Assembly (NCBI RefSeq): GCF_014302995.1
Contig: NZ_CP060295.1
Span: 3,587,501 to 3,651,500 of the forward strand
Origin: Variovorax sp. PAMC26660
GTDB taxonomy: Bacteria; Pseudomonadota; Gammaproteobacteria; Burkholderiales; Burkholderiaceae_C
Direction of reading: 5' to 3'
Length of the DNA stretch: 64,000 nucleotides
Every line of letters starts with the position of its first letter. The first letter of the stretch is position 1. The notes under the pieces were generated by a model. The model saw only the letters and a program-made list of their open reading frames with translations. It was not told the DNA's origin and ran no database searches. Shown here in pieces: positions 1 to 64,000 of this stretch. Made by a program: the position numbers and the translations under genes.

Positions 1-342
1 CAACGGCGTGCCAGGAAACAGGATGGCCAGCAACACGGCGGCCGCACCCAGCCAGGCCAGCGCGCGGCGCACCTTCAATTGGGGATACATGCGGCTTTCG
101 ACCGCATAGACGGTGAGCACCAGCCAGGCGGTGACGGAAAGCGCGGGCGCAAAGCCGAAGCGCGGTTCGTTGCCCACGAGGCCGTGGCCCAGGACCGCAG
201 CGTGCAGTAACCATGCAATGCCAAGGGCCCATTGGGTCGCCTGGCGGCTCAGCCTGGCACCCGCGGCAGCGGCAAATCCATAGGCCACCGCGGTGGCGAT
301 GCCCAGCGCCACGCCGAGTGGAGAGGGGATCGCTAAAATCAT
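1..342 (-). CDS. CcsA/YpjD-like cytochrome c assembly membrane protein (5' part only)
   Basis: The ATG at 342 opens a reading frame that runs off the left edge of the window (114 codons visible). The translation is strongly hydrophobic, with at least three membrane-segment-like stretches separated by short basic loops, and resembles the N-terminal half of the CcsA/HemX-like inner-membrane family (YpjD), whose members are related to haem handling in c-type cytochrome assembly. It is divergent from ffh, with 114 bp between the two starts; this neighbour pair is, from memory, usual in betaproteobacteria. The C-terminal half, where the tryptophan-rich haem-handling motif would lie, is outside the window, so the assignment rests on hydrophobicity, N-terminal flavour and context. 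Confidence 0.7.
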   Translation of the reverse strand, partial: MILAIPSPLGVALGIATAVAYGFAAAAGARLSRQATQWALGIAWLLHAAVLGHGLVGNEPRFGFAPALSVTAWLVLTVYAVESRMYPQLKVRRALAWLGAAAVLLAILFPGTPL

Positions 343-456
343 CGGTCGGAGTTTAGCGTCTCGCCCTTGCGTTCCCAGCGCCCGACTTCAAGTTCTCCCC
401 TCGTCTTCCAGACTTTCCATCCGACCCGCCGCAGCGGGCAGCAAGGCATCCCGTTC

Positions 457-1845
457 ATGGCCACCGCCCTCACAGAAAAGTTCTCCCGCCTCGTCAAGAC
501 GATGAGCGGCCAGGCGCGCATCACCGAAAGCAACGTGCAGGACATGCTGCGCGAAGTGCGCATGGCGCTGCTGGAAGCCGACGTGGCGCTGCCCGTGGTG
601 CGCGACTTCGTCGCCCGCGTGAAGGAAAAATCGCTGGGCCAGGAAGTGCTGGGCTCGCTCAAGCCGGGCCAGGCGCTGGTCGGCATCGTGAACCGCGAAC
701 TTGCCGCGACCATGGGCGAAGGCGTCTCGGACATCAACCTCGCGGCCCAGCCGCCGGCCGTGATCCTGATGGCCGGCCTGCAGGGCGCCGGCAAGACCAC
801 CACCACCGCCAAGCTCGCCAAGCACCTGATCGAAAAGCGCAAGAAGAAGGTGCTGACGGTGTCGGGCGACGTTTACCGCCCCGCCGCCATCGAGCAGCTC
901 AAGACCGTGACCAAGCAGGCCGGCGCCGAATGGTTCCCGAGCACGCCGGACCAGAAGCCGCTCGATATCGCGCGCGCCGCGCTCGATCACGCCAAGCGCC
1001 ACTATTTCGACGTGCTGCTGGTCGACACCGCCGGCCGCCTGGCCATCGACGAAGTGCTGATGACCGAAATCAAGCAGCTGCACGCGGCGCTCGATCCGGT
1101 CGAAACCCTGTTCGTGGTCGATGCCATGCAGGGCCAGGATGCGATCAACACCGCCAAGGCCTTCAAGGAAGCGCTGCCCCTGACCGGCATCATCCTGACC
1201 AAGACCGATGGCGACTCGCGCGGTGGTGCGGCGCTGTCGGTGCGCCAGGTCACGGGCGTGCCGATCAAGTTCGCAGGCACCAGCGAGAAGATCGATGGCC
1301 TCGAAGTGTTCGACGCCGAACGCCATGCGGGCCGCATCCTGGGCATGGGCGACATCGTCGCGCTGGTCGAGCAGGTCACGGCCGGCGTCGACGTGGCGGC
1401 GGCGCAGAAGCTCGCGGCCAAGGTCAAGAGCGGCGCGGGCTTCGACCTGAACGATTTCCTGGGCCAGCTTCAGCAGATGAAGCAGATGGGTGGCCTCTCC
1501 AGCCTGATGGACAAGCTGCCCGCGCAGATGGCCGCCAAGGCGAGCGAGGCCGACATGACGCGTGCCGAGCGCGACATCCGCCGCAAGGAAGGAATCATCC
1601 AGAGCATGACCCCGCTGGAACGCCGCAAGCCAGAGCTGCTGAAGGCCACGCGCAAGCGCCGCATTGCGGCCGGTGCCGGCGTGCAGGTTCAGGAAGTGAA
1701 CCGCCTGCTCAACGAGTTCGAGCAGATGCAAGGGATGATGAAGAAGATGAAGGGCGGCGGCCTGATGAAGATGATGAAGAAGATGGGCGGCATGAAGGGC
1801 ATGGGCGGTATGGGTGGCCCTGGTGGTCCGAAGCTGCCGTTCTGA
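457..1845 (+). CDS. ffh: Signal recognition particle protein Ffh (GTPase)
   Basis: Ffh binds 4.5S RNA and signal sequences of nascent membrane proteins and delivers ribosomes to FtsY. The 462-residue product has an N-terminal four-helix N domain, a GTPase G1 loop (GLQGAGKT, about residues 107-114), the DTAGR motif, TKTDGDSRGG, and a C-terminal methionine-rich M domain ending in repeated MKKM/GGM clusters. The frame is open upstream to 367, but the ATG at 457 begins the conserved N domain (MATALTEKFSRL) and gives the usual family length. The gene stands alone and is followed by a strong hairpin terminator. Confidence 0.97.
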   Translation: MATALTEKFSRLVKTMSGQARITESNVQDMLREVRMALLEADVALPVVRDFVARVKEKSLGQEVLGSLKPGQALVGIVNRELAATMGEGVSDINLAAQPPAVILMAGLQGAGKTTTTAKLAKHLIEKRKKKVLTVSGDVYRPAAIEQLKTVTKQAGAEWFPSTPDQKPLDIARAALDHAKRHYFDVLLVDTAGRLAIDEVLMTEIKQLHAALDPVETLFVVDAMQGQDAINTAKAFKEALPLTGIILTKTDGDSRGGAALSVRQVTGVPIKFAGTSEKIDGLEVFDAERHAGRILGMGDIVALVEQVTAGVDVAAAQKLAAKVKSGAGFDLNDFLGQLQQMKQMGGLSSLMDKLPAQMAAKASEADMTRAERDIRRKEGIIQSMTPLERRKPELLKATRKRRIAAGAGVQVQEVNRLLNEFEQMQGMMKKMKGGGLMKMMKKMGGMKGMGGMGGPGGPKLPF

Positions 1846-1865
1846 GCCTCGTACATATATAGACA

Positions 1866-1906
1866 GAAGCCCGCCGGGGCATTCCCCGGCGGGCTTCGTC
1901 GTTTTC
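1866..1906 (+). terminator. Rho-independent terminator of ffh
   Basis: A perfect 14-bp inverted repeat (1866-1879 and 1884-1897, GC-rich, CATT loop) starts 20 nt after the ffh stop and is followed by GTCGTTTTC. It overlaps the end of the convergent HD-kinase gene. The reverse strand lacks a U-run, so it is mainly a terminator for ffh. Confidence 0.8.
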
Positions 1907-3044
1907 AGGTCTGCACTTCGTAGACCGTCTCGTGCGCCTCCACAGGCGCCGGCAGCTCCCAGCGATGCAGCATCCGCTCGATGTCCGCGTTCGACAGCGT
2001 GGTGTCGCGCTCGCGGTTGCGGCGCATCAGCTCGGCGTGCGGCACTTCCAGGTACACCAGCTCGATCTGCGCGTGGTACGCCCAGAGCAGGTCGAGCGTC
2101 TTGGTGCGCATCTGCTGGCTCAGGTGCGTGGCGTTCCAGACGAAGCGTTCCTGCTTGCGCAGCAGCGCCTTGGCTTGGTCGACCGCGTGGTGCGCGGCCA
2201 TGCCGTCGTTCTCACCGTGTTTCAGCCCCAGCTCGGCGCGCGCATCGTCGAAGGACACGACCGGCCAGCCCTTGCGATGTTGCGCCACCCAGTGGTTCTT
2301 GCCGCTCGCGGGCAGGCCGCACATCACCGTCACCTGCGAGCCCGCCGTCTGGAACAGCGGGTAGTCGGGGCTGGTGTCGGCGCCGCGAAAGTAGGCCAGG
2401 CGGGTGTGGGCATCAACCATCTGTCGTGGGCCTTCCCAGCAGCCTTCTTCTTGTGCCAACTGCTGGAAGAGCGCGATGTCGGCCATGCTGTCCGCACGCT
2501 TTTCGTAGTGCCGCCCGAGCATGTCGCAGCGCGCCACGCAGCACAGGTCGGGCAGGCTCAGCTCCCACGAGAGTTTGTGGACCAGCCACTCGGGCCGCAC
2601 GCCTTTGCGTGAGGTGAAGGCGTGGAGCGGCAACTGGTGTACGGCGATGATCCGGCAGACGGCCTCGCGCAATGCGAAGGGCACGCGGGCCTTCCACATC
2701 AGCACGCGCACATCGACCGAACCGCGTCGCGAGTGGCCCGGCTGGCCGATGCGTCCACTGGCCTCGTCGATCACCGTGGTGTCGGGCTTGGCGATGTCGT
2801 GCAGCAGGCAGGCCATGAACAGCACGAAGCGGCCGTCGGCATCGGCGAGCTGGTAGTGCGCGTCGGCGACGAGCGCGTCGAGCACCATGCGCGTGTGGAT
2901 GCCGACATTGCCTTCGGCGTGGTAGTACGGGTCTTGCGGCGTTTCTTCGAGACGCAACAAGGCCGGCAGCAGTTCGCAGCACTGCGCCCAGTCGGTGCCT
3001 TTGCCGGACGCGGGCACCAGGGCGCGCAGATCGTCATAAGTCAT
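1905..3044 (-). CDS. HD-Pnk-like end-healing enzyme (HD phosphoesterase + polynucleotide 5'-kinase)
   Basis: A 379-residue two-domain protein. The N-terminal half is an HD phosphohydrolase (H50, HD at 82-83 in LLHDIAKP, further histidines up to about 145). The C-terminal half is a P-loop kinase (GLPASGKN, 243-250), followed by an FDDAR motif, a WNATH segment and an RNRERD lid. This architecture matches the HD-Pnk family, in which the HD domain removes 2',3'-cyclic or 3'-phosphates and the kinase phosphorylates 5'-OH ends. Asn follows the P-loop Lys where Ser/Thr is usual. The start at 3044 is fixed by AAGGAGGT five nt upstream and by an ATGA overlap with the upstream RNA ligase gene, implying coupled translation. 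Biochemical activity is inferred from the family, not shown. Confidence 0.8.
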   Translation of the reverse strand: MTYDDLRALVPASGKGTDWAQCCELLPALLRLEETPQDPYYHAEGNVGIHTRMVLDALVADAHYQLADADGRFVLFMACLLHDIAKPDTTVIDEASGRIGQPGHSRRGSVDVRVLMWKARVPFALREAVCRIIAVHQLPLHAFTSRKGVRPEWLVHKLSWELSLPDLCCVARCDMLGRHYEKRADSMADIALFQQLAQEEGCWEGPRQMVDAHTRLAYFRGADTSPDYPLFQTAGSQVTVMCGLPASGKNHWVAQHRKGWPVVSFDDARAELGLKHGENDGMAAHHAVDQAKALLRKQERFVWNATHLSQQMRTKTLDLLWAYHAQIELVYLEVPHAELMRRNRERDTTLSNADIERMLHRWELPAPVEAHETVYEVQT

Positions 3045-3946
3045 CGCGACCTCCTTGTGGTTGTTGTCAGCGCGGCGGGATCGCGCAGGGTGTGCAAGCC
3101 CAGGTCTTGCCATGTCACTGCCGGCGTCGGCGCATAGAGATCGACGCCCGGCGCGAGCTGGTTGGGCAGCACCGGCCGGCGGGTGTGGTGCGAACCCGAG
3201 TCGAGAATCGTCTGCACAAAATCAGGTCGCACCCACTTGTAGCGACCGGTCACCTGGCCGTCCGATTCGGTCTTGAGGTACAGGCCCTCCGCCATGTCGG
3301 ACAGGTCGGTTTGCTGCCGCACGAGATCAAGCGGTTGGCCCTCGTGCGCCACCGCCTGCTCGAAGGCCGTTTGCCAGCCAGCGCTGCGCGCAAGCGAAGG
3401 TCGCACCAGCGTGCGCAGTGACTTCGCGTGTTTGGGCATTTCGCCCTCGTAGAGCACGGGCACCGACAGCACCGGGCTGCCGGCAAGCAGCGCTTGCCGC
3501 GCGGGCGTCGACAAAAAGCGCTTCGCCTGACGGTCGTAGATATCGAACTCCAGGAAGAAGGCCGGCAGCCGGTCGTACCAGCAGCTGTGCTTGGCGAAGC
3601 ACCACTCGCCGTACATCACGTAGCGATCTTCGAGCCGTTCGAGCAGCGCCGCTTCATGCGCAGCGGCCCAGTGCTTGAACAGGTTGAATTGCCGCTCGCC
3701 CGCGCCACCGGCCAGGTAGTGGCCGCGCGATTGCAGCAGCAGTTCGCCGGCTGAGGTGAACGACACGGCCGCGTTGGCGCCATCGAGTTTTTCCTCGATG
3801 ACCACATGCAGGCCCTGCAGCGCGGACAACGGCGCCTGGCCGTCGTCGGTGTCGCCGGCTTGCAGGCGCGAGCCTTCCAGGTGCGCAGTACGTGGGTACT
3901 TGAGCAGCGGAATCGACGAAAGAGAAAAAGAAGAGAGAGGGAACAC
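3041..3946 (-). CDS. ATP-dependent RNA ligase family protein
   Basis: A nucleotidyltransferase-fold ligase of about 301 residues. Visible motifs: KYPRTAHLEGSRL near the N terminus, motif I EKLDGAN (nucleotidyl Lys about 53), a YGEWCFAKH segment (motif III region), EGLYLK (motif IV) and YKWVRPDF (motif V). These fit the RNA-ligase branch rather than DNA ligases. It overlaps the HD-kinase gene by ATGA, so the pair can heal (3'-phosphate off, 5'-phosphate on) and seal broken RNA. The frame extends to a TTG at 3982, but GTG at 3946 has GGAG six nt upstream and sits just before the conserved region. Little remains after motif V, so it has no long C-terminal domain. The substrate is unknown. Confidence 0.8.
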   Translation of the reverse strand: MFPLSSFSLSSIPLLKYPRTAHLEGSRLQAGDTDDGQAPLSALQGLHVVIEEKLDGANAAVSFTSAGELLLQSRGHYLAGGAGERQFNLFKHWAAAHEAALLERLEDRYVMYGEWCFAKHSCWYDRLPAFFLEFDIYDRQAKRFLSTPARQALLAGSPVLSVPVLYEGEMPKHAKSLRTLVRPSLARSAGWQTAFEQAVAHEGQPLDLVRQQTDLSDMAEGLYLKTESDGQVTGRYKWVRPDFVQTILDSGSHHTRRPVLPNQLAPGVDLYAPTPAVTWQDLGLHTLRDPAALTTTTRRSR

Positions 3947-4214
3947 GTTGTTCTCCAGATGCAAATCAGGAAGAACCGACAACGTGCGGGAGCGAAGCTG
4001 GGAAAAGAGATCGACTTCGTCGGCCGTGAAGGCCGTGTCTGGTCAGTGGGGAACGCAGCTTGGCGCCCGACATGACCAGCGAAGTGGTGTTGTCGGCGTC
4101 AGAGAGTGATGACGGCGAATCGGGGCAATTGGCGCTCCAGGGGATCGAAGGATCCGTGGTTTGAAAAATGAGTGCGCGATTCTAGCCACACTCGGGTCCA
4201 TCCTTCGCGGCGAT
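3947..4214. other. Intergenic region upstream of the RNA-repair pair
   Basis: About 270 bp between the RNA ligase start and the 3' end of the oxidoreductase pseudogene, both on the minus strand. It should hold the promoter of the ligase/HD-kinase operon. I found no convincing -35/-10 pair, no sigma-54 -24/-12 pair and no coding frame with a recognisable product. Confidence 0.4.
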
Positions 4215-5061
4215 TCACAGCGCGACCAAGACGGTTCCGAAGTACCGCCCTTGCGCGACTCTCTGCAGAGCTTCGGGCGCCTGTTCGATGCCCTTGAGCA
4301 CGACGTGCGGAAACACGATGCTGCGCGAGCGCAGCCAGATGCCGAACTGGCGATTCCATTCGGCGCGTGCGTCCGGGTCGTCATCGGCGCTGTATCCGCG
4401 CATCACGATCTTTTTCAGCAGGAGCTGGACCGAATCCAGCTCGACCGGTGGGGTCCTGCCCGCGCCGTGGCTTGCAAGCTGCCCGGACAGCGTGCCGACG
4501 ATCACGAAACGCGCGTTCTCGCGCGCAGTGGTGACGGCCGCCTGCAACTGCTCGCCGCCGACGTTGTCGAGCAGAACGTCGATGCCGTCGGGCGCTGCTG
4601 CTCTCAGTTGATCCACGATTGGCCCCGCGCCACGGACCACGGCCGCGTCATGGCCCAGTTCGCTGATCAGCCGATCTGCCTTGTCCCGCGAACCCGTGCT
4701 GCCGATGACCCGGCCTGCGCCCAGCAAGCGGGCGATCTGGCCTGCCATCGATCCGATGGCGCCGGCGGCGCTGGTCACGAACACCGTGTCTCCGGGGCGG
4801 ATCTGCACGCCGCGCGTCAGTGCCGCGTAGGCCGTCCAGCCATGTGCGAGATGGGCTGCCGGCAGCGGCAGTTCGCTGTTGTCCAGACGCGTGCAATCGG
4901 TGGCTGGCGCAACGGCGTACTCGCGCCAGCCCTGGACGTGCATCACCAGATCACCCGACGCGAGTCCACTGCCCTCGGGGGCGAGACCACTTCTCCGGTG
5001 GCTTCCCCGCCCAGCGTGTCGCCCGGGTTCAACGCCGGGAACGGGATGCCTTCGACGTTCC
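4215..5061 (-). pseudogene. MDR-family NADP-dependent oxidoreductase, 5'-truncated and frameshifted
   Basis: From the 3' end the frame reads as a zinc-independent medium-chain dehydrogenase/reductase: GWREYAVAPA, GWTAYAAL, the cofactor loop TSAAGAIGSMAGQIAR, LLDNVGGE and a C-terminal PEALQRVAQGRYFGTVLV. Upstream of residue PEGSG the family sequence (GDTLGGEATGEVVS) continues only in another frame; the shift coincides with a run of five G on the plus strand (4977-4981), where one more G would restore the frame. The gene also lacks its start and roughly the first 60 residues: homology stops where the divergent TetR frame begins (5053-5061). A remnant of a divergent regulator/oxidoreductase pair. 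A sequencing error could explain the frameshift but not the missing 5' end. Confidence 0.7.
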
Positions 5062-5649
5062 CGCGCAACGGTCGATGCCATCGTCGAGGCCGGGACTCAG
5101 GTTCTGGGCCAGCGGGGCTGGGCCAGATTCACGACCAACGAGGTCGCCGAAATGGCTGGCGTGAGCATCGGCTCGCTCTACCAGTACTTTCCCAACAAGC
5201 TGTCGTTGATCGAAGCGCTCAGGCGCCGTCACTTCGACGATGTTCTCGGTGTGCTTCAGGCTGCGAGTGAAGACGCAAGGCCGCTTGAAGAATGCGTCGA
5301 TTCGCTCGTTCAAGGCATGCTGGCCGTTCATGGCTCGCGCCCGGCGCTTCATCGCGCGCTTCTCGAAGAAGCGCCGCGCAGCGAAGAAACACGATCTGCC
5401 CACGACGCGTTCGATGCGCGGTATTTGCAGCACTACAAGACGATCGTCTCGACCCATCGAAAGCGCCGCGGCTCCAAACGCGATGACATCGCCGCGCAGG
5501 TGATTTCCGCGGCCATGGAAGGCGTCGTGCATCACGCGGCCTTGAACGGGTTGCTTGATTCTCCGGAACTGAAGAGGGAGCTGGTTTCACTGGTCTGTGC
5601 GTACGTGCGCGCACCCGGTGAACCGCCCGCTCGACGAGCCAGGGCCTGA
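5053..5649 (+). pseudogene. TetR/AcrR-family regulator missing its start region
   Basis: From 5053 the plus frame reads RRSRATVDAIVEAG, then the TetR helix-turn-helix (FTTNEVAEMAGVSIGSLYQYFPNK), followed by a ligand-binding domain to the stop at 5649. Family members normally have about 10-20 residues before RSRATV with an ATG; here the sequence immediately upstream is the antisense of the oxidoreductase pseudogene, with no in-frame ATG nearby (nearest at 4879, giving an unrelated 58-residue extension). The head-to-head junction suggests a deletion that removed both 5' ends and the promoters between them. The DNA-binding and ligand domains are otherwise intact, so a functional product from a distant start cannot be excluded. 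Confidence 0.6.
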
Positions 5650-5701
5650 GGCATCCTGGCAATTTGACTTTGCTAAGCTTTGCGGCGGAGGAGTTCCCCA
5701 C

Positions 5702-6283
5702 ATGCCAACCATCTGCGCCAAGTGCCAGCTTGTCCGCCCCGAAAACACGGATGCGCCGATCTGGCAGTGCCCGGGTTGCGGTGTGGCCTACAACAAGGCC
5801 GCCGACGCCCGCAGCCCTGCATCGCCGGTGGGGCATCGACCGCAACGCACCCACGCGGTATCGGACGGTGACGGCCTGCCGTGGGGCAAATGGCTGATGC
5901 TGCTCCTGCTGATCGGCGGAGCCTACCTGGGCTATCAAGTGATCCAGAAGCGGGGCCCGGCCGGCGTGAGCGTGTCCAGCCTTGCATCGAAACTGAGCGG
6001 AAACAGCAGTACCGAGCAACTCGCCGCGCTGGCCGCCAGCTCGAAGCCGGGAGACGTCTTCATGTACACCGCCGACTGGTGTCCCAATTGCCGCGCCGCG
6101 AAGGGCTGGATGGCCGAGTACGGCTTCCAGTACGAGCAGTGCGACATCGACAAGGACCATGGCTGCAAGTCGAAGCTCGACAGCCTGGGCGGCGACGGCA
6201 TTCCCTATCTGATCGTCAAGGGCCATCACATGAGGGAAGGCTTCGACTCCCAGGAGTTCGTTGCCGCGCTGCAGGGCAAGTAG
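5702..6283 (+). CDS. Zinc-ribbon, membrane-anchored glutaredoxin-like protein
   Basis: A 193-residue protein with three parts: an N-terminal zinc ribbon (CAKC at residues 5-8, CPGC at about 23-26), one transmembrane segment around residues 62-80 (WLMLLLLIGGAYLGYQV), and a C-terminal glutaredoxin/thioredoxin fold with a WCPNC redox site and a cis-Pro loop (GIPYLIV). Likely a membrane-tethered thiol-disulfide reductase; its partner is unknown. The start at 5702 has GCGGAGGAG about 8 nt upstream; the frame is open to 5597 but lacks similarity there. It is monocistronic, converges on opgH and shares a bidirectional terminator with it. Confidence 0.8.
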   Translation: MPTICAKCQLVRPENTDAPIWQCPGCGVAYNKAADARSPASPVGHRPQRTHAVSDGDGLPWGKWLMLLLLIGGAYLGYQVIQKRGPAGVSVSSLASKLSGNSSTEQLAALAASSKPGDVFMYTADWCPNCRAAKGWMAEYGFQYEQCDIDKDHGCKSKLDSLGGDGIPYLIVKGHHMREGFDSQEFVAALQGK

Positions 6284-6302
6284 GCCCCCGCGAAGCACCA
6301 TG

Positions 6303-6335
6303 AAAAAAGCCGGCGCAGTGGCCGGCTTTCTTTTT
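6303..6335. terminator. Bidirectional terminator between the glutaredoxin-like gene and opgH
   Basis: Stem AAAGCCGGC/GCCGGCTTT (6306-6314 and 6321-6329) with a GCAGTG loop. It is flanked by a T-run on the plus strand (TTTCTTTTT) and an A-run at 6303-6308 that gives U's on the minus transcript, so it can serve both convergent genes. Confidence 0.85.
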
Positions 6336-6355
6336 GGGGGCTGTGGTTCAGCGCA

Positions 6356-8368
6356 TCAGGCGGTTGCCAGTGCCGGGCGCGCCAGGCGCAGGGCATGCAT
6401 CCAGGCGCGGCGCAGCACGGCCGGCGAACGCGATTCCTCGGGAATCAGCAGGAAGCCGCGGTCGCGCAGCGTGGTGCCCAGCGCGATCTGGCTGGTCAGC
6501 ACGGTCAGCGGAATCGCCAGCAGCAGCGGCAGGCCGACAGGCATGAGCCAGATCAGTGCGCTCGGGTCGATCATTGCGACACCCACGGCCAGCGCGGCAA
6601 TCACCAGCGACATCGGTGCCAGTTGCGCGGCAGCGATCTTCCACGGCACAGCAGCGGCTTCACGCGGGGGCGACTTCCAGTCGAGCTTGATGCCGGTGAG
6701 GGCCACGACCACGAACAGCGAGTGGGCCAGCATGCGCACCGGAGCCTGCACGATGGCAAGGCCGCTTTCGAGCACCGAGCTCTTCACCAGGCCCCACACA
6801 CCGCCGTACTGGCGTTGCTCGCCGCGCATCAGCACGGCAGCGATGCCCAGCACGCGCGGCAGGAACAACAGGCACAGGGTCCAGACCCACAGACCAGCCA
6901 GTTCGGCGGGCAGCACGCTCCAGCTCGACACGAGGCTGGAACCGCTGAGCCACAGGGCCGTGCCCAGCGTCAGGAACGCGAGCCACAGCGGCGCCGAGGC
7001 GTAAGCCATGGTGCCGGTCACGAACATCGCGCGGTGCACCGGGTGAATGCCGGGCTCGGCCATCAGGCGGGCGTTTTGCAGGTTGCCCTGGCACCAGCGG
7101 CGGTCGCGTTGCAGTTCGGCCAGCAGGTCCGGCGGTTGTTGCTCGTAGCTGCCGACCAGGTCGGACACCAGCCACACGTTGTAGCCGGCACGGCGCATCA
7201 GCGCGGCTTCGACGAAGTCGTGCGACATGATGCCGCCCGACATGCCGCCGGTGCCCTTGATCGGGGCCAGCGCGCAATGCTTCATGAAGGGCTCGACGCG
7301 GATGATCGCGTTGTGGCCCCAGTAGTGTGATTCGCCCAGTTGCCAGAACTGCATGCCCAGTGTGAACAGGCGGCCCGTCACGCGGGAAGCGAATTGCTGT
7401 GCGCGGGCATGCAGCGTGACGTGGCCGATGGCCTGCGTCGCGGTCTGGATGATGCCGGCGGTGGGGTTGGCTTCCATCAGCTTGACCATCGAGGTCAGGC
7501 AGTCGCCGCTCATCACCGAGTCGGCGTCGAGCACGACCATGTAGCGGTAGTCCTTGCCCCAGCGGCGGCAGAAGTCGGCCACGTTGCCGGCCTTGCGGTG
7601 CGTGCGGCGGGTGCGCAGGCGGTAGTACACCTCGACCTGCGGCTGGTTCGGGCTTTCGGCCAGGGCGGCGCGAAGGTCTTCCCAGGCGGCGCGCTCGGCG
7701 GCGGCGGTGGCGGGTGCGTAGCTGTCGGACAGCACGAACACGTCGAACTGCTTCGCATGGCCGGTGGAGGCGACCGATTCGCAGGTGGCGCGCAGGCCGG
7801 CGAACACCGTGGCAACGTCTTCGTTGCAGATCGGCATGATGATCGCGGTGCGTGCTTCGGGGTTCATCGGGTGGTTGACGACCTGCTTGGCCGACAGCGC
7901 GTGCTTGTCACCGCGCACCGAGACGTAGAAGCCCATGAGCGCGGTCACGAAACCGGTCACGACCCAGCCCGACAGCAGGCCGTACAGGCCGATCTGGCCG
8001 TATTCGAGCCAGATGTTGTCGTAGTCGGGTTGCACGCTGGCGAACAGCACCGAAGCGATCACGGTGCTCAGCACGGTGAGCAGCATGAACGCGAGGCGGC
8101 GTTGTGCCGCGGCGCGCTGCCAAGGCTGCTTGACCTGCTGGGCGGCTTGGACGCTGGCGTCTTCGGCCGCGGGGCCCGCGCCGAGCTTGACCAGTGCGGC
8201 GGTGCCCAGGCTGTTCCAGAAACCGCGCCAGGGGCGGGGCGTCATCGAACCGCGATTGACCGGGGGAGCCGTGACCGCGTTGGGATGGCGTTCTTCACGC
8301 ACCGGGCTGCGGTGCGAAAAGTCGGCCTCGGCCAGAACATTCAGTTGCGAAAAGTCGTTTGGCTTCAT
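6356..8368 (-). CDS. opgH: Glucan biosynthesis glucosyltransferase OpgH (MdoH)
   Basis: An inner-membrane family 2 glycosyltransferase that polymerises the beta-1,2 backbone of osmoregulated periplasmic glucans from UDP-glucose. The 670-residue protein has two membrane segments after a soluble N terminus, the catalytic domain with DADSVMSGD, GGIMSHD and the processive QRDRRW motif followed by CQGNLQ, then a cluster of C-terminal membrane segments. It is shorter than the enterobacterial protein (about 850 residues). ATG 8368 is chosen over the extension to 8593; the translation from MKPNDFSQLN looks native, although the Shine-Dalgarno is weak. The usual partner opgG is not adjacent. A sigma-54 promoter and a GlrR-type site lie upstream. 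Confidence 0.93.
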   Translation of the reverse strand: MKPNDFSQLNVLAEADFSHRSPVREERHPNAVTAPPVNRGSMTPRPWRGFWNSLGTAALVKLGAGPAAEDASVQAAQQVKQPWQRAAAQRRLAFMLLTVLSTVIASVLFASVQPDYDNIWLEYGQIGLYGLLSGWVVTGFVTALMGFYVSVRGDKHALSAKQVVNHPMNPEARTAIIMPICNEDVATVFAGLRATCESVASTGHAKQFDVFVLSDSYAPATAAAERAAWEDLRAALAESPNQPQVEVYYRLRTRRTHRKAGNVADFCRRWGKDYRYMVVLDADSVMSGDCLTSMVKLMEANPTAGIIQTATQAIGHVTLHARAQQFASRVTGRLFTLGMQFWQLGESHYWGHNAIIRVEPFMKHCALAPIKGTGGMSGGIMSHDFVEAALMRRAGYNVWLVSDLVGSYEQQPPDLLAELQRDRRWCQGNLQNARLMAEPGIHPVHRAMFVTGTMAYASAPLWLAFLTLGTALWLSGSSLVSSWSVLPAELAGLWVWTLCLLFLPRVLGIAAVLMRGEQRQYGGVWGLVKSSVLESGLAIVQAPVRMLAHSLFVVVALTGIKLDWKSPPREAAAVPWKIAAAQLAPMSLVIAALAVGVAMIDPSALIWLMPVGLPLLLAIPLTVLTSQIALGTTLRDRGFLLIPEESRSPAVLRRAWMHALRLARPALATA

Positions 8369-8589
8369 GCGATTTACCAACGTTGCTTGTCGAGGGAAGG
8401 GGTGTCGCCAATGGCAGGAAGGCGCTTGAAGACGCAATCCGTTGCGGAGCCGCCAGCGCTTGCGAGCGCGGCCAGCGAATGGCCCGCGGCACGGGGCCGC
8501 GAGGGGGAAAACTGCTTTTGACGCAGGCCGTCGCGCTGCTGGCGCAGTGCGAAAGATGGGCTGGTGAGTGCTGTCATGCCAGTACAGGG

Positions 8590-8604
8590 GCAAACCCTGT
8601 GCCA
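8590..8604 (-). promoter_or_regulatory. Sigma-54 (-24/-12) promoter reading toward opgH
   Basis: On the minus strand the sequence is TGGCAC-AGGGT-TTGC, with the invariant GG and GC exactly ten bases apart, matching the sigma-54 consensus (TGGCAC-N5-TTGC). It reads toward opgH, 222 bp upstream of the start codon. The next gene upstream encodes a sigma-54-dependent activator (GlrR). Confidence 0.75.
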
Positions 8605-8698
8605 GGCTGGAAAAACGCTTTCAGATCAACGACTTGGGATGATCTGGAAGTCGTTTCGGGGGATCGGGCCGGCCGGAAGGCCTCAAAACCCCTGTTTT

Positions 8699-8716
8699 TG
8701 TCGCCGAATCCCGACA
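8699..8716. promoter_or_regulatory. Candidate GlrR upstream activating site
   Basis: TGTC-N10-GACA, an exact match to the binding consensus reported for GlrR at enterobacterial targets. It lies about 95 bp upstream of the -24 element, a normal distance for an enhancer-type activator site. Confidence 0.6.
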
Positions 8717-8770
8717 AGCCTTGGGGGCTGGTCGGGAATGGCCTTTTAAATCAACAGCTTAGGTGCGTCG

Positions 8771-10155
<1,385 letters not shown>

Positions 10156-10159
<4 letters not shown>

Positions 10160-10824
10160 GGGCTTGGTTTTGCTCCGTTGGTTGTCGGTGCGGGTGTTGC
10201 TGCGGGCGCCGGCGTGCTGGCGGGCCGCGCGAAGCTGCGCTCGATGGCGCGCAGGGCTTCGATGCGGTCGTTGAGCTGGTCGATGCGGCGCTGGCTGTCG
10301 CGTTGCTGCTGCACCTGCTTGTCGCGGTCGTCCTCGACGCGGCGCTGCTCGATGTAGCGCGCGGCCAGCGCACGGGCGAGCGGCTGCAATGCCTGTGCTT
10401 CGGGCGCGGGGTTGGCGATCACGCGCTGCAGCAGGCCCAACGCACGCGCGAGGTCGGCCGGCACGCGCGTCTGCGAGAGCAACAGCGCCAACTGCATCTG
10501 GGCGGTGGGCGAATCGCCGGGGTCGCCGACGCGTGCGATCTCGGCGCTCAGGTCGGCGCCGTTCAGCGGGCGCACCTTGTCGGCGTACGACAGCATGGCC
10601 GCCAGCGGCCCCTGGGTCATCAGCGTGAAGATCGATGCCGGCTGCGTGGCGGGCGCCCTGGGCTCGGCCTCGACGGGCATCACGCGCGGCAGGACGGTGG
10701 GCGGCGGCAGGGCATCGGCTTCGGCGGGCGGCTTCGGCTGGATGGCACAGGCGGCCAGCAGCAGGACGAAAGGCACGGTCATCGCCCCGGCGAAAGTGGA
10801 ACTGCGGACGAACGAAAAAGACAT
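10156..10824 (-). CDS. QseG-like outer-membrane lipoprotein of the Glr system
   Basis: A 222-residue protein starting MSFSFVRSSTFAGAM, with a lipobox LLAAC, then a proline/alanine-rich linker, a helical region and a C-terminal coiled-coil-like segment (EQRRVEDDRDKQVQQQRDSQ). Its position between histidine kinase and response regulator matches qseG in the enterobacterial glrK-qseG-glrR operon, where the lipoprotein stimulates the kinase. Sequence similarity to QseG cannot be judged by eye, so the function is inferred from synteny. The ATG at 10824 is preferred over the upstream extension because it places a normal signal peptide at the N terminus. Confidence 0.7.
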
Positions 10825-10876
10825 GGGTTGAAGAAGGGGACGCGAGGCGGTGTTTCGGATGGGGCGCGGTGAGTGC

Positions 10877-12304
10877 TCAGGCTGTGCGCGGCAATTCGAT
10901 GCGAAAGCGTGCACCGGGCCCGTCAGGCAGCAAGGTGATACGGCCCCCGTGGGCTGCAATGTACTCCTGCACGATGGAAAGTCCGATGCCGGTGCCTTTC
11001 ACCGTGTGCTCGGGCTGGCGCTCGCCGCGAAAGAAGGGCTCGAAGATCCGGTCGCGGTCGCCCTCTGCGATGCCCGGGCCGGCGTCGTTGACGTCGATGT
11101 AGACCGCGTCCGGCGTGCCCGACACCGCCAGCGTGATGACGCCGCCGCTGGCTGAAAAGCGGATCGCGTTGGACAGCAGGTTGGCAATGGCCGTGCCGAG
11201 CTTGGCGCGGTCGACCGTGGTCGTGATCGGCTCGCCCTCGGCGCGCACGCGCAGCCCGTGCGACTGCCACTGCAGGCGCTGTGCCTCGATCTGTTCCTCG
11301 ATCAGCGGCAGCAGCTCGGTGCGTTCGCGGCGCAGCTCGCGCGCCTCGAAGGCGGCGGCGTTGAAGCGCAGCAGCGCCTCGATCTGCCCCTGCAGCGACA
11401 CCGTGTTCTGCTGCAGGATCTGCGCGACTTCGAGCTGCGCCGGGTTCAGCGGGCCGGTCACGCCGTCTTCGAGCAGCGAGACGCCTTCGCGCAGCGCGGC
11501 CAGCGGGGTCTTGAGTTCGTGCGACACGTGGCGCAGAAAGCGCGCCTTGTCGGCGTCCAGCTCGGTCAGGCGCAGCCGCAGCCATTCGAGCTGCTGCGAC
11601 ACGCGCCGAACGTCGGCCGGGCCACGAATGTCGATGGGTTCGTCGAGCCGGTTCTGGCCCAGGCCGACGATGGCGTTTTCGAGCCGTTTGAAAGGCCGGG
11701 CGAGCCAGATGCCGAAAGCCAGCGCCAGCACCACCGCCAGCACGCTGGCAGCGACCACTTCGCGCATCAGCCGGCGGCGTGCGTTCTCGATGCGCTTGGC
11801 CAGCGCATCGTTCTGCGTTTCGATCAGGAACTGCGCCTGCTGCGCGAGGTTGGTGTTGAGCGCGTCGAGTTCGCGGAACTGCATCGCCATCGTGCTTTCG
11901 CGGGCCAGGGCGCTGTCGGCGTTGCCGCTCATCAGGCCCTCGATCACGCCGAGCTGCGTGCGCCACATCTCGATGCCGGCGGGTGCCAGGCCGTTCTTTT
12001 CAAGGCGCTCGAGCACCTGGTGCGCCTCGCGCGCTGCGTCGTCGAAGCGGCGGCGCAGCACGGCGTCGTTCAGCACCAAAGACTGGCGCCCGGCACGTTC
12101 CATCGCCGCGCTGCGCTCGGCCAGCGACTGGGACGCGCCCGACAGCCGCAGCGCGCGCGCGGCCGCGTCGCGGCTTTGCGTCATCAGCACGTCGTACTGG
12201 AGCACGGAGCGCAGGGCCACGCCCACCAGCAGCGCGGTAATCAGCAGGAACGCGAACAGCAGGAGCTGCTGGAACGAGCCCCGTATGGATGGCCGCTTCG
12301 CCAT
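10877..12304 (-). CDS. glrK: Sensor histidine kinase GlrK (QseE)
   Basis: A 475-residue membrane kinase: N-terminal membrane segment (about residues 12-32), a helical periplasmic domain, a second segment (VVAASVLAVVLALAFGIWL), a HAMP linker, the H-box FLRHVSHELKTPLAAL, and an ATPase domain with the N-box (NLLSNAIRFS), DAGPGI and GTGIGLSI. It phosphorylates GlrR. Its ATG overlaps the miaB stop (ATGA), so it is transcribed with miaB; the lipoprotein and glrR follow. Confidence 0.9.
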   Translation of the reverse strand: MAKRPSIRGSFQQLLLFAFLLITALLVGVALRSVLQYDVLMTQSRDAAARALRLSGASQSLAERSAAMERAGRQSLVLNDAVLRRRFDDAAREAHQVLERLEKNGLAPAGIEMWRTQLGVIEGLMSGNADSALARESTMAMQFRELDALNTNLAQQAQFLIETQNDALAKRIENARRRLMREVVAASVLAVVLALAFGIWLARPFKRLENAIVGLGQNRLDEPIDIRGPADVRRVSQQLEWLRLRLTELDADKARFLRHVSHELKTPLAALREGVSLLEDGVTGPLNPAQLEVAQILQQNTVSLQGQIEALLRFNAAAFEARELRRERTELLPLIEEQIEAQRLQWQSHGLRVRAEGEPITTTVDRAKLGTAIANLLSNAIRFSASGGVITLAVSGTPDAVYIDVNDAGPGIAEGDRDRIFEPFFRGERQPEHTVKGTGIGLSIVQEYIAAHGGRITLLPDGPGARFRIELPRTA

Positions 12305-13665
12305 CAGTGGGCGAGCGCGGCCGGGGCTGCTGCCATCGACGATTCGCTGGTCGGCACTTCGCCGCGCAGCGTGTACGCCAGCGAGCGCGTGATGCGCAGG
12401 TCGGTCATCTGGCCGACGAGGCGCGCGTCGCCCTCGAAGTTGACGACGCGGTTGCAGGCGGTGCGGCCCATCAGCTCGTTCGCATCCTTGCGCGAGGCGC
12501 CCTCGACCAGCACGCGCTGGGTGCTGCCCACCAGCGCCTGGCCGAAGCGCTTGACGTTGCCGTCGATCACCGCCTGCAGCGTGTGCAGCCGCGCGAGCTT
12601 CACTTCGTGCGGCGTGTCGTCCTGCAGTTGCGCGGCCGGCGTGCCGGGGCGCGGGCTGAAGATGAAGCTGAAGCTGTTGTCGAACTGGCAGTCGTCGATG
12701 AGCTTCATCATCTTGGCGAAGTCTTCGTCGGTCTCGCCGGGGAAGCCGACGATGAAGTCGCTGGAGAGAGCGAGTTCAGGGCGGATGGCGCGCAGCTTGC
12801 GCACCGTGCTCTTGTATTCCATGGCGGTGTAGCCGCGCTTCATGGCCATCAGGATGCGGTCGCTGCCGTGCTGCACGGGCAGGTGCAGATGGCTCACGAG
12901 CTGCGGCACCTTGGCGTAGGCCTCGATCAGTCGGGGCGTGAACTCGTTCGGATGGCTGGTGGTGTAGCGGATGCGCTCGATGCCGGGGATCTCGGCCACG
13001 TACTCGATCAGCAGCGCGAAGTCGGCGATCTCGGCGGTGTCGCCCATCTTGCCGCGGTAGGCATTCACGTTCTGGCCCAGCAGCGTGATCTCGCGCACGC
13101 CCTGGTCGGCCAGGCCGGCAATTTCGACCAGCACGTCGTCGAGCGGGCGGTTCACTTCCTCGCCGCGCGTGTAGGGCACCACGCAATAGCTGCAGTACTT
13201 GGAGCAGCCTTCCATGATCGACACGAAGGCGGTCGCGCCGTCGACGCGCGCGGGCGGCAGGTGATCGAACTTCTCGATTTCGGGGAAGCTGATGTCGACC
13301 TGCGGGCGGTTCAGGCGCTCGCGGTCATTCAGCATTTCGGGCAGGCGGTGCAGGGTCTGCGGGCCGAACACGATGTCGACGTAAGGTGCGCGCGCAATGA
13401 TGGCCGCGCCTTCCTGGCTCGCGACGCAACCGCCCACGCCGATCTTCACGCCCTTGGCCTTCAGGTGCTTCACGCGGCCGAGGTCGGAGAACACTTTTTC
13501 CTGCGCCTTCTCGCGCACCGAACAGGTGTTGAACAGGATGAGGTCGGCCTCGTCCACGTTCTGCGTGGGCTCGTAGCCCTGTGCGGCGTGCAGTACGTCG
13601 GCCATCTTGTCCGAGTCGTACTCGTTCATCTGGCAGCCGAAGGTCTTGATGAATACTTTTTTCAT
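12304..13665 (-). CDS. miaB: tRNA-2-methylthio-N6-isopentenyladenosine synthase MiaB
   Basis: A radical-SAM methylthiotransferase that converts i6A37 to ms2i6A37 in tRNAs. The 453-residue protein has the auxiliary-cluster cysteines C11 ([15 protein letters not shown]), C48 and C80, the radical-SAM motif CSKYCSYC (C154, C158, C161), and a C-terminal TRAM domain. The inner ATG at 13665 ([11 protein letters not shown]) is preferred over the one at 13680, because AAAGAG lies at a suitable distance. First gene of the operon with glrK, the lipoprotein and glrR. Confidence 0.95.
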
Positions 13666-13740
13666 GGGAATCTCTTTCATGGCCCTCCTGCAGAAGAAGG
13701 GCGCGACAGGCGGGCGCAGAAGGTCCGCGCCGCCTTTTCT

Positions 13741-14199
13741 TTATTGCGTGTTGACGGTGTCGTTCGAGGTGAATGGCCAGACATTCAGGAACGGCTTGTT
13801 CAGCGACTCGCGGCTGGCCGAGGCTTCGTCGGGCGTGAGGATCCAGACCTCGCGCAGCAGCCCGGCGGCATCGCGCGTGTAGTTCACCAGGAAGCGCTGG
13901 CCGATGATCGCGCCGGGCATGACCAGCATGTTCTGTGCGCTGCGGATGCGCGCGCCGGCCCCCAGGCGGTCGGCCCGGCCGTCGAGTTCGACGTCGGGCG
14001 CATTGGTCACGATGAACTTGCCGCGCAGCGTGCCGATGGGGAAATTGCGGCCGCCGACCAGCGATTCGTTCTGGGTCTGGGGGCGGGGCACCTCGTCCTG
14101 AGCGTTGGCCTGGAGCGAGAAAAAGCCCGCAGCGCCTGCGACTGCTGCGCAAAGCGCTATGAAAGTGAGAGTGTTCGTGGGTTTCTTGCAGCGGTTCAT
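13741..14199 (-). CDS. Secreted protein of unknown function
   Basis: A 152-residue protein with a signal peptide (basic MNRCKK, hydrophobic core, cleavage likely after ANA near residue 33) and no further membrane segment. The mature part is about 120 residues, with no recognised motif; patterns such as RGKFIVTNAPDVELDG and QNMLVMPGAIIGQRFLVNY suggest a small beta-rich periplasmic protein. It lies on the same strand upstream of miaB (about 75 bp gap) and is divergent from the RND operon. I do not recognise the family. Confidence 0.7.
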   Translation of the reverse strand: MNRCKKPTNTLTFIALCAAVAGAAGFFSLQANAQDEVPRPQTQNESLVGGRNFPIGTLRGKFIVTNAPDVELDGRADRLGAGARIRSAQNMLVMPGAIIGQRFLVNYTRDAAGLLREVWILTPDEASASRESLNKPFLNVWPFTSNDTVNTQ

Positions 14200-14386
14200 G
14201 GGGTATATCCAGAGGCTGTGGAGCGGGCGATTTTAACGACGGGGTGGCTGTCGGTCGCGCCGGACACAGTGGGTTGCAGGCAACGCAGTTCGTTCACTGC
14301 TTTACATTTATTTACGGTGCCCATCGACACGGCGGGGCGGCCACTGCTCCAATAGCTGCTGTCAGCCCAAAGTGCACAAGAACCCC

Positions 14387-15592
14387 ATGAAAACAAATGT
14401 TGCCGTTGCCCTTGCGGGTGTGTTGATCGTAGCCGTCGCGGGCGGGTGGTGGAGCCTATCCGGCAACAAGCTTGCCGCGAAAAACGACAAGGCCCCGACC
14501 ACCGCCGGTGGCGGCGCGCCTGCGCTCGTGACGCTGGCTACGGCCGAAAAGCAGGACGTGCCGGTGACGGTGCAGGTCAATGGCAGCGTGGTGTCCCTCA
14601 ACAGCGTCGACCTGCGCCCGCAGGTCACGAACACGGTGAGCGCGGTGCATGTGAAGGAAGGGCAGTTCGTCAAGGCGGGCCAGTTGCTGTTCACGCTGGA
14701 CGACCGCAACGACCAGGCCAACCTGGCGCGCGCCCGGGCCCAGCAGCAAAAGGACGAGGCCACCATGGCCGACCTGGAGCGCCAGTACAAGCGCAGCCAG
14801 GACCTGGTGGCGCAGAACTTCATTGCCAAGAGCGCGGCCGACGCCACGCTGTCGCAGCTCGAAGCGCAACGCGCCGCCGTCGCGGCCGACCGCGCCGCCG
14901 TGCAGTCGGCACAGGTGGCGCTGGGCTACGCCACGCTGCGCGCGCCGATTGCCGGGCGCATCGGCGCCGTCAACATCTACCCCGGCACGCTGGTGCAGCC
15001 GACGCTGTCGCTGGTCACGGTCACGCAGCTCGACCCGATCGCCGTGAGCTTCCCGGTGCCCGAGGGCAACCTGCAAGACCTGCTGGCCGCCGCGCGCACC
15101 CGCTCGAAGGTCGAGGCCGTGGTCACCGGACGCAAGGAGCCGCTGAACGGCACGCTCGACTTCGTCGACAACACGGTCGATCCGCAGATCGGCACCGTGC
15201 GCGCCAAGGCTGTGTTCAGCAACGCCGACCAGAGCCTCTGGCCCGGCCAGTTCGTCGGCACGCGCATCACGGTGCGCACGCTCGACGGCGCCACGGTGGT
15301 GCCGGCCGCGGCGCTGATGATGCTGGCCGACGGCACGTCGCTCTACGTGGTCGACGAGTCCAGGACCGCCACGCGCCGCAAGGTCAAGACGCTGCACACC
15401 TTCGGCACCAAGGTCGCGGTGAGCGGCGTCGAGCCGGGTGAGCAGGTGGTGATCGAGGGCAGCCAGAACGTGCGGCCCGGCGGCAAGGTCCGCGTCGATG
15501 CCAAGGCGCCGGCTGTGCCCAACGGCACCACGGGCGTGACGCCCGGCAGCGCCGCTTCGTCGGACGCCAAGCCCGTGCGGGAACGCGCATGA
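14387..15592 (+). CDS. RND efflux periplasmic adaptor (membrane fusion protein)
   Basis: A 401-residue MdtA/AcrA-type adaptor. It has an N-terminal hydrophobic anchor without a lipobox cysteine, a lipoyl-type segment (VSAVHVKEGQFVKAGQLLFTLDD), a helical hairpin of heptad-like sequence, the second lipoyl half (LRAPIAGRIGAVNIYPGTLV) and a beta-barrel/membrane-proximal domain. It links the inner-membrane pump to an outer-membrane channel. The pump gene follows with an ATGA overlap. No outer-membrane factor and no local regulator gene is adjacent. The ATG at 14387 is preferred over a GTG at 14372. Confidence 0.9.
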   Translation: MKTNVAVALAGVLIVAVAGGWWSLSGNKLAAKNDKAPTTAGGGAPALVTLATAEKQDVPVTVQVNGSVVSLNSVDLRPQVTNTVSAVHVKEGQFVKAGQLLFTLDDRNDQANLARARAQQQKDEATMADLERQYKRSQDLVAQNFIAKSAADATLSQLEAQRAAVAADRAAVQSAQVALGYATLRAPIAGRIGAVNIYPGTLVQPTLSLVTVTQLDPIAVSFPVPEGNLQDLLAAARTRSKVEAVVTGRKEPLNGTLDFVDNTVDPQIGTVRAKAVFSNADQSLWPGQFVGTRITVRTLDGATVVPAAALMMLADGTSLYVVDESRTATRRKVKTLHTFGTKVAVSGVEPGEQVVIEGSQNVRPGGKVRVDAKAPAVPNGTTGVTPGSAASSDAKPVRERA

Positions 15593-18500
15593 ACATCTCG
15601 GAGCTCTGCATCCGTCGTCCCGCGATGACGGTGCTGCTGTCCGCCGCGGTGGTGGTCATCGGCATCTTTGCGTACTTCAGCATCCCGGTGGCGGCGCTGC
15701 CCAGCTACAACACGCCGGTCATCAACGTCAACGCGCAACTGCCCGGCGCCAGCCCGGACACCATGGCGAGTTCGGTCGCGCTGCCGCTCGAAAAGCAGTT
15801 CTCGACCATCCCGGGCCTGCAGACCATCAGCTCGGTCAACACGCAGGGCGTGACCTCGCTCACGCTCGAATTCGTGAGCAGCCGCGACATCGATGCCGCC
15901 GCGGTCGACGTGCAGGCCGCGCTGCTGCGCGCCCAGCGCCAGTTGCCGCAGGAACTGACCCAACTGCCCTCGTACCGCAAGGTGAACCCGGCCGATGCGC
16001 CGGTGCTCTTCATCGCGCTGATCTCGCCGTCGATGAACCCGGCCGAACTCAACGACTATGCCGAGAACCTGATCTCGCCCACGCTCTCGACCATCGACGG
16101 CGTGGCGCAGGTGGGTGTGTACGGCCGCAAGGCCTTTGCCGTGCGCATCAAGGCCAACGCCGACCTGCTCAACGCGCGCAACATCACGCTCGACGAACTG
16201 GCCAAGGCGGTGAACTCGGCCAATGCCAACACGCCGGTCGGCACGCTCGACGGTCCGCGCCAGACACTCACCATCCAGGCCAACCGCCAGCTCGTGAAGG
16301 CGGCCGACTTCGCCAAGCTGATCGTCGGCCAGCGCAACGGCGCCCCGGTGCGGCTCGACGAAGTCGCCACCATCGAGGACAGCTTCGAGTCGGTCAAGAC
16401 GTCGAGCAGCTTCAATGGCCAGGACTCGATCTCGCTGGCCGTGCAGCGCCAGCCCAATGCCAACACCGTGCAGGTGGTGGACGCGGTGCGCGCGCTCATC
16501 CCGCGCTTCAAGGCCGAGCTGCCGCAGTCGGTCGAGATCCAGATGGTGAACGACCGCTCGCTCTCGATCCGCGAGGCGGTGCACGACGTGCAGCTCACGC
16601 TGCTGGGCACCATCGCGCTGGTGGTGCTGGTGATCTTTTTGTTCCTGCACCGGTTGGTGGCCACGCTGATTCCGGCCGCGACCATTCCCATTTCGCTGAT
16701 CGGCGCGGTGGCATTGCTCTACGCCTTCGGCTACAGCCTGGACAACGTCTCGCTGCTGGGCATCACGCTGGCCGTGGGGCTGGTGGTGGACGACGCGATC
16801 GTGGTGCTCGAAAACATCATGCGTTACGTCGAGAAGGGCATGGAGCCCTTCGCGGCGGCGCTGCGCGGTGCGCGAGAGGTGGGCTTCACCATCGTGTCGA
16901 TTTCCATCTCGCTGGTGGCCGTGTTCATCCCGATCTTCTTCATGCCGGGCGTGATCGGCCTGCTGTTCCACGAGTTCGCGGTGGTGGTGGCGCTGGCGGT
17001 GCTGGTGTCGGCCGTGGTGTCGCTCACGCTGGTGCCGATGCTCGCGAGCCGGTTGCTCAAGCATGTGCCCCGCAAAGAGGGCGCGATGGACCACGAGGAA
17101 GAGCACCCCGAACCCGGCACCGCCATCGGCCGCGCCTTCGAGCGCGGCTACCGCGCGGTGCACGGCGGTTACATGCGTTCGCTCGACTGGACGCTGGAGC
17201 ACCGCAAGCTGATGCTGGCGATGGCGGGCCTGACCTTCGTTGTCACCGGCTGGCTGTTCGTCACCATTCCCAAGGGCTTCTTCCCCGAGGAAGACATCGG
17301 CCAGATCCAGATCACGACCGAAGCCGCCGAAGACATTTCGTTCGCCGCGATGAAGGTGCTGCAGGCGCGCGTGTCCGATGCGCTGCAGGCCGACCCGAGC
17401 GTGGACTACGTCAGCTCCTTCGTCGGCGTGGGCGGCCCGACCGCTACGCAAAATTCCGGCCGTTTGTTCGCCGTGCTCAAGCCGCGCAGCGAGCGTCCGC
17501 AGATGGCGAAGGTGCTCGAATCGCTGCGCCAGCGTTTCCGCGAGATCCCGGGCATTGCCGTCTACATGCAGCCGGTGCAGAACCTGCGGCTGGGCGGGCG
17601 CCAGAGCAAGGCGCGCTTCCAGTACACGCTGCAGAGCGTGAACGCCGGCGAGATGGTGCCGTGGTCCACGAAGCTCATGGAGCGCATGCGCGCCGACCCG
17701 GCGTTCCGCGACGTGACCAGCGACTCGCAGAACCGCGGCCTGCAGGCCACGCTCGACATCGACCGCGACAAGGCCGGCGTGCTCGGCGTGGCGGTGGGCG
17801 ACCTGCGCACCGCGCTCTACAACGCCTATGGCGACCGGCAGATCGGCAGCATCTACGCCGCGAGCAACACCTACCAGGTGATCCTCTCGGCCGCCGACAG
17901 CGACCGCCAGTTCGAGGACGATGTCTCGCGCCTGTCGGTGCGAAGCACCACCGGCCGGCTGGTGCCGCTGTCGGCCTTCTCGACCATCAAGCGCACCGTG
18001 GGGCCGACCTCGGTCAACCACCAGGGCCAGTTGCAGGCGGTGACGGTGTCGTTCAACCTCGCCCCTGATGTACCGCTGGGCAACGCGACCGCGAAGATCG
18101 ACAGCTACAAGGACGAACTGAAGATGCCGCCCTCGATCATCACCACCTACGGTGGCGATGCGGCGGTGTTCCAGAGTTCGCAGTCGAGCCAGGCCGTGCT
18201 GCTGGTGCTGGCGGTGCTGGTCATTTACGTGCTGCTGGGAGTGCTGTATGAAAGCTACATCCACCCGCTGACCATTCTTGCGGGCCTGCCGTCGGCGGCG
18301 GTGGGGGCGCTGCTCTCGCTGAAGCTCTTCGGCTTCGACCTGACGCTGATCGCGACCATCGGCATCCTGCTGCTGATCGGCATCGTGAAGAAGAACGCGA
18401 TCATGCTGATCGACTTCGCGCTCGATGCACAACGCACCGAGGGCATGAAGCCGGTTGATGCGATCCGCGAGGCCTGCCGGTTGCGTTTCCGGCCGATCCT

Positions 18501-18741
18501 GATGACCACGCTGGCCGCGTTGATGGGCGCGCTGCCGCTCGCGTTGGGCCTTGGCGCCGGCGCCGAGTTGCGTCAGCCGCTGGGCGTGGCGGTGGTGGGC
18601 GGGCTGATCTTCTCGCAGGTGATCACGCTGTACATCACGCCCGCGATCTATCTGGCGCTAGACCGCTACAGCGGCACGGGGCCGATGGTCGATTTGCCGG
18701 GCGAGGCGAAGACGGCCGCGGTGCGGGCGGCGCCCCTTTGA
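15589..18741 (+). CDS. RND multidrug efflux permease (AcrB/MdtB-like)
   Basis: A 1050-residue inner-membrane proton/drug antiporter of the hydrophobe/amphiphile efflux family. Visible features are the N-terminal membrane helix, the repeated large periplasmic loops, the transmembrane motif GLVVDDAIVVLENI with the proton-relay aspartates, a second half starting near residue 540, and late helices such as GIVKKNAIMLIDFAL. It overlaps the adaptor gene (ATGA) and forms a two-gene operon with it. Substrates cannot be told from sequence. Confidence 0.93.
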   Translation: MNISELCIRRPAMTVLLSAAVVVIGIFAYFSIPVAALPSYNTPVINVNAQLPGASPDTMASSVALPLEKQFSTIPGLQTISSVNTQGVTSLTLEFVSSRDIDAAAVDVQAALLRAQRQLPQELTQLPSYRKVNPADAPVLFIALISPSMNPAELNDYAENLISPTLSTIDGVAQVGVYGRKAFAVRIKANADLLNARNITLDELAKAVNSANANTPVGTLDGPRQTLTIQANRQLVKAADFAKLIVGQRNGAPVRLDEVATIEDSFESVKTSSSFNGQDSISLAVQRQPNANTVQVVDAVRALIPRFKAELPQSVEIQMVNDRSLSIREAVHDVQLTLLGTIALVVLVIFLFLHRLVATLIPAATIPISLIGAVALLYAFGYSLDNVSLLGITLAVGLVVDDAIVVLENIMRYVEKGMEPFAAALRGAREVGFTIVSISISLVAVFIPIFFMPGVIGLLFHEFAVVVALAVLVSAVVSLTLVPMLASRLLKHVPRKEGAMDHEEEHPEPGTAIGRAFERGYRAVHGGYMRSLDWTLEHRKLMLAMAGLTFVVTGWLFVTIPKGFFPEEDIGQIQITTEAAEDISFAAMKVLQARVSDALQADPSVDYVSSFVGVGGPTATQNSGRLFAVLKPRSERPQMAKVLESLRQRFREIPGIAVYMQPVQNLRLGGRQSKARFQYTLQSVNAGEMVPWSTKLMERMRADPAFRDVTSDSQNRGLQATLDIDRDKAGVLGVAVGDLRTALYNAYGDRQIGSIYAASNTYQVILSAADSDRQFEDDVSRLSVRSTTGRLVPLSAFSTIKRTVGPTSVNHQGQLQAVTVSFNLAPDVPLGNATAKIDSYKDELKMPPSIITTYGGDAAVFQSSQSSQAVLLVLAVLVIYVLLGVLYESYIHPLTILAGLPSAAVGALLSLKLFGFDLTLIATIGILLLIGIVKKNAIMLIDFALDAQRTEGMKPVDAIREACRLRFRPILMTTLAALMGALPLALGLGAGAELRQPLGVAVVGGLIFSQVITLYITPAIYLALDRYSGTGPMVDLPGEAKTAAVRAAPL

Positions 18742-18743
18742 CT

Positions 18744-19019
18744 TTAAAGATGGCGTGCGGCCATGAGCGCCAGCCAACCGGCGACAAAGGCAATCTGCAG
18801 TCCTCCGAAGCGCCACACCACCGCCATGGTGACGACCACGGGCAAGAGCAAGGTTGGCGCGATGCAGATCTGAATCAACAGATAGGCAGCCATCAGGCTG
18901 GGGCCGGCGTTCGACAAGGCAATCTCGGCCGCCGGCCAACGCGAAAGCCATTGGGCGGCGCCCAGGCCCGACAGGCGAATGGCGATCGTGACCAAAGCCA
19001 TGACGACGATGGCATTCAT
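18744..19019 (-). CDS. azlD: AzlD-family small membrane protein
   Basis: A 91-residue protein with three to four membrane segments and the AzlD pattern (N-terminal VMALVTIAIRL; C-terminal VVWRFGGLQIAFVAGWLALMAA). AzlD works with AzlC as a two-subunit exporter of branched-chain amino acids or related compounds. ATG 19019 overlaps the azlC stop (ATGA). Last gene of the regulator-oxygenase-azlC-azlD cassette, converging on the RND permease with 2 bp between the stops. Confidence 0.8.
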   Translation of the reverse strand: MNAIVVMALVTIAIRLSGLGAAQWLSRWPAAEIALSNAGPSLMAAYLLIQICIAPTLLLPVVVTMAVVWRFGGLQIAFVAGWLALMAARHL

Positions 19020-19723
19020 GTCCGGCGTCTCCTGTTGATCCAAAGCGTGGACGCCATGCCGGCCAGGCCCGCCACCAGCACCGCCGCGGCTTGCTGATCA
19101 GTTCGCCACCAGCAAATCAAACCGACCACGGCGCCGATTCCAACAGGCGCCAGACGGTGAGGGCTCTTTCGAAGGCCGATGGGCAGCAGCAGCGCCATCG
19201 AGAGCGGGACCAGTGCATCCATTCCAAAGCGGTACAGCATCTGCTGCGTAAAAATGGCGCCGAACTGGAATCCGGCGATGCAGCCGGCCGTCCACGCCAA
19301 GGTCAGCGCGGAGGAATTTCCCAGAACAAAGTTGGCGTTGATCGGGCCACGCTGGGCTGCAATGTGACACGCCGTCCAACTGCTGTCGGTCACCATGGCC
19401 GCAGCCAGCCACACGCGCCATTTGCTGGAATTCTTCAGATAAGGCCAAAGCGACGCTGTAAAAATAAGGTGCTTTGCATTGAGTCCGATCGTCAATGCAA
19501 TCAGAGCGCCAATATGAGCGGAATTGTTGAATTCCAATGCAGCCAATTGGGCGGTGGCTGCATTGATGCTCAAGGCGGCAAAAACCAATTCACCCAGAGA
19601 CCAATCGGCATTTTTGCTGGCAACGCCGACAATAAGACCAAATACCAGCACCTTGGGAATGAAGGGCAGCGCCGCAATCCAGCCATGCGAAATTCCCATG
19701 GGTGTGGACAGGGATTTTTCCAT
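19016..19723 (-). CDS. azlC: AzlC-family exporter subunit
   Basis: A 235-residue integral membrane protein with the AzlC pattern: SINAATAQLAALEF in an early helix, GLNAKHLIFTASLWPYL, then AAAMVTDSSWTACH, and further helices to the C terminus. With AzlD it forms an amino-acid exporter. ATG 19723 has AAGGG six to ten nt upstream and starts 8 bp after the oxygenase stop, so the genes are tightly linked. Base composition is visibly more A+T-rich than in surrounding genes. Confidence 0.8.
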   Translation of the reverse strand: MEKSLSTPMGISHGWIAALPFIPKVLVFGLIVGVASKNADWSLGELVFAALSINAATAQLAALEFNNSAHIGALIALTIGLNAKHLIFTASLWPYLKNSSKWRVWLAAAMVTDSSWTACHIAAQRGPINANFVLGNSSALTLAWTAGCIAGFQFGAIFTQQMLYRFGMDALVPLSMALLLPIGLRKSPHRLAPVGIGAVVGLICWWRTDQQAAAVLVAGLAGMASTLWINRRRRT

Positions 19724-19731
19724 CAAAACCC

Positions 19732-20478
19732 TTACACCCAGAACAGGAGTTTCTCAGAGGTGGTTCCGAAAAACCCGGACAAGGTCAATCGCTCTCCATC
19801 GCTTGGCAATACCTCATGCGCCTGCGTGGTGCGGAAGATGATCAAATCTCCGACACGGGGGGCAACTTCGAAATGCTCACTTTCTTTGCCGGCAAGCGCG
19901 AGGTCTTGTTCTTTATAGATGCGTGTCTGCCCCCCGGACTTGGGAATCTTGAGATAGATGTTCCATGCAAACTGATCTTTGATTTGCGGGGCAAATGAAA
20001 GTCCGGTGTTTTCACCCGGCATCCAGTCCCGATGAATCGGTGCTTCCGGCAAAACGCGCACCGTGAAATTCATCATGCGCCTGCCCTGGTGCTCGGCGAC
20101 ATCATGGCTCAGGGAAAACATCTTCGATGCCACCTCCTGAACACGAGGGAAGAAATTGACAAGAGAGAGAATGCGCTGGTCGAATATTTCTTCAAAAATA
20201 CGTGTCCGGCGGAAATATTCACTGTGATCCGATTTGAATCGAAAGAAATTAGGGCCGAGCTTTCCTTTGCGAACAACGCCGCCGGCCTTGTCGTCGCCCT
20301 CGTAATATTCGATGCCGATTTCTGAAATGGCATGCAATATCAGGTCAATTTGATATTCTTGTAAGAAATTCTCGAACCGCAGGCCTGCGTGGTCTCCGGT
20401 TGAAAATTTCTTTATCGCCGCGAGGTTCGGCGTCGTGCGGTTGATATCCTCAACCACCCATTTGTTTGACTCTGCCAT
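19732..20478 (-). CDS. Fe(II)/2-oxoglutarate-dependent oxygenase, substrate unknown
   Basis: A 248-residue protein with the prolyl-4-hydroxylase-type double-stranded beta-helix pattern: the HxD pair H149/D151 (PIHRDWMPGENTG), distal H221 (TTQAHEVLPSDGER) and R230, which would bind the 2-oxoglutarate carboxylate. The order and spacing fit the iron-binding triad. No signal peptide or membrane segment, so it is cytosolic. It is followed within 8 bp by azlC and preceded by a Crp/Fnr regulator; the simplest idea is hydroxylation of a free amino acid or small metabolite that AzlCD then exports. The second of two tandem ATGs is chosen because AGAGG is five nt upstream. Low GC suggests recent acquisition. 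Confidence 0.7.
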   Translation of the reverse strand: MAESNKWVVEDINRTTPNLAAIKKFSTGDHAGLRFENFLQEYQIDLILHAISEIGIEYYEGDDKAGGVVRKGKLGPNFFRFKSDHSEYFRRTRIFEEIFDQRILSLVNFFPRVQEVASKMFSLSHDVAEHQGRRMMNFTVRVLPEAPIHRDWMPGENTGLSFAPQIKDQFAWNIYLKIPKSGGQTRIYKEQDLALAGKESEHFEVAPRVGDLIIFRTTQAHEVLPSDGERLTLSGFFGTTSEKLLFWV

Positions 20479-20531
20479 CATTTCCTCTAGGATTGAGAGG
20501 ACGATAATGGCGCTAAGTTAGGGTTTTCGTG

Positions 20532-20545
20532 GTATCCAGAGATAC
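20532..20545. promoter_or_regulatory. Candidate operator before the oxygenase-azlCD genes
   Basis: Inverted repeat GTATC-N4-GATAC, 54-67 bp upstream of the oxygenase start and next to a TTGACT hexamer on the minus strand. A plausible site for the Crp/Fnr-type regulator encoded immediately upstream. Based on symmetry and position only. Confidence 0.35.
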
Positions 20546-20551
20546 AGGAAG

Positions 20552-21262
20552 TCAACTATTTTTGTAATGCAAACGACGTAGCGCAGAAGCATCATGGATG
20601 ATCACCTGCTTGGCCCGTGTCTCAATGACGCCCTCTCTCGACAGCAGGTTCAGCGTTCTTGTCACGGTGACTCGGCTCAATGCAGTCATTGCGGCAATTT
20701 TCTCGTGCGTGAGATCGACTTGAAAGTTCTTTGATTCCTGTGTCAATGGAAATTCGCTGTTCGATTGCAATCGCGCAATACGCAAAAGCAGATCGACAAC
20801 CCGCTCTTTGGGCGCCGCTGATGCAACGCCTGCAAGCTTTTCAACAACCATTTGATTCTTGAAGCCGAGGAGTTGAATGAGCGAAGCCGCGAGCTCGGGC
20901 ATGGTGGAGAATTTCTGGGTGATATCCGCCGGGAGATAGCGGCTGAGGATCGCGGGCGCAACCACTCGCGTCGTGGTCGGGCGAGGCCTGTTGGCGAATG
21001 CAGGGCCTTCACCAAAAATTGCACCCGGCCCGAATATCTCGAGCAGAAATTCCGCGCCATTGCTTCGCTGGAGTGTCGAGTGAACAAATCCGGATCGAAG
21101 AAGATAGAAATAACTGTGCCGCTCCCCTTCCCGGGCCAGCACGTCCCCGGCTGCCAAGCTGACGACGTTGCCCAGATGAGTGGCTTCGATCCATGGGGTC
21201 GAGAGGGCCAGGGAGGCGTCCCAACTGGCATAGGCCGAGGATTCGGAATTTATTCTTTTCAT
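20552..21262 (-). CDS. Crp/Fnr-family transcriptional regulator
   Basis: A 236-residue regulator: an N-terminal cyclic-nucleotide-binding-type beta-roll (GDVLAREGERHSYFYLLRSG, FGPGAIFGEGPAF), a dimerisation helix and a C-terminal winged helix (LTHEKIAAMTALSRVTVTRT). No N-terminal cysteine cluster, so not an Fe-S FNR; the Arg/Glu pattern of a true cAMP site is not clear, so the ligand is unknown. It lies 73 bp upstream of the oxygenase gene on the same strand and probably controls the cassette. Confidence 0.85.
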   Translation of the reverse strand: MKRINSESSAYASWDASLALSTPWIEATHLGNVVSLAAGDVLAREGERHSYFYLLRSGFVHSTLQRSNGAEFLLEIFGPGAIFGEGPAFANRPRPTTTRVVAPAILSRYLPADITQKFSTMPELAASLIQLLGFKNQMVVEKLAGVASAAPKERVVDLLLRIARLQSNSEFPLTQESKNFQVDLTHEKIAAMTALSRVTVTRTLNLLSREGVIETRAKQVIIHDASALRRLHYKNS

Positions 21263-21326
21263 TCAGAAGGCCGCGGCCGTTGAACTGCAGGACGGTAGTG
21301 TGGCGTCAGCTTCACCGGGTGAACAA

Positions 21327-21349
21327 CGACCTTGTGCATGGCAAGGTCG
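21327..21349 (-). terminator. Candidate terminator after the histidine phosphatase gene
   Basis: Perfect 8-bp stem CGACCTTG/CAAGGTCG with a 7-nt loop, starting 16 nt beyond the phosphatase stop on the minus strand and followed by TTGTTC. It also lies about 65-87 bp upstream of the Crp/Fnr gene, so an operator role is an alternative. Confidence 0.4.
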
Positions 21350-21364
21350 CCGTTCGCAGACCTG

Positions 21365-22018
21365 TCAGGTCGTCGTCTCGTCGAGCGCGTTGCCCGCATC
21401 CGGATGGGCCAGGTGCGCGGTGTCGCTCCAGCCCACGAGGCTGAAGCCTTCGGGCGTCCACAGCATGCGGTTGATGGCCGCATTGCCGAGTTGCCAGGTG
21501 CGCGGAGCCTGCAAGGCCTGGCGGGTGGCCGCCCGGTACAGCACGTCCATCACGCCGCCATGCGCCACCAGCGTGACCAGTTCGCCCGGATGGCGCGCCG
21601 CCAGCTCCGAAGCCACGCCCGTGATGCGGTCGCGGAACGTCAGCAGGCTCTCGCCGCCTACAGGTTCGAACTCGGGGTCGCGCTCGCGCCAGCGCTTGGC
21701 TTCTTCGGGCTTCATCGCCTCGATCTCCGCGAAGCTCATGCCCTCCAGGTCACCGAAAGCGCGCTCGCGCAGGCGGGGCTCGGGCTGCACCGGCAGGCCG
21801 TGGGGCTTGGCGATGGCCTCGGCGGTCTGCCAGGCGCGCGAAAGATCGCTGGCGTAGATGACGCCGATGGGTTCGTCCGCCAGCGCCTGGCCGGTGCGCT
21901 CTGCCTGCCAGAGGCCGGTGGCATTGAGGCCGATGTCGATGTGCCCCTGGATGCGGGTGCCGACATTCCAGGCGGTTTCGCCGTGGCGCACGGCGATCAA
22001 ACGGGTGATTTCTTCCAT
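21365..22018 (-). CDS. Histidine phosphatase family protein (phosphoglycerate mutase-like)
   Basis: A 217-residue protein with the RHG catalytic motif at the N terminus (LIAVRHGETAWNVGTRIQGH), the second Arg in ASDLSRAWQTAEAI, catalytic Glu in RLRERAFGDLEG, and the second His in LVAHGGVMDVL. This is the PhoE/GpmB/CobC type of branch-1 histidine phosphatases, which remove phosphate from small metabolites. The substrate cannot be assigned. It follows the DUF4136 lipoprotein gene on the same strand, with a 31-bp gap. Confidence 0.88.
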   Translation of the reverse strand: MEEITRLIAVRHGETAWNVGTRIQGHIDIGLNATGLWQAERTGQALADEPIGVIYASDLSRAWQTAEAIAKPHGLPVQPEPRLRERAFGDLEGMSFAEIEAMKPEEAKRWRERDPEFEPVGGESLLTFRDRITGVASELAARHPGELVTLVAHGGVMDVLYRAATRQALQAPRTWQLGNAAINRMLWTPEGFSLVGWSDTAHLAHPDAGNALDETTT

Positions 22019-22049
22019 CCGCGGAATTCTAGAAGCGCGCTGCTTCCTT

Positions 22050-22667
22050 CTATTTCTTCGCGGTCGGCGGGTTCAGGTCGATGTTCACCTGGCGCTCGCC
22101 CTGCGGCGGATTGGGAAAGCCCTGCAAGGCCGCCTGGAACATCACCGGCAGGATGGCCGCGCTCGCGTTGTAGGGGCCGTCGTTGCGGGCCCGCGTTTCG
22201 TAGACCACGCGGTTGCTGCCGACCTCGCGCAGCACGATGCTCACCTCGCGCTCATACCAGGGGTTGGCCGCGGGCGGCATGAACACCGGGCCGCCGTACC
22301 AGCCGCCGCCGTAGAAGCGCCGGCCGTAGCCGTAACCGCCATAACCCCAGGGGCCGTCGTACAGCCACGGGTCGGCCCAGGGCGAGAGGCCGGCCGTCAC
22401 GCGGGCACCGATCTGTGCGCTGTATTGCGGCTTGGTGTCGTCGCGGCGCAGGCCGACCTTGTCGAGCGCGGCGGCGGCCATGGCTTCGAGTGATTCCTGT
22501 CGGGCGGTGTCCGCCTGCTGCGAGGGTAGCCGCTCGAAGCGGTAGGTGGCGCCGGGGGCCACGGTGCCGAGCGAAGAGAAGCTTTTCACGTTGCTGTCGA
22601 CCACCCAGGAGGTGGCGCAGCCCGACAGGGTTGCTACTAAAAGAAGAGCGGAAAGCGCAAGTTTCAT
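22050..22667 (-). CDS. DUF4136-type lipoprotein
   Basis: A 205-residue lipoprotein: MKLALSALLLVATLSGC, a type II signal peptide with lipobox LSGC, followed by a DUF4136-like domain (YRFERLPSQQA, LEAMAAAALDKVGLRRDD, IVLREVGSNRVVYETRA) with a Gly/Tyr-rich insertion (YGGYGYGRRFYGGGWYGG) in the middle. Function unknown; located in the envelope. ATG 22667 has GGAGA at a good distance; the frame upstream of it has no signal-peptide character. The gene lies between ttcA and the histidine phosphatase gene on the same strand. Confidence 0.8.
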   Translation of the reverse strand: MKLALSALLLVATLSGCATSWVVDSNVKSFSSLGTVAPGATYRFERLPSQQADTARQESLEAMAAAALDKVGLRRDDTKPQYSAQIGARVTAGLSPWADPWLYDGPWGYGGYGYGRRFYGGGWYGGPVFMPPAANPWYEREVSIVLREVGSNRVVYETRARNDGPYNASAAILPVMFQAALQGFPNPPQGERQVNIDLNPPTAKK

Positions 22668-22713
22668 AAGGGTCTCCGGGCCAAGTGCCCTAAATTCCCC
22701 TGGGTTGCCCGAA

Positions 22714-23646
22714 TCAGCCCTGGACGATGCGCAGGGCCGAGGGTGCCTGGGAGAGCAGGTCGAAAGAGGGCGTGTCGAAGGCCTTGTCACCCTCGTCGTC
22801 TGCCACGCCCGTCGCCTTCAGACCCTTGAAGTCGTGCCGCGTTCCGTCGAGCAGGTGAGAAGGCACGACGTTCTGCAGCGCGGTGAACATGTTCTCCACG
22901 CGGCCGGGGTGCTTCTTGTCCCACTCGCGCAGCATCTCGCCGACCTGCTTGCGTTGCAGGTTTTCCTGGCTGCCGCACAGCGTGCAGGGAATGATCGGGA
23001 ATTGGCGGTGCTGCGCCCAGCGCACCGTGTCTTTTTCGGCCACGTAGGCCAGCGGACGGATCACGACATGCTTGCCGTCGTCGCTCACCAGCTTGGGCGG
23101 CATGCTCTTCAACTTGCCGGCGAAGAACATGTTGAGGAAGAAGGTCTGCAGCATGTCGTCGCGGTGGTGGCCCAGCGCGACCTTGGTGGCGCCCAGCTCG
23201 TCCGCCACGCGGTACAGGATGCCGCGGCGCAGCCGGCTGCACAGCCCGCAGGTGGTCTTGCCCTCGGGAATCACGCGCTTGACGATGCTGTAGGTGTCCT
23301 GGTTCTCGATGTGGAAGTCCACGCCCAGGTCGCTCAGGTACTTGGGCAGCACTTCTTCGGGAAAGCCAGGCTGCTTCTGGTCGAGGTTGACGGCGACGAT
23401 GTCGAAGTGAATCGGCGCGCGGGCCTTGAGCTTGAGCAGGATGTCGAGCAGCGCGTAGCTGTCTTTTCCGCCCGAGACGCAGACCATGACCTTGTCGCCC
23501 TCTTCGATCATGTTGTAGTCGACGATGGCACGGCCGACCTCGCGGCACAGGCGCTTTTCGAGCTTGTGCGTCTCGCGTTCGATCTTCAGGGAATTGGCAG
23601 TGGCGTCGGCGGCGGCGGGCGCCTCGTCGATCCAGACGGCGTTCAT
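22714..23646 (-). CDS. ttcA: tRNA 2-thiocytidine(32) synthetase TtcA
   Basis: A 310-residue PP-loop ATPase that thiolates C32 of certain tRNAs and carries a [4Fe-4S] cluster. Visible are the PP-loop [10 protein letters not shown], the [10 protein letters not shown] motif and the second CTLC ([10 protein letters not shown]). ATG 23646 begins [10 protein letters not shown]; the longer frame upstream is antisense to LysR sequence. Its own transcription unit may include the DUF4136 and phosphatase genes that follow on the same strand. Confidence 0.95.
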
Positions 23647-23708
23647 GGTCAGGCTACTTCGGGGAGTCGGGGGAAGGCGTCGATTGTCCCCGATCCCCAT
23701 GGCACGCG

Positions 23709-24641
23709 CTACGCGGCGGGAAAGGCGGTGCGCATGGCGTCCACGAAGAGCCGCAACTTGGCCGGGTAGAAGCGCGCGTACGGGTACAGCATGTACACCG
23801 GCGCGGCGGCCGCATGCCATTGCGGCGCCAGGTGCAGCAGCCGGCCGGCCGCGAGCTCCTCGGCCAGCATCCAGGTCGACAGCACGCCGACACCCACGCC
23901 CAGCACGGCCGCGCTGCGCAGCGCATTGAGGCTGTCGGTGATCATGCGCGGGCGGATCTGCACGCGGTACACCTCGCCGGTGGTCTCGTGGGTCAGCGCG
24001 ATCTCGGTGCGGTAGAAGTTGCGCGCTGCCATCCAGGGCAGGGCTTCGAGGTCGCGGGCGTGCATGGGTTGCGCCGCCTCCTTGAAAAGAGACGGCGCGC
24101 CGACCGCGATGCGCGGCACCTCGGACAGCCGGATCGCGACCACGCCCGGGTCGGTCACCTCGCCGACCCGGATCGCGCAATCGACGCCCTCGGCGATGAA
24201 GTCGGGCGTGCGGTCCTGCGGGCCGTCGTGCAGCAGCCATTCGACGGTCATTTGCGGAAAGCGGTGCAGGTACGCGGCCAGCGGCCCCACCAGCAACTGC
24301 TGCCCGAAGACGTGCGGCGCCACCACGCGCAGCCGGCCCTCGGGGTGGTCGCCGTCACCGCGCAGCTCGGCCTCGAAGGCGCTCCAGCTCAGGATCAGTT
24401 CCTTGGCGCGATCAAAGCAGCGCTCGCCGTCCTCGGTGAGCTTCATGGCGTGGGTGGAGCGCTGCAGCAGGCGCACGCCCAGGGAGCGCTCGAGCGCCTG
24501 CAGGCGCCGGCTCACGGTGGGCTGGGTGGTGCCCATCTGCGCGGCCGCGGCCGAGAGGCTGCCGGCCTCGACGATGTGCACGAAGGTCTGCATCAGCTCG
24601 ATGCGGTCGACCGAGGGCGGAGCCGAAAGTGGCGTTGTCAT
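23709..24641 (-). CDS. LysR-family transcriptional regulator
   Basis: A 310-residue regulator: N-terminal winged helix ([29 protein letters not shown]) and a substrate-binding-type effector domain of the CrgA-like kind ([29 protein letters not shown]). It is divergent from the MFS gene with 100 bp between the starts, the standard layout of a LysR regulator controlling the adjacent transporter. The pair sits between ttcA and folB. Confidence 0.88.
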
Positions 24642-24741
24642 GCGTCAAGCGTATATCAATTGTTCAAGCCTCGGGACTACCTTGGCGCGCCTTCGCCCTG
24701 CACACTCCAGCCCTTGCTTTTATGGCACAAGGGTTAACACC

Positions 24742-25965
24742 ATGTCTTCCATTCAAAAAACGCATGATGGGCTGCCGAACTCGCTGATCCTCCTGCTCGC
24801 TGCCAGCGCCGGGTTCGCCGTGGCGGCGCTTTATTACAGCCAGCCCATGCTCGGCGAGCTGGGCCCGGACATCGGTGCTTCGGCGCGCAGCGTGGGCTTC
24901 GTGCCTACGCTCACGCAGTTGGGCTATGCGCTGGGCATATTGCTGCTGGCGCCGCTGGGCGACCGCTTCGACAGGCGCCGCATCATCCTGGCCAAGGCCT
25001 CGGTGCTGGTGCTGGCGCTGCTGGCCGCAGCGTTCTCGCCTTCGGTCGGCCCGCTGCTGGTGGCCAGCCTCGTCATCGGCCTGACCGCCACGCTGGCGCA
25101 GGATGTGGTGCCGGCGGCTGCCACGCTGGCCCCTGAGGCGCACCGCGGCAAGATCGTCGGCACGGTCATGACGGGGCTGCTGCTGGGCATCCTGCTGTCG
25201 CGGGTGCTCAGCGGATTCGTGGCCGAGCATTTCGGCTGGCGCGCGATGTTCGTGGTGGCGGCGGCCAGCATCGCGTTCATCGGCGTGGCCGCGGCGCGCG
25301 GCCTGCCGCACCTGCGTCCGACCACGCAGCTGGGCTATGGCGCGCTGCTGGGCTCGCTGGCCCAGCTGTGGCGCAAGCACGGCGCGCTGCGCCGCGCCAC
25401 CTTTGCACAAGGCCTGTTGTCGGTCGGCTTCAGCGCGTTCTGGTCGACGCTGGCCGTGATGCTGCACGGCGCGCCGTTCCACCTGGGCAGCGCGGCGGCC
25501 GGTGCCTTCGGGCTGGCCGGCGCCGCGGGTGCGCTGGCCGCGCCCATCGCCGGACGCATCGCGGACCGCCGCGGGCCGGAGCTGGTGATCCGCCTGGGCG
25601 CCGTGCTGGTGGTGGTGTCGTTCGCCGCGATGCTGCTTGCGCCGCTGATGGCGCCGGCCACCCGGCTCGGGCTCATCGTGGCCAGCGCGATCGGTTTCGA
25701 CTTCGGCCTGCAGGCTGCGCTGATCGCGCACCAGACCGTTGTCTACGGCATCGACCCGGGTGCGCGCAGCCGGCTCAACGCGGTGTTCTTCACCGGCGTC
25801 TTCATCGGCATGGCCGCGGGCTCGGCGCTGGGCGCCCTGGTGCTGGCGCAGTGGGGATGGTCGGGGGTGGCCTTGCTGGCCACGCTGTCGGCGCTCGGCG
25901 CGCTGGCCGTGCGCATGTGGCCGGCGGCGGCCAAGCCCGCGGCGGCCTGCTGTTCAGCGGCCTGA
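24742..25965 (+). CDS. MFS efflux transporter
   Basis: A 407-residue protein with twelve hydrophobic segments and the MFS loop motif GDRFDRRR between TM2 and TM3, a second-half equivalent GRIADRRGPE, and an N-terminal YYSQPMLGELG pattern typical of the sugar/arabinose-efflux (YnfM-like) group. Probably a drug or metabolite exporter under control of the divergent LysR. The C terminus ends in an alanine/cysteine-rich tail (AACCSAA). Confidence 0.88.
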   Translation: MSSIQKTHDGLPNSLILLLAASAGFAVAALYYSQPMLGELGPDIGASARSVGFVPTLTQLGYALGILLLAPLGDRFDRRRIILAKASVLVLALLAAAFSPSVGPLLVASLVIGLTATLAQDVVPAAATLAPEAHRGKIVGTVMTGLLLGILLSRVLSGFVAEHFGWRAMFVVAAASIAFIGVAAARGLPHLRPTTQLGYGALLGSLAQLWRKHGALRRATFAQGLLSVGFSAFWSTLAVMLHGAPFHLGSAAAGAFGLAGAAGALAAPIAGRIADRRGPELVIRLGAVLVVVSFAAMLLAPLMAPATRLGLIVASAIGFDFGLQAALIAHQTVVYGIDPGARSRLNAVFFTGVFIGMAAGSALGALVLAQWGWSGVALLATLSALGALAVRMWPAAAKPAAACCSAA

Positions 25966-25994
25966 GCTGCTCAGGTGCTCAAGCCTTCAGCCAT

Positions 25995-26372
25995 TCACCA
26001 CTCGCCGGCTTCCATGCGGATCGCCACTTCGCAGTCGTCGAAGATTTCGAGCTTGGCGATCTTCACTCGTACGCCCAGCACGCCGGGCAGTTGCAGCAGG
26101 CGGTGCACCACCTTGCCGATCAGGCTTTCGAGCAGATTCACATGCTCGGCGGTGCACTCGTCGATGATGATCAGGCGCACCTTGCCGTAGTCGAGCACGT
26201 GGAAGATGTCGTCGTCCTGCGGCAGCAGCGGCTGCTGGCCCAGGCTGAGTTCGGCATCGACCTGGATCGGCTGCGGCGCGACCTTCTCGTGGTCGAGGAT
26301 GCCGAGGTTGGCATTGAAGCGCAGGCCCAGCAGGGTAAGGGTCTGGCGGCCGTGGGTATGAGAAGAAGACAT
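25995..26372 (-). CDS. folB: Dihydroneopterin aldolase
   Basis: A 125-residue protein with the FolB pattern: LTLLGLRFNANLGILDHEK, VDAELSLG, LDYGKVRLIIIDE, and LLESLIGKVVHRLL with the catalytic Glu. It converts dihydroneopterin to 6-hydroxymethyl-dihydropterin in folate synthesis. ATG 26372 is used; a GTG at 26387 overlapping the stop of the SDR gene (GTGA) would add five residues and is equally possible. It follows a pteridine-reductase-like SDR gene on the same strand. Confidence 0.9.
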   Translation of the reverse strand: MSSSHTHGRQTLTLLGLRFNANLGILDHEKVAPQPIQVDAELSLGQQPLLPQDDDIFHVLDYGKVRLIIIDECTAEHVNLLESLIGKVVHRLLQLPGVLGVRVKIAKLEIFDDCEVAIRMEAGEW

Positions 26373-26383
26373 GGTGGTGGTGC

Positions 26384-27160
26384 TCACATGAGCGAGAAAT
26401 CGCGCTCGAATTTCATCAGGTGCTGGCCGCCGTCCACCAGCAGCGTGGTGCCGGTGATCGAGCTGTTCTCCAGCGCGAACTTCACTGTGGCAACCACATC
26501 GGCCGGCGTGGACGAGCGGCCCAGCGGCGACAGCTTGTGCAGCTGCGCGAACTTGTCGTCGTCCAGCATGTGGCTCGCCAGCGTGAGGCCGGGCGCCACG
26601 CCCACCACCCGCACGTGCGGCGCCAGTGCCAGCGCCAGCATCGGCGTGGCGGCTTCCAGCGCGGCCTTGGACAGCGTGTAGCTCAGGAAGTCGGGGTTGG
26701 GGTTCCACAGCTTCTGGTCGAGCAGATGGACCACGGCGCCCTGCGCGTTGCGCGCCGCCAGGTGATCGTGCAACGCCTGCGCCAGCAGGATGGCCGCGCC
26801 GGTGTTGCTGCGCGCATGGCGCTCCATGAGCGCGTAGCTGAAGCTCGCGGCCTCGTCGTGCTCGAACAGCGCGGCGCTGTGCACCACGGCATCGACGGTG
26901 CGGAATCGAGCGACCACGCGGGGCAGCAGCGCGCGCGTGGCCTGTTCGTCTTCGAGGTCGGCCACGAAGAGGGCCGAATCGCCCGACAGCGCGGCGCAGT
27001 CGGCCACCGTTTTCTCGGCATCCGCCAGCGAGCTGCGGTAATGCACGGCCACCTGCCAGCCACCTGCGGCGAGTGCCAACGCGATCTCGCGGCCCAAGCG
27101 GCGGCCGGCGCCCGTGACAAGAACGGTGCGGCGGGTCGGGGCGGAAAAAGCGGCGCTCAT
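26384..27160 (-). CDS. SDR oxidoreductase, pteridine reductase/FolM-like
   Basis: A 258-residue short-chain dehydrogenase: TGAGRRLGREIALALA (cofactor loop TGxxxRxG, NADPH-preferring), NTGAA in place of the usual NNAG-type region, catalytic YTLSK, and the C-terminal LLVDGGQHL. The TGAGRRLG start and location next to folB favour a dihydropteridine/dihydrofolate reductase (FolM-type) role in tetrahydrofolate or pterin recycling. Divergent from the MidA-like gene with 36 bp between starts. Confidence 0.82.
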   Translation of the reverse strand: MSAAFSAPTRRTVLVTGAGRRLGREIALALAAGGWQVAVHYRSSLADAEKTVADCAALSGDSALFVADLEDEQATRALLPRVVARFRTVDAVVHSAALFEHDEAASFSYALMERHARSNTGAAILLAQALHDHLAARNAQGAVVHLLDQKLWNPNPDFLSYTLSKAALEAATPMLALALAPHVRVVGVAPGLTLASHMLDDDKFAQLHKLSPLGRSSTPADVVATVKFALENSSITGTTLLVDGGQHLMKFERDFSLM

Positions 27161-27196
27161 GCGGGGAGGGGGAAGGGACGGAGGGAGAATGGCGGG

Positions 27197-28309
27197 GTGA
27201 CGACAAAGACGCCGAACAGTTTACCCACCGCCCTCGATCACCTCATCGCCCGCGCCGTCGAACGCGCCGGCGGCTGGATCGGGTTCGATCGCTTCATGGC
27301 GCTCGCCCTGTATGCGCCCGGCCTGGGCTATTACGCCAACACGTCCGCCAAGTTCGGCCACATGCCGTCTTCGGGCAGCGACTTCGTGACCGCGCCGGAG
27401 CTGACGCCGATGTTCGGCCAGACGCTGGCGGCCCAGGTGGCGCAGGCGCTGGAGAAAACCGGCACCGACACAGTCTGGGAATTCGGCGCAGGCTCCGGCG
27501 CGCTTGCGGTTCAATTGCTGCATGCGCTCGACGAGATGGGCCGAAGCGACGTGCGCTACCGCATCGTCGACCTGTCGGGCACGCTGCGCGAGCGCCAGCA
27601 GCAGGCGCTGGTGCGCTATGCGGACCGCGTCGAATGGTTGAATGAATTGCCGGCGTCGATGCAGGGCGTGGTGGTCGGCAACGAAGTGCTCGACGCGATG
27701 CCCGTGCAACTGCTGGCGCGCGTCGCGGGCCAGTGGTTCGAGCGCGGCGTGGTGCGCAACGCGCAGGGCGAGGGCTGGACCTGGGCCGATCGCGTGACCG
27801 ACCTGCGCCCGCCGGTCGAGGTGATCGGCGAACACGACTACCTGACCGAAATCCATCCCCAGGCCCTGGCCTTCATCGCGACACTGGCGGACCGCCTCGA
27901 CAAGGGCGCGGCCTTTCTCATCGACTACGGTTTTCCCGAGAGCGAGTACTACCACCCGCAGCGCCACATGGGCACGGTGATGTGCCACCGCGCGCACCAG
28001 GCCGACGGCGACCCGCTGGCCGACGTGGGCTACAAGGACATCACCGCGCATGTGGACTTCACCGGCATCGCGCTGGCGGGGCAGAACGCGGGGCTCGAAG
28101 TGCTGGGCTACACGAGCCAGGCGCGGTTTCTGCTGAACTGCGGGCTGCTGGCGAAGATGGAGCAGGGCTCGGTCGCAGAGCGCGCCATGGCGGCCCGCCT
28201 GATCCATGAACACGAGATGGGCGAGCTGTTCAAGGTGGTGGGCTTCGCGGTGGGCGAGCCCTGGGACGCCATGGGGTTCGCAGAGGGCGACCGCAGCCAC
28301 AAGCTGTAA
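27197..28309 (+). CDS. MidA-like SAM-dependent methyltransferase (NDUFAF7 family)
   Basis: A 370-residue class I methyltransferase of the DUF185/NDUFAF7 family: MALALYAPGLGYYA, SGSDFVTAPELTPMFGQ, the SAM loop WEFGAGSGALAVQLL, VVGNEVLDAMPVQLL and LIDYGFPESEYYHPQR. In mitochondria the homologue methylates an arginine of a complex I subunit; the bacterial role is unproven. The start is a GTG at 27197, preceded by GGAGAATGGCGGG; no ATG fits the conserved N terminus. Confidence 0.88.
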   Translation: MTTKTPNSLPTALDHLIARAVERAGGWIGFDRFMALALYAPGLGYYANTSAKFGHMPSSGSDFVTAPELTPMFGQTLAAQVAQALEKTGTDTVWEFGAGSGALAVQLLHALDEMGRSDVRYRIVDLSGTLRERQQQALVRYADRVEWLNELPASMQGVVVGNEVLDAMPVQLLARVAGQWFERGVVRNAQGEGWTWADRVTDLRPPVEVIGEHDYLTEIHPQALAFIATLADRLDKGAAFLIDYGFPESEYYHPQRHMGTVMCHRAHQADGDPLADVGYKDITAHVDFTGIALAGQNAGLEVLGYTSQARFLLNCGLLAKMEQGSVAERAMAARLIHEHEMGELFKVVGFAVGEPWDAMGFAEGDRSHKL

Positions 28310-28387
28310 TCGTGGCCCTGCAAAGGGGCATAAGCTAGCAACGAAGAGTTCGTTGAGAAACGGCGGGCCGCGCCCTACATTCGCGGC

Positions 28388-29284
28388 ATGACTGCCGTTT
28401 CTCCCAACGCCCACGCCCCACAGGCCGCAGCACAGCACTTCGAAGTGCGTCCCTTCGCCGCGCCGGTCGGCGCTGAAATCGTCGGTCTCGACATCTCGAA
28501 GCCGATCAACGACGTGGACTTTGCGCGCATCCACCGCGCGCACCTCGACCACCATGTGGTCGTGTTCCGCGACCAGCAGATCACCCCCGCCGAGCACATC
28601 GAGTTCAGCCGCCGCTTCGGCCCGCTCGAAATCCATGTGCTGCACCAGTTCCAGCTCAGGAATCATCCGGAAATACTGATCGTCTCCAACATCAAGGAGA
28701 ACGGCGAACCCATCGGCCTGGGCGATGCGGGCGTGTACTGGCATTCGGACATTTCGTACAAGCCCAACCCCAGCCTCGGCTCCCTGCTGCATGCGCAGGA
28801 GCTGCCCAGCGAAGGCGGCGACACGCTCTTTGCCGACCAGCACCTCGCATGGGAAGCACTGAGCCCCGCGCTGCAGCAACGTGTTCTGCCGCTCAAGGCC
28901 GAGCACAGCTACCTTGCCAAGTACGAAGAGTTGCGCGCGAAGAACCCGTGGCGGCCCAAGCTCTCGCAGGCGCAGATCGATCAGGTCGCGCCTGCCGTGC
29001 AGCCGGTGGTTCGCACGCATCCTGAAACGGGCCGCAAGGCGCTGTTCGTCAGCGAGCATTTCACGACGCGCATCGTCGGCCTGCCGCAGGGCGAAAGCGA
29101 CGCGCTGCTGACCGAGCTGTTCGCACACAGCGTCAAGCCCGAATTCGTGTATCGCCACACGTGGGCACCGCACGACCTGGTGTTCTGGGACAACCGCTCG
29201 CTGATGCATCTGGCGGCCGGCACGCCGGACCATCTGCGCCGACGCCTGAACCGCACCACCATCGTCGGCGACACGCCTTTCTGA
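28388..29284 (+). CDS. TauD/TfdA-family Fe(II)/2-oxoglutarate dioxygenase
   Basis: A 298-residue dioxygenase with the family HxD motif H119/D121 (VYWHSDISY), distal H274 (DNRSLMHLA) and the C-terminal arginine region RRRLNRTT, plus an N-terminal GAEIVGLDISKPI. It likely hydroxylates a sulfonate, sulfate ester or similar compound, releasing sulfite or sulfate. The immediately following ABC importer genes of the SsuABC/TauABC type support a role in organosulfur scavenging; the actual substrate is not determined by sequence. Confidence 0.88.
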   Translation: MTAVSPNAHAPQAAAQHFEVRPFAAPVGAEIVGLDISKPINDVDFARIHRAHLDHHVVVFRDQQITPAEHIEFSRRFGPLEIHVLHQFQLRNHPEILIVSNIKENGEPIGLGDAGVYWHSDISYKPNPSLGSLLHAQELPSEGGDTLFADQHLAWEALSPALQQRVLPLKAEHSYLAKYEELRAKNPWRPKLSQAQIDQVAPAVQPVVRTHPETGRKALFVSEHFTTRIVGLPQGESDALLTELFAHSVKPEFVYRHTWAPHDLVFWDNRSLMHLAAGTPDHLRRRLNRTTIVGDTPF

Positions 29285-29307
29285 TTCTTCTCTCCGGATT
29301 GATTTCA

Positions 29308-30318
29308 ATGAACCGCTTCACCCGCAGGGCCGCCGCGCTCGTCACCGGCCTCGGCCTTCTCGCCGGCAGCCTTGCCGCGCATGCCGAAGGCCAGATCCGC
29401 ATTGCCGAGCAGTTCGGCATCGTCTATCTGCTGCTCAACGTGGCGCAAGACCAGAAGTTGATCGAAAAGCACGCGAAGGCGGCGGGTGTCGATGCCAAGG
29501 TCGAGTGGATCAAGCTGTCGGGCGGCTCGGCCGTCAACGACGCGCTGCTCTCCGGCAACATCGAAATTGCAGGCGCCGGCGTGGGCCCGCTGCTCACGCT
29601 GTGGGACCGCACCAAGGGCAAGCAGAACGTGAAGGGCGTGGCATCGCTGGGCAACTTCCCGTACTACCTGGTGAGCAACAACCCGAACGTGAAGACCATT
29701 GCGGACTTCACCGACAAGGACCGCATCGCGCTGCCCGCCGTGGGCGTGTCGGTGCAGTCGCGCGTACTGCAGTTCGCCTCGGCCAAGCTGTGGGGCGACA
29801 AGGAGTTCAACCGCCTGGACAAGATCAGCGTGGCGCTGCCGCACCCCGACGCGGCCGCGGCCATCATCAAGGGCGGCACCGAGATCACGGGGCACTTCGG
29901 CAACCCGCCGTTCCAGGAACAGGAACTGGCGGGCAACCCGAACGCGCACATCGTGCTCAATTCCTACCAGGTGCTGGGCGGCCCATCGTCGGCCACGGTG
30001 CTCTACGCCACCGAGAAATTCCGCAACGAGAACCCGAAGACCTACAAGGCGTTTGTCGATGCGCTCGATGAGGCCGCGAAGTTCGTCACGGCCAACCCGG
30101 AGAAGGCGGCCGACATTTATCTGAAAGTGAGCAACGCGAAGCTCGACCGCGAGCTGCTGCTGAAGATCATCAAGAACCCCGAAGTGCAGTTCAAGACCAC
30201 GCCGCAGAACACCTATCCGCTGGCGGAGTTCATGCACCGGGTGGGCGCGATCAAGAACAAGCCGGCTTCGGTGAAGGATTATTTCTTTGACGATGCGCAG
30301 AACAGTTCGGGGAATTGA
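29308..30318 (+). CDS. ABC transporter periplasmic binding protein (SsuA/TauA type)
   Basis: A 336-residue protein with an N-terminal signal peptide (RRAAALVTGLGLLAGSLAAHAEG, cleavage after AHA) and the NMT1/SsuA-like fold: IRIAEQFGIVYLLLNVAQ, SGGSAVNDALLSGNIEIAGAG, NPNVKTIADFTDKDRIALP. It captures an organosulfur compound or similar small molecule for the ABC importer encoded next. Its start lies 23 bp after the dioxygenase stop, suggesting one operon. Confidence 0.9.
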   Translation: MNRFTRRAAALVTGLGLLAGSLAAHAEGQIRIAEQFGIVYLLLNVAQDQKLIEKHAKAAGVDAKVEWIKLSGGSAVNDALLSGNIEIAGAGVGPLLTLWDRTKGKQNVKGVASLGNFPYYLVSNNPNVKTIADFTDKDRIALPAVGVSVQSRVLQFASAKLWGDKEFNRLDKISVALPHPDAAAAIIKGGTEITGHFGNPPFQEQELAGNPNAHIVLNSYQVLGGPSSATVLYATEKFRNENPKTYKAFVDALDEAAKFVTANPEKAADIYLKVSNAKLDRELLLKIIKNPEVQFKTTPQNTYPLAEFMHRVGAIKNKPASVKDYFFDDAQNSSGN

Positions 30319-30321
30319 TCA

Positions 30322-31254
30322 GTGAGCTCGGCGAAGGTCTCTTCGGGGGTTGACTCCTTCCCCCTCTGGGGGAAGGTGGGGATGGGGGCGGGCAGAGCGG
30401 TGGCGAAGCAAGCGCCGCCTGCCCCCACCCCGGCCCTCCCCCGGAAGGGGAGGGAGGAAGACCAGAACCAAGACCCCGCCCCGCTGCTGCAAGTCGACAA
30501 CGTCAGCCTCGAATACCGCACCCCCGAACGCGTCGTCCGCGCCACACACCGCGTGAGCTTCGACGTGCATGCGGCCGACCGCTTCGTGCTGCTCGGCCCC
30601 TCGGGTTGCGGCAAGTCCACGCTGCTGAAAGCGGTCGGTGGCTTCATCCCACCGGTCGAAGGCGAGATTCGCCTTGATGGCCAGCGCGTGCTGCGGCCCG
30701 GCCCCGACCGCATCGTCGTGTTCCAGGAGTTCGACCAGTTGCCGCCGTGGAAGACGGTCAAGCAGAACGTCATGTTCCCGCTGCTGGCTTCGCGCACGCT
30801 CGGGCGCAAGGAAGCGGCCGAACGCGCGCTGCACTACCTCGACAAGGTGGGCCTTTCCAAATTCGCCGACGTGCATCCGCACCAGCTTTCGGGCGGCATG
30901 AAGCAGCGCGTGGCAATTGCGCGCGCGCTGGCGATGCAGCCGCGTGTGCTGCTGATGGATGAGCCCTTCGCCGCGCTCGATGCGCTCACGCGCCGCAAGA
31001 TGCAGCAGGAGCTGCTTGCGCTGTGGGACGAGGTGCGCTTCACGCTGCTGTTCGTCACGCACTCGATCGAAGAGGCGCTGGTGGTGGGCAACCGCATCGC
31101 GCTGCTGTCGCCGCATCCGGGGCGCATGCGGGCCGAGATCAACAGCCATGGGTTCTCGCTGGCGAGCCTGGGCGGTGCCGAATTCCAAAGCACGGCGCAG
31201 CGCATCCACGACATGCTGTTCGAGGAAGAGCCCGAAGCGGTCACTGCACCATGA
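30322..31254 (+). CDS. ABC importer ATP-binding protein with repeat-derived N-terminal extension
   Basis: The ATPase proper starts at LLQVDNVSLEY (about residue 55) and has Walker A GPSGCGKST, signature LSGGMKQR, Walker B VLLMDEPFAALDA and a switch His (THSIEEAL), as in SsuB/TauB proteins. Everything before it is translated from a palindromic intergenic repeat (30354-30456). No start codon exists between the repeat and the conserved domain, so translation must begin at GTG 30322 or at ATG 30382 inside the repeat, where GGAAGG lies five nt upstream. The repeat therefore seems to have replaced the native 5' end while keeping the frame open. Confidence 0.85.
   Translation: MSSAKVSSGVDSFPLWGKVGMGAGRAVAKQAPPAPTPALPRKGREEDQNQDPAPLLQVDNVSLEYRTPERVVRATHRVSFDVHAADRFVLLGPSGCGKSTLLKAVGGFIPPVEGEIRLDGQRVLRPGPDRIVVFQEFDQLPPWKTVKQNVMFPLLASRTLGRKEAAERALHYLDKVGLSKFADVHPHQLSGGMKQRVAIARALAMQPRVLLMDEPFAALDALTRRKMQQELLALWDEVRFTLLFVTHSIEEALVVGNRIALLSPHPGRMRAEINSHGFSLASLGGAEFQSTAQRIHDMLFEEEPEAVTAP
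30354..30456. repeat. Palindromic intergenic repeat, copy 1 (5' end of the ABC ATPase gene)
   Basis: About 103 bp with two hairpin-forming ends: CTCCTTCCCCCTCTGGGGG at the left and CCTCCCCCGGAAGGGGAGG at the right, separated by a GGGGGC...GCCCCC-bounded centre. The same module occurs in inverted orientation at 31266-31379. Resembles a bacterial REP/BIME-type unit. It is open in the ATPase frame. Confidence 0.8.
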
Positions 31255-31265
31255 ACCCGGCTTTT

Positions 31266-31379
31266 CTCCCTCCCCTTCCGGGGGGAGGGTTGGGGTGGGG
31301 GCTCGCGGCGTATCCGTTGCCGTCAGCTCATCCACCGCCGCTTGCCCCCATCCCAACCTTCCCCCAAAGGGGGAAGGAG
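31266..31379. repeat. Palindromic intergenic repeat, copy 2 (inverted, before the ABC permease gene)
   Basis: About 114 bp, the inverted counterpart of the copy at 30354-30456: it begins CTCCCTCCCCTTCC and ends CCCCCAAAGGGGGAAGGAG. Ends are near-identical after reversal, the centre differs. The terminal GGAAGGAG is the best Shine-Dalgarno for the permease ATG at 31389. The permease frame is also open through the repeat back to an ATG at 31251. Confidence 0.8.
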
Positions 31380-31388
31380 TCAAAACCG

Positions 31389-32258
31389 ATGAGCACTCTG
31401 ACGCCACCCATCCGCCCCGAGTACGAGCTGACGCTCCAGCCCTTCACCGAAGTCCCGCTCGAACGCACGCTGCCGCTACCCGCCCGCATCTGGGCGCATG
31501 CCGGCGTTCGCAAGGGCCTGATCCTGATCGTCATCGCCGTGCTCTGGGAGCTGGCCGCCCGCTGGCAGGACAACGACCTGCTGTTGCCCACCTTCACCGC
31601 CACGGCGCGCGCGCTGGTCGAAGGGCTGGCCAGCGGTGAGCTGGTCGAGAAGGTGCGCATCTCGCTGGCCGTGCTCTTGCAGGGCTACATCGCCGGCGTG
31701 TTGCTGGCCTTTGCCCTGACCACGCTCGCGGTGTCGACGCAGATCGGCCGCGACCTGCTGGACACGCTGACATCGATGTTCAACCCGCTGCCCGCCATCG
31801 CGCTGTTGCCGCTCGCGTTGCTGTGGTTCGGCCTGGGGCGCGGCAGCCTGGTGTTCGTGCTGATCCATTCGGTGCTGTGGCCGCTGGCGCTCAACACCTA
31901 TGCGGGCTTTCAGGGCGTGCCCGAGACGCTGCGCATGGCGGGGCGCAACTACGGCCTCAAGGGCCTGCGCTACGTGCTGCAGATCCTGGTGCCGGCGGCG
32001 CTGCCGTCGATTCTTTCGGGGCTGAAGATCGGCTGGGCCTTTGCCTGGCGCACGCTGATCGCGGCCGAACTGGTGTTCGGCGCCTCGTCGGGCAAGGGTG
32101 GTTTGGGCTGGTACATCTTCCAGAACCGCAATGAGCTTTATACCGACCGCGTGTTCGCGGGGCTCGTCATGGTGGTGCTGATCGGCCTGCTGGTGGAAAG
32201 CCTGGGCTTCAAGACGCTGGAACGGCTCACCGTGCGGCGCTGGGGCCAGCAGCGCTAG
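31389..32258 (+). CDS. ABC importer permease (SsuC/TauC type)
   Basis: A 289-residue inner-membrane permease with about six hydrophobic segments and the cytoplasmic EAA-type loop (GVPETLRMAGRNYGLKGLRYVLQILVPAA is in this region). It pairs with the ATPase and binding protein encoded upstream. ATG 31389 is chosen for its repeat-derived GGAAGGAG; an in-frame ATG at 31251, overlapping the ATPase stop as ATGA, would add 46 residues translated from the repeat. Confidence 0.88.
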   Translation: MSTLTPPIRPEYELTLQPFTEVPLERTLPLPARIWAHAGVRKGLILIVIAVLWELAARWQDNDLLLPTFTATARALVEGLASGELVEKVRISLAVLLQGYIAGVLLAFALTTLAVSTQIGRDLLDTLTSMFNPLPAIALLPLALLWFGLGRGSLVFVLIHSVLWPLALNTYAGFQGVPETLRMAGRNYGLKGLRYVLQILVPAALPSILSGLKIGWAFAWRTLIAAELVFGASSGKGGLGWYIFQNRNELYTDRVFAGLVMVVLIGLLVESLGFKTLERLTVRRWGQQR

Positions 32259-32267
32259 CAAAAGGAG

Positions 32268-32295
32268 CGGCGGTCGCCTGACCGCCGGCTTTCTT
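32268..32295 (+). terminator. Terminator after the ABC importer operon
   Basis: Perfect 8-bp stem CGGCGGTC/GACCGCCG (32268-32275, 32280-32287) with a GCCT loop, followed by GCTTTCTT, 10 nt beyond the permease stop. Confidence 0.7.
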
Positions 32296-32400
32296 CGCAT
32301 TCCGCCTCAACCTGCGTCGGTGCCGGGGCTGTAGCCCTTTCGCGTCGAACCCGCGCTGGCTCGGGTCTAATCGCAGGTTTTGGCACGTGTTTTCCCGCTC

Positions 32401-33177
32401 ATGAGCTCCACCACTCCCGACCTCTCGCCGATTGCCCAAGCGCTGGCCGATGCCGCCGCCGCGCAGTCGATGCATTACTTCCGCACGCCGCTCGACATCA
32501 TCACCAAGGCCGACGAAAGCCCAGTCACGCTGGCCGACCGCGCGGCCGAGACGGCGATGCGCGAGATCCTCGGCGCCCGCGTGCCGGCCGACGGCATCTA
32601 CGGCGAAGAGCATGGCCCCGAGCGGCTCGATGCCGAACGGGTCTGGGTGCTCGACCCGATCGACGGCACGCGCAGCTTCATCACCGGCTCGCCGCTGTGG
32701 GGCACGCTGATCGGCGTGCTGCAGGGCGGCCGCGTGGTGCTCGGCATGGTCGACATGCCGGTGCTCAAGGAACGCTGGATCGGGCAGGCCGGCCAGGGCG
32801 CCACGCGCGACGGCCAGCCCGTGCGCGTGAGCGGCTGCACCGAGGTGGCCAAGGCCCGGATCGTCACCACCTCGCCCGACATCTTCGCGCCGGCCGACTG
32901 GGCCGCCTTCGACCGACTCAGCCGCCAGTGTGCGATGCGCCGTTTCGGCGGCGACTGCTACGGCTATGCCCAGCTTGCGGGCGGCACCATCGACCTGGTG
33001 GTCGAGACTGGCCTGCAGCCCTACGACTACCTCGGCCCGGCCGGCCTGATCGAAGCCGCGGGCGGCGTCATCACCGACTGGCAGGGCCAGCCGCTGGGCC
33101 TGAAGTCCGACGGACGGGTGATTGCGGCCGCAACGCCCGAACTTCACCGACAAGCCATGGCGATCCTTGCCGCCTAG
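32401..33177 (+). CDS. hisN: Histidinol-phosphatase, inositol monophosphatase family (HisN-like)
   Basis: A 258-residue phosphatase with the IMPase metal-binding motifs: DESPVTLADRAAE, GEEHG, DPIDGTRSFITG and the C-terminal QPYDYLGPAGLIEAAGG (WD-type motif written YDY). The sequence flavour is that of HisN histidinol-phosphatases rather than SuhB. It removes phosphate from L-histidinol phosphate in histidine synthesis. ATG 32401 begins MSSTTPDLSP; the frame extends to 32380 without similarity. A DUF2905 gene follows after 9 bp. Confidence 0.82.
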   Translation: MSSTTPDLSPIAQALADAAAAQSMHYFRTPLDIITKADESPVTLADRAAETAMREILGARVPADGIYGEEHGPERLDAERVWVLDPIDGTRSFITGSPLWGTLIGVLQGGRVVLGMVDMPVLKERWIGQAGQGATRDGQPVRVSGCTEVAKARIVTTSPDIFAPADWAAFDRLSRQCAMRRFGGDCYGYAQLAGGTIDLVVETGLQPYDYLGPAGLIEAAGGVITDWQGQPLGLKSDGRVIAAATPELHRQAMAILAA

Positions 33178-33186
33178 ACTGTTGCC

Positions 33187-33381
33187 ATGTTCCGCTGGCT
33201 GATCGTCGTTGTCCTTGCTTTGGTGCTCATGAGCGGCCTGACCGCCTGGCTGCGCCGCTTCGGCTTCGGACGCCTGCCCGGCGATTTCGAGTTTCGCGCC
33301 TTCGGCCGCGACTGGCAGTTGCCGATTGCGAGCACCGTGCTGCTCAGCATGATCGCGGCGCTGGTTGCTCGCCTGCTGTAG
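33187..33381 (+). CDS. Small membrane protein, DUF2905-like
   Basis: A 64-residue protein with two membrane segments flanking the short motif GRLPGDFEFRAFGRDWQLPIA, which is the DUF2905 pattern (GxLPGDx...PxxxSxLxS). Function unknown. It starts 9 bp after hisN and precedes a ROK kinase gene by 34 bp, so all three are probably co-transcribed. Confidence 0.8.
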   Translation: MFRWLIVVVLALVLMSGLTAWLRRFGFGRLPGDFEFRAFGRDWQLPIASTVLLSMIAALVARLL

Positions 33382-33415
33382 CGACAGAGCCCTGACCTGA
33401 AAGAAGAACCCCGCA

Positions 33416-34342
33416 ATGAGAGCCTGCGTAGACATCGGTGGCACCAAGGTGGCCGTGAGCCTTTCCGCTGCGAGCGAGGCGCCGCTGATCGGCCGCCGCA
33501 GCGAGCCGACCGCCAAGACCGGCGACAACGACGCGGTGGCCGTGCAGATCATGCGGATGATCGAAGAGGTCTGCGCAGAGCAGGGCATCGATGCCGCCAG
33601 CATCGACCGCGTGGGCGTGTCGTCGGCCGGACCTTTCGAGCTGCGCGACGGCATGGTCGAGCTGGCCACGCCCAACATCTGCGGCGGCATTGCCGGCCCG
33701 GCGCGCGGCCTGCCCAACACCTGGATGACGGCCATCATTGAGGCGCCATTGGCCCGGCGCTTCGGCCGCGTGCGCGTGGAGAACGACGCCGTGGCGGGCC
33801 TGGAGGCCGAGCGCCACTGGGGCGCGCTCCAGGGGCTGGACCATTGCGCGTACGTCACCTGGAGCACCGGCGTCGGTGTCGGCCTGTGTGTCGATGGCCG
33901 TGCATTGCGCGGCAAGAACGGCAACGCCGGCCATGCGGGTCACAGCTTCGTGGTCGACGATGCCAGCGGCGCGCTGTGCGGCTGCGGCAACCTCGGCGAT
34001 GTCGAGGCGCTGGTGGCCGGCAACTCGATCGCTCGCCGCTTCGGGCAACCCCCGCCAGACTTGTTCTCGGCCGCTTCGGCCGGCGAGCCGCATGCGTTGG
34101 AAATCGTGGATGCGTTGTGCCGCGTGACGGGCCGCATGCTCTACAACCTCGTCATCACGCTCGACCTGCAGCGCATCAGCCTGGGCGGCAGCGTGTTCTG
34201 GCACCACCGCGACTTCCTCCTGCCGCGCCTGCAGGCGCAGATCGACGGCAAGCTGCCACCGCTCACGCGCGGCGTGCAACTGGTGCCCGCGGGGCTCGGC
34301 GAGAAGGTGGGCGACTACGCGGCCCTGGCGCTGCTCGACTGA
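33416..34342 (+). CDS. ROK-family sugar kinase
   Basis: A 308-residue ROK protein without a DNA-binding domain: ATP loop VDIGGTKVAVSL, catalytic region VENDAVAGLEAERHWG, STGVGVGLCVDG, zinc motif GHAGH...CGCGN and a C-terminal GGSVFWHH. Probably a glucokinase or N-acylhexosamine kinase; exact sugar unknown. Downstream of hisN and DUF2905. Confidence 0.85.
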   Translation: MRACVDIGGTKVAVSLSAASEAPLIGRRSEPTAKTGDNDAVAVQIMRMIEEVCAEQGIDAASIDRVGVSSAGPFELRDGMVELATPNICGGIAGPARGLPNTWMTAIIEAPLARRFGRVRVENDAVAGLEAERHWGALQGLDHCAYVTWSTGVGVGLCVDGRALRGKNGNAGHAGHSFVVDDASGALCGCGNLGDVEALVAGNSIARRFGQPPPDLFSAASAGEPHALEIVDALCRVTGRMLYNLVITLDLQRISLGGSVFWHHRDFLLPRLQAQIDGKLPPLTRGVQLVPAGLGEKVGDYAALALLD

Positions 34343-34382
34343 CAAGGTATGAATAAACCTGCTGCGCGCCCCGATCTCGCAC

Positions 34383-34420
34383 CTGCGGTCCTCACCGTAC
34401 AAAGTACGGCTGCGGTCCTC
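34383..34420. repeat. Short repeat unit with paired CTGCGGTCCTC boxes
   Basis: Two identical 11-mers CTGCGGTCCTC (34383-34393 and 34410-34420) flank a hairpin CCGTAC-AAA-GTACGG (34395-34409). Lies in the 156-bp gap between the ROK kinase and the TM2-TPR gene. May be an intergenic repeat of the genus or a weak terminator. Confidence 0.5.
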
Positions 34421-34498
34421 GATGCAAGCTCGAGGCGCTCGCTACGGTTTCTTCACACCTTGTGAGCGGCAGGCTTCAAGAACACGCGCAGGCCAACC

Positions 34499-35665
34499 AT
34501 GAGCGCGTCGCCCCGTCGCAAATCGTTGGCCTACCTGCTGTTGCTGGTGGGCGGCTTTCTGGGGGCGCATCGCTTCTACCTGGGGCGTTACCGCAGCGGG
34601 GCCGCACAGTTGCTGCTGTTGCTCGTGGGCACGAGCAGCCTGTCGGGGGCGAAGCTCTGTCGGGGCATCCTGCTGCTGTGGCTGCTGGTTGATATCTACT
34701 GGGTACAGCAGCAGTTCGATGCATCGGAGGGGGAGGACGACTCGGAGCGCGCCACGGCCATCCCGCCGACCGAAGCCTCCCGACCGGCCGCCAGCGATAC
34801 GCCCGCGACCCGGCTGAAGAACCAGGAACATCGCTACATGGAAGCCTTCCGCCAGGGCGACCTGCCGCGTGCCGAAGCGCTGTGCACCGAAGCGGTCGAG
34901 CTGGCCCGCCGGCTGTGCGGCGGCCCCGGCGAAGCGGTGGTGTCCCACCTCGTGAACCTGGCCGAAGTTCGCCGGCAACTGCAGCGCAACGACAAGGCCA
35001 TCGCGGCGCTGGACGAGTGCATGAACATGATCGGCCAACTGCGCCTGCCCGACAGCTGGCGGCTGCGGCCGACCAACACGCTGGCGCTGGTCTACGCCGC
35101 GACCGGCCGGCCTGACGAGGCCGAGGCCCTGTACAAGAGAACCATCGCCCTCGCGATCACCGAGGCAAAAGGCGGCTCGACCGATGCGGTGGTGCGCGCG
35201 CTCAACAACCTCGCGTTTCTTCACGCCACGACAGGGCAGCCGCTGAAGGCCGAGCTTTGCTACGCCCGGGCGATGACGCACCTGGACAAGCTCGCCACGG
35301 CCCACGGAGAAGGCGATGCCGAGCTGTACTCCAACATGCTGAACAACTTCGCGGACCTGCTGGCGGCGCGGCGGGACTTCGCCAAGGCCAGGCCGCTGTA
35401 CGAGCGTTCCCTCGCCATCCAGGAACGCAGTTGCAGGGGCATCTCGACCGTGGCCGCCAACGCGCACAACGACCTCGGCCTGATCGCGCAGGAGCTGGGC
35501 GACCTGCGCCAGGCGCTGGTGCATTTCAGGCGCACGCTGCTGCTCAACCAGATCTGTGCGCCGGACCATCTGAAGAACATCGCCAACGCGCAACGCAATG
35601 TCGACGGGGTGAGCGCCACGCTGGACGCCATGACCTACGCCGCGCGCGTGGAGCGCAACGCATGA
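34499..35665 (+). CDS. TM2-domain protein with TPR repeats
   Basis: A 388-residue protein. N terminus: a TM2 domain (KSLAYLLLLVGGFLGAHRFYLGRY, then two helices to WLLVDIYW near residue 68). After an acidic linker come about six helical TPR-like repeats (MEAFRQGDLPRAEALCTEAV, LNNLAFLHATTGQPLKAELCYARAM, AHNDLGLIAQELGDLRQALVHF) to the C terminus. This suggests a membrane-anchored scaffold on the cytosolic face. No enzyme domain. The DUF1877 gene downstream overlaps by ATGA. Function unknown. Confidence 0.8.
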   Translation: MSASPRRKSLAYLLLLVGGFLGAHRFYLGRYRSGAAQLLLLLVGTSSLSGAKLCRGILLLWLLVDIYWVQQQFDASEGEDDSERATAIPPTEASRPAASDTPATRLKNQEHRYMEAFRQGDLPRAEALCTEAVELARRLCGGPGEAVVSHLVNLAEVRRQLQRNDKAIAALDECMNMIGQLRLPDSWRLRPTNTLALVYAATGRPDEAEALYKRTIALAITEAKGGSTDAVVRALNNLAFLHATTGQPLKAELCYARAMTHLDKLATAHGEGDAELYSNMLNNFADLLAARRDFAKARPLYERSLAIQERSCRGISTVAANAHNDLGLIAQELGDLRQALVHFRRTLLLNQICAPDHLKNIANAQRNVDGVSATLDAMTYAARVERNA

Positions 35666-36108
35666 GCATTGCCGCTACCTTCTTCGCCATCGACCGCTAC
35701 AGGCTGCGCGGGCTGGTCATCGATCCGGCCACTGTCTCGGGCTTCCTTCGCACCCCCGCCGAACAGGAGGGCCCGCATGCCCGCCAGACCGTGGAGCAAG
35801 CCTGGGACGTGGTGCGCACCCTGCTGCCCGCCGCCGTGGACGGTGAGTTTCTCGAAGGCACCGACGGCATGGGCTGCGTCTACCTCACGGCCAGCCATGT
35901 GGAGCGCAGCGCCGAGCGCCTCGCCCGGCTCGATGTGCAGGCACTGGCGCAAGACTTCGCCAGCGATCCGGACGGCTTTGCCCAGCTCTACTGGGCGACG
36001 TTCTGGCAAGAGAACGCGCAAGGGCTGCTGGCCTTCCTGCAAGGTGTGCAACGCTTCTTTGCCGATGCTGCCGCACGCCGCGACGCCGTGGTCTTCTTCA
36101 TCGCGTAA
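35662..36108 (+). CDS. DUF1877 (YfbM-like) protein
   Basis: A 148-residue cytosolic protein resembling DUF1877: RTPAEQEGPHARQTVEQAWDVVRTLL, then YLTASHVERSAERLARLDV, and a C-terminal LLAFLQGVQRFFADAAARRDAVVFFIA. The family has no established biochemical function. ATGA overlap with the TM2-TPR gene indicates translational coupling, so the two products may act together. Convergent with the MocR-type gene. Confidence 0.75.
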   Translation: MSIAATFFAIDRYRLRGLVIDPATVSGFLRTPAEQEGPHARQTVEQAWDVVRTLLPAAVDGEFLEGTDGMGCVYLTASHVERSAERLARLDVQALAQDFASDPDGFAQLYWATFWQENAQGLLAFLQGVQRFFADAAARRDAVVFFIA

Positions 36109-36137
36109 GCAGGCGAGCGGACAGACGGGCGCTTGCG

Positions 36138-37595
36138 CTATCGGGCCAGTGGCGGCGAAGGCCGCACCTTCGACACGATCTCCCCCAGCCGCTGCAGCCC
36201 CGCATCGACGGCCTTCGAGTACGGCCAGCCGCAGTTGATGCGCAGGTAGTTGTCGAAGCGCCCCGAGTTCGAGAACTGCGCGCCCGGCGCCACCAGCATG
36301 TGTTCGCGCAATGCCGCATCGAACACGGTGACCGACGAACGTTGCTCCGGCAACTCCACCCACAACTGCAGGCCGCCGCGCGGCAGGTTCAGCCGCGTGC
36401 CTGCCGGAAAGTACTTCGCGATGGCGTCCGCCGTCTGGTCGCGTTGCACATGCAGGCGTTCTCGCAGGCGGCGCAGGTGGCGGTCGTAGCCGCCGCTGGC
36501 GATGAACTCGCCCGCGGCAATCTGCGCCAGCGCCTCGTTGTTGCGCGTCTGCGCGTACTTGAGCATTTCGACCTGCGCATGCCAGCGTCCTGCGGTGATC
36601 CAGCCCAGCCGCAGCCCCGGCGCCAGCACCTTGTGCAGCGACGCGCAATAGATCACGTTGCCCGTGCGGTCCCATGACTTGGCCGCGCGCAGCGGCACGT
36701 CGGACTCGACCAGGTCGCTGTAGGTGTCGTCCTCGACCAATGCAATGCCGTGGCTCTCGCACAGGTGCACCAGCCGCTGCTTGTGGGCATCGGGCATCAC
36801 GCTGCCGATCGGGTTCTGCAGATGCGGCACCACCACCACGGCCTTGATGTCGTCGTAGGTGTGGATGGCGAGGTCGAGCGCTTCGATGGAAATGCCGGTC
36901 TGCGGGCTGGTCGGAATCTCCAGTGCGCGCAGCCCCAGGCTTTCGAGCACCTGCAGCAGGCCGTAGAACGTGGGCGACTCCACCGCCACCGTGTCGCCCG
37001 GCTTGGCGACGGCGCGCAGCGCGAGGTTCAGCGCCTCGATGCAGCCGTTGGTGACCAGCACCTCGTCGGGCGCCACCGTCATGCCGATGCGCAGGTTGCG
37101 TTGCGCCAGCGCCTCGCGAAATTGCTCGTGGCCCTTCTGGGAAGAAGCGGTGGTCAGCAGCTCGGGCCGTTGGCGCAGCGCGCGCGTCATGGAATTGCGC
37201 AGCGCCTCGGCGGGGTACAGCTCGGGGGCTGCACGCGCGATGGCGAAGTTGAGCTTCACGCCAGTGTGCCGGCCACGGGCCATGAAGTTGGCCATGCGCG
37301 CGCGCATGCTGACCAACTGCGCCGGATCGGGCGGCACGTCGGCCAACGGCTCTTCCATCGGCGCGATGGCCAGGCGCTGCGGCCGGCGCACGAAGTAGCC
37401 CGAGCGGTCGCGGGCCTCGACCCAGCCGTCGCTTTCCATGGCGCGACACACCTGCAGCGCGGTCGAGAGGCTGATGTCGTGCAGCCGCATCAGGCTGCGC
37501 AGCGAGGGCAGCTTGTCGCCCTGCTTGAGCGAGCCGGTGTGGATCGCGTCGACGTAGTGCGCAGAGAGCTGGCGGTAGAGCGGTAGCGAGTCCAT
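36138..37595 (-). CDS. MocR-type regulator (GntR HTH fused to aminotransferase fold)
   Basis: A 485-residue protein with an N-terminal GntR winged helix (LKQGDKLPSLRSLMRLHDISLSTALQVCRAME) joined to a fold-type I aminotransferase domain: PxxP-linked ELLTTASSQKGHEQFREALA, the PLP region NGCIEALNLALRAV, LVEDDTYSDLV, and the Schiff-base lysine in SLHKVLAPGLRLGWI. Such PdxR/MocR regulators use PLP or an amino-compound adduct as effector. It is divergent from the small gene at 37768, its likely target. ATG 37595 begins MDSLPLYRQL. Confidence 0.88.
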   Translation of the reverse strand: MDSLPLYRQLSAHYVDAIHTGSLKQGDKLPSLRSLMRLHDISLSTALQVCRAMESDGWVEARDRSGYFVRRPQRLAIAPMEEPLADVPPDPAQLVSMRARMANFMARGRHTGVKLNFAIARAAPELYPAEALRNSMTRALRQRPELLTTASSQKGHEQFREALAQRNLRIGMTVAPDEVLVTNGCIEALNLALRAVAKPGDTVAVESPTFYGLLQVLESLGLRALEIPTSPQTGISIEALDLAIHTYDDIKAVVVVPHLQNPIGSVMPDAHKQRLVHLCESHGIALVEDDTYSDLVESDVPLRAAKSWDRTGNVIYCASLHKVLAPGLRLGWITAGRWHAQVEMLKYAQTRNNEALAQIAAGEFIASGGYDRHLRRLRERLHVQRDQTADAIAKYFPAGTRLNLPRGGLQLWVELPEQRSSVTVFDAALREHMLVAPGAQFSNSGRFDNYLRINCGWPYSKAVDAGLQRLGEIVSKVRPSPPLAR

Positions 37596-37767
37596 GGCGT
37601 CGATGTTCCCCGCTTCGGGTCTGTGAAAACAGATGCAGTTGGTCGGAAAAATGACCATAACAGATGCCGTTGCGGCGCGGCTGTTCCGGTCGCAATAGCC
37701 ATCGCGTGTGCCTGTTTTTTGGGCGAAGGAATTCCTACGATGGACCCTCATCCACCCGAGGCTCGCC

Positions 37768-38106
37768 ATGATCACCACCCTCTCCCAAGCGCCCGATTCC
37801 ATCGTTCTCGAACCCGGACAGTCCCTGCGCACCTCGGTCGATGCCGGGGCCTGGCTTCAGGTGGCCGAGGGCCGCGCCCGCGTGGTGTCGCCGCCCGGCT
37901 GGTTTGGCGACACGGTGTTCATGGCCGAGACGTTGCTCGACGAAGGCGATGTGCACCGCATGGCGCACGGCGGCTGGATCGAGGTGTGCGCGCTGACGCC
38001 GTTGCATTTGCGGATCCATGCGCCGTACGAGGCGCATGTGCCACCGGTGCAGGACCTCGAAATGCGTCCGGTAATGCGGCTCATGCGGCTGCTCACTGGC
38101 TGGTGA
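37768..38106 (+). CDS. Small cupin-like protein, DUF2917-like
   Basis: A 112-residue protein with SIVLEPGQSLRTSVDAGAWLQVAEGRARVVSP in its first half, the same layout (LxPGxxL...LxVxxGRxxVTxP) as the DUF2917 gene at 49934. No signal peptide, no membrane segment. Function unknown. It is divergent from the MocR-type regulator; the DUF2917 gene at 49934 is likewise divergent from a regulator gene. ATG 37768 is the start that opens the conserved part. Confidence 0.6.
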   Translation: MITTLSQAPDSIVLEPGQSLRTSVDAGAWLQVAEGRARVVSPPGWFGDTVFMAETLLDEGDVHRMAHGGWIEVCALTPLHLRIHAPYEAHVPPVQDLEMRPVMRLMRLLTGW

Positions 38107-38112
38107 TCGCTG

Positions 38113-38387
38113 CTGTTCGGGGCGGGTTCGGATTCATTCGGGGCGTATGCGAATGACGCCAGGTGCTCCCCTCCGCGAATGTCCCCCGCTTCGCTCCTCC
38201 TTTATTTCGCTGCGGGGAGCACCCGGTGTCATTCGCACCTGGGCACGCTGTGCGTTTCCGGCCGATCAACCAGTGCTCTGAGCGCTCACGTCGATACGGG
38301 GCTCTTTTTCGCGAAATAAAGGAGGAGCGAAGCGGGGGACATTCGCGAAAAAGAGCCCCGTGTCGGCGTGAGCGACGCCCTGAACAG
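38113..38387. repeat. Two-hairpin MITE-like element, copy 1
   Basis: A 275-bp element bounded by short inverted ends (CTGTTCGGGGCG and CGCCCTGAACAG). Hairpin A pairs 38148-38171 with 38214-38237 (22 of 24, the rest G-T). Hairpin B pairs 38283-38315 with 38342-38374 (31 of 33, the rest G-T). The loop of A contains, in reverse complement, the loop and flanks of B: a perfect 37-nt match between 38174-38210 and 38311-38347. A second copy is at 53918-54195. It fills the gap between two convergent genes. Confidence 0.85.
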
Positions 38388-38403
38388 CAGCGGCAAACAA
38401 AGC

Positions 38404-39789
38404 TCAGCGTTCGCTAGCAGCCTCGCGCAGCGCATCGAGGAAGCTGCGCCGCCACCAATGAATGTCCTGCTCGCGAATGCGCGACAGCAACTTCTGGTGC
38501 CTTTCACGCCGCTCTTCCAGCGGCATCTGCAGCGCCTGCTGCACGGTCTCCGCAGTGCCGTGCGTGTCGTACGGGTTGACCAGCAGCGCTTCTTTCAGTT
38601 GCTCCGCCGCGCCGGCAAAGCGCGACAACACCAGCACCCCGGGGTCAGCCGGGTCCTGCGCCGCGATGTATTCCTTGGCCACCAGGTTCATGCCGTCACG
38701 CAGCGGCGTCACCAGCCCCACGGCCGCCGCGCGGCACAGCCCCGGCACGCGCTTGCGCGCCACCATGCGGTGGATGTAGCGCACCGGCATCCAGTCGAGT
38801 TCGCCGTAGTCGCCGTTGATGGCGCCGCACAGCGATTCGAGTTCGCGCCGGATGTCGCCATACGCGTCCACCGTCTCGCGCGTGGGCGAGGCGATCTGGA
38901 TCAGCGTGGCGCTGCGCCGGTTCTCGGGGTAGTTGGCCAGCAGTTCGCGGAATGCCCGCACGCGCTGCGGGATGCCCTTGGAATAGTCGAGCCGGTCGAT
39001 GCCCAGCAGCAGCCGGCGGCTCGAATACTCGCGCTTCATGGTCTCGTACATGTCGCGCGACTCTTTCGCATGCGTGAGCGCGGCGAACTCGTCCACGTCG
39101 ATGCCGATCGGGAAGGCGCCGCAGCGCACCGTCTGCCCGTAGGCGCGGTACATGTCGTTGCCCAGGTACTCGCCGTGGGCCTCGTTGCGCACGTAGTGCT
39201 CGAAGTGCTGCACGTCCTGCTGCGCCTGGAAGCCGATCAGGTCGTACGAGAACAGCGAGCGCATCAGCCATTCATGCTGCGGAATGGCCGCGATGATGAT
39301 CTGGGGCGGCAGCGGAATGTGCAGGAAGAAGCCGATGCGCTGCCTGCAGCCCATGGCGCGCAGCTCTGCGGCCAGCGGCATCAGGTGGTAGTCGTGGATC
39401 CAGATGACGTCGTCGTCCTTCAGCAGCGGCAGCAGCTTGCGCGCGAACAACTGGTTCACGCGACGGTAGCCACCGATGAAGCCGGCATCGAAATGCGCGA
39501 GGTCCAGGCGGTTGTGGAACACCGGCCACAGCACGTCGTTGCTGTAGCCCAGGTAGTAGCTGTCGTGGTCCTCGCGGCTCAGATCGATGGTGGCCAGGGT
39601 GACCTTGCCGGCCTGCTGCTTGTGCAGCTCGCCTTCGCCCGTGGGACCGCCTTCGACGATCTGGCCGCTCCAGCCGAACCACAGGCCGCCGCTTTGCTGC
39701 AGGCTTTCGCCGAGCGCGACGGCCAGGCCGCCGGCCGCTGGCTTGCGTGGATCGGCCACGCGGTTGGAAATGACGACGAGCCGACTCAT
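38404..39789 (-). CDS. otsA: Trehalose-6-phosphate synthase OtsA
   Basis: A 461-residue GT20 glycosyltransferase joining UDP-glucose and glucose-6-phosphate. Motifs: [58 protein letters not shown], and [14 protein letters not shown]. It is the last gene of otsB-GH15-otsA; its ATG overlaps the stop of the GH15 gene (ATGA). The hairpin element 38113-38387 lies just downstream and may stop transcription. Confidence 0.95.
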
Positions 39790-41708
39790 ATGCACGAATC
39801 CCAGGGCGCGGACAGGCGCACGGCCGCATTGATGATGCCGACCATCGAATAGGTCTGCGGAAAGTTGCCCCACATCTCGCCCGTGACCGGATGCGTGTCT
39901 TCCGACAGCAGGCCCAGCGGATTGCGCGCCGCCAGCATGGTCTCGAAGATCTGGCGTGACTCGGCCTTGCGGCCGATCTTGGCAAGCGCGTCGATGCGCC
40001 AGAAGGTGCAGATGTTGAAGGCGGTCTCGGGTTTTCCGAAGTCGTCGGCCGCCTCGTAGCGGCGCATGTACGGCCCGTCGCAGAGCGACTTTTCCATCGC
40101 GTCGACGGTGGAGATGAAGCGCGGGTCGCGCGCATCGATCAGGCCGACCTCGACCATCAGCAGGATGCTCGCGTCCAGCTCATGGCCACCGAAGCTCTCG
40201 GCGAAGGCCTGGCGTTCTTCGCACCACGACTTGGCAAGGATTTCTTCCTTCATGCGAGAGGCATGGCCGTGCCAGTAGGCGGCGCGATCGGGCAATTCCA
40301 GCGTGCGTGCGATCTTCGAGAGCCGGTCGCAGGCGGCCCAACTCATCAGGGCCGAACTGGTGTGCACGCGTGCGCGCGTGCGCAGCTCCCACATGCCGGC
40401 GTCGGGCGTGCCGTAGACGCGCACCGCCTGTTCACCCACCGCTTCGAGGTGCGGGAACTCCGCCACGCCCGCGCGGCTCAGCAGCCGGTGGTCATGAAAG
40501 GCCTGCGCCGCACCGAGCACGATGTTGCCGTACACGTCGTGCTGGAAGTGCTCTTGCGCCTGATTGCCCACGCGCACCGGGCCCATGCCCCGGTAGCCGT
40601 CGAGCCCCTCGATGAAGGACTCGGGCAGCTCGCGCTCCAGCCCGATGCCGTACAGCGGCTGGATGTGCTCGCCGTGCGAGCCGATCACCACGTTGCCTAG
40701 CCAGCGCAGATAGTCTTCCATGGTGCCCACTTCGCTCAGCGAATTGAGCGCGCGCACCACGAAGAAGGCGTCGCGCAGCCAGCAGTAGCGGTAGTCCCAG
40801 TTGCGCTGGCTGCCCGGCGCCTCGGGGATGCTGGTGGTCATGGCGGCCACGATGGCGCCCGTGTCTTCGTACAGCGAGAGCTTGAGCGTGATGGCCGCGC
40901 GGATCACCGCGTCCTGGTACTCGAAGGGAATGGCGAGCCGCTTGCTCCAGGTGCGCCAGTAGGCGATGGTCTCCTGCTCGAAGCGGCGCGCCGTGTCGGC
41001 GATGCCGTCGAGCAGCGTTTCGTCCACGCCGAACATGAAGTTGTACTCGCGCGAGATCACGAAGGGCTGGCGCGCGAGGATGTGCGAGATCGACGCGTCG
41101 GTGTTCAGGCGCAGCGTCAGGTCGGGCCCGACATAGCGGATGTGGTTGCTGCCGCGCGTGACCTCCACCGGCTCGGACGCACCCCACTGGAAGCGCGGGT
41201 CGAGCGACACGCGGATGCGCGGCGCACCGGCAATCGGCCGCACGCGGCGCACCATCATCAACGGCCGAAAGTAGCGCGAGCGGCTGTGAAAGCGCGGCGC
41301 GAAGTCGGTGATCTCGATGCCCTGGCCGGCGCTGTCGAACAACTGGGTGCGCAGCACGGCCGTATTCGGCTCGTACCACTGCTTGGCTTCTGCGAAGTCC
41401 TCGATGTCGATGCTCCATGCACCGGCACCTTCACCGGGATGCAGCAGGGCGTTGAACACCGGATCGCCGTCGAAGCGCGGCAGGCAGCACCAGACCGCGC
41501 GGCCGCGCGCATCGATCAGCGCGCTGTAGGCGCAGTTGCCGATCACGCCGACGTTGAGCGACGGCTCGGCCGGCGGCGCAAAGCCGCGCGGTCCGGGGGC
41601 TGCTGCGGCCTTCGTGTCGACCGGTGCGTGGTCGTCGGGGCCGGCCGCGCCGGCCAGAGCTTCGCCGGCACGGTCTTCGGGGGGCTTCGGCAGTTGTTGT
41701 TCGCTCAT
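39786..41708 (-). CDS. Glycoside hydrolase family 15 protein (glucoamylase/trehalase-like)
   Basis: A 640-residue cytosolic GH15 enzyme: N-terminal beta-sandwich region (VGVIGNCAYSALIDARGRAVWCCLPRFDGDPVF) and an (alpha/alpha)6 catalytic domain with RNWDYRYCWLRDAFF, a WELRTRA segment and the late NICTFWRIDALA containing the region of the second acid. No signal peptide. Being between otsB and otsA with ATGA overlaps on both sides, it probably acts on trehalose, trehalose-phosphate or a maltooligosaccharide linked to that pathway; bacterial GH15 trehalases exist, but specificity is not readable here. The N-terminal 45 residues are low-complexity. Confidence 0.85.
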   Translation of the reverse strand: MSEQQLPKPPEDRAGEALAGAAGPDDHAPVDTKAAAAPGPRGFAPPAEPSLNVGVIGNCAYSALIDARGRAVWCCLPRFDGDPVFNALLHPGEGAGAWSIDIEDFAEAKQWYEPNTAVLRTQLFDSAGQGIEITDFAPRFHSRSRYFRPLMMVRRVRPIAGAPRIRVSLDPRFQWGASEPVEVTRGSNHIRYVGPDLTLRLNTDASISHILARQPFVISREYNFMFGVDETLLDGIADTARRFEQETIAYWRTWSKRLAIPFEYQDAVIRAAITLKLSLYEDTGAIVAAMTTSIPEAPGSQRNWDYRYCWLRDAFFVVRALNSLSEVGTMEDYLRWLGNVVIGSHGEHIQPLYGIGLERELPESFIEGLDGYRGMGPVRVGNQAQEHFQHDVYGNIVLGAAQAFHDHRLLSRAGVAEFPHLEAVGEQAVRVYGTPDAGMWELRTRARVHTSSALMSWAACDRLSKIARTLELPDRAAYWHGHASRMKEEILAKSWCEERQAFAESFGGHELDASILLMVEVGLIDARDPRFISTVDAMEKSLCDGPYMRRYEAADDFGKPETAFNICTFWRIDALAKIGRKAESRQIFETMLAARNPLGLLSEDTHPVTGEMWGNFPQTYSMVGIINAAVRLSAPWDSCI

Positions 41709-42502
41709 TCAGGGCTCCTCGGGGATTCTTCTGTGGTCGGGGTGTGGGGTGCAGCCAGCAGGTCGCGTGCCTGCACCAGCCATTCGTAGACGGCGCGCGG
41801 TGATTCCAGGCGGTGCAGCGCCAAGCTGGGCCCGGTGCCGACCTTGATGGCGATGCCGCCGCGCGGCTGCACGACCGCGAAGCCGCTCTCGTCGGTGGTG
41901 TCGTCGCCCGCGAAAACCGGCGTGCGGCCCATGAAGGGCGCTTCGGTCATGAAGGCATCGATGGCAATGCCCTTGTTGATGCCCGCGGGCTTGACCTCGA
42001 ACACGAACTTGCCGTGCATGAGCTCGAGCGCCGGATGGCCCTGGATGGCGCGCGACATGGCGTCGCGGCACACGGCTTCGAGCTGCGGCGCGAGCCGGTA
42101 GTGCAGCGCGATGGCGGCGTGCTTGCGCTCCACCAGCAGGCCTTCGTGCACACGCGCCAGTTCGTTGGCGATGTCGAGGATGGGCAACAGGTCGGGCGCA
42201 CCCTGCTCCTGCATGTGGCCTTCGGCATTGCGGCGTTGCACGCCATGCTCGCCGGCAGCGGGCAGCCGCAGCGGTGCGAGGAAGCGGTCGATCGAATCGA
42301 TCTGTCGGCCGGACACCACGGCCAGTGCGCCGCCGAGCAGGTCGCGCAAATCACTGAGCAGGGGAACGAGGGCGGGCGGAATTTCGATGGCCTCGGGGGT
42401 GGGCGCGAGCCCGACCAGCGTGCCGTCGAAGTCGAGGAAAAGGGCGGTGTCCCGGCCCAGCGGAGGAGGCAACTGAGCGTTGCCGGAAGAGGACTTTGGC
42501 AT
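41705..42502 (-). CDS. otsB: Trehalose-6-phosphate phosphatase OtsB
   Basis: A 265-residue HAD-superfamily phosphatase: DxD motif LFLDFDGTLVGLAPTP, SGRQIDSID, the lysine region EVKPAGINKG and GDDTTDESGF. It dephosphorylates trehalose-6-phosphate made by OtsA. ATG 42502 is used; upstream codons lack similarity. First gene of the trehalose operon, overlapping the GH15 gene by ATGA. Confidence 0.93.
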   Translation of the reverse strand: MPKSSSGNAQLPPPLGRDTALFLDFDGTLVGLAPTPEAIEIPPALVPLLSDLRDLLGGALAVVSGRQIDSIDRFLAPLRLPAAGEHGVQRRNAEGHMQEQGAPDLLPILDIANELARVHEGLLVERKHAAIALHYRLAPQLEAVCRDAMSRAIQGHPALELMHGKFVFEVKPAGINKGIAIDAFMTEAPFMGRTPVFAGDDTTDESGFAVVQPRGGIAIKVGTGPSLALHRLESPRAVYEWLVQARDLLAAPHTPTTEESPRSPE

Positions 42503-42604
42503 TGGGGAAAACCTTAACACGGGCTGCGCGGCGCGCGTGTCGGCCAAAGTCGAAGGTCTTTCGCGGTGGGCGCCGCGATGTGAATGCCGGGCAGCGGGGC
42601 GTTT

Positions 42605-43774
42605 TCAGGCCAGCGATGCAGCGACGGCTTCGACGCGGGCGCGGTGGATCGCTTCGCCGATCTGCGGACCTGCCGCGCCGGCCTGCTGGGCCTGGCGCGC
42701 GACGACGTCGGTGGCGACGGCGGCTGCAGTCTTCAGCACCGCGAGCAGCCGCGCGCGCGGCGGGTAGGGCGCGTCCTTGAAGCCGGGCCGGCCGCGCGCA
42801 ATGCACTCGCAGGCCAGCAGTGCCTCGGCAAAGCGCGCGGGCTTGCGAAAGGCATCGCAGCGCTCCAGCAGCCGCACCAGTTGGGGTGCGTCGAGTTCAG
42901 CGCTGTGGTGGATGTGGCCGTGCTCACGCGCCACCACTTCGGCGAGTTCGCGAATGTCCACCGGCACGCGCCAGCGGTCGCAGACCTTCTGCAGCAGCGC
43001 GACGCTCTGGTTCTCGTCGCCAAGGTCATGCACCAGGCACGCAAAGCGCACCGCCAGCGACGCCTGCAGCCGGGCAGCCGTGTCGACGATTCGCATGCGT
43101 TGCGCGCTCACCTCGACTTCCGGCAGCAGCACGGCCAGCGCACCGCATTCGCGCAGCACCTCGAACATGCGCGACGGACGTGTTTCCATCAGGCCGCGCG
43201 ACAGCTCCTGCCAGACGCGCTCGGGCACCAGCGCATCGGCTTCGCCGGCCTCGACCATCTCGCGCATCAGCGCCATCGTGTCGGGCGCGACCGTGAAGTC
43301 GTCGAAGCGCGCGGCGAAGCGCGCCACGCGCAGGATGCGCACCGGGTCTTCGCGGAAGGCGTCGGTCACGTGGCGCAGCACCTTGTCGCGCAGATCGCGC
43401 TGGCCGTGGAAGGGATCGGCCAGTTTTTCGGGGTCAGGTTCGAATTGGCCGTCGGCGCCCACCAGCTCGGCCGGCAGTGCGATGGCATTGACGGTCAGGT
43501 CGCGGCGGGCAAGGTCTTCTTCGAGCGTGACGTCGGGGGAGGCATGCACGGTGAAGCCGCGATAGCCGGGCGCGCTCTTGCGCTCGGTGCGGGCCAGCGC
43601 GTATTCCTCGCGCGTCTCGGGGTGCAGGAACACCGGGAAGTCGCGGCCCACGGGCAGGTAGCCCCGGGCCACCATTTCTTCGGGCGTGGCGCCGACGACC
43701 AGCCAGTCGTGGTCGGACACGGGGCGCCCGAGCAGCCGGTCGCGGACGGCGCCGCCGACGAGAAGGATTTTCAT
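42605..43774 (-). CDS. cca: CCA tRNA nucleotidyltransferase with HD domain
   Basis: A 389-residue class II nucleotidyltransferase that adds or repairs the CCA end of tRNAs. Motifs: LLVGGAVRDRLLG, DHDWLVVG, RRDLTVNAIAL, REDPVRILRVARFAARF, then a C-terminal HD domain (FACLVHDLGDEN) of the multifunctional form with phosphatase/phosphodiesterase activity. Divergent from ompW, with about 200 bp between them. Confidence 0.93.
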   Translation of the reverse strand: MKILLVGGAVRDRLLGRPVSDHDWLVVGATPEEMVARGYLPVGRDFPVFLHPETREEYALARTERKSAPGYRGFTVHASPDVTLEEDLARRDLTVNAIALPAELVGADGQFEPDPEKLADPFHGQRDLRDKVLRHVTDAFREDPVRILRVARFAARFDDFTVAPDTMALMREMVEAGEADALVPERVWQELSRGLMETRPSRMFEVLRECGALAVLLPEVEVSAQRMRIVDTAARLQASLAVRFACLVHDLGDENQSVALLQKVCDRWRVPVDIRELAEVVAREHGHIHHSAELDAPQLVRLLERCDAFRKPARFAEALLACECIARGRPGFKDAPYPPRARLLAVLKTAAAVATDVVARQAQQAGAAGPQIGEAIHRARVEAVAASLA

Positions 43775-43847
43775 GGTCGCAGTGTAGGGATGAGGGCTGA
43801 GGAATTAGCCGGGGATGAGCGATAGGGATACCCCCAACCGCTAAATA

Positions 43848-43900
43848 GAACGAGCGTTCGATAATCTTGGCCGTAAACAGAACGAACGTTCGTTCTGTTT
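43848..43900. promoter_or_regulatory. Tandem TetR-type operators before ompW
   Basis: A perfect 26-bp palindrome occupies 43875-43900, with core GAACGAACGTTCGTTC. A second, shorter symmetrical box GAACG-AG-CGTTC lies at 43848-43859, 27 bp centre-to-centre upstream region. GAACG/CGTTC half-sites are typical of TetR-family operators. The region is 73 bp upstream of the ompW start and 100 bp upstream of the divergent cca. No TetR gene is adjacent. Confidence 0.65.
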
Positions 43901-43972
43901 GCTCGAACGCAGCGCCAGCCACGGCCTCGCGCTGTGTCGACGGGATTTTTCAACCAAAGGAGCATTCACATC

Positions 43973-44698
43973 ATGAAGAAAACAATGTTTGCGCTGGCGG
44001 CTCTGGGTGCCTTGGCGTCCGGCAGCGCGTTTGCGCAACAGGCCGGCGACCTGGTGATCGGCGCGGGCTGGTTTCATCTGTCGCCACAGGATTCGAGCAA
44101 GCCGCTGACCGTGACCGCGCCGGTGCAGAGCGTGCTGCCCGGTTCGGGCGCCAGCGTGAGCGATTCCGACACCCTGGGCCTCAATGCCACCTATTTCCTG
44201 GACAGCCATTGGGCGGTGGAAGGCGTGTTCGGCGTTCCCCCCAAATTCAAGCTGAACGGCACCGGCACGCTGGGCCGTGTGGGCCAGCTCGGCGAGGCCC
44301 GCCAGTGGAGCCCGACCATTCTGGGCAAGTACTTCTTCAATGAAGGCAACGACGCTTTCCGTCCGTTCGTAGGCCTGGGCGCCACTTACGTCTGGTACAG
44401 CAACGTGAACCTGACCTCGAACCTGCAAGGCGCGCTGGCCAGCCAGTTCCACCAGTCGCCGTACTCGGTCAACACCACGGCCAAGCTCGACAGCTCGTTC
44501 GCGCCCGTGCTCAATGCCGGTGTGGCCTACCAGTTCGACAAGCACTGGGGCATCTCGTTCTCGGTGTCCTACATCCCGCTGAAGACCAAGGCCAAGCTGA
44601 CGACGACCTCGATCACCGGCCTGCCGGTGGCCAACAGCGAAGCCAGCCTGAAGCTGAACCCGATCGTCACCTACGTGGCGGCGACGTACCGATTCTGA
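43973..44698 (+). CDS. ompW: OmpW-family outer membrane protein
   Basis: A 241-residue beta-barrel protein: signal peptide MKKTMFALAALGALASGSAFAQQ, then GDLVIGAGWFHLSPQDSS, GLNATYFLDSHWAVEGVFGVPPKF, FRPFVGLGATYVWYSN, and the C-terminal VTYVAATYRF with the terminal Phe of outer-membrane barrels. OmpW proteins form small hydrophobic channels linked to uptake or export of small hydrophobic molecules. ATG 43973 follows AAAGGAG. The operators upstream suggest repression by a TetR-family protein encoded elsewhere. Confidence 0.92.
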   Translation: MKKTMFALAALGALASGSAFAQQAGDLVIGAGWFHLSPQDSSKPLTVTAPVQSVLPGSGASVSDSDTLGLNATYFLDSHWAVEGVFGVPPKFKLNGTGTLGRVGQLGEARQWSPTILGKYFFNEGNDAFRPFVGLGATYVWYSNVNLTSNLQGALASQFHQSPYSVNTTAKLDSSFAPVLNAGVAYQFDKHWGISFSVSYIPLKTKAKLTTTSITGLPVANSEASLKLNPIVTYVAATYRF

Positions 44699-44715
44699 TC
44701 CGGCCTTGCGCCGAA

Positions 44716-44760
44716 AGCCTTGCCGCACGTGTCGCGCTTAGCGCGACTGTCGGTAAGGCT
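44716..44760. terminator. Convergent hairpin overlapping the GST 3' end
   Basis: Outer stem AGCCTTGCCG/CGGTAAGGCT (44716-44725, 44751-44760, one G-T pair) and inner stem TCGCGC-TTA-GCGCGA (44732-44746). It lies just after ompW and contains the last codons and stop (44738-44740) of the convergent GST gene. Confidence 0.6.
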
Positions 44761-45421
44761 CTTCGAACTGCAGGAAGTCTTTCTCCGCCAGTGCTTCGTC
44801 GATCCAGGCCTTGACGCCCGGCAGCGCCTGCACACGCTCGATGTAGGCCATGATGGCGGCCGGCACCGGCAATCCGTAAGTCTTGATGCGCGTGCCGATG
44901 GGCGCGAAGTAGGCATCGGCAATGCCGAACTCGCCGAACAGCATCGGGCCGCCGTGCGCATCGAGCAGGCCGCTCCACATCTGCACGATGCGTTCCAGGT
45001 CGCGGCCCACTTCGGGCTGCTCGCGCAGCAGCTTCGCGCCGACCTCGGGCAGCGAAGCCTCGATGTTCATGCCGCAATTGCCGCGCAGGCCGCCGAAGCC
45101 CGAATGCATCTCGGCGCAGACGCTGCGTGCGCGGGCGCGATCGGCTGCCTTCGTGGGCCACAGCTGCTTGTCGGGGAAGGTCTCGGCCAGGTACTCGGCA
45201 ATGGCGAGCGTGTCCCAGACCACCAGGTCGCCGTCCACCAGCACAGGCACCTTGGCCACTGGGTTGATCGGGCCGATGGTGCTCTTGAATTTGGATGCCG
45301 CCTCGAAGGAGTCGAAGCGCACCATCACCTCCTCGAAGACGATGCCGGCCTGCTTCATGAGCACCCAGGGGCGCATGGACCACGACGAGTAATTCTTGTT
45401 GCCGATATAGAGCTTGCGCAT
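44738..45421 (-). CDS. Glutathione S-transferase family protein
   Basis: A 227-residue GST: thioredoxin-like N domain beginning MRKLYIGNKNYSSWSMRPWVLM (with NYSSWS near the catalytic position), NPVAKVPVLVDGDLVVWDTLAIAEYL (cis-Pro and the ES/DT motif for glutathione), and an all-helical C domain (GEFGIADAYFAPIG). The SxWSxRPW pattern is characteristic of one bacterial GST subgroup. Substrate unknown. The stop codon lies in the loop of a hairpin shared with ompW. Confidence 0.88.
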   Translation of the reverse strand: MRKLYIGNKNYSSWSMRPWVLMKQAGIVFEEVMVRFDSFEAASKFKSTIGPINPVAKVPVLVDGDLVVWDTLAIAEYLAETFPDKQLWPTKAADRARARSVCAEMHSGFGGLRGNCGMNIEASLPEVGAKLLREQPEVGRDLERIVQMWSGLLDAHGGPMLFGEFGIADAYFAPIGTRIKTYGLPVPAAIMAYIERVQALPGVKAWIDEALAEKDFLQFEEPYRQSR

Positions 45422-45535
45422 CAGGGGCCTCCGGTTCGTTGCGAATTCAAACCGTCGATGCTAGCCCGGCCGCGCGCTGCCATTGATGCCCAACGCGGCG
45501 CGAATTGATGCCCGCCGTCTTGCGGGCAGCCACCG

Positions 45536-46096
45536 TCAGGCGCGGGGCGTGTCGTCCGTCGAGGCGATCACGCGTTGCGCCTCGCTCTTGCCATTGCTGC
45601 GCGACGGGCCGACCACGCGTTCGACCCCGTTCACGAGGCGCGGCACCAGCGACAGCACCACCAGCGCCAGCAGTGCGCTCAGCACGGCGGTGGCTTCACG
45701 CCCGAGCCCGCAGGCCATGCCGATCGCGGCCGTCATCCAGAGCCCGGCCGCGGTGGTTAGGCCCTGCACATGGGATTCGTCCTTGCCCTGCTTGAGGATG
45801 GTGCCGGCGCACAGAAAGCCCACGCCCGCCACCAGCCCCTGGATCACGCGGCTCATGTCGGCAGGCACGATGCCGGTCTGCTGCGGAATCAGCACGAACA
45901 TCGCCGAGCCGATGGCCACCAGCATGTGCGTGCGCACGCCGGCCGCCTTGCCCTGCTGTTCGCGCTCGAAGCCGAGCACGAAGCCCAGGACGGCTGCCAG
46001 CGTCAGGCGCAGCACGATGCGCGTGAGCTGCGCGACGTCGGTCACGTCCGAGAACTCGGACGCGATGGTGTTGAGCACTTCGTCGCGCCAGCTCAT
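45536..46096 (-). CDS. MgtC/SapB-family membrane protein
   Basis: A 186-residue membrane protein with the MgtC motifs LGFVLGFEREQQGKAAGVRTHMLVAIGSA and GVGFLCAGTILKQGK, four to five hydrophobic segments, and a short polar C-terminal tail. It lacks the ACT-like C domain of Salmonella MgtC, so it is of the shorter SapB type. Role unclear; relatives are linked to Mg2+ limitation and envelope stress. It starts 14 bp after the lytic transglycosylase stop on the same strand, suggesting co-transcription. Confidence 0.87.
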   Translation of the reverse strand: MSWRDEVLNTIASEFSDVTDVAQLTRIVLRLTLAAVLGFVLGFEREQQGKAAGVRTHMLVAIGSAMFVLIPQQTGIVPADMSRVIQGLVAGVGFLCAGTILKQGKDESHVQGLTTAAGLWMTAAIGMACGLGREATAVLSALLALVVLSLVPRLVNGVERVVGPSRSNGKSEAQRVIASTDDTPRA

Positions 46097-46110
46097 TTCA
46101 GCAGCAGAAC

Positions 46111-48141
46111 TCAGGGCAGGTCCTTGCTGGGTTCGGGCTCCGCAGCGTCGCGCGGGCCCACGCGGCCCAGGCGCTCCTTCAGCGACTGCGGCCGGCCGCT
46201 GATGATGGCGGCGTAGTTGGTGGTGTTGGCCAGCACCTTCTTCACGTAGTCGCGGGTTTCGGCGAAGGGCACGTTCTCGGCCCAGATGGCGGCTTCGATC
46301 ACCGGGCCGTTGCGCCAGTTGCGCGGACGGCCGGGGCCGGCGTTGTAGGCCGCGGCAGCCAGCGCCATGGAGCCGTCGAAGTCGTCGAGCGCCAGCTTCA
46401 GGTAGTTGGTGCCGATGGTGATGTTGGTTTCGCGGTCGTTGATCTGGCCGGGCGTGAAGTCGGTCAGGCCGATCTTGCGGGCGGTCCAGCGTGCGGTGGC
46501 AGGCATGACCTGCATCAGGCCCGAGGCGCCGACGCCGGAACGTGCGTCCATGATGAAGCGGCTTTCCTGACGGATCAGGCCGTAGACATAGGCCGGGTCC
46601 AGGCCGATGTCCTGTGCCTTGCGCAGCACGGTGTCGTGGAAGGGCATCGGAAAGCGCTGCTCGACGTCGACCACGCCCTTGGTGCGCTCGCTGGTGTTGA
46701 TGCAGCGGTCCCACACCTCGCGCTGGCAGGCGAAGTCGGCGGCGGCCAGCAGCGCGCGGTCGTCCATGCCGCCCTTGTCGTGCAGGTTGGTGGCGTAGTT
46801 CCACTCGCGCGTGCCTTCGGAACGCAGGCCGATCGCGATGGCGTAGAGGCCGCGATTGAGCGCGGGGTTGCTGCGCGCGGCGGCCTTTTCTTCAGGTGTG
46901 AGCGGCGCCGGGCGCGTGGGCGCGACCGTGCGCTGGCCCAGCTCTTCGAGTGCCAGCATTTCGTAGAAGCCGCGCGAGCCGGCAATGCCCTGGTAGAGGT
47001 CGCGGGCCTGGGCGCGGCGTTCGTCGCCGCCGGCACTGGCCAGCGCGCGGGCCTTCCAATAGACCCAGGTGGGGTCTTGCTGGGAGGCCTCGCTCATGGC
47101 ATTGATGGCGGGCGCCACCTCTTTCCATTGGCCGGCACGCAGCGCGGCGCGCACGCGCCAGCCGAGCATGTCGTCCGACAGGTCGCTGTTCTTCGTGACG
47201 TTGGCGAAATAGGTGCCCGCCTGTGGCCAGAGCTTGGTGGCAGCCTGGCGGCCGATGGTGCCCCAGATCCAGTTGCGCTCTTCGGCGGAGAGCATCGGGC
47301 CCCACTTGCTGTCGAGCTGCGAGGCGGCCAGTTCGGGGTCGGCAATGGCGACCTTGATGAGCGCCAGCACCACCAGCTCCTTGCGCGACTTGACGGCCAC
47401 GAAGGCGCGGCCGGCCAGGAACTTGGCCGAGCTGGCATTGAGTTCCTCGAACAGCGGCAGCGCGTCGGGCGCGGCGATGGTCACGGCGCCACGCGCGGCT
47501 TGCGGGCGATTGTTCTCGATGGCCAGGCGTGCCTTTTTCCAGGCGTCGTTGGGCGACAGCAGGCGGGCCGCGACCATGCGGTCGGCGGCAGTCAGGCAGC
47601 CGTCGTCGGAATCTTTCTGGGCGAACCAGTTGCGGCGCACCTCGTCGGCTTGCGCCTGGGTGGCGGTGCCGGAGCGCAGCGTGTCGACCAGGGTGGCGTA
47701 GCAGCGCACCTGTGCGTCGTCGCCCATGCGAAAGCCCGCGATCGAGGCGGAGAAGCCGTCCCAGTCGCGGCGTTGGCCGAGCAGCAGCAGCCAGTCGTTG
47801 CGCAGGCGGTCTTCCTGGTAGGTGCCGGGGTAGCGCGCGAAGAAATTCTGTACCTCGCTCGGGTCGGCTTCCTGCAGGCGTGCCTTGAGTTCCCAGTAGG
47901 CGGCCCAAGGTTCGAGGGCATGGCCGCGCGCTTGCGGCAGCAGGGCCGTCAGGCGGGCCTTGTCGCCGCGCTGGAAGGCCTGTTTCATCTGGACCAGCAC
48001 GTCGTCGTTGGTGTTGTTCTGCGCGGCGGCGGGTTGCTGTGAAAGCAACGCCGCGAGGGCCAGGACAGCGGAAAAAACCAAAGCGGGTGTTGCGCTGCGC
48101 GGGCGACGGCGCGTGGATGCCAAAATGCTTGGGAACTGCAT
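46111..48141 (-). CDS. Soluble lytic murein transglycosylase (Slt-like)
   Basis: A 676-residue periplasmic protein: signal peptide (SATPALVFSAVLALAALLSQQPAAAQ), a long superhelical alpha-domain of short helices (about residues 45-480), and a C-terminal SLT domain with catalytic E526 in LIRQESRF, GASGLMQVMPATA, and AAAAYNAGPGRPRNW. It cleaves peptidoglycan glycan strands to 1,6-anhydromuropeptides. Divergent from the 5-formyl-THF cyclo-ligase gene with 9 bp between starts; MgtC-like gene follows. Confidence 0.93.
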   Translation of the reverse strand: MQFPSILASTRRRPRSATPALVFSAVLALAALLSQQPAAAQNNTNDDVLVQMKQAFQRGDKARLTALLPQARGHALEPWAAYWELKARLQEADPSEVQNFFARYPGTYQEDRLRNDWLLLLGQRRDWDGFSASIAGFRMGDDAQVRCYATLVDTLRSGTATQAQADEVRRNWFAQKDSDDGCLTAADRMVAARLLSPNDAWKKARLAIENNRPQAARGAVTIAAPDALPLFEELNASSAKFLAGRAFVAVKSRKELVVLALIKVAIADPELAASQLDSKWGPMLSAEERNWIWGTIGRQAATKLWPQAGTYFANVTKNSDLSDDMLGWRVRAALRAGQWKEVAPAINAMSEASQQDPTWVYWKARALASAGGDERRAQARDLYQGIAGSRGFYEMLALEELGQRTVAPTRPAPLTPEEKAAARSNPALNRGLYAIAIGLRSEGTREWNYATNLHDKGGMDDRALLAAADFACQREVWDRCINTSERTKGVVDVEQRFPMPFHDTVLRKAQDIGLDPAYVYGLIRQESRFIMDARSGVGASGLMQVMPATARWTARKIGLTDFTPGQINDRETNITIGTNYLKLALDDFDGSMALAAAAYNAGPGRPRNWRNGPVIEAAIWAENVPFAETRDYVKKVLANTTNYAAIISGRPQSLKERLGRVGPRDAAEPEPSKDLP

Positions 48142-48150
48142 CGGAGGATT

Positions 48151-48768
48151 ATGGACAAGTCAAAGGGTGCCGACACTTCGGCGACGGCGAGTTTTCTGAA
48201 GGATCAGTTGCGCAAGGCATTGATCGAACAACGCCTGGCCATGCCGGACCGGCTGACACGCGCCGACCTGCTGCAGCGTGTGATGCGGATCTGGCTGGTC
48301 AACCGGCCCGACACCGTGATCGGCGCCTACTGGCCGATCAAGGGCGAGTTCGATCCGTTGCCCGCCCTGCATCGCTGGAAGGAAGACGGCGAGCTCATCG
48401 ACGAACCGCAGCGCCGTCGCATCGGACTGCCGGTGATCAACAAAGTTCACAAGACCCTGACTTTCCATGCCTGGTATCCGGGCTGCCAGATGGAAGAAGA
48501 CGCCTACGGCATTCCCAAGCCCAAGGACACCGAGCTGATCGTGCCGACCCTGCTGTTCGTGCCCTGCGTGGGCTACAGCGCGGGCGGTTACCGGTTGGGC
48601 TACGGCGGCGGCTTCTACGACCGCACGCTGGCGGCGCTGGAGCCCCGGCCGGTCACGGTGGGGCTGGGCTTCACCAACGGCTTCCTCGACGATTTCGAGC
48701 CCGAAGCGCACGACCTGCCCCTGGACGCCATCCTCAACGACAACGGCGTGGTCTGGCCCACGAGCTGA
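48151..48768 (+). CDS. 5-formyltetrahydrofolate cyclo-ligase
   Basis: A 205-residue enzyme: basic N-terminal helix (LKDQLRKALIEQRLAMP), VIGAYWPIKGEFDP, and the ATP/folate site VGYSAGGYRLGYGGGFYDRTL. It converts 5-formyl-THF to 5,10-methenyl-THF using ATP. GGAGG lies immediately before the ATG. Shares a 9-bp intergenic space with the divergent lytic transglycosylase gene, so the promoters overlap the opposite coding region. Confidence 0.92.
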   Translation: MDKSKGADTSATASFLKDQLRKALIEQRLAMPDRLTRADLLQRVMRIWLVNRPDTVIGAYWPIKGEFDPLPALHRWKEDGELIDEPQRRRIGLPVINKVHKTLTFHAWYPGCQMEEDAYGIPKPKDTELIVPTLLFVPCVGYSAGGYRLGYGGGFYDRTLAALEPRPVTVGLGFTNGFLDDFEPEAHDLPLDAILNDNGVVWPTS

Positions 48769-48774
48769 CCTGCC

Positions 48775-49764
48775 TCAGTCGATGTTGTCGACAGTGTCCG
48801 GATCGGGCACTTCGCCGATGGTTGCGCGCGTGGTGATGGCCTGGGCCTGCAGCCAGTCCCAGAAAGCCTTGATCTCGGGCCGCAGCGCATTGCGCGGCCC
48901 GGCAATGAGCCAGTAGGCCATCGGCGAATCCATGCGGTGCTGCGGCAGCACCTCGACCAGGTCGCCGTTGGCCAGGCTTTCGGCAATCAGCGAACTGCGC
49001 GCCAGCGTCACGCCCTGCCCGGTAAGGGCTGCCTGCACCATCTGGTAGGCGTAATTGAAGTAGAGCCAGCGCTTGGGCTGCGCGCGCTCCAGTCCGTTCA
49101 CCTCGAACCAGCGGCGCCAAGTCAGCCATTCCAGGTGGGTGCGATGGGCGTCGCCGGCCTCGATCAGCGTGAAGCGGGTGATGTCGGCGGGCGTCTTGAT
49201 GGGCGGGTTGCTCTTCAGAAGCCAGGGGCTGGCCACCGGCGTCAGCGTTTCGCCGAACAGGCGCACGGCGCTGGCCGGCATGACCTCGGGCGGGCCGTAG
49301 CGCAGGGCGATGTCCACATCGGCGACTTCGAGGTCGACGGCCACGTCGCTCGCGTCGATGCGGATGTCGATTTCGGGGTTGTCGCGCTGGAAGGCCTCCA
49401 GCCGCGGAATCAGCCACATCGACGCGAAAGAGGCAAAAGTGGTCAGCGACACGCTCTTGCGCCCCGCGCTCTGGCGGATCTGGCGCACCGCGTTGTCGAT
49501 GCGCGGCAGCGACTGCTGCACTGCGAGCAGCAACTGCGCCCCCGCGCTCGTCAGTTCCACGGCCCGCGTGTGGCGCAGGAACAGGCCCACGCCCACTTCT
49601 TCTTCCAGCGACTGGATCTGGCGGCTCACGGCCGACTGGGTCAGCGCCATTTCTTCCGCTGCGGCGCGGAAGTTCAGGTGCCGGGCCACGGCCTCGAAAG
49701 CGCGCAGGTGGCCCGCCGAGATCGGGCGGGAGCGCAGATGGGTTTGTGAATGTTGCATGGACAT
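48775..49764 (-). CDS. LysR-family regulator (GcvA-like)
   Basis: A 329-residue regulator: HTH AVARHLNFRAAAEEMALTQSAVSRQIQSLEEE and an effector domain with SLTTFASFASMWLIPRLEAF, DIRIDASDVAVDLEVADVDIALRYG, the GcvA/AmpR-type pattern. Divergent from the DUF2917 gene at 49934, which is its likely target. ATG 49764 chosen from several nearby ATGs. Confidence 0.88.
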   Translation of the reverse strand: MSMQHSQTHLRSRPISAGHLRAFEAVARHLNFRAAAEEMALTQSAVSRQIQSLEEEVGVGLFLRHTRAVELTSAGAQLLLAVQQSLPRIDNAVRQIRQSAGRKSVSLTTFASFASMWLIPRLEAFQRDNPEIDIRIDASDVAVDLEVADVDIALRYGPPEVMPASAVRLFGETLTPVASPWLLKSNPPIKTPADITRFTLIEAGDAHRTHLEWLTWRRWFEVNGLERAQPKRWLYFNYAYQMVQAALTGQGVTLARSSLIAESLANGDLVEVLPQHRMDSPMAYWLIAGPRNALRPEIKAFWDWLQAQAITTRATIGEVPDPDTVDNID

Positions 49765-49933
49765 GACCAAAAGGCGGCGGTTCGGCATTCAGATCGATTG
49801 ATGCTGAACGCGCATCAGTAGGCTACCTCCTTTTCATTGGACTGCCAACGCCATAGAAACGATCATTCATTCCCGAACCGCGCCATTGCCTTCTGTTTGT
49901 CATGCGCTTCGGTCAAGCCCAGGAGTCCTCATC

Positions 49934-50254
49934 ATGTCCACCGCCGTCTGCACCACCCCATCGCTCGCTTCCCTGCCCGTTCCCGCCCGTAACGCCGTTG
50001 CCATTCCGCCGGCCGTGCGTCGCGGTGCATGGCAGATCGCGCCCGGCGAGGCGATGAGCCTGAAGGCGCGCACGAACAGCGTACTGCGGGTCAAGCAAGG
50101 CCGGGTGTGGGTCACGCCCGATGCAACGCTGAAGAACCCCAGCGAAGACCTGGTGCTCGCACCGGGCGAATCGCTGACGGTGGCCGCAGGCCAGCGCATC
50201 GTGATGGAAGCGTGGGACGGCTACGGCGCGACCTACGCCTGGGACCAGGTCTGA
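49934..50254 (+). CDS. DUF2917-family small protein
   Basis: A 106-residue protein with the DUF2917 core: WQIAPGEAMSLKARTNSVLRVKQGRVWVTPD, LAPGESLTVAAGQRIVMEAW. A small cupin-like beta-rich protein, no signal peptide; function unknown. AGGAG eight nt before ATG 49934. Divergent from a LysR regulator and followed by a strong terminator, so it forms a single-gene unit. Confidence 0.82.
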   Translation: MSTAVCTTPSLASLPVPARNAVAIPPAVRRGAWQIAPGEAMSLKARTNSVLRVKQGRVWVTPDATLKNPSEDLVLAPGESLTVAAGQRIVMEAWDGYGATYAWDQV

Positions 50255-50277
50255 TCGCCTGATCCCTCCCACGGCAA

Positions 50278-50301
50278 AAAAAGCGGCTTCGGCCGCTTTT
50301 T
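50278..50301. terminator. Bidirectional terminator with UUCG tetraloop
   Basis: Stem AAAAAGCGGC/GCCGCTTTTT (50278-50287, 50292-50301) closed by TTCG. T-runs on both strands allow it to end both DUF2917 (plus) and BLUF (minus) transcripts. Confidence 0.9.
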
Positions 50302-50308
50302 CGCTTTT

Positions 50309-50713
50309 TCAGCCGTTGATGTCGAAGCTGGGGATCAGGGCCAGGAAATGCCCAAGGGCGATTTCCCCGTCCAGCGCATGCACGCCGGCCATCAGGTCGG
50401 GCCCCTCGCTCTCGGCCAGGCCCATGCCGAAGCCGGTGTAGCGGCGGCTTGCCAGCGGGGCTTCGTAGACCACGCGCACGCCGACATGCCGGGGGTCTTG
50501 TTCGATGCGTTGCATCAGCGCATCGATGGCGCCGCGGGGGCCTTCCAGGTGCTGGCAGAAACGCATGCCGTCGAAGACCAGCAGCCCCGTGATGCCCTGT
50601 TCGGCATTGCGGATGCGCGCCCGGCTGGCAATGGTGCCCACGGTGGTCGGGGGCAGGTCTTGCGCGAGCGTGCTGCAGTAAAGGACTTCGTAAAGCGGGG
50701 ATTCTTCTGTCAT
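50309..50713 (-). CDS. BLUF-domain blue-light sensor
   Basis: A 134-residue single-domain BLUF protein that should bind FAD. By alignment with AppA, the key flavin-pocket residues are Y12 (VLYCSTLA), N36 (RNAEQGITGLL) and Q54 (FCQHLEG); the semi-conserved Trp is replaced by F95 and the Met is retained as M97 (YTGFGMGLA). With only a short tail and no effector domain it must signal through a partner. It is divergent from a Crp/Fnr regulator gene with 94 bp between starts. Confidence 0.88.
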   Translation of the reverse strand: MTEESPLYEVLYCSTLAQDLPPTTVGTIASRARIRNAEQGITGLLVFDGMRFCQHLEGPRGAIDALMQRIEQDPRHVGVRVVYEAPLASRRYTGFGMGLAESEGPDLMAGVHALDGEIALGHFLALIPSFDING

Positions 50714-50771
50714 GCGTCTTGGAGAGGGGAGAAACGGTGCGAAGTCTAGGCAGCCGCGGGCCTCGGCGAAA

Positions 50772-50802
50772 TGTCAAAAGACACAGGCGAAAAGCCTATA
50801 GT
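50772..50802 (+). promoter_or_regulatory. Promoter/operator of the Crp/Fnr gene at 50808
   Basis: TATAGT at 50797-50802 is a good -10 hexamer only six nt before the GTG start, implying a leaderless or nearly leaderless mRNA. TGTC-N4-GACA (50772-50783) overlaps the -35 position and could be an autoregulatory site. No good -35 hexamer is visible. Confidence 0.4.
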
Positions 50803-50807
50803 GGCGC

Positions 50808-51578
50808 GTGAAATTCGAGGACTACCCCGTCGCTGCCTCTCCCCCGCAGGGCACCAATCCCTGTGAAGGCTGCGCATTGCGCCAGCTCGACGCTTTTCTT
50901 CCGGCGTCCGATGAAGAACTCAAGACCATCCAGTCGTTTCGTGCCGGTGTCCGGCGTGTCGAAGCGGGTGGTTCCATTGTCGACGAGCATCGGCCGAGCA
51001 CGCAGCTCTTCACGCTCTATGCGGGATGGGCCTTTCGCTACAAGACCCTGAGCGACGGCCGGCGGCAGATCCTGAGTTTCCTGCTGCCCGGCGACTTCAT
51101 CGGCCTGCAGGACGAATTCGCCGAAGGCCAGACGCACGGTGTCGAGGCGGTGACCGACGCCACGCTGTGCGCCTTTGCGCGCGACCGGCTCTGGCCGCTG
51201 TTCCATGCCCAGCCCAAGCTCGGCTACGACATCACCTGGCTGGCCGCCCGCGAAGAAAAGATGGTGGACGACAACCTCGTCACCACCGGCCGGCGCAATG
51301 CCGGCGAGCGCGTGGCCATGTTGCTGATGCACCTGTACCGGCGCGCCGACCGCGTGGGCATGGTGCGCGACGGCTGGGTGGAGTTTCCGTTCAACCAGCA
51401 GCACATCGCCGACGCGCTGGGGCTTTCGCTGGTGCACACCAACAAGACGCTGCGCCGGCTGCAGCGCCTGGGGCTCTACAAGCTCGATGCGGGCTGGCTG
51501 CGCATCCTGGAGCCGCATGCGCTCGAAACCCTGGGCGACTACTTCGAGCGCCCCCTGCGCCCGACGCCATTGATCTGA
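50808..51578 (+). CDS. Crp/Fnr-family transcriptional regulator
   Basis: A 256-residue regulator with an N-terminal CEGCALRQL segment (two cysteines, C19 and C22), a cyclic-nucleotide-binding-type beta-roll (FTLYAGWAFRYKTLSDGRRQILSFLLPGDFIGL) and a winged helix (FPFNQQHIADALGLSLVHTNKTLRRL). Only two N-terminal cysteines are present, fewer than FNR needs for a [4Fe-4S] cluster. Effector unknown. The GTG at 50808 is the only start giving the full N terminus. Divergent from the BLUF gene. Confidence 0.87.
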   Translation: MKFEDYPVAASPPQGTNPCEGCALRQLDAFLPASDEELKTIQSFRAGVRRVEAGGSIVDEHRPSTQLFTLYAGWAFRYKTLSDGRRQILSFLLPGDFIGLQDEFAEGQTHGVEAVTDATLCAFARDRLWPLFHAQPKLGYDITWLAAREEKMVDDNLVTTGRRNAGERVAMLLMHLYRRADRVGMVRDGWVEFPFNQQHIADALGLSLVHTNKTLRRLQRLGLYKLDAGWLRILEPHALETLGDYFERPLRPTPLI

Positions 51579-51592
51579 TCTGAGGCCCGGCG

Positions 51593-52480
51593 TCAGCGCG
51601 CGGCCATCAACTGGCGCAGGTCGTTCTGGTAGGCCTGCAGCCGCCGCACCGCCTGTTCGCGCTGGCTGGTACTGGTGCCGTTGTGCATCACGGCCGTGTT
51701 GCGGCAGCCCTCCTGAAGCAGCGCCTGCTGCTGGTCACGCCAGGGACCGGGCGGCGGATCGGCGATGCGCTGGATGTACGCATGGAGCGCGGCGCGCGCC
51801 TCGGCCGGCGACGGCTTGTTGGCGCTGAAGCCGCGCAGCAGCACCAGTGCCTCCTGCTGGCGCTTGCGACGCTCGGCGTCCGCCAGTTGCGGGTTGAACA
51901 CCGACTGAGCGACCTGCTGCTTCAGCAGATCGCGCTGCTCCGTTGTCAGCCGGCCATAGAAGTCTTCCGCGCGATCGAGGAACTGGTCATAGCGCTTTTC
52001 CTGCACCTGCGCCGGGGTGCGGTCCAGCCAGTCCTTGCGGTAGGTGGCGTTGTTCTTCGCGTACTTGCGCTCCAGTTGCTGCAACTGGGCGTCGGTCAGG
52101 CTCAGCGCGAGCTCGGTGCCGGCCGGCTCGGCGCGTTCGGTCACGGCCAGCAAGCGTTCGCGGATCTGGTCGGCCATGGCGCAGGCTTGGGCCGGCGTCA
52201 CCTCGCCGGGCGCCAGCGCCTGTGCTTCCTGCAGCAGCGCGGAGACGCGGGGCAGCTCGTTCTGGCGATGCCATGCCAGCAGTTGTGCCAGCTCGTCGCG
52301 CACCTTGGGCGTCTGCGCGCCATCGAAGTCGAGATACCCGTCGAGCCACCAGTAGCTCAGCTCGGGCAGGTTGTTGTAGGCCAGCTTGATTGCGCTGCAG
52401 GCCCCGAGGGAAGCGGCCAGCAGCAGCACGCCGATAATCCGCGCTAGTTCCGCGCAACGCATTCGGGAAGAAAAACGCAT
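51593..52480 (-). CDS. DUF6279-type lipoprotein
   Basis: A 295-residue lipoprotein with type II signal peptide (IIGVLLLAASLGAC) and the pattern IKLAYNNLPELSYWWLDGYLDFD characteristic of the DUF6279 family, followed by a long helical domain rich in Gln, Arg and Leu. Function unknown; presumably outer-membrane inner leaflet. GGAG lies nine nt before ATG 52480. That start codon overlaps the glmU start codon on the other strand. An inner ATG at 52462 is possible but has no Shine-Dalgarno. Confidence 0.82.
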   Translation of the reverse strand: MRFSSRMRCAELARIIGVLLLAASLGACSAIKLAYNNLPELSYWWLDGYLDFDGAQTPKVRDELAQLLAWHRQNELPRVSALLQEAQALAPGEVTPAQACAMADQIRERLLAVTERAEPAGTELALSLTDAQLQQLERKYAKNNATYRKDWLDRTPAQVQEKRYDQFLDRAEDFYGRLTTEQRDLLKQQVAQSVFNPQLADAERRKRQQEALVLLRGFSANKPSPAEARAALHAYIQRIADPPPGPWRDQQQALLQEGCRNTAVMHNGTSTSQREQAVRRLQAYQNDLRQLMAAR

Positions 52481-53906
52481 GAATCAGACTCCGCAACAAG
52501 ACAACCTGGGGCCGGTCGATGTCGTCATCATGGCGGCCGGCAAGGGCACGCGCATGAAAAGCAAACTGCCCAAAGTGTTGCATCGATTGGGCGGCCGCGC
52601 CTTGCTGGCGCATGTGGCCGCCACCGCCGCGCGCATCGGCGCACGCCATGTGGTGATGGTGACAGGCCACGGCGCGGCCGAGGTCGAGGCCGCCATGGCC
52701 GCCGGCATCGAAGGTTCGACGCTCCGCTTCGCGCGGCAAGAGCCGCAACTCGGCACCGGCCACGCGGTGCAACAAGCCGCGCCGCTTCTGCCTGACGACG
52801 GCACAGTGGTCGTGCTGTCCGGCGACGTGCCGCTGATCGGCGAAGACACCCTGCGCGCCCTGATCGCCGCCAGTGCCGGCCAGCGCCTCGCGCTGCTGAC
52901 CATCGAATTCGACGATCCGACCGGCTATGGCCGCGTGATCCGCTCGGCAGGGCAGGGCGAGGTGACCGCCATCGTCGAGCACAAGGACGCCACCGAAGAA
53001 CAGCGCGCCGTGCGCGAAATCTACAGCGGCGTGATGGCCGTCCCCGCGCGGCTGCTCAAGGGCTGGCTCGCACGGCTGGACAACCACAATGTGCAGGGCG
53101 AGTACTACCTGACCGATGTGGTCAAGCTGGCCTCGGCCGATGGCGTGCCCGTGGTCGCGCACATCACGACCGATGCGCTGCAGGTGGCGGGCATCAACAG
53201 CCCGGCCCAGCTCGCGGCGCTCGAACGCGCATGGCAATTGCGGCAGGCGAATGCGCTGATGGAGCAGGGTGTGCGACTGGCCGACCCGGCGCGTTTCGAT
53301 CTGCGCGGCACGCTGGCCTGCGGGGCCGATGTGGAGATCGACGTCAATTGCGTGTTTGAAGGCGCGGTGTCGCTGGGCGAGGGCGTACGCATCGGCGCCA
53401 ACTGCGTGATTGCCAATGCGCGCATCGAGGCTGGTGCGGTGATTCATCCGTTCACACACATCGAGGGTGAGAAGGCGGGCGTGACGGTGGGCGAGCGGGC
53501 TTTGATCGGCCCCTTCGCGCGGCTGCGGCCCGGTGCACAACTCGGTGCCGAGGTGCACATCGGCAACTTCGTCGAGGTCAAGAATTCGACGCTTGCGGCC
53601 GGCGCGAAGGCCAACCACCTGGCCTATCTGGGCGACGCCACCGTGGGCGAGCGCGTGAACTACGGCGCGGGCAGCATCACGGCCAACTACGACGGCGCCA
53701 ACAAGCACCGCACGGTGATCGAGGCGGATGTGCACGTGGGCAGCAACTGTGTGCTGGTGGCGCCGATCACTTTGGGCGCGGGCGGCACCATCGGTGGTGG
53801 CTCGACGATCAACAAGTCGACCGAGCCTGGGGCGCTGACTGTGGCGCGCAGCAAGCCGGTGAGCTTTCCCAATTGGAAGCGTCCGCAGAAGAAGCCCAAG
53901 GCCTGA
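52479..53906 (+). CDS. glmU: Bifunctional UDP-N-acetylglucosamine pyrophosphorylase / glucosamine-1-phosphate N-acetyltransferase
   Basis: A 475-residue enzyme making UDP-GlcNAc. N-terminal uridylyltransferase: VVIMAAGKGTRMKSKLPKVLH, LSGDVPLI, QGEYYLTDVV; C-terminal left-handed beta-helix with hexapeptide repeats (VRIGANCVIANARIEAGAVIHP, GNFVEVKNSTLAAGAKANHLAYLGD) and KPV...WKRP end. GGGAAGAA upstream of ATG 52479. About 0.9 kb from glmS, separated by the repeat element and an Lrp gene. Confidence 0.96.
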   Translation: MNQTPQQDNLGPVDVVIMAAGKGTRMKSKLPKVLHRLGGRALLAHVAATAARIGARHVVMVTGHGAAEVEAAMAAGIEGSTLRFARQEPQLGTGHAVQQAAPLLPDDGTVVVLSGDVPLIGEDTLRALIAASAGQRLALLTIEFDDPTGYGRVIRSAGQGEVTAIVEHKDATEEQRAVREIYSGVMAVPARLLKGWLARLDNHNVQGEYYLTDVVKLASADGVPVVAHITTDALQVAGINSPAQLAALERAWQLRQANALMEQGVRLADPARFDLRGTLACGADVEIDVNCVFEGAVSLGEGVRIGANCVIANARIEAGAVIHPFTHIEGEKAGVTVGERALIGPFARLRPGAQLGAEVHIGNFVEVKNSTLAAGAKANHLAYLGDATVGERVNYGAGSITANYDGANKHRTVIEADVHVGSNCVLVAPITLGAGGTIGGGSTINKSTEPGALTVARSKPVSFPNWKRPQKKPKA

Positions 53907-53917
53907 GAGGGGCGTTG

Positions 53918-54195
53918 CTGTTCGGGGCGGGTTCGGGTTCATTCAGGGCTTGTGCGAATGACGCCGGGAGCTCCCCTCCGCGAATGTCCCCCGCTTCGCT
54001 CCTCCTTTATTTCGCTGCGGGGAGCACCCGGCGTCATTCGCACCTGGGCACGCTCTGATTGATCCTGCGATCAACCACCGCTCTGTCCAACGCTCACGTC
54101 GATACGGTGCTCTTTTTCGCGAAATAAAGGAGGAGCGAAGCGGGGGACATTCGCGAAAAAGAGCACCGTGTCGGCGTGAGCGACGCCCTGAACAA
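53918..54195. repeat. Two-hairpin MITE-like element, copy 2
   Basis: About 278 bp, the same orientation and layout as 38113-38387. Hairpin A: 53953-53976 with 54019-54042. Hairpin B: 54091-54123 with 54150-54182. Compared with copy 1, stem B carries a paired change (GGGGCTC/GAGCCCC to GGTGCTC/GAGCACC), so pairing is kept. It lies between glmU and the convergent Lrp gene. Confidence 0.85.
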
Positions 54196-54220
54196 CGCCC
54201 TCGAACAGAGGAGCAAGGCC

Positions 54221-54703
54221 TCAACCCAGTGGCACTCGAGGCTCGAACTTCGCGCGCTTGAGGCTGAAGAAGGCCTTGACGTTGCGCACATTGGCATCGG
54301 CCGTGAACAGACGTTGCGTCAAAGCGGCGTAGTCCGGCATGTCGCGCGCCGCCACCACCAACACGAAGTCTGGCCCCGGCGACACACGCCAGCACTGCTG
54401 CACCGCGTCGTCGGAAATCACGCGCGCCTCGAAGGCGTCGAGCGAGGCCGCGTCCTGCCGGTCCAGCGAGATTTCGATCACCGCCTGCAAGCCGTGACCC
54501 AGTACCGTGGCAAGCCGGTCGGGCGAGAGCAGTGCGACCTGGCGCTCGATCAGGCCTTCTTCGCGCAAGCGCTGCACCCGGCGCAGGCAGGTGGGTGGAG
54601 AAATGCCCACCTCTGTGGCCAGGCGCTGGTTGGTCTGCGAGGCATTGCGCTGGAGCGCATCCAGCAAGCGAAGGTCTATTGCATCGAGGGAAAATGATTC
54701 CAT
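54221..54703 (-). CDS. Lrp/AsnC-family transcriptional regulator
   Basis: A 160-residue regulator: N-terminal HTH ([41 protein letters not shown]) and a RAM effector domain ([40 protein letters not shown]). Binds amino acids as effectors in this family. Divergent from glmS with a 137-bp A+T-rich gap holding symmetric and repeated boxes. ATG 54703 ([10 protein letters not shown]) chosen over the extension to 54733. Confidence 0.9.
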
Positions 54704-54760
54704 ATTCAATGAAATTATGGAATAAAAATCCAAATAGCAAATCCCAAGGAATAAAAGTCC
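54700..54760. promoter_or_regulatory. Candidate Lrp-type operators between lrp-like gene and glmS
   Basis: CCATA-N11-TATGG (54700-54720) spans the regulator's own start codon. Two 13-mers, GGAATAAAAATCC (54719-54731) and GGAATAAAAGTCC (54748-54760), lie 29 bp apart. A+T-rich phased boxes fit cooperative Lrp-family binding. Confidence 0.45.
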
Positions 54761-54840
54761 AGATTCATGGAAATTTTGAATACATATTTCTTCAATGCAT
54801 TCCTACCATCGAGACCTTCTTCATTCAAAGGCAGATCACC

Positions 54841-56721
54841 ATGTGCGGCATCGTCGGGGCAGCGTCCCATCGCAACATCGTTCCGGTCCTGGTCCAGGGC
54901 CTCCAGCGGCTCGAATACCGCGGCTATGACTCGTGCGGCGTGGCTGTGCATGCGGGCGGCCTGACGCGCGCGCGCACCACCTCCCGCGTGGCGGACTTGG
55001 TGACCCAAGTGCGCGACGACAAAGTCGAAGGCCTGACCGGCATCGCCCACACGCGCTGGGCCACGCATGGCGCGCCGGTCGTGCACAACGCCCATCCGCA
55101 CTTCAGCCACGGCCCCGGCACCGATGCACAGGGCACGCGCCCCGGCCGCATCGCGCTCGTGCACAACGGCATCATCGAAAACCACGAAACGCTGCGCGCC
55201 GCGCTCGAAGCCAAGGGCTACGTGTTCGAGAGCCAGACCGACACCGAGGTCATCGCCCACCTCGTCGACAGCCTCTACGACGGCGACCTGTTCGAGGCCG
55301 TGAAGGCCGCCGTGCTGCAACTGCACGGCGCCTACGCCATTGCCGTGATCTGCCGCGACGAGCCGCAGCGCGTGGTCGGTGCGCGCGCCGGCTCGCCGCT
55401 GATCCTCGGCGCGGGCAAGGACGGCGCCGAGAACTTCCTCGCCAGCGACGCGATGGCGCTCGCCGGCGTGACCGACCAGATCATCTATCTGGAAGAAGGC
55501 GACGTGGTCGACCTGCAACCCGGCAAGTACTGGATCGTCGACAAGAACCACAAGCCAGTCACCCGCCAGGTGCGCACCGTGCACGCCCACAGCGGCGCGG
55601 CCGAACTCGGCCCCTATCGCCACTACATGCAGAAGGAAATCTTCGAGCAGCCGCGCGCCATCGGTGACACGCTCGAAGGCGTGGAAGGCATCGTGCCCGA
55701 GCTGTTCGACGGCGTGGGGCAAGACGGCGCGACAGGCGCGAGCGCGCACCGCGTGTTCCAGGACATCGACAAGATACTCATCCTGGCCTGCGGCACCAGC
55801 TACTACAGCGGCTGTACGGCCAAGTACTGGCTCGAAGGCATCGCGAAGATTTCCACGCAAGTAGAGATCGCGAGCGAATACCGCTACCGCGACTCCGTGC
55901 CCGACCCGAAGACGCTGGTGGTCACCATCAGCCAGTCGGGCGAAACCGCCGACACGCTGGCCGCGCTGAAGCACGCGCGCTCGCTCGGCATGGAACAGAC
56001 GCTGACCATCTGCAACGTCGCCACCAGCGCGATGGTGCGTGAATGCAAGCTGGCGTACATCACGCGCGCCGGCGTCGAGATCGGCGTGGCATCGACCAAG
56101 GCCTTCACCACGCAACTGGCCGGGCTGTTCCTGCTCACGCTTGCCATTGCACAGGCCAAGGGCCGTCTGAGCGATGCCGACGAAGCGCGCTACCTGAAGG
56201 AAATGCGCCACCTGCCCGTCGCACTGCAGTCGGTGCTGGCGCTGGAGCCGCAAATCATCGGCTGGGCCGAAGACTTCGCGCGCAAGGACAACGCGCTGTT
56301 CCTGGGCCGTGGGTTGCATTACCCGATCGCGCTCGAAGGCGCGCTCAAGCTCAAGGAAGTGACCTACATCCACGCCGAGGCCTATGCGGCCGGCGAACTC
56401 AAGCACGGCCCGCTCGCGCTGGTCACGAGTGAGATGCCTGTGGTGGCTGTCGCGCCCAACGACGCGCTGCTCGAAAAGCTCAAGAGCAACCTGCAGGAAG
56501 TGCGCGCGCGTGGCGGTGTGCTGTACGTACTGGCCGACGGCGACACGAAGATCAAGAGCAGCGAAGGCCTGCACGTGATCCGCATGCCCGAGCACTACGG
56601 CGCGCTGTCGCCGATCCTGCACGTGGTGCCGCTGCAGTTGCTGGCGTATCACACGGCGTGTGCGCGCGGGACCGATGTGGACAAGCCGCGCAACCTCGCG
56701 AAGAGTGTGACGGTCGAGTGA
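54841..56721 (+). CDS. glmS: Glutamine-fructose-6-phosphate aminotransferase (isomerizing)
   Basis: A 626-residue enzyme making glucosamine-6-phosphate, the first step to UDP-GlcNAc. N-terminal Ntn glutaminase with catalytic Cys2 ([12 protein letters not shown]), [22 protein letters not shown]; two SIS sugar-isomerase domains ([48 protein letters not shown]); and the typical C-terminal [13 protein letters not shown]. Functionally paired with the nearby glmU. Possible control by the divergent Lrp. Confidence 0.97.
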
Positions 56722-56865
56722 GTTCGCCTCGTGCGCAAGGAGCTGTTCTTTGCCATTAATGTCTGAAACAAGCCCATCAGCCGGCGTGAACGTTGGCGGC
56801 GTGGGGCATCCGTTGCAAGCTGGCCATCATCGGTCAGTCATGCGTCCACCCGTTACGACCGGTCT

Positions 56866-56880
56866 AGACTGGTTGCAGAC
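56866..56880 (+). repeat. 15-bp direct repeat, left copy
   Basis: AGACTGGTTGCAGAC, found again in the same orientation at 59457-59471. The two copies bracket the 2.6-kb gene-poor stretch of small unknown genes downstream of glmS. Confidence 0.5.
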
Positions 56881-56901
56881 CAGCGCTCCTCACAATAGAT
56901 A

Positions 56902-57162
56902 GTGTCAAGTAATAGCCTGGAAATAATCAAAATGATGGATTGGGTCCCTATAGTCTTCGTTACGTTCAAGGTTCTCGTGTTCGGCACGGGCATGTTCTTC
57001 GCCATCAAGTGGCACTATGAGCGAGGGAAGAAGGAGAAGCAGAGCGCGGTGCTACGCGCGGGCGGCAAGGTGGCCGCAGTCTTCGTGCTATCGCTCCTGG
57101 GCCTCTCGCTCATCACCTTCGGCCTTTGCCGGATGCTCGGTTTGGACTTGACCTTCCCATGA
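56902..57162 (+). CDS. Small membrane protein of unknown function
   Basis: An 86-residue frame with two membrane segments (WVPIVFVTFKVLVFGTGMFF and VAAVFVLSLLGLSLITFGL) separated by a basic loop (KWHYERGKKEKQS). Base composition is less GC-rich than the surrounding core genes. Start either GTG 56902 or ATG 56932; no strong Shine-Dalgarno at either. No recognised family. Membrane topology supports that it is a real gene, but it stands in an accessory region. Confidence 0.5.
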   Translation: MSSNSLEIIKMMDWVPIVFVTFKVLVFGTGMFFAIKWHYERGKKEKQSAVLRAGGKVAAVFVLSLLGLSLITFGLCRMLGLDLTFP

Positions 57163-57312
57163 TGGCAAACAATAGGCGGCCGATATCCAGTTATGCGGCA
57201 GCCATTCCCCGCTGCGGCTATCGGGCAGCGTCGGCACGCGGCCACAAGCGGCCTCTCGTCACACCGCCCAAGAAAAATACCAACTCGCACAACCAGTGAG
57301 GACACACAAATC

Positions 57313-57657
57313 TTGATCGGCATCACGTTCATCTACGAAGAGAACCCCGAACGCCTGCGGCCGCTGGAAGAAGATGGCCCTGACGCACTACACGACCTGA
57401 CAGTGGTCAACATGGAAGTGATGAATTCGCTGGACTTTGCAGTTCTATGTGGCAAGTCGGTGAAATGGAACCAGGGCGAACCTGCTGTACTGCGGGATGA
57501 CTTGGTGGTCGTTCGAGTCGCGCCTGAAGCGTTGGATCACGTCCTCGGTGGCCAGCATGCCCGCCTCAATTCAGATCAGCTTGCCGACTTGGATCGGCTG
57601 AAAATGTTCGTGATGCAGCATGGCAAAGAACATGCGTGGGAGTTCGCAACGTTCTAG
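57313..57657 (+). CDS. Hypothetical protein
   Basis: From TTG 57313 (ILIGITFIYEENPERLRPL) the frame encodes 114 residues, acidic overall, without signal peptide or membrane segment. GAGG lies 11 nt before the TTG. The frame continues upstream to 57193 but with low-complexity Arg/Ser-rich residues that look non-coding. No family recognised; it could be an immunity-type or stand-alone accessory protein, which is a guess from size, charge and context only. Confidence 0.4.
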   Translation: MIGITFIYEENPERLRPLEEDGPDALHDLTVVNMEVMNSLDFAVLCGKSVKWNQGEPAVLRDDLVVVRVAPEALDHVLGGQHARLNSDQLADLDRLKMFVMQHGKEHAWEFATF

Positions 57658-57805
57658 TTTTTTTGCAGAACTCGTGGCAGCCGACCGGTTGAATCCGTCG
57701 CCCATAGCTGAAGTTAACCTGCAGCCAACAGAAGCGTCGAAGGCTTCTGGAGCCTTTCATAATCAAAACCTGCCCCCCGCTTGTTCGAGATGCCGACCTT
57801 TCGTT

Positions 57806-58288
57806 ATGGATAAATTCTTGCTGCAACAGCAGGTGCTGGAACGGCTCGCCGAAGACCTGCTGCAAGCCGAACAGGCAGTGCGGGCAGCCCATGAAACGGC
57901 GACTCACGAAGAAAACATCGCCGAAAACAAATACGACACATTGGGACTCGAAGCCGCCTACCTGGCCACCGGCCAAGCTCGGCGCGCCGAAGCCATACGC
58001 CAGGCGATGGCCAATTGGCGCCGATTCCGCCCGCGTCCCTACGACGCCATCAAAGGCATACAGCTCGGCTCGCTGGTCTGCCTGGTCGATTCCGACGACA
58101 AGCAGCAACAACTCTTTCTCGGCCCGGATGGGGGCAGCATGAAGTTGGTCAGCGGCACTCAGCTTGTTCAGGTCATCAGCAGCGAAGCCCCTTTGGGTAG
58201 GGCAATGCTGGGCAAATGCGAGGGTGATGAGGTGTCGATACAGGTCGCTCCAATCCGACAGCAGTTTGAGGTGCTGCGGGTTCTTTAA
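57806..58288 (+). CDS. GreA/GreB-like protein (Rnk/Gre C-domain)
   Basis: A 160-residue protein. N-terminal coiled coil (LLQQQVLERLAEDLLQAEQAVRAAHETATHEENIAENKYDT), then LGLEAAYLATGQARRAEAI, and a C-terminal beta-rich domain IQLGSLVCLVDSDDKQQQLFLGPDGG ... APLGRAMLGKCEGDEVSIQV that matches the FKBP-like C domain of Gre factors and Rnk (SPLGxALxGKxxGDxVxV). Likely binds RNA polymerase secondary channel or core; the Gre tip acids sit in the coiled-coil turn (EENIAENKYDT). ATG 57806 has only a weak Shine-Dalgarno. Confidence 0.72.
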   Translation: MDKFLLQQQVLERLAEDLLQAEQAVRAAHETATHEENIAENKYDTLGLEAAYLATGQARRAEAIRQAMANWRRFRPRPYDAIKGIQLGSLVCLVDSDDKQQQLFLGPDGGSMKLVSGTQLVQVISSEAPLGRAMLGKCEGDEVSIQVAPIRQQFEVLRVL

Positions 58289-58700
58289 GCCGCAAGCAAG
58301 TTCACGCCGAATTGGCCGAGGTCAGCAGACATGCAGGCGTCGTGAACGTACCGGCTGACCAGCAAGGTCAGCAGTACTTAAAACCGGCCACTGGGTCGAG
58401 ATGACACTGGCGCATGAATGACCGCTGCGTGGCCAGGACCGTGAACTCAGGAGGCCGACATCACCGGCCGCAACCGCTGCATAGCCGCCATCAGCAGACC
58501 AACGTCGAACGCTCGCAACGGGTCGACTGTGTAATTCACAGACTAACGCAGCAGACATTTGGTCAGCTTTGACCAGACGCCAAGCAAATCAGGGTAGATA
58601 AAGCCTCCATCCACAGTTGGCTGAAATCGCGCAGCGACGAAGGCTCTGGTTGCTATCGAGCGGCAGTGGCCAGAGTGGCTGAACTCCTGTCTGTCTCGGG
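58289..58700. other. Gap with no recognisable gene
   Basis: About 410 bp between the Gre-like and DUF1993 genes. Short frames on both strands lack start signals and known motifs. Degenerate CCGCT/GGCC-rich words suggest decayed sequence. No repeat or RNA gene recognised. Confidence 0.4.
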
Positions 58701-59210
58701 TTAGTAGGCACCCATGTAGTCGCGCTTACCGATCTCAATACCATTGTGTCGCAAGATGGCATAGGTGGTGGTCACGTGGAAGAAAAACTGCGGCAGTCCA
58801 TAGTGCAGAAGATATGCGCTTGCGGTCAGCTTCTTTTCCTTTGGGGTGCCGGGGCGCAATACGATCTCGCGGCTCTCGCTTGAATCAAATTGCTCAGACT
58901 TGAAGGAGCCGATATGGGCCAAAGCTTTGGCGATCAACGCTTGCAGGTCGGCGAAGCTGACCTCAGTGTCGGGCCAGGACGGCACCTCGGCACCAGCCAG
59001 GCGGGAGGCAATGCCCTTGGAGAAATCTGCGGCGATCTGTACCTGACGTACCAGCGGAAACATGTCGGGGAACAGCCGCGCCTGCAGCAGCGCATTTGGA
59101 TCGATATTTTTTTGCGTCGCGTGGTCTTCGGCCTTCTTGAGCACGTCGGACAGGGCGCGCAGCATCTGCTGCATGACGGGAACGGAGGCGTTGTACAGCG
59201 GGCTGGTCAT
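58701..59210 (-). CDS. DUF1993-family protein
   Basis: A 169-residue helical protein with the DUF1993 pattern: NASVPVMQQMLRALSDVLKKAEDHA, ARLFPDMFPLVRQVQIAADFSKGIASRLAG, and the C-terminal FFFHVTTTYAILRHNGIEIGKRDYMG. Related to the DinB-like four-helix fold; function unknown. ATG 59210 begins MTSPLYNASV. It is isolated, with gene-free sequence on both sides. Confidence 0.85.
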   Translation of the reverse strand: MTSPLYNASVPVMQQMLRALSDVLKKAEDHATQKNIDPNALLQARLFPDMFPLVRQVQIAADFSKGIASRLAGAEVPSWPDTEVSFADLQALIAKALAHIGSFKSEQFDSSESREIVLRPGTPKEKKLTASAYLLHYGLPQFFFHVTTTYAILRHNGIEIGKRDYMGAY

Positions 59211-59679
59211 AGTGAGTTCATTTTTAAAATTGGGCACGATGGCCCGAGTTGGCGTGGCAGAGGCCCTGCCGACCATGTAAGGCTAACAGCACAGGGCGAA
59301 CTGAATCGCCCCGGCTCTTGTGGCCAGCTTTTCTTCCCGCTGGTAGTCGGAGCAGCCGCGTTGAAGGGCAGTTCACTAGCAAGAAGCGGACGTCAATTTG
59401 CAGACGCCCGACAGACCGCGATCGCTGCATTGCCGCCCTTCAGGTATGCCCGCTCCAGACTGGTTGCAGACATCTCTGCCATCGCCGCAAAAACGGTTGC
59501 TCACGAGACTGCAAATAGAGGACTGTTAGAGCGCACTGCCGTCATTCGAGGCGGATTAGGGCAGTCGCCGCGCATCGACAACAAGCGCCGGAGCAGGCGA
59601 AGACCGCAGGCTAGCGTACTGGAACCGGGCGACAGCGTCGACTTGGTGTTTCACGACCTATGGACCAGAACTGTATTGT
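59211..59679. other. Gap with no recognisable gene
   Basis: About 470 bp between the DUF1993 start and the end of the TetR gene. It contains the right copy of the AGACTGGTTGCAGAC direct repeat (59457-59471). The open frames here have no family character. Probably decayed sequence plus the DUF1993 promoter. Confidence 0.4.
59457..59471 (+). repeat. 15-bp direct repeat, right copy
   Basis: Identical to 56866-56880 and in the same orientation. See the left copy. Confidence 0.5.
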
Positions 59680-60315
59680 TCAGCCGTCCCGGTCGATCTC
59701 TTCCTCCAGCATGGCAAGCGCACCGACGATGAGTGCATTCATGCCCTGAACGAGCTCGGTCTCCATCTCGGCCTCTTCCGCCGCGCGGTCTGCGCCTTCG
59801 AGCGGTTCCCGGCCTGCCACGGAATACACCGTGTCGGCCACGGCAATGCAGTGGAATGCCACGGTCGCCAGCAACCATCGCGCATGCGCCTTGGAGATGC
59901 CGTAGGCCTTCGCGATATGGCTCTGGTGCCCGTCGATCTTGGCGATCATGGGCCGTGTCGCGGCCAACCTGCGGATCACGAAAGGCGTGAGCCCGGGATG
60001 CGCCTTGACGAACTCCCGTGCCGACGCGGTGAACACAGTCAGGTACGTCTTCAGTTCATCGCGCCCTGTGCCGCATGCCTGCGGAATCTGCCATCGGCTG
60101 AAGATTTCTTCGGCGACCAGGCGCTTGAGCGCTTCCAGACTCGGAACGTGCTTGTAGAGCGCCATGTGACTGACCCCGAGCGCTGCGGCGACACCGACAA
60201 AGGTGATGTTTGGCAGGCCGATCTCGATGCCCGCCTCGGCGATCCGCTCGCGTGTGATGGTGCGTGGACGCCCACGCGTCGCAGGTGTTGTTTGTGGCGG
60301 TTTGCCGTCACCCAC
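59680..60315 (-). CDS. TetR/AcrR-family transcriptional regulator
   Basis: A 211-residue regulator: N-terminal GRPRTITRERIAEAGIEIGLPNITFVGVAAALGVSHMALYKHVPS (HTH) and a ligand domain ending in an acidic tail. The start is GTG 60315, six bp after the LysR stop on the same strand, so the two regulators are probably co-transcribed. Target genes are not evident from the window; a candidate is a neighbouring catabolic cluster beyond it. Confidence 0.85.
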   Translation of the reverse strand: MGDGKPPQTTPATRGRPRTITRERIAEAGIEIGLPNITFVGVAAALGVSHMALYKHVPSLEALKRLVAEEIFSRWQIPQACGTGRDELKTYLTVFTASAREFVKAHPGLTPFVIRRLAATRPMIAKIDGHQSHIAKAYGISKAHARWLLATVAFHCIAVADTVYSVAGREPLEGADRAAEEAEMETELVQGMNALIVGALAMLEEEIDRDG

Positions 60316-60321
60316 TCAGTC

Positions 60322-61227
60322 TCAGTCATCGGCGCTGGCACTTACAAAGGCATCCTTGAACGCGATCAGAAGCGGCGACTTGGCAGCGCCCGCGCGCGTC
60401 ATGACGACACCCGTCCTTGGCAGCTGCAAGGCCGGCAGATCCAGCACATGCAAATCAGCGCCATCGACCTGCCGCAGCGATGCCAGGGGCGCCAGCGTGA
60501 TCAGATCCGTGGCCCTGATCAGCGTGAGGTGGAAATTGGAGTACGTCTCAGCCTGGACCGCCACTCTTGGGGATTTGAGCTTGTGGCTAGCAAAAACCGC
60601 ATTCAGCGCACGCCAGATGCTCGATTGGGGCGCTGCAAAAACCCACTCGTAGTCCTGCAGGTCGGCAAGCTCCACTTTGGCGAGCAACGAGAGAGGATGA
60701 CCTGCACGCACGACGGGTCGACAGCGATCGATGCCGAACACCGTGCAGTCGCATCCATTCGCATCTTCCACATTGGTTGACAGCACCGCTATATCCAACT
60801 CGCCACTTCGCACGGCTTGAATCATGAGCCTGTCGGACTGCCCTACGCGCATCCTCACGCGCAGCTTCGGGTGTGCGCGCAACAAGCCGCTCAGCGCATC
60901 GGCGACCGCTTCGGCCCTCGTCATGTCTGCAAAGCCGATGCGCAGCAACCCGCCTCTTGCACGCTGCATTTCCGAGGTCACGCGAATGGCGTCGCCGTAA
61001 CAGGCACTCAGATTCCGCGCTGCACCGAGAAAGCGTTGGCCAGCGGTGGTGAGGCGTGTCTGGCCGGAATTGGGCTCGAACAGTTGCAGGCCAAGATCAT
61101 TCTCAAGGCGCTGCACAGCCTTGCTCAAAGTCGATTGAGTGAGAACGGCCTTCGCTGCGGCTTGTGCCAGGCCGCCTGCCGACACAACGGCCAGAAAGTA
61201 GTCGATATCGCGAAGCGTAAGACTCAC
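60322..61227 (-). CDS. LysR-family transcriptional regulator (paralogue 1)
   Basis: A 301-residue regulator: HTH LRDIDYFLAVVSAGGLAQAAAKAVLTQSTLSKAVQRLE and effector domain (LLRIGFADMTRAEAVADALSG, SGELDIAVLS). GTG 61227 has GAGGAGGT five nt upstream. It is clearly similar along its length to the divergent LysR at 61590 (DIDxFLAV, GYADAxRxxxEx, LxRIGF, QAxRxGELDxA), indicating an old duplication. Confidence 0.88.
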   Translation of the reverse strand: MSLTLRDIDYFLAVVSAGGLAQAAAKAVLTQSTLSKAVQRLENDLGLQLFEPNSGQTRLTTAGQRFLGAARNLSACYGDAIRVTSEMQRARGGLLRIGFADMTRAEAVADALSGLLRAHPKLRVRMRVGQSDRLMIQAVRSGELDIAVLSTNVEDANGCDCTVFGIDRCRPVVRAGHPLSLLAKVELADLQDYEWVFAAPQSSIWRALNAVFASHKLKSPRVAVQAETYSNFHLTLIRATDLITLAPLASLRQVDGADLHVLDLPALQLPRTGVVMTRAGAAKSPLLIAFKDAFVSASADD

Positions 61228-61589
61228 GACAGACCTCCTCGGATCAAAGAATCAATCGGTCACACGCAGTGTATGTATTTTGGCGGGGGCGATTTTCTGC
61301 CGGCGTCGATGCTGCAAGCCGCCCTGAATTCGCTCCCGATGCAGACGGTTATCAGAGATCACGTGGTTTGGAATGAATACATCGACGGCGCAGACCTAGA
61401 CTTCATTTTCGGAAGGGGAGGAGACGAGCGCACATTCCTTGTGCGGAACATCAAGGCATGGTCGAGAGGGGACATCAAGAAAAAGGCCCGCAGGGGAGGA
61501 GCACAGCGGCGTGCGCTCCCCCGCGCCAGCCAAGCTGGTTCTTACCGTCCTTCATTCGCGCCGTGGCAGCGAGCCACTAGCACGCGGCC
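61228..61589. other. Divergent intergenic region between two LysR genes
   Basis: About 360 bp between the two divergent LysR genes. It should hold both promoters and LysR boxes; I could not single out a specific one. Short frames inside it have no family character. Confidence 0.4.
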
Positions 61590-62558
61590 ATGGCGTTCAC
61601 GCTCAAGGACATCGACCATTTCCTGGCAGTCACAAGGGCCGGGCACCTCGCGCATGCGGCCCAGACCCACAACCTGACGCCATCCGCGCTGACGAAATCG
61701 ATACGAAGGGTCGAAAACGCCTTCGGCATCGAACTCTTTGAGCGCAACGCCCGAGGCGTACACCTCACCCAGGCCGGACTCCGCTTTCTCGAGGTCGCCC
61801 AGCGGATGAGTGCGGGCTATGCAGACGCCACGCGCCTGGTGGCAGAGCTGCGGGATCAAAAATCGGAGTTCATACGCATCGGGTTTTCGGGTGCAGTTCG
61901 CGCAATCCAGACGTCCGAAGCGATTGCAGTCATGCTGACCGAGCACCCGGGGCTGAAGATATCGTGCCGAACCGAATTGCCCTGTGCCTTGCTCGTCCAG
62001 GCCATTCGCAACGGCGAGCTGGACATGGCCATTGCCTCTACCCTTGACCCCGCGCCGACAACAGATCTCGACGACGTCGCATTGGGTCTCGACCCCCTGC
62101 TTCTTGTCGTCCGGTCAGACCACCCACTGACCTGCAAGAACACGTTGGCGCTCTCCGACCTGCAGCCGTACCGCTGGTCATTGACCTCTTCGTCCTTTGC
62201 AATCAACGGCGCACTGAATGCGCTCTTCGAAAATGAAAACCTCGCACCGCCCAGAGTGGCGATTCAATCCGACCGTGCATCGGAGTTCGCGCTCTTGCTC
62301 ACACTGCACTCCGACCTGATGACACTGGTGTCGCGTTCGCTATGGAACATCGTCGGCGGCGGGGGCCTGAGCATACTGACCGCCCCCAACTTCAAGATGG
62401 CCCGGTCGGTCCGGCTTCTGACACGCAGCGGTGTCGCGTGGACGCCCCTGACGATGGCGCTCAAGGAGGCGCTAGCCACCAGAACCCTGTCGATGCTGAC
62501 AGCAGAAAGGGAAGCGGAGAACCAACGGCACCGGGATCGCTCGCGTCACAGCGATTGA
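61590..62558 (+). CDS. LysR-family transcriptional regulator (paralogue 2)
   Basis: A 322-residue regulator: HTH LKDIDHFLAVTRAGHLAHAAQTHNLTPSALTKSIRRVE and effector domain (FIRIGFSGAVRAIQTSEAIAVML, NGELDMAIASTLD), with a polar C-terminal tail (EREAENQRHRDRSRHSD). Paralogue of the gene at 60322. Regulators of this kind often sit next to Bug-type binding proteins, one of which begins at the window's right edge. Confidence 0.88.
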   Translation: MAFTLKDIDHFLAVTRAGHLAHAAQTHNLTPSALTKSIRRVENAFGIELFERNARGVHLTQAGLRFLEVAQRMSAGYADATRLVAELRDQKSEFIRIGFSGAVRAIQTSEAIAVMLTEHPGLKISCRTELPCALLVQAIRNGELDMAIASTLDPAPTTDLDDVALGLDPLLLVVRSDHPLTCKNTLALSDLQPYRWSLTSSSFAINGALNALFENENLAPPRVAIQSDRASEFALLLTLHSDLMTLVSRSLWNIVGGGGLSILTAPNFKMARSVRLLTRSGVAWTPLTMALKEALATRTLSMLTAEREAENQRHRDRSRHSD

Positions 62559-62595
62559 ATGCGGCAGGTCGAGCCTCAGCCGGCAAGGCCATCAT

Positions 62596-63423
62596 TCATT
62601 CGTCGTCCAGCGACAGCAGATAGCCGTGACCGTACACCGAGGACAGCCTTTCGCCACTCTCCGGTTTGAGTCGGAGTTTCCTGCGTATGTTCGCGATGTG
62701 CACGTCGATGGTTCGTGTTCCAACATCATCGTGGCGGTTCCTGGACCAGACAGCATCGAAGATCGCATCGCGCGACTGTTTGACACCGGCATTGCGGAAC
62801 AGGAACAACGCCAGATCGAATTCGCGGGGTTTCAGCCGAACACGCCCGTCGTCGAATGTCACGGTGTTGCCGCGCGGGTCGAACAGGTAACGGCCGAAGA
62901 CCAGGGGTTCCGAAATCACCAGGGATTCCGCCGCCTTGATGGAGGCGGAGACACGCACCACCATCTCGCACTCTTCGCAAGGCACCATGACGAAATCAAT
63001 CGCCGCATCCATCACGAAGGTATCGGCTTGCCGGATTTGCTCGGGGTGCATCATCAGCAACACGGGCATGGGCACGCCAGCGGCGCGACGCAAAATCCGC
63101 GCACCCGTGAGCGCCGCATTCTGGTCACCGTCGAACGAAGCCAGCACGCTGTCGAACCTGGCCCCCGAGATCAGTGCGCTCACCAGGTCCTCGGTACGCG
63201 CGAACTCTGAAACGCGGTGCCCTAACGTACAGACCACGTCGAGCACGAAGTCCCTGTTCGGTCCTGAATCCTCGAGCACGGCAATGCGCTTTCCCGATTC
63301 CGACCAGATGTCGGCAAATCCGATCGTCCGAGGTCTCGCGTCCGGATATCGATCGCTCACTTCATACCTTGCCAAAGCAGATCCCTTCTTTGTCACGACC
63401 TCGAGCGCTGTTCGTTGCCGCAT
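62596..63423 (-). CDS. OmpR-type winged-helix regulator with degenerate receiver domain
   Basis: A 275-residue protein. After about 45 N-terminal residues a CheY-like domain starts (KRIAVLEDSGPNRDFV). The phospho-acceptor position is S96 (FDSVLASFD), the conserved Lys position is V147 (FVMVPCE) and the Thr/Ser position is Met (VLLMMHP), so it cannot be phosphorylated in the normal way. The C-terminal DNA-binding domain is intact (LKPREFDLALFLFRN, VGTRTIDVHIANIRRKLRL, VYGHGYLL). No histidine kinase is adjacent. A Bug-family gene lies upstream on the same strand. Confidence 0.85.
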   Translation of the reverse strand: MRQRTALEVVTKKGSALARYEVSDRYPDARPRTIGFADIWSESGKRIAVLEDSGPNRDFVLDVVCTLGHRVSEFARTEDLVSALISGARFDSVLASFDGDQNAALTGARILRRAAGVPMPVLLMMHPEQIRQADTFVMDAAIDFVMVPCEECEMVVRVSASIKAAESLVISEPLVFGRYLFDPRGNTVTFDDGRVRLKPREFDLALFLFRNAGVKQSRDAIFDAVWSRNRHDDVGTRTIDVHIANIRRKLRLKPESGERLSSVYGHGYLLSLDDE

Positions 63424-63578
63424 GCTGCCTTGTCGGCGCAAGGCAGCACAGCAGGCTTTTCGAATCCATCGAGGCGGAAAATTGTTAACGTCGATTGAAT
63501 CTACTGCGGGTGCTCATGCCGCCCCATTCCCGAAGCGGTAGATATCCATAAGGCAGTCGGGATCCGCAGGCTCTTTGA

Positions 63579-64000
63579 TCAATCCGCCACGGCAATGCTG
63601 GCGCTCCGTGCAAACGCACGCCACTTGCGATCTTCTTCGCGCGCAAAAGACAGAACGTCGGCAGGCGATCCCTCCCCTGGCATGGCGCCGGTGATCTGCA
63701 TCGGCTCCTTCATCGCCTGCGAGACCATGATCTCGTTGATCCATTTGTTGAGTTGCGCAACGCGCGCCGATGGCACCTTGTCGGACACGGCCAGTGCATG
63801 CCATTGGCAGATTTCGTAGCCCGGGACTCCGGCCTCCTGCATCGTTGGTACTTGCGGCAACGTGCCAAACAGACGGGTCGCGCTTGTCACCGCGTACACC
63901 CTGAGCCTGTTCGCCTTGATGTAGGGAAGGAGCGGCATCACGCCAAGAATTCCCAGGGGGACCTGTCCGCTGACGACGTCCCCGACGGCTTGAGCACCGC
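63579..64000 (-). CDS. Bug-family (TctC-like) periplasmic solute-binding protein, C-terminal part
   Basis: The frame enters from the right edge and ends at 63579; about 140 residues are visible. GDVVSGQVPLGILGVMPLLPYIKANRLRVYAVTSATR, LPQVPTMQEAGVPGYE and the C-terminal RKWRAFARSASIAVAD match the tripartite tricarboxylate transporter receptor (Bug) family, which binds carboxylates or other small molecules in the periplasm. The N-terminal signal peptide lies outside the window. Members are very numerous in Comamonadaceae, and specificity cannot be inferred. Confidence 0.88.
   Translation of the reverse strand, partial: GAQAVGDVVSGQVPLGILGVMPLLPYIKANRLRVYAVTSATRLFGTLPQVPTMQEAGVPGYEICQWHALAVSDKVPSARVAQLNKWINEIMVSQAMKEPMQITGAMPGEGSPADVLSFAREEDRKWRAFARSASIAVAD

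Follow-up and report, generated by a model that had tools for sequence, protein, structure and literature searches.

A candidate GlrR/sigma-54 promoter at the end of glrR and a predicted leaderless small ORF-opgH operon in Variovorax

The classic target of GlrR is a small RNA. In E. coli, according to PMC6075780, the regulator acts on glmY and rpoE; three GlrR sites are described at glmY, and IHF helps at its promoter. The enterobacterial QseE/QseG/QseF system (GlrK/GlrR) joins a kinase, a lipoprotein and the regulator in one cluster and works through a sigma-54 promoter preceded by more than one TGTCN10GACA palindrome (PMC6075780, PMC8745638), the sequence given as the QseF consensus in PMC8745638. 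Two further systems serve as points of comparison. One is the opgGH operon, which is linked to osmoregulated periplasmic glucans. The other is the class of mRNAs that are leaderless by nature, which have been mapped in Sinorhizobium among others (PMC3616915) and in which the AUG lies at or beside the 5′ end.

Here we analyze a locus on the minus strand of the window (the whole stretch of 64,000 nucleotides) that shares features with all three. As in the enterobacterial system, a sensor histidine kinase in the glrK position (10877..12304; Pfam HisKA and HATPase_c), a lipoprotein-like ORF in the qseG position (10156..10959; lipobox-like LLLAAC after an internal ATG, noted by eye) and a sigma-54 response regulator (8771..10159; Pfam receiver and Sigma54_activat domains, GAFTDA loop) share one cluster. 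The first two were identified by position, neither having a specific family model: no NCBIfam model among those listed scored above its cut-off for the kinase, and no NCBIfam or Pfam family matched the lipoprotein-like ORF. The regulator is 97% identical to a V. boronicumulans protein in sequence comparison. Its best NCBIfam model out of 113 is NF011695 (GlrR) at 623.1 bits, below the cut-off of 763, and we therefore keep the name at ‘GlrR-like’. Downstream lie an ORF of 67 amino acids (8374..8577, stop included), the predicted leaderless first cistron, recognized by its homologs and dN/dS, and opgH, the glucan glucosyltransferase gene (6356..8368; NCBIfam NF003960, 1258.6 bits, above the equivalog cut-off of 829), which starts 5 nt past the stop of the small ORF. 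The reading that we favor as a whole, with a probability of about 0.72, is that GlrR and sigma-54 would drive a leaderless small ORF-opgH operon from the end of glrR.

Compared with enterobacteria, the predicted target would be opgH and the small ORF instead of glmY and rpoE, and it follows glrR rather than preceding the kinase gene. There are two sites instead of three, and the regulator carries GAFTDA. GlmY (RF00128) was not found in the own genome, with 150 of 277 candidates scored and the E. coli control positive. The proposal of the initial annotation that the output differs from the classic glmY gains support both from this result and from the comparison below. The GAFTDA loop occurs in 44 of 81 GlrR sequences, the window included, and GAFTGA in 29 (8 unread). 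As far as PMC4641369 goes, GAFTDA is listed among the variants that would keep activation, and Desulfovibrio has a GAFTDA activator with listed targets. The variant and the leaderless design do not always go together, since locus L069 has GAFTGA. Both GAFTDA in place of GAFTGA and the score below the enterobacterial GlrR cut-off count against the favored reading.

The sigma-54 promoter TGGCACAGGGTTTGC (8590..8604, minus strand) is an exact match with exact GG-N10-GC spacing, just as the initial annotation had read it. The promoter-proximal GlrR-type site TGTCGGGATTCGGCGACA (8699..8716, minus strand) is an exact palindrome equal to the reported QseF consensus TGTCN10GACA, and the promoter lies 94 bp downstream of it (about 95 in the initial annotation). 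A distal site that was absent from that annotation, TGTCGCTGAGTAGCGACG (8766..8783, minus strand), has one mismatch, overlaps the glrR stop codon and lies 67 bp upstream of the proximal site. Two sites of the TGTCN10GACA type thus precede the promoter, the proximal one exact and the distal one carrying a single mismatch. Besides the GG-N10-GC element, a sigma-54 promoter is indicated by its conservation and by the presence of rpoN in the 7.39-Mb own genome (G000). Consensus searching revealed no sigma-70-like promoter within 8300-8900.

Taken singly, either motif is within chance in 64 kb. Allowing at most one mismatch, the promoter box has 9 matches in the window (8.76 expected) and the palindrome 28 (20.45 expected), a number reached in 8 of 100 shuffles. 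Genome-wide, there are 24 exact copies of the promoter box versus 16 for a reversed-pattern control, and TGTCG-N8-CGACA gives 62 strand matches (31 places, both strands) versus 44. In 7.39 Mb of genome there is one exact combination of site and promoter, and the control yields none; with a single such pair, we rejected a larger GlrR regulon in this genome. A looser combined pattern gave two hits, that of the window and G000:C1:6058655-6058779; the latter was taken as chance because the control also gives two. Our decision that the motif pair is real was made on the grounds of conservation.

The comparison set consisted of the best 80 glrR loci from related genome contigs (more exist), 50 of which have opgH downstream of glrR. 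A sigma-54 match with a score of at least 13 directly follows glrR in 60 of these 80 loci, including 48 of the 50 with opgH; the 20 loci without such a score within 450 bp after glrR were excluded from the site-spacing, start-codon and Shine-Dalgarno counts. L025 (Polaromonas) and L045 (Rubrivivax) have both glrR and opgH without a sigma-54 match above the threshold of 13, and they count against the full generality of the promoter and against the favored reading. Together with the window, there are 61 promoter-bearing loci. In 59 of them, a proximal site with no more than one mismatch lies 60-124 bp upstream of the promoter, while the chance expectation is about 2.4% per locus if equal base frequencies are assumed. 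Thus, both boxes of the initial annotation proved to be conserved in close relatives. The proximal site is 92-95 bp from the promoter in 46 of the 59 loci, and both sites are present in 51 of 61, spaced by exactly 67 bp in 40 of the 51 (ties between equally good positions were settled towards 94 and 67 bp). The architecture of two sites 67 bp apart and a promoter 94 bp further on is maintained across genera.

Broader searches were also performed. A pattern search of 200 family genomes matched 45 of them. Among 30 matching loci examined, a glrR-like gene lies upstream in all 12 with the TGGCA[C/T] box, although in one of these (L156) the match has an identity of just 52% and its end is about 940 bp distant; among the 18 loci without this box a glrR-like gene was found in one (L151), the match in L141 being only 36%. 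A simpler pattern matched 109 of 300 order genomes, and for the 29 loci new from that search (L102-L130) a glrR-like gene is present in the stretch for five, so that most order-wide matches to the simple pattern look like chance. Related loci are not statistically independent, and neither are the two locus collections, as some species occur in both (L035/L115 and L076/L144 look alike).

Would a different sigma-54 activator use these sites? The regulator score below the curated cut-off leaves some room for this idea. Yet the element adjoins glrR across genera while the downstream genes vary, and the palindrome fits the reported QseF/GlrR consensus, which makes another activator highly improbable. 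We consider instead, as judged from sequence comparison, that the opgH operon is very probably under the control of the neighboring GlrR acting through sigma-54. The direct control of opgH by GlrR proposed in the initial annotation is thus supported by the comparison, whereas the alternative route offered there, through a leader RNA, is not supported, an ORF occupying the supposed leader.

The position of the start codon links the promoter to the first gene. In the window, the ATG of the small ORF begins 13 nt past the -12 C. If sigma-54 transcription starts 12 nt after this C, as we assume, the predicted start is at 8577..8578 (minus strand), with 8578 as +1 by promoter spacing and 8577 as the A of the ATG. 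Because the ATG would then be at +2, the small ORF-opgH mRNA should be leaderless. Fifty promoter-bearing loci contain opgG, opgH or the small ORF (the window and L032 included). An ATG is located 12-15 nt past the C in 46 of them, and at exactly 13 nt in 39, representing four kinds of first gene. In these 46 loci the first gene is the small ORF (20), opgG (23), opgH (2) or a 21-codon ORF (1). The four exceptions without an ATG at +2 (L037, L039, L046 and L079) count against the favored reading. Start codons were also read in 16 hand-picked loci numbered L102 and above, selected because glrR is adjacent and the promoter is close to the consensus; opg genes or the small ORF occur in 12 of these, which stand outside the 46 of 50. 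In a separate BLAST-based count, all 19 small-ORF loci have the ATG at 13 nt, and 22 of 24 opgG loci have it at 12-14 nt. That count entered L078 as opgH and placed L020 at 8 nt because another ATG was met first, and placed L035 at 78 nt because its 21-codon ORF was no reference; direct reading of the start codons gives 13 or 14 nt in all three. In our view, different first genes sharing one start position is a stronger argument than the locus counts.

Shine-Dalgarno pairing is in line with the predicted lack of a leader. Its energy is -3.2 kcal/mol in the window, where no Shine-Dalgarno sequence precedes the start, and the median of the 45 near-start loci, also -3.2 kcal/mol, likewise denotes no strong one. 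The minimum among them (-10.5) means strong anti-Shine-Dalgarno pairing in one or more of these loci, which counts against the favored reading. It is also conceivable that the promoter is real and that transcription starts a few nucleotides up or down, or that an upstream promoter contributes, in which case the mRNA would not be truly leaderless. The start is predicted from spacing alone, and a few loci have the ATG at 12, 14 or 15 nt. Set against this are the exact distance of 13 nt that 39 of 50 loci share across four first-gene kinds and the absence of a sigma-70-like consensus promoter in 8300-8900, and we regard a shifted start as improbable. A start at or beside the ATG, which we favor, would resemble that of the known leaderless mRNAs. 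The difference is that here the arrangement would go with a sigma-54 promoter and persist as one first gene replaces another, the 5′ end being a prediction.

The initial annotation regarded the stretch before opgH as a leader of about 210 nt, possibly acting as a regulatory RNA. This stretch is in fact the 67-codon ORF at 8374-8577. Homologs of the small protein number 78 by single-sequence search and 137 by profile, several of them annotated as hypothetical proteins. A search of 399 family genomes returned 19 matches, 8 weak and 11 strong (E <1e-16); the strong ones belong to three genera (five in the own genus, five in g204 and one in g199). Comparison of 20 small ORFs gives a median dN/dS of 0.40 for pairs with dS >0.1 and a pooled pN/pS of 0.53, with 0.54 in the N-terminal, 0.73 in the middle and 0.34 in the C-terminal part. 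The small ORF is under purifying selection, and selection on amino acids is strongest at the C-terminus. The pooled value and that of the middle part nevertheless count against the favored reading. The protein matches no Pfam family at the cut-off, and AlphaFold gave no confident fold (pLDDT 60, pTM 0.15).

A regulatory RNA leader, or the source of a GlmY-like small RNA controlling opgH post-transcriptionally, would agree with the nature of the classic GlrR target. It might also account for the lower synonymous divergence in the 5′ part of the ORF (pS 0.32 versus 0.42-0.52 elsewhere) and for changes on both sides that keep the pairing in 7 of 33 predicted pairs (12 loci). The covariation term, on the other hand, is -0.02 in the RNA alignment of 12 of the 20 small-ORF loci, no Rfam family matches the stretch, there is a coding signal, and different genes hold the same position in other loci. 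On this basis we rejected the RNA leader, whose probability we put very low.

A more serious alternative, though still an unlikely one, is that the ORF is a mere coupling cistron whose translation opens opgH and whose peptide is inactive. The 5-nt distance to opgH would suit this role. A 21-codon first ORF at +2 takes the place of the small ORF in the Xylophilus-like loci L035 and L115, where its stop overlaps a possible opgH ATG, and in 9 of 14 opgG loci the stop of opgG shares bases with an ATG or GTG, as noted by eye. An inactive peptide is harder to reconcile with the C-terminal selection, with the steady length of 66-70 codons in 20 loci and with the presence of the small ORF in a genome in which opgH was not found. 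This genome, G363 (g199, 2.5 Mb, 92% complete), has glrR, both sites, the promoter (TGGCCC box) and, directly after glrR, the small-ORF homolog (L159 2463-2666); neither opgH nor an MdoG-family gene was found in it at that completeness. The nine other small-ORF genomes searched do contain an MdoG-family gene. The independence of the small ORF from opgH rests on this one 92%-complete genome, which also counts against the favored reading. In the favored reading, the small protein probably has an envelope-related role of its own.

In many other Comamonadaceae opgG occupies the place of the small ORF. Relative to the opgGH operon, many relatives thus have opgG and opgH, while Variovorax shares opgH, has the 67-aa ORF where opgG would be, carries its MdoG-family gene elsewhere and would be under GlrR/sigma-54 control. 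The MdoG-family gene of G000 is about 1.67 Mb away, and the N-terminus of its product looks by eye like a twin-arginine signal, a signal stated of mdoD in the title of a paper cited by PMC10514313. No NCBIfam family matched either MdoG-family protein, so OpgG and OpgD are not distinguishable by NCBIfam.

In more distant loci the promoter element precedes a BON-domain protein (five loci) or a DUF1328-like membrane protein (five loci); Pfam was run on 7 of these 10. Their leaders are about 40-60 nt long, and their Shine-Dalgarno median is -8.5 kcal/mol versus -3.2 in the near-start loci. The DUF1328-like proteins of the Thiobacillus-like loci L056, L060, L061, L062 and L065 (about 6400-6666; Pfam on two of the five) are 55 aa long and have a normal leader. 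The element stays behind glrR whatever gene comes next, from which we conclude that GlrR retains a promoter behind its gene and that the gene served by this promoter changes. The leaderless design appears to accompany the opg operon and the small ORF. A bolder version would see here a plug-in slot in which a leaderless start codon is joined to a GlrR/sigma-54 promoter and the cargo (opgG, opgH or small ORFs) is swapped in evolution, with the 67-aa protein as a true GlrR effector on the envelope, independent of OpgH and kept where opgGH is gone. We offer this only tentatively, at somewhat under even odds.

According to the favored reading, the neighboring kinase would activate GlrR, presumably by phosphorylation, and GlrR would bind both palindromes, which lie 67 bp from each other where its own gene ends. 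Through DNA looping it could then activate sigma-54 RNA polymerase at 8590-8604. Transcription would start at the ATG of the first gene or 1-2 nt from it, producing a leaderless mRNA. The 67-codon ORF, as the first cistron in Variovorax, would probably also feed opgH translation by coupling, and the output would be periplasmic glucan synthesis together with the small protein.

Literature searches, with subscription papers mostly outside their reach, returned no paper with both opgH and GlrR and no report of such control for glucans with sigma-54, GlrR or QseF, for leaderless with sigma-54, or for Variovorax with leaderless; one paper, on c-di-GMP and secretion, contains opgGH together with RpoN. 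If the favored reading is correct, a well-known two-component system gains a different and directly testable output in bacteria other than enterobacteria, with periplasmic glucans replacing the small RNA, and a small gene without an assigned function joins the GlrR pathway. The loci would then form a natural series in which the promoter-to-start-codon arrangement is conserved and the gene behind it changes, making both leaderless translation from sigma-54 promoters and a GlrR role beyond GlmY testable.

Several minor observations concern the surroundings. An inverted repeat, CCCGACCAGCC-CCCAA-GGCTTGTCGGG (8711-8737, minus strand), seen by eye, overlaps the proximal GlrR site and is not followed by a T-run on the minus strand; it might be a hairpin of the glrR transcript or part of the operator. 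A second exact TGTC-N10-GACA lies at 14249-14266 (plus strand). An efflux-type membrane-fusion ORF (14372-15592) begins about 105 bp downstream of it, and the combined site and promoter pattern found no sigma-54 partner for this palindrome. Finally, Rfam gives a weak hit to BcKCsr2, a small RNA of Burkholderia (12285-12408, minus strand; 22.6 bits, gathering threshold 40). It falls where the kinase gene begins, which is the location of glmY in enterobacteria.
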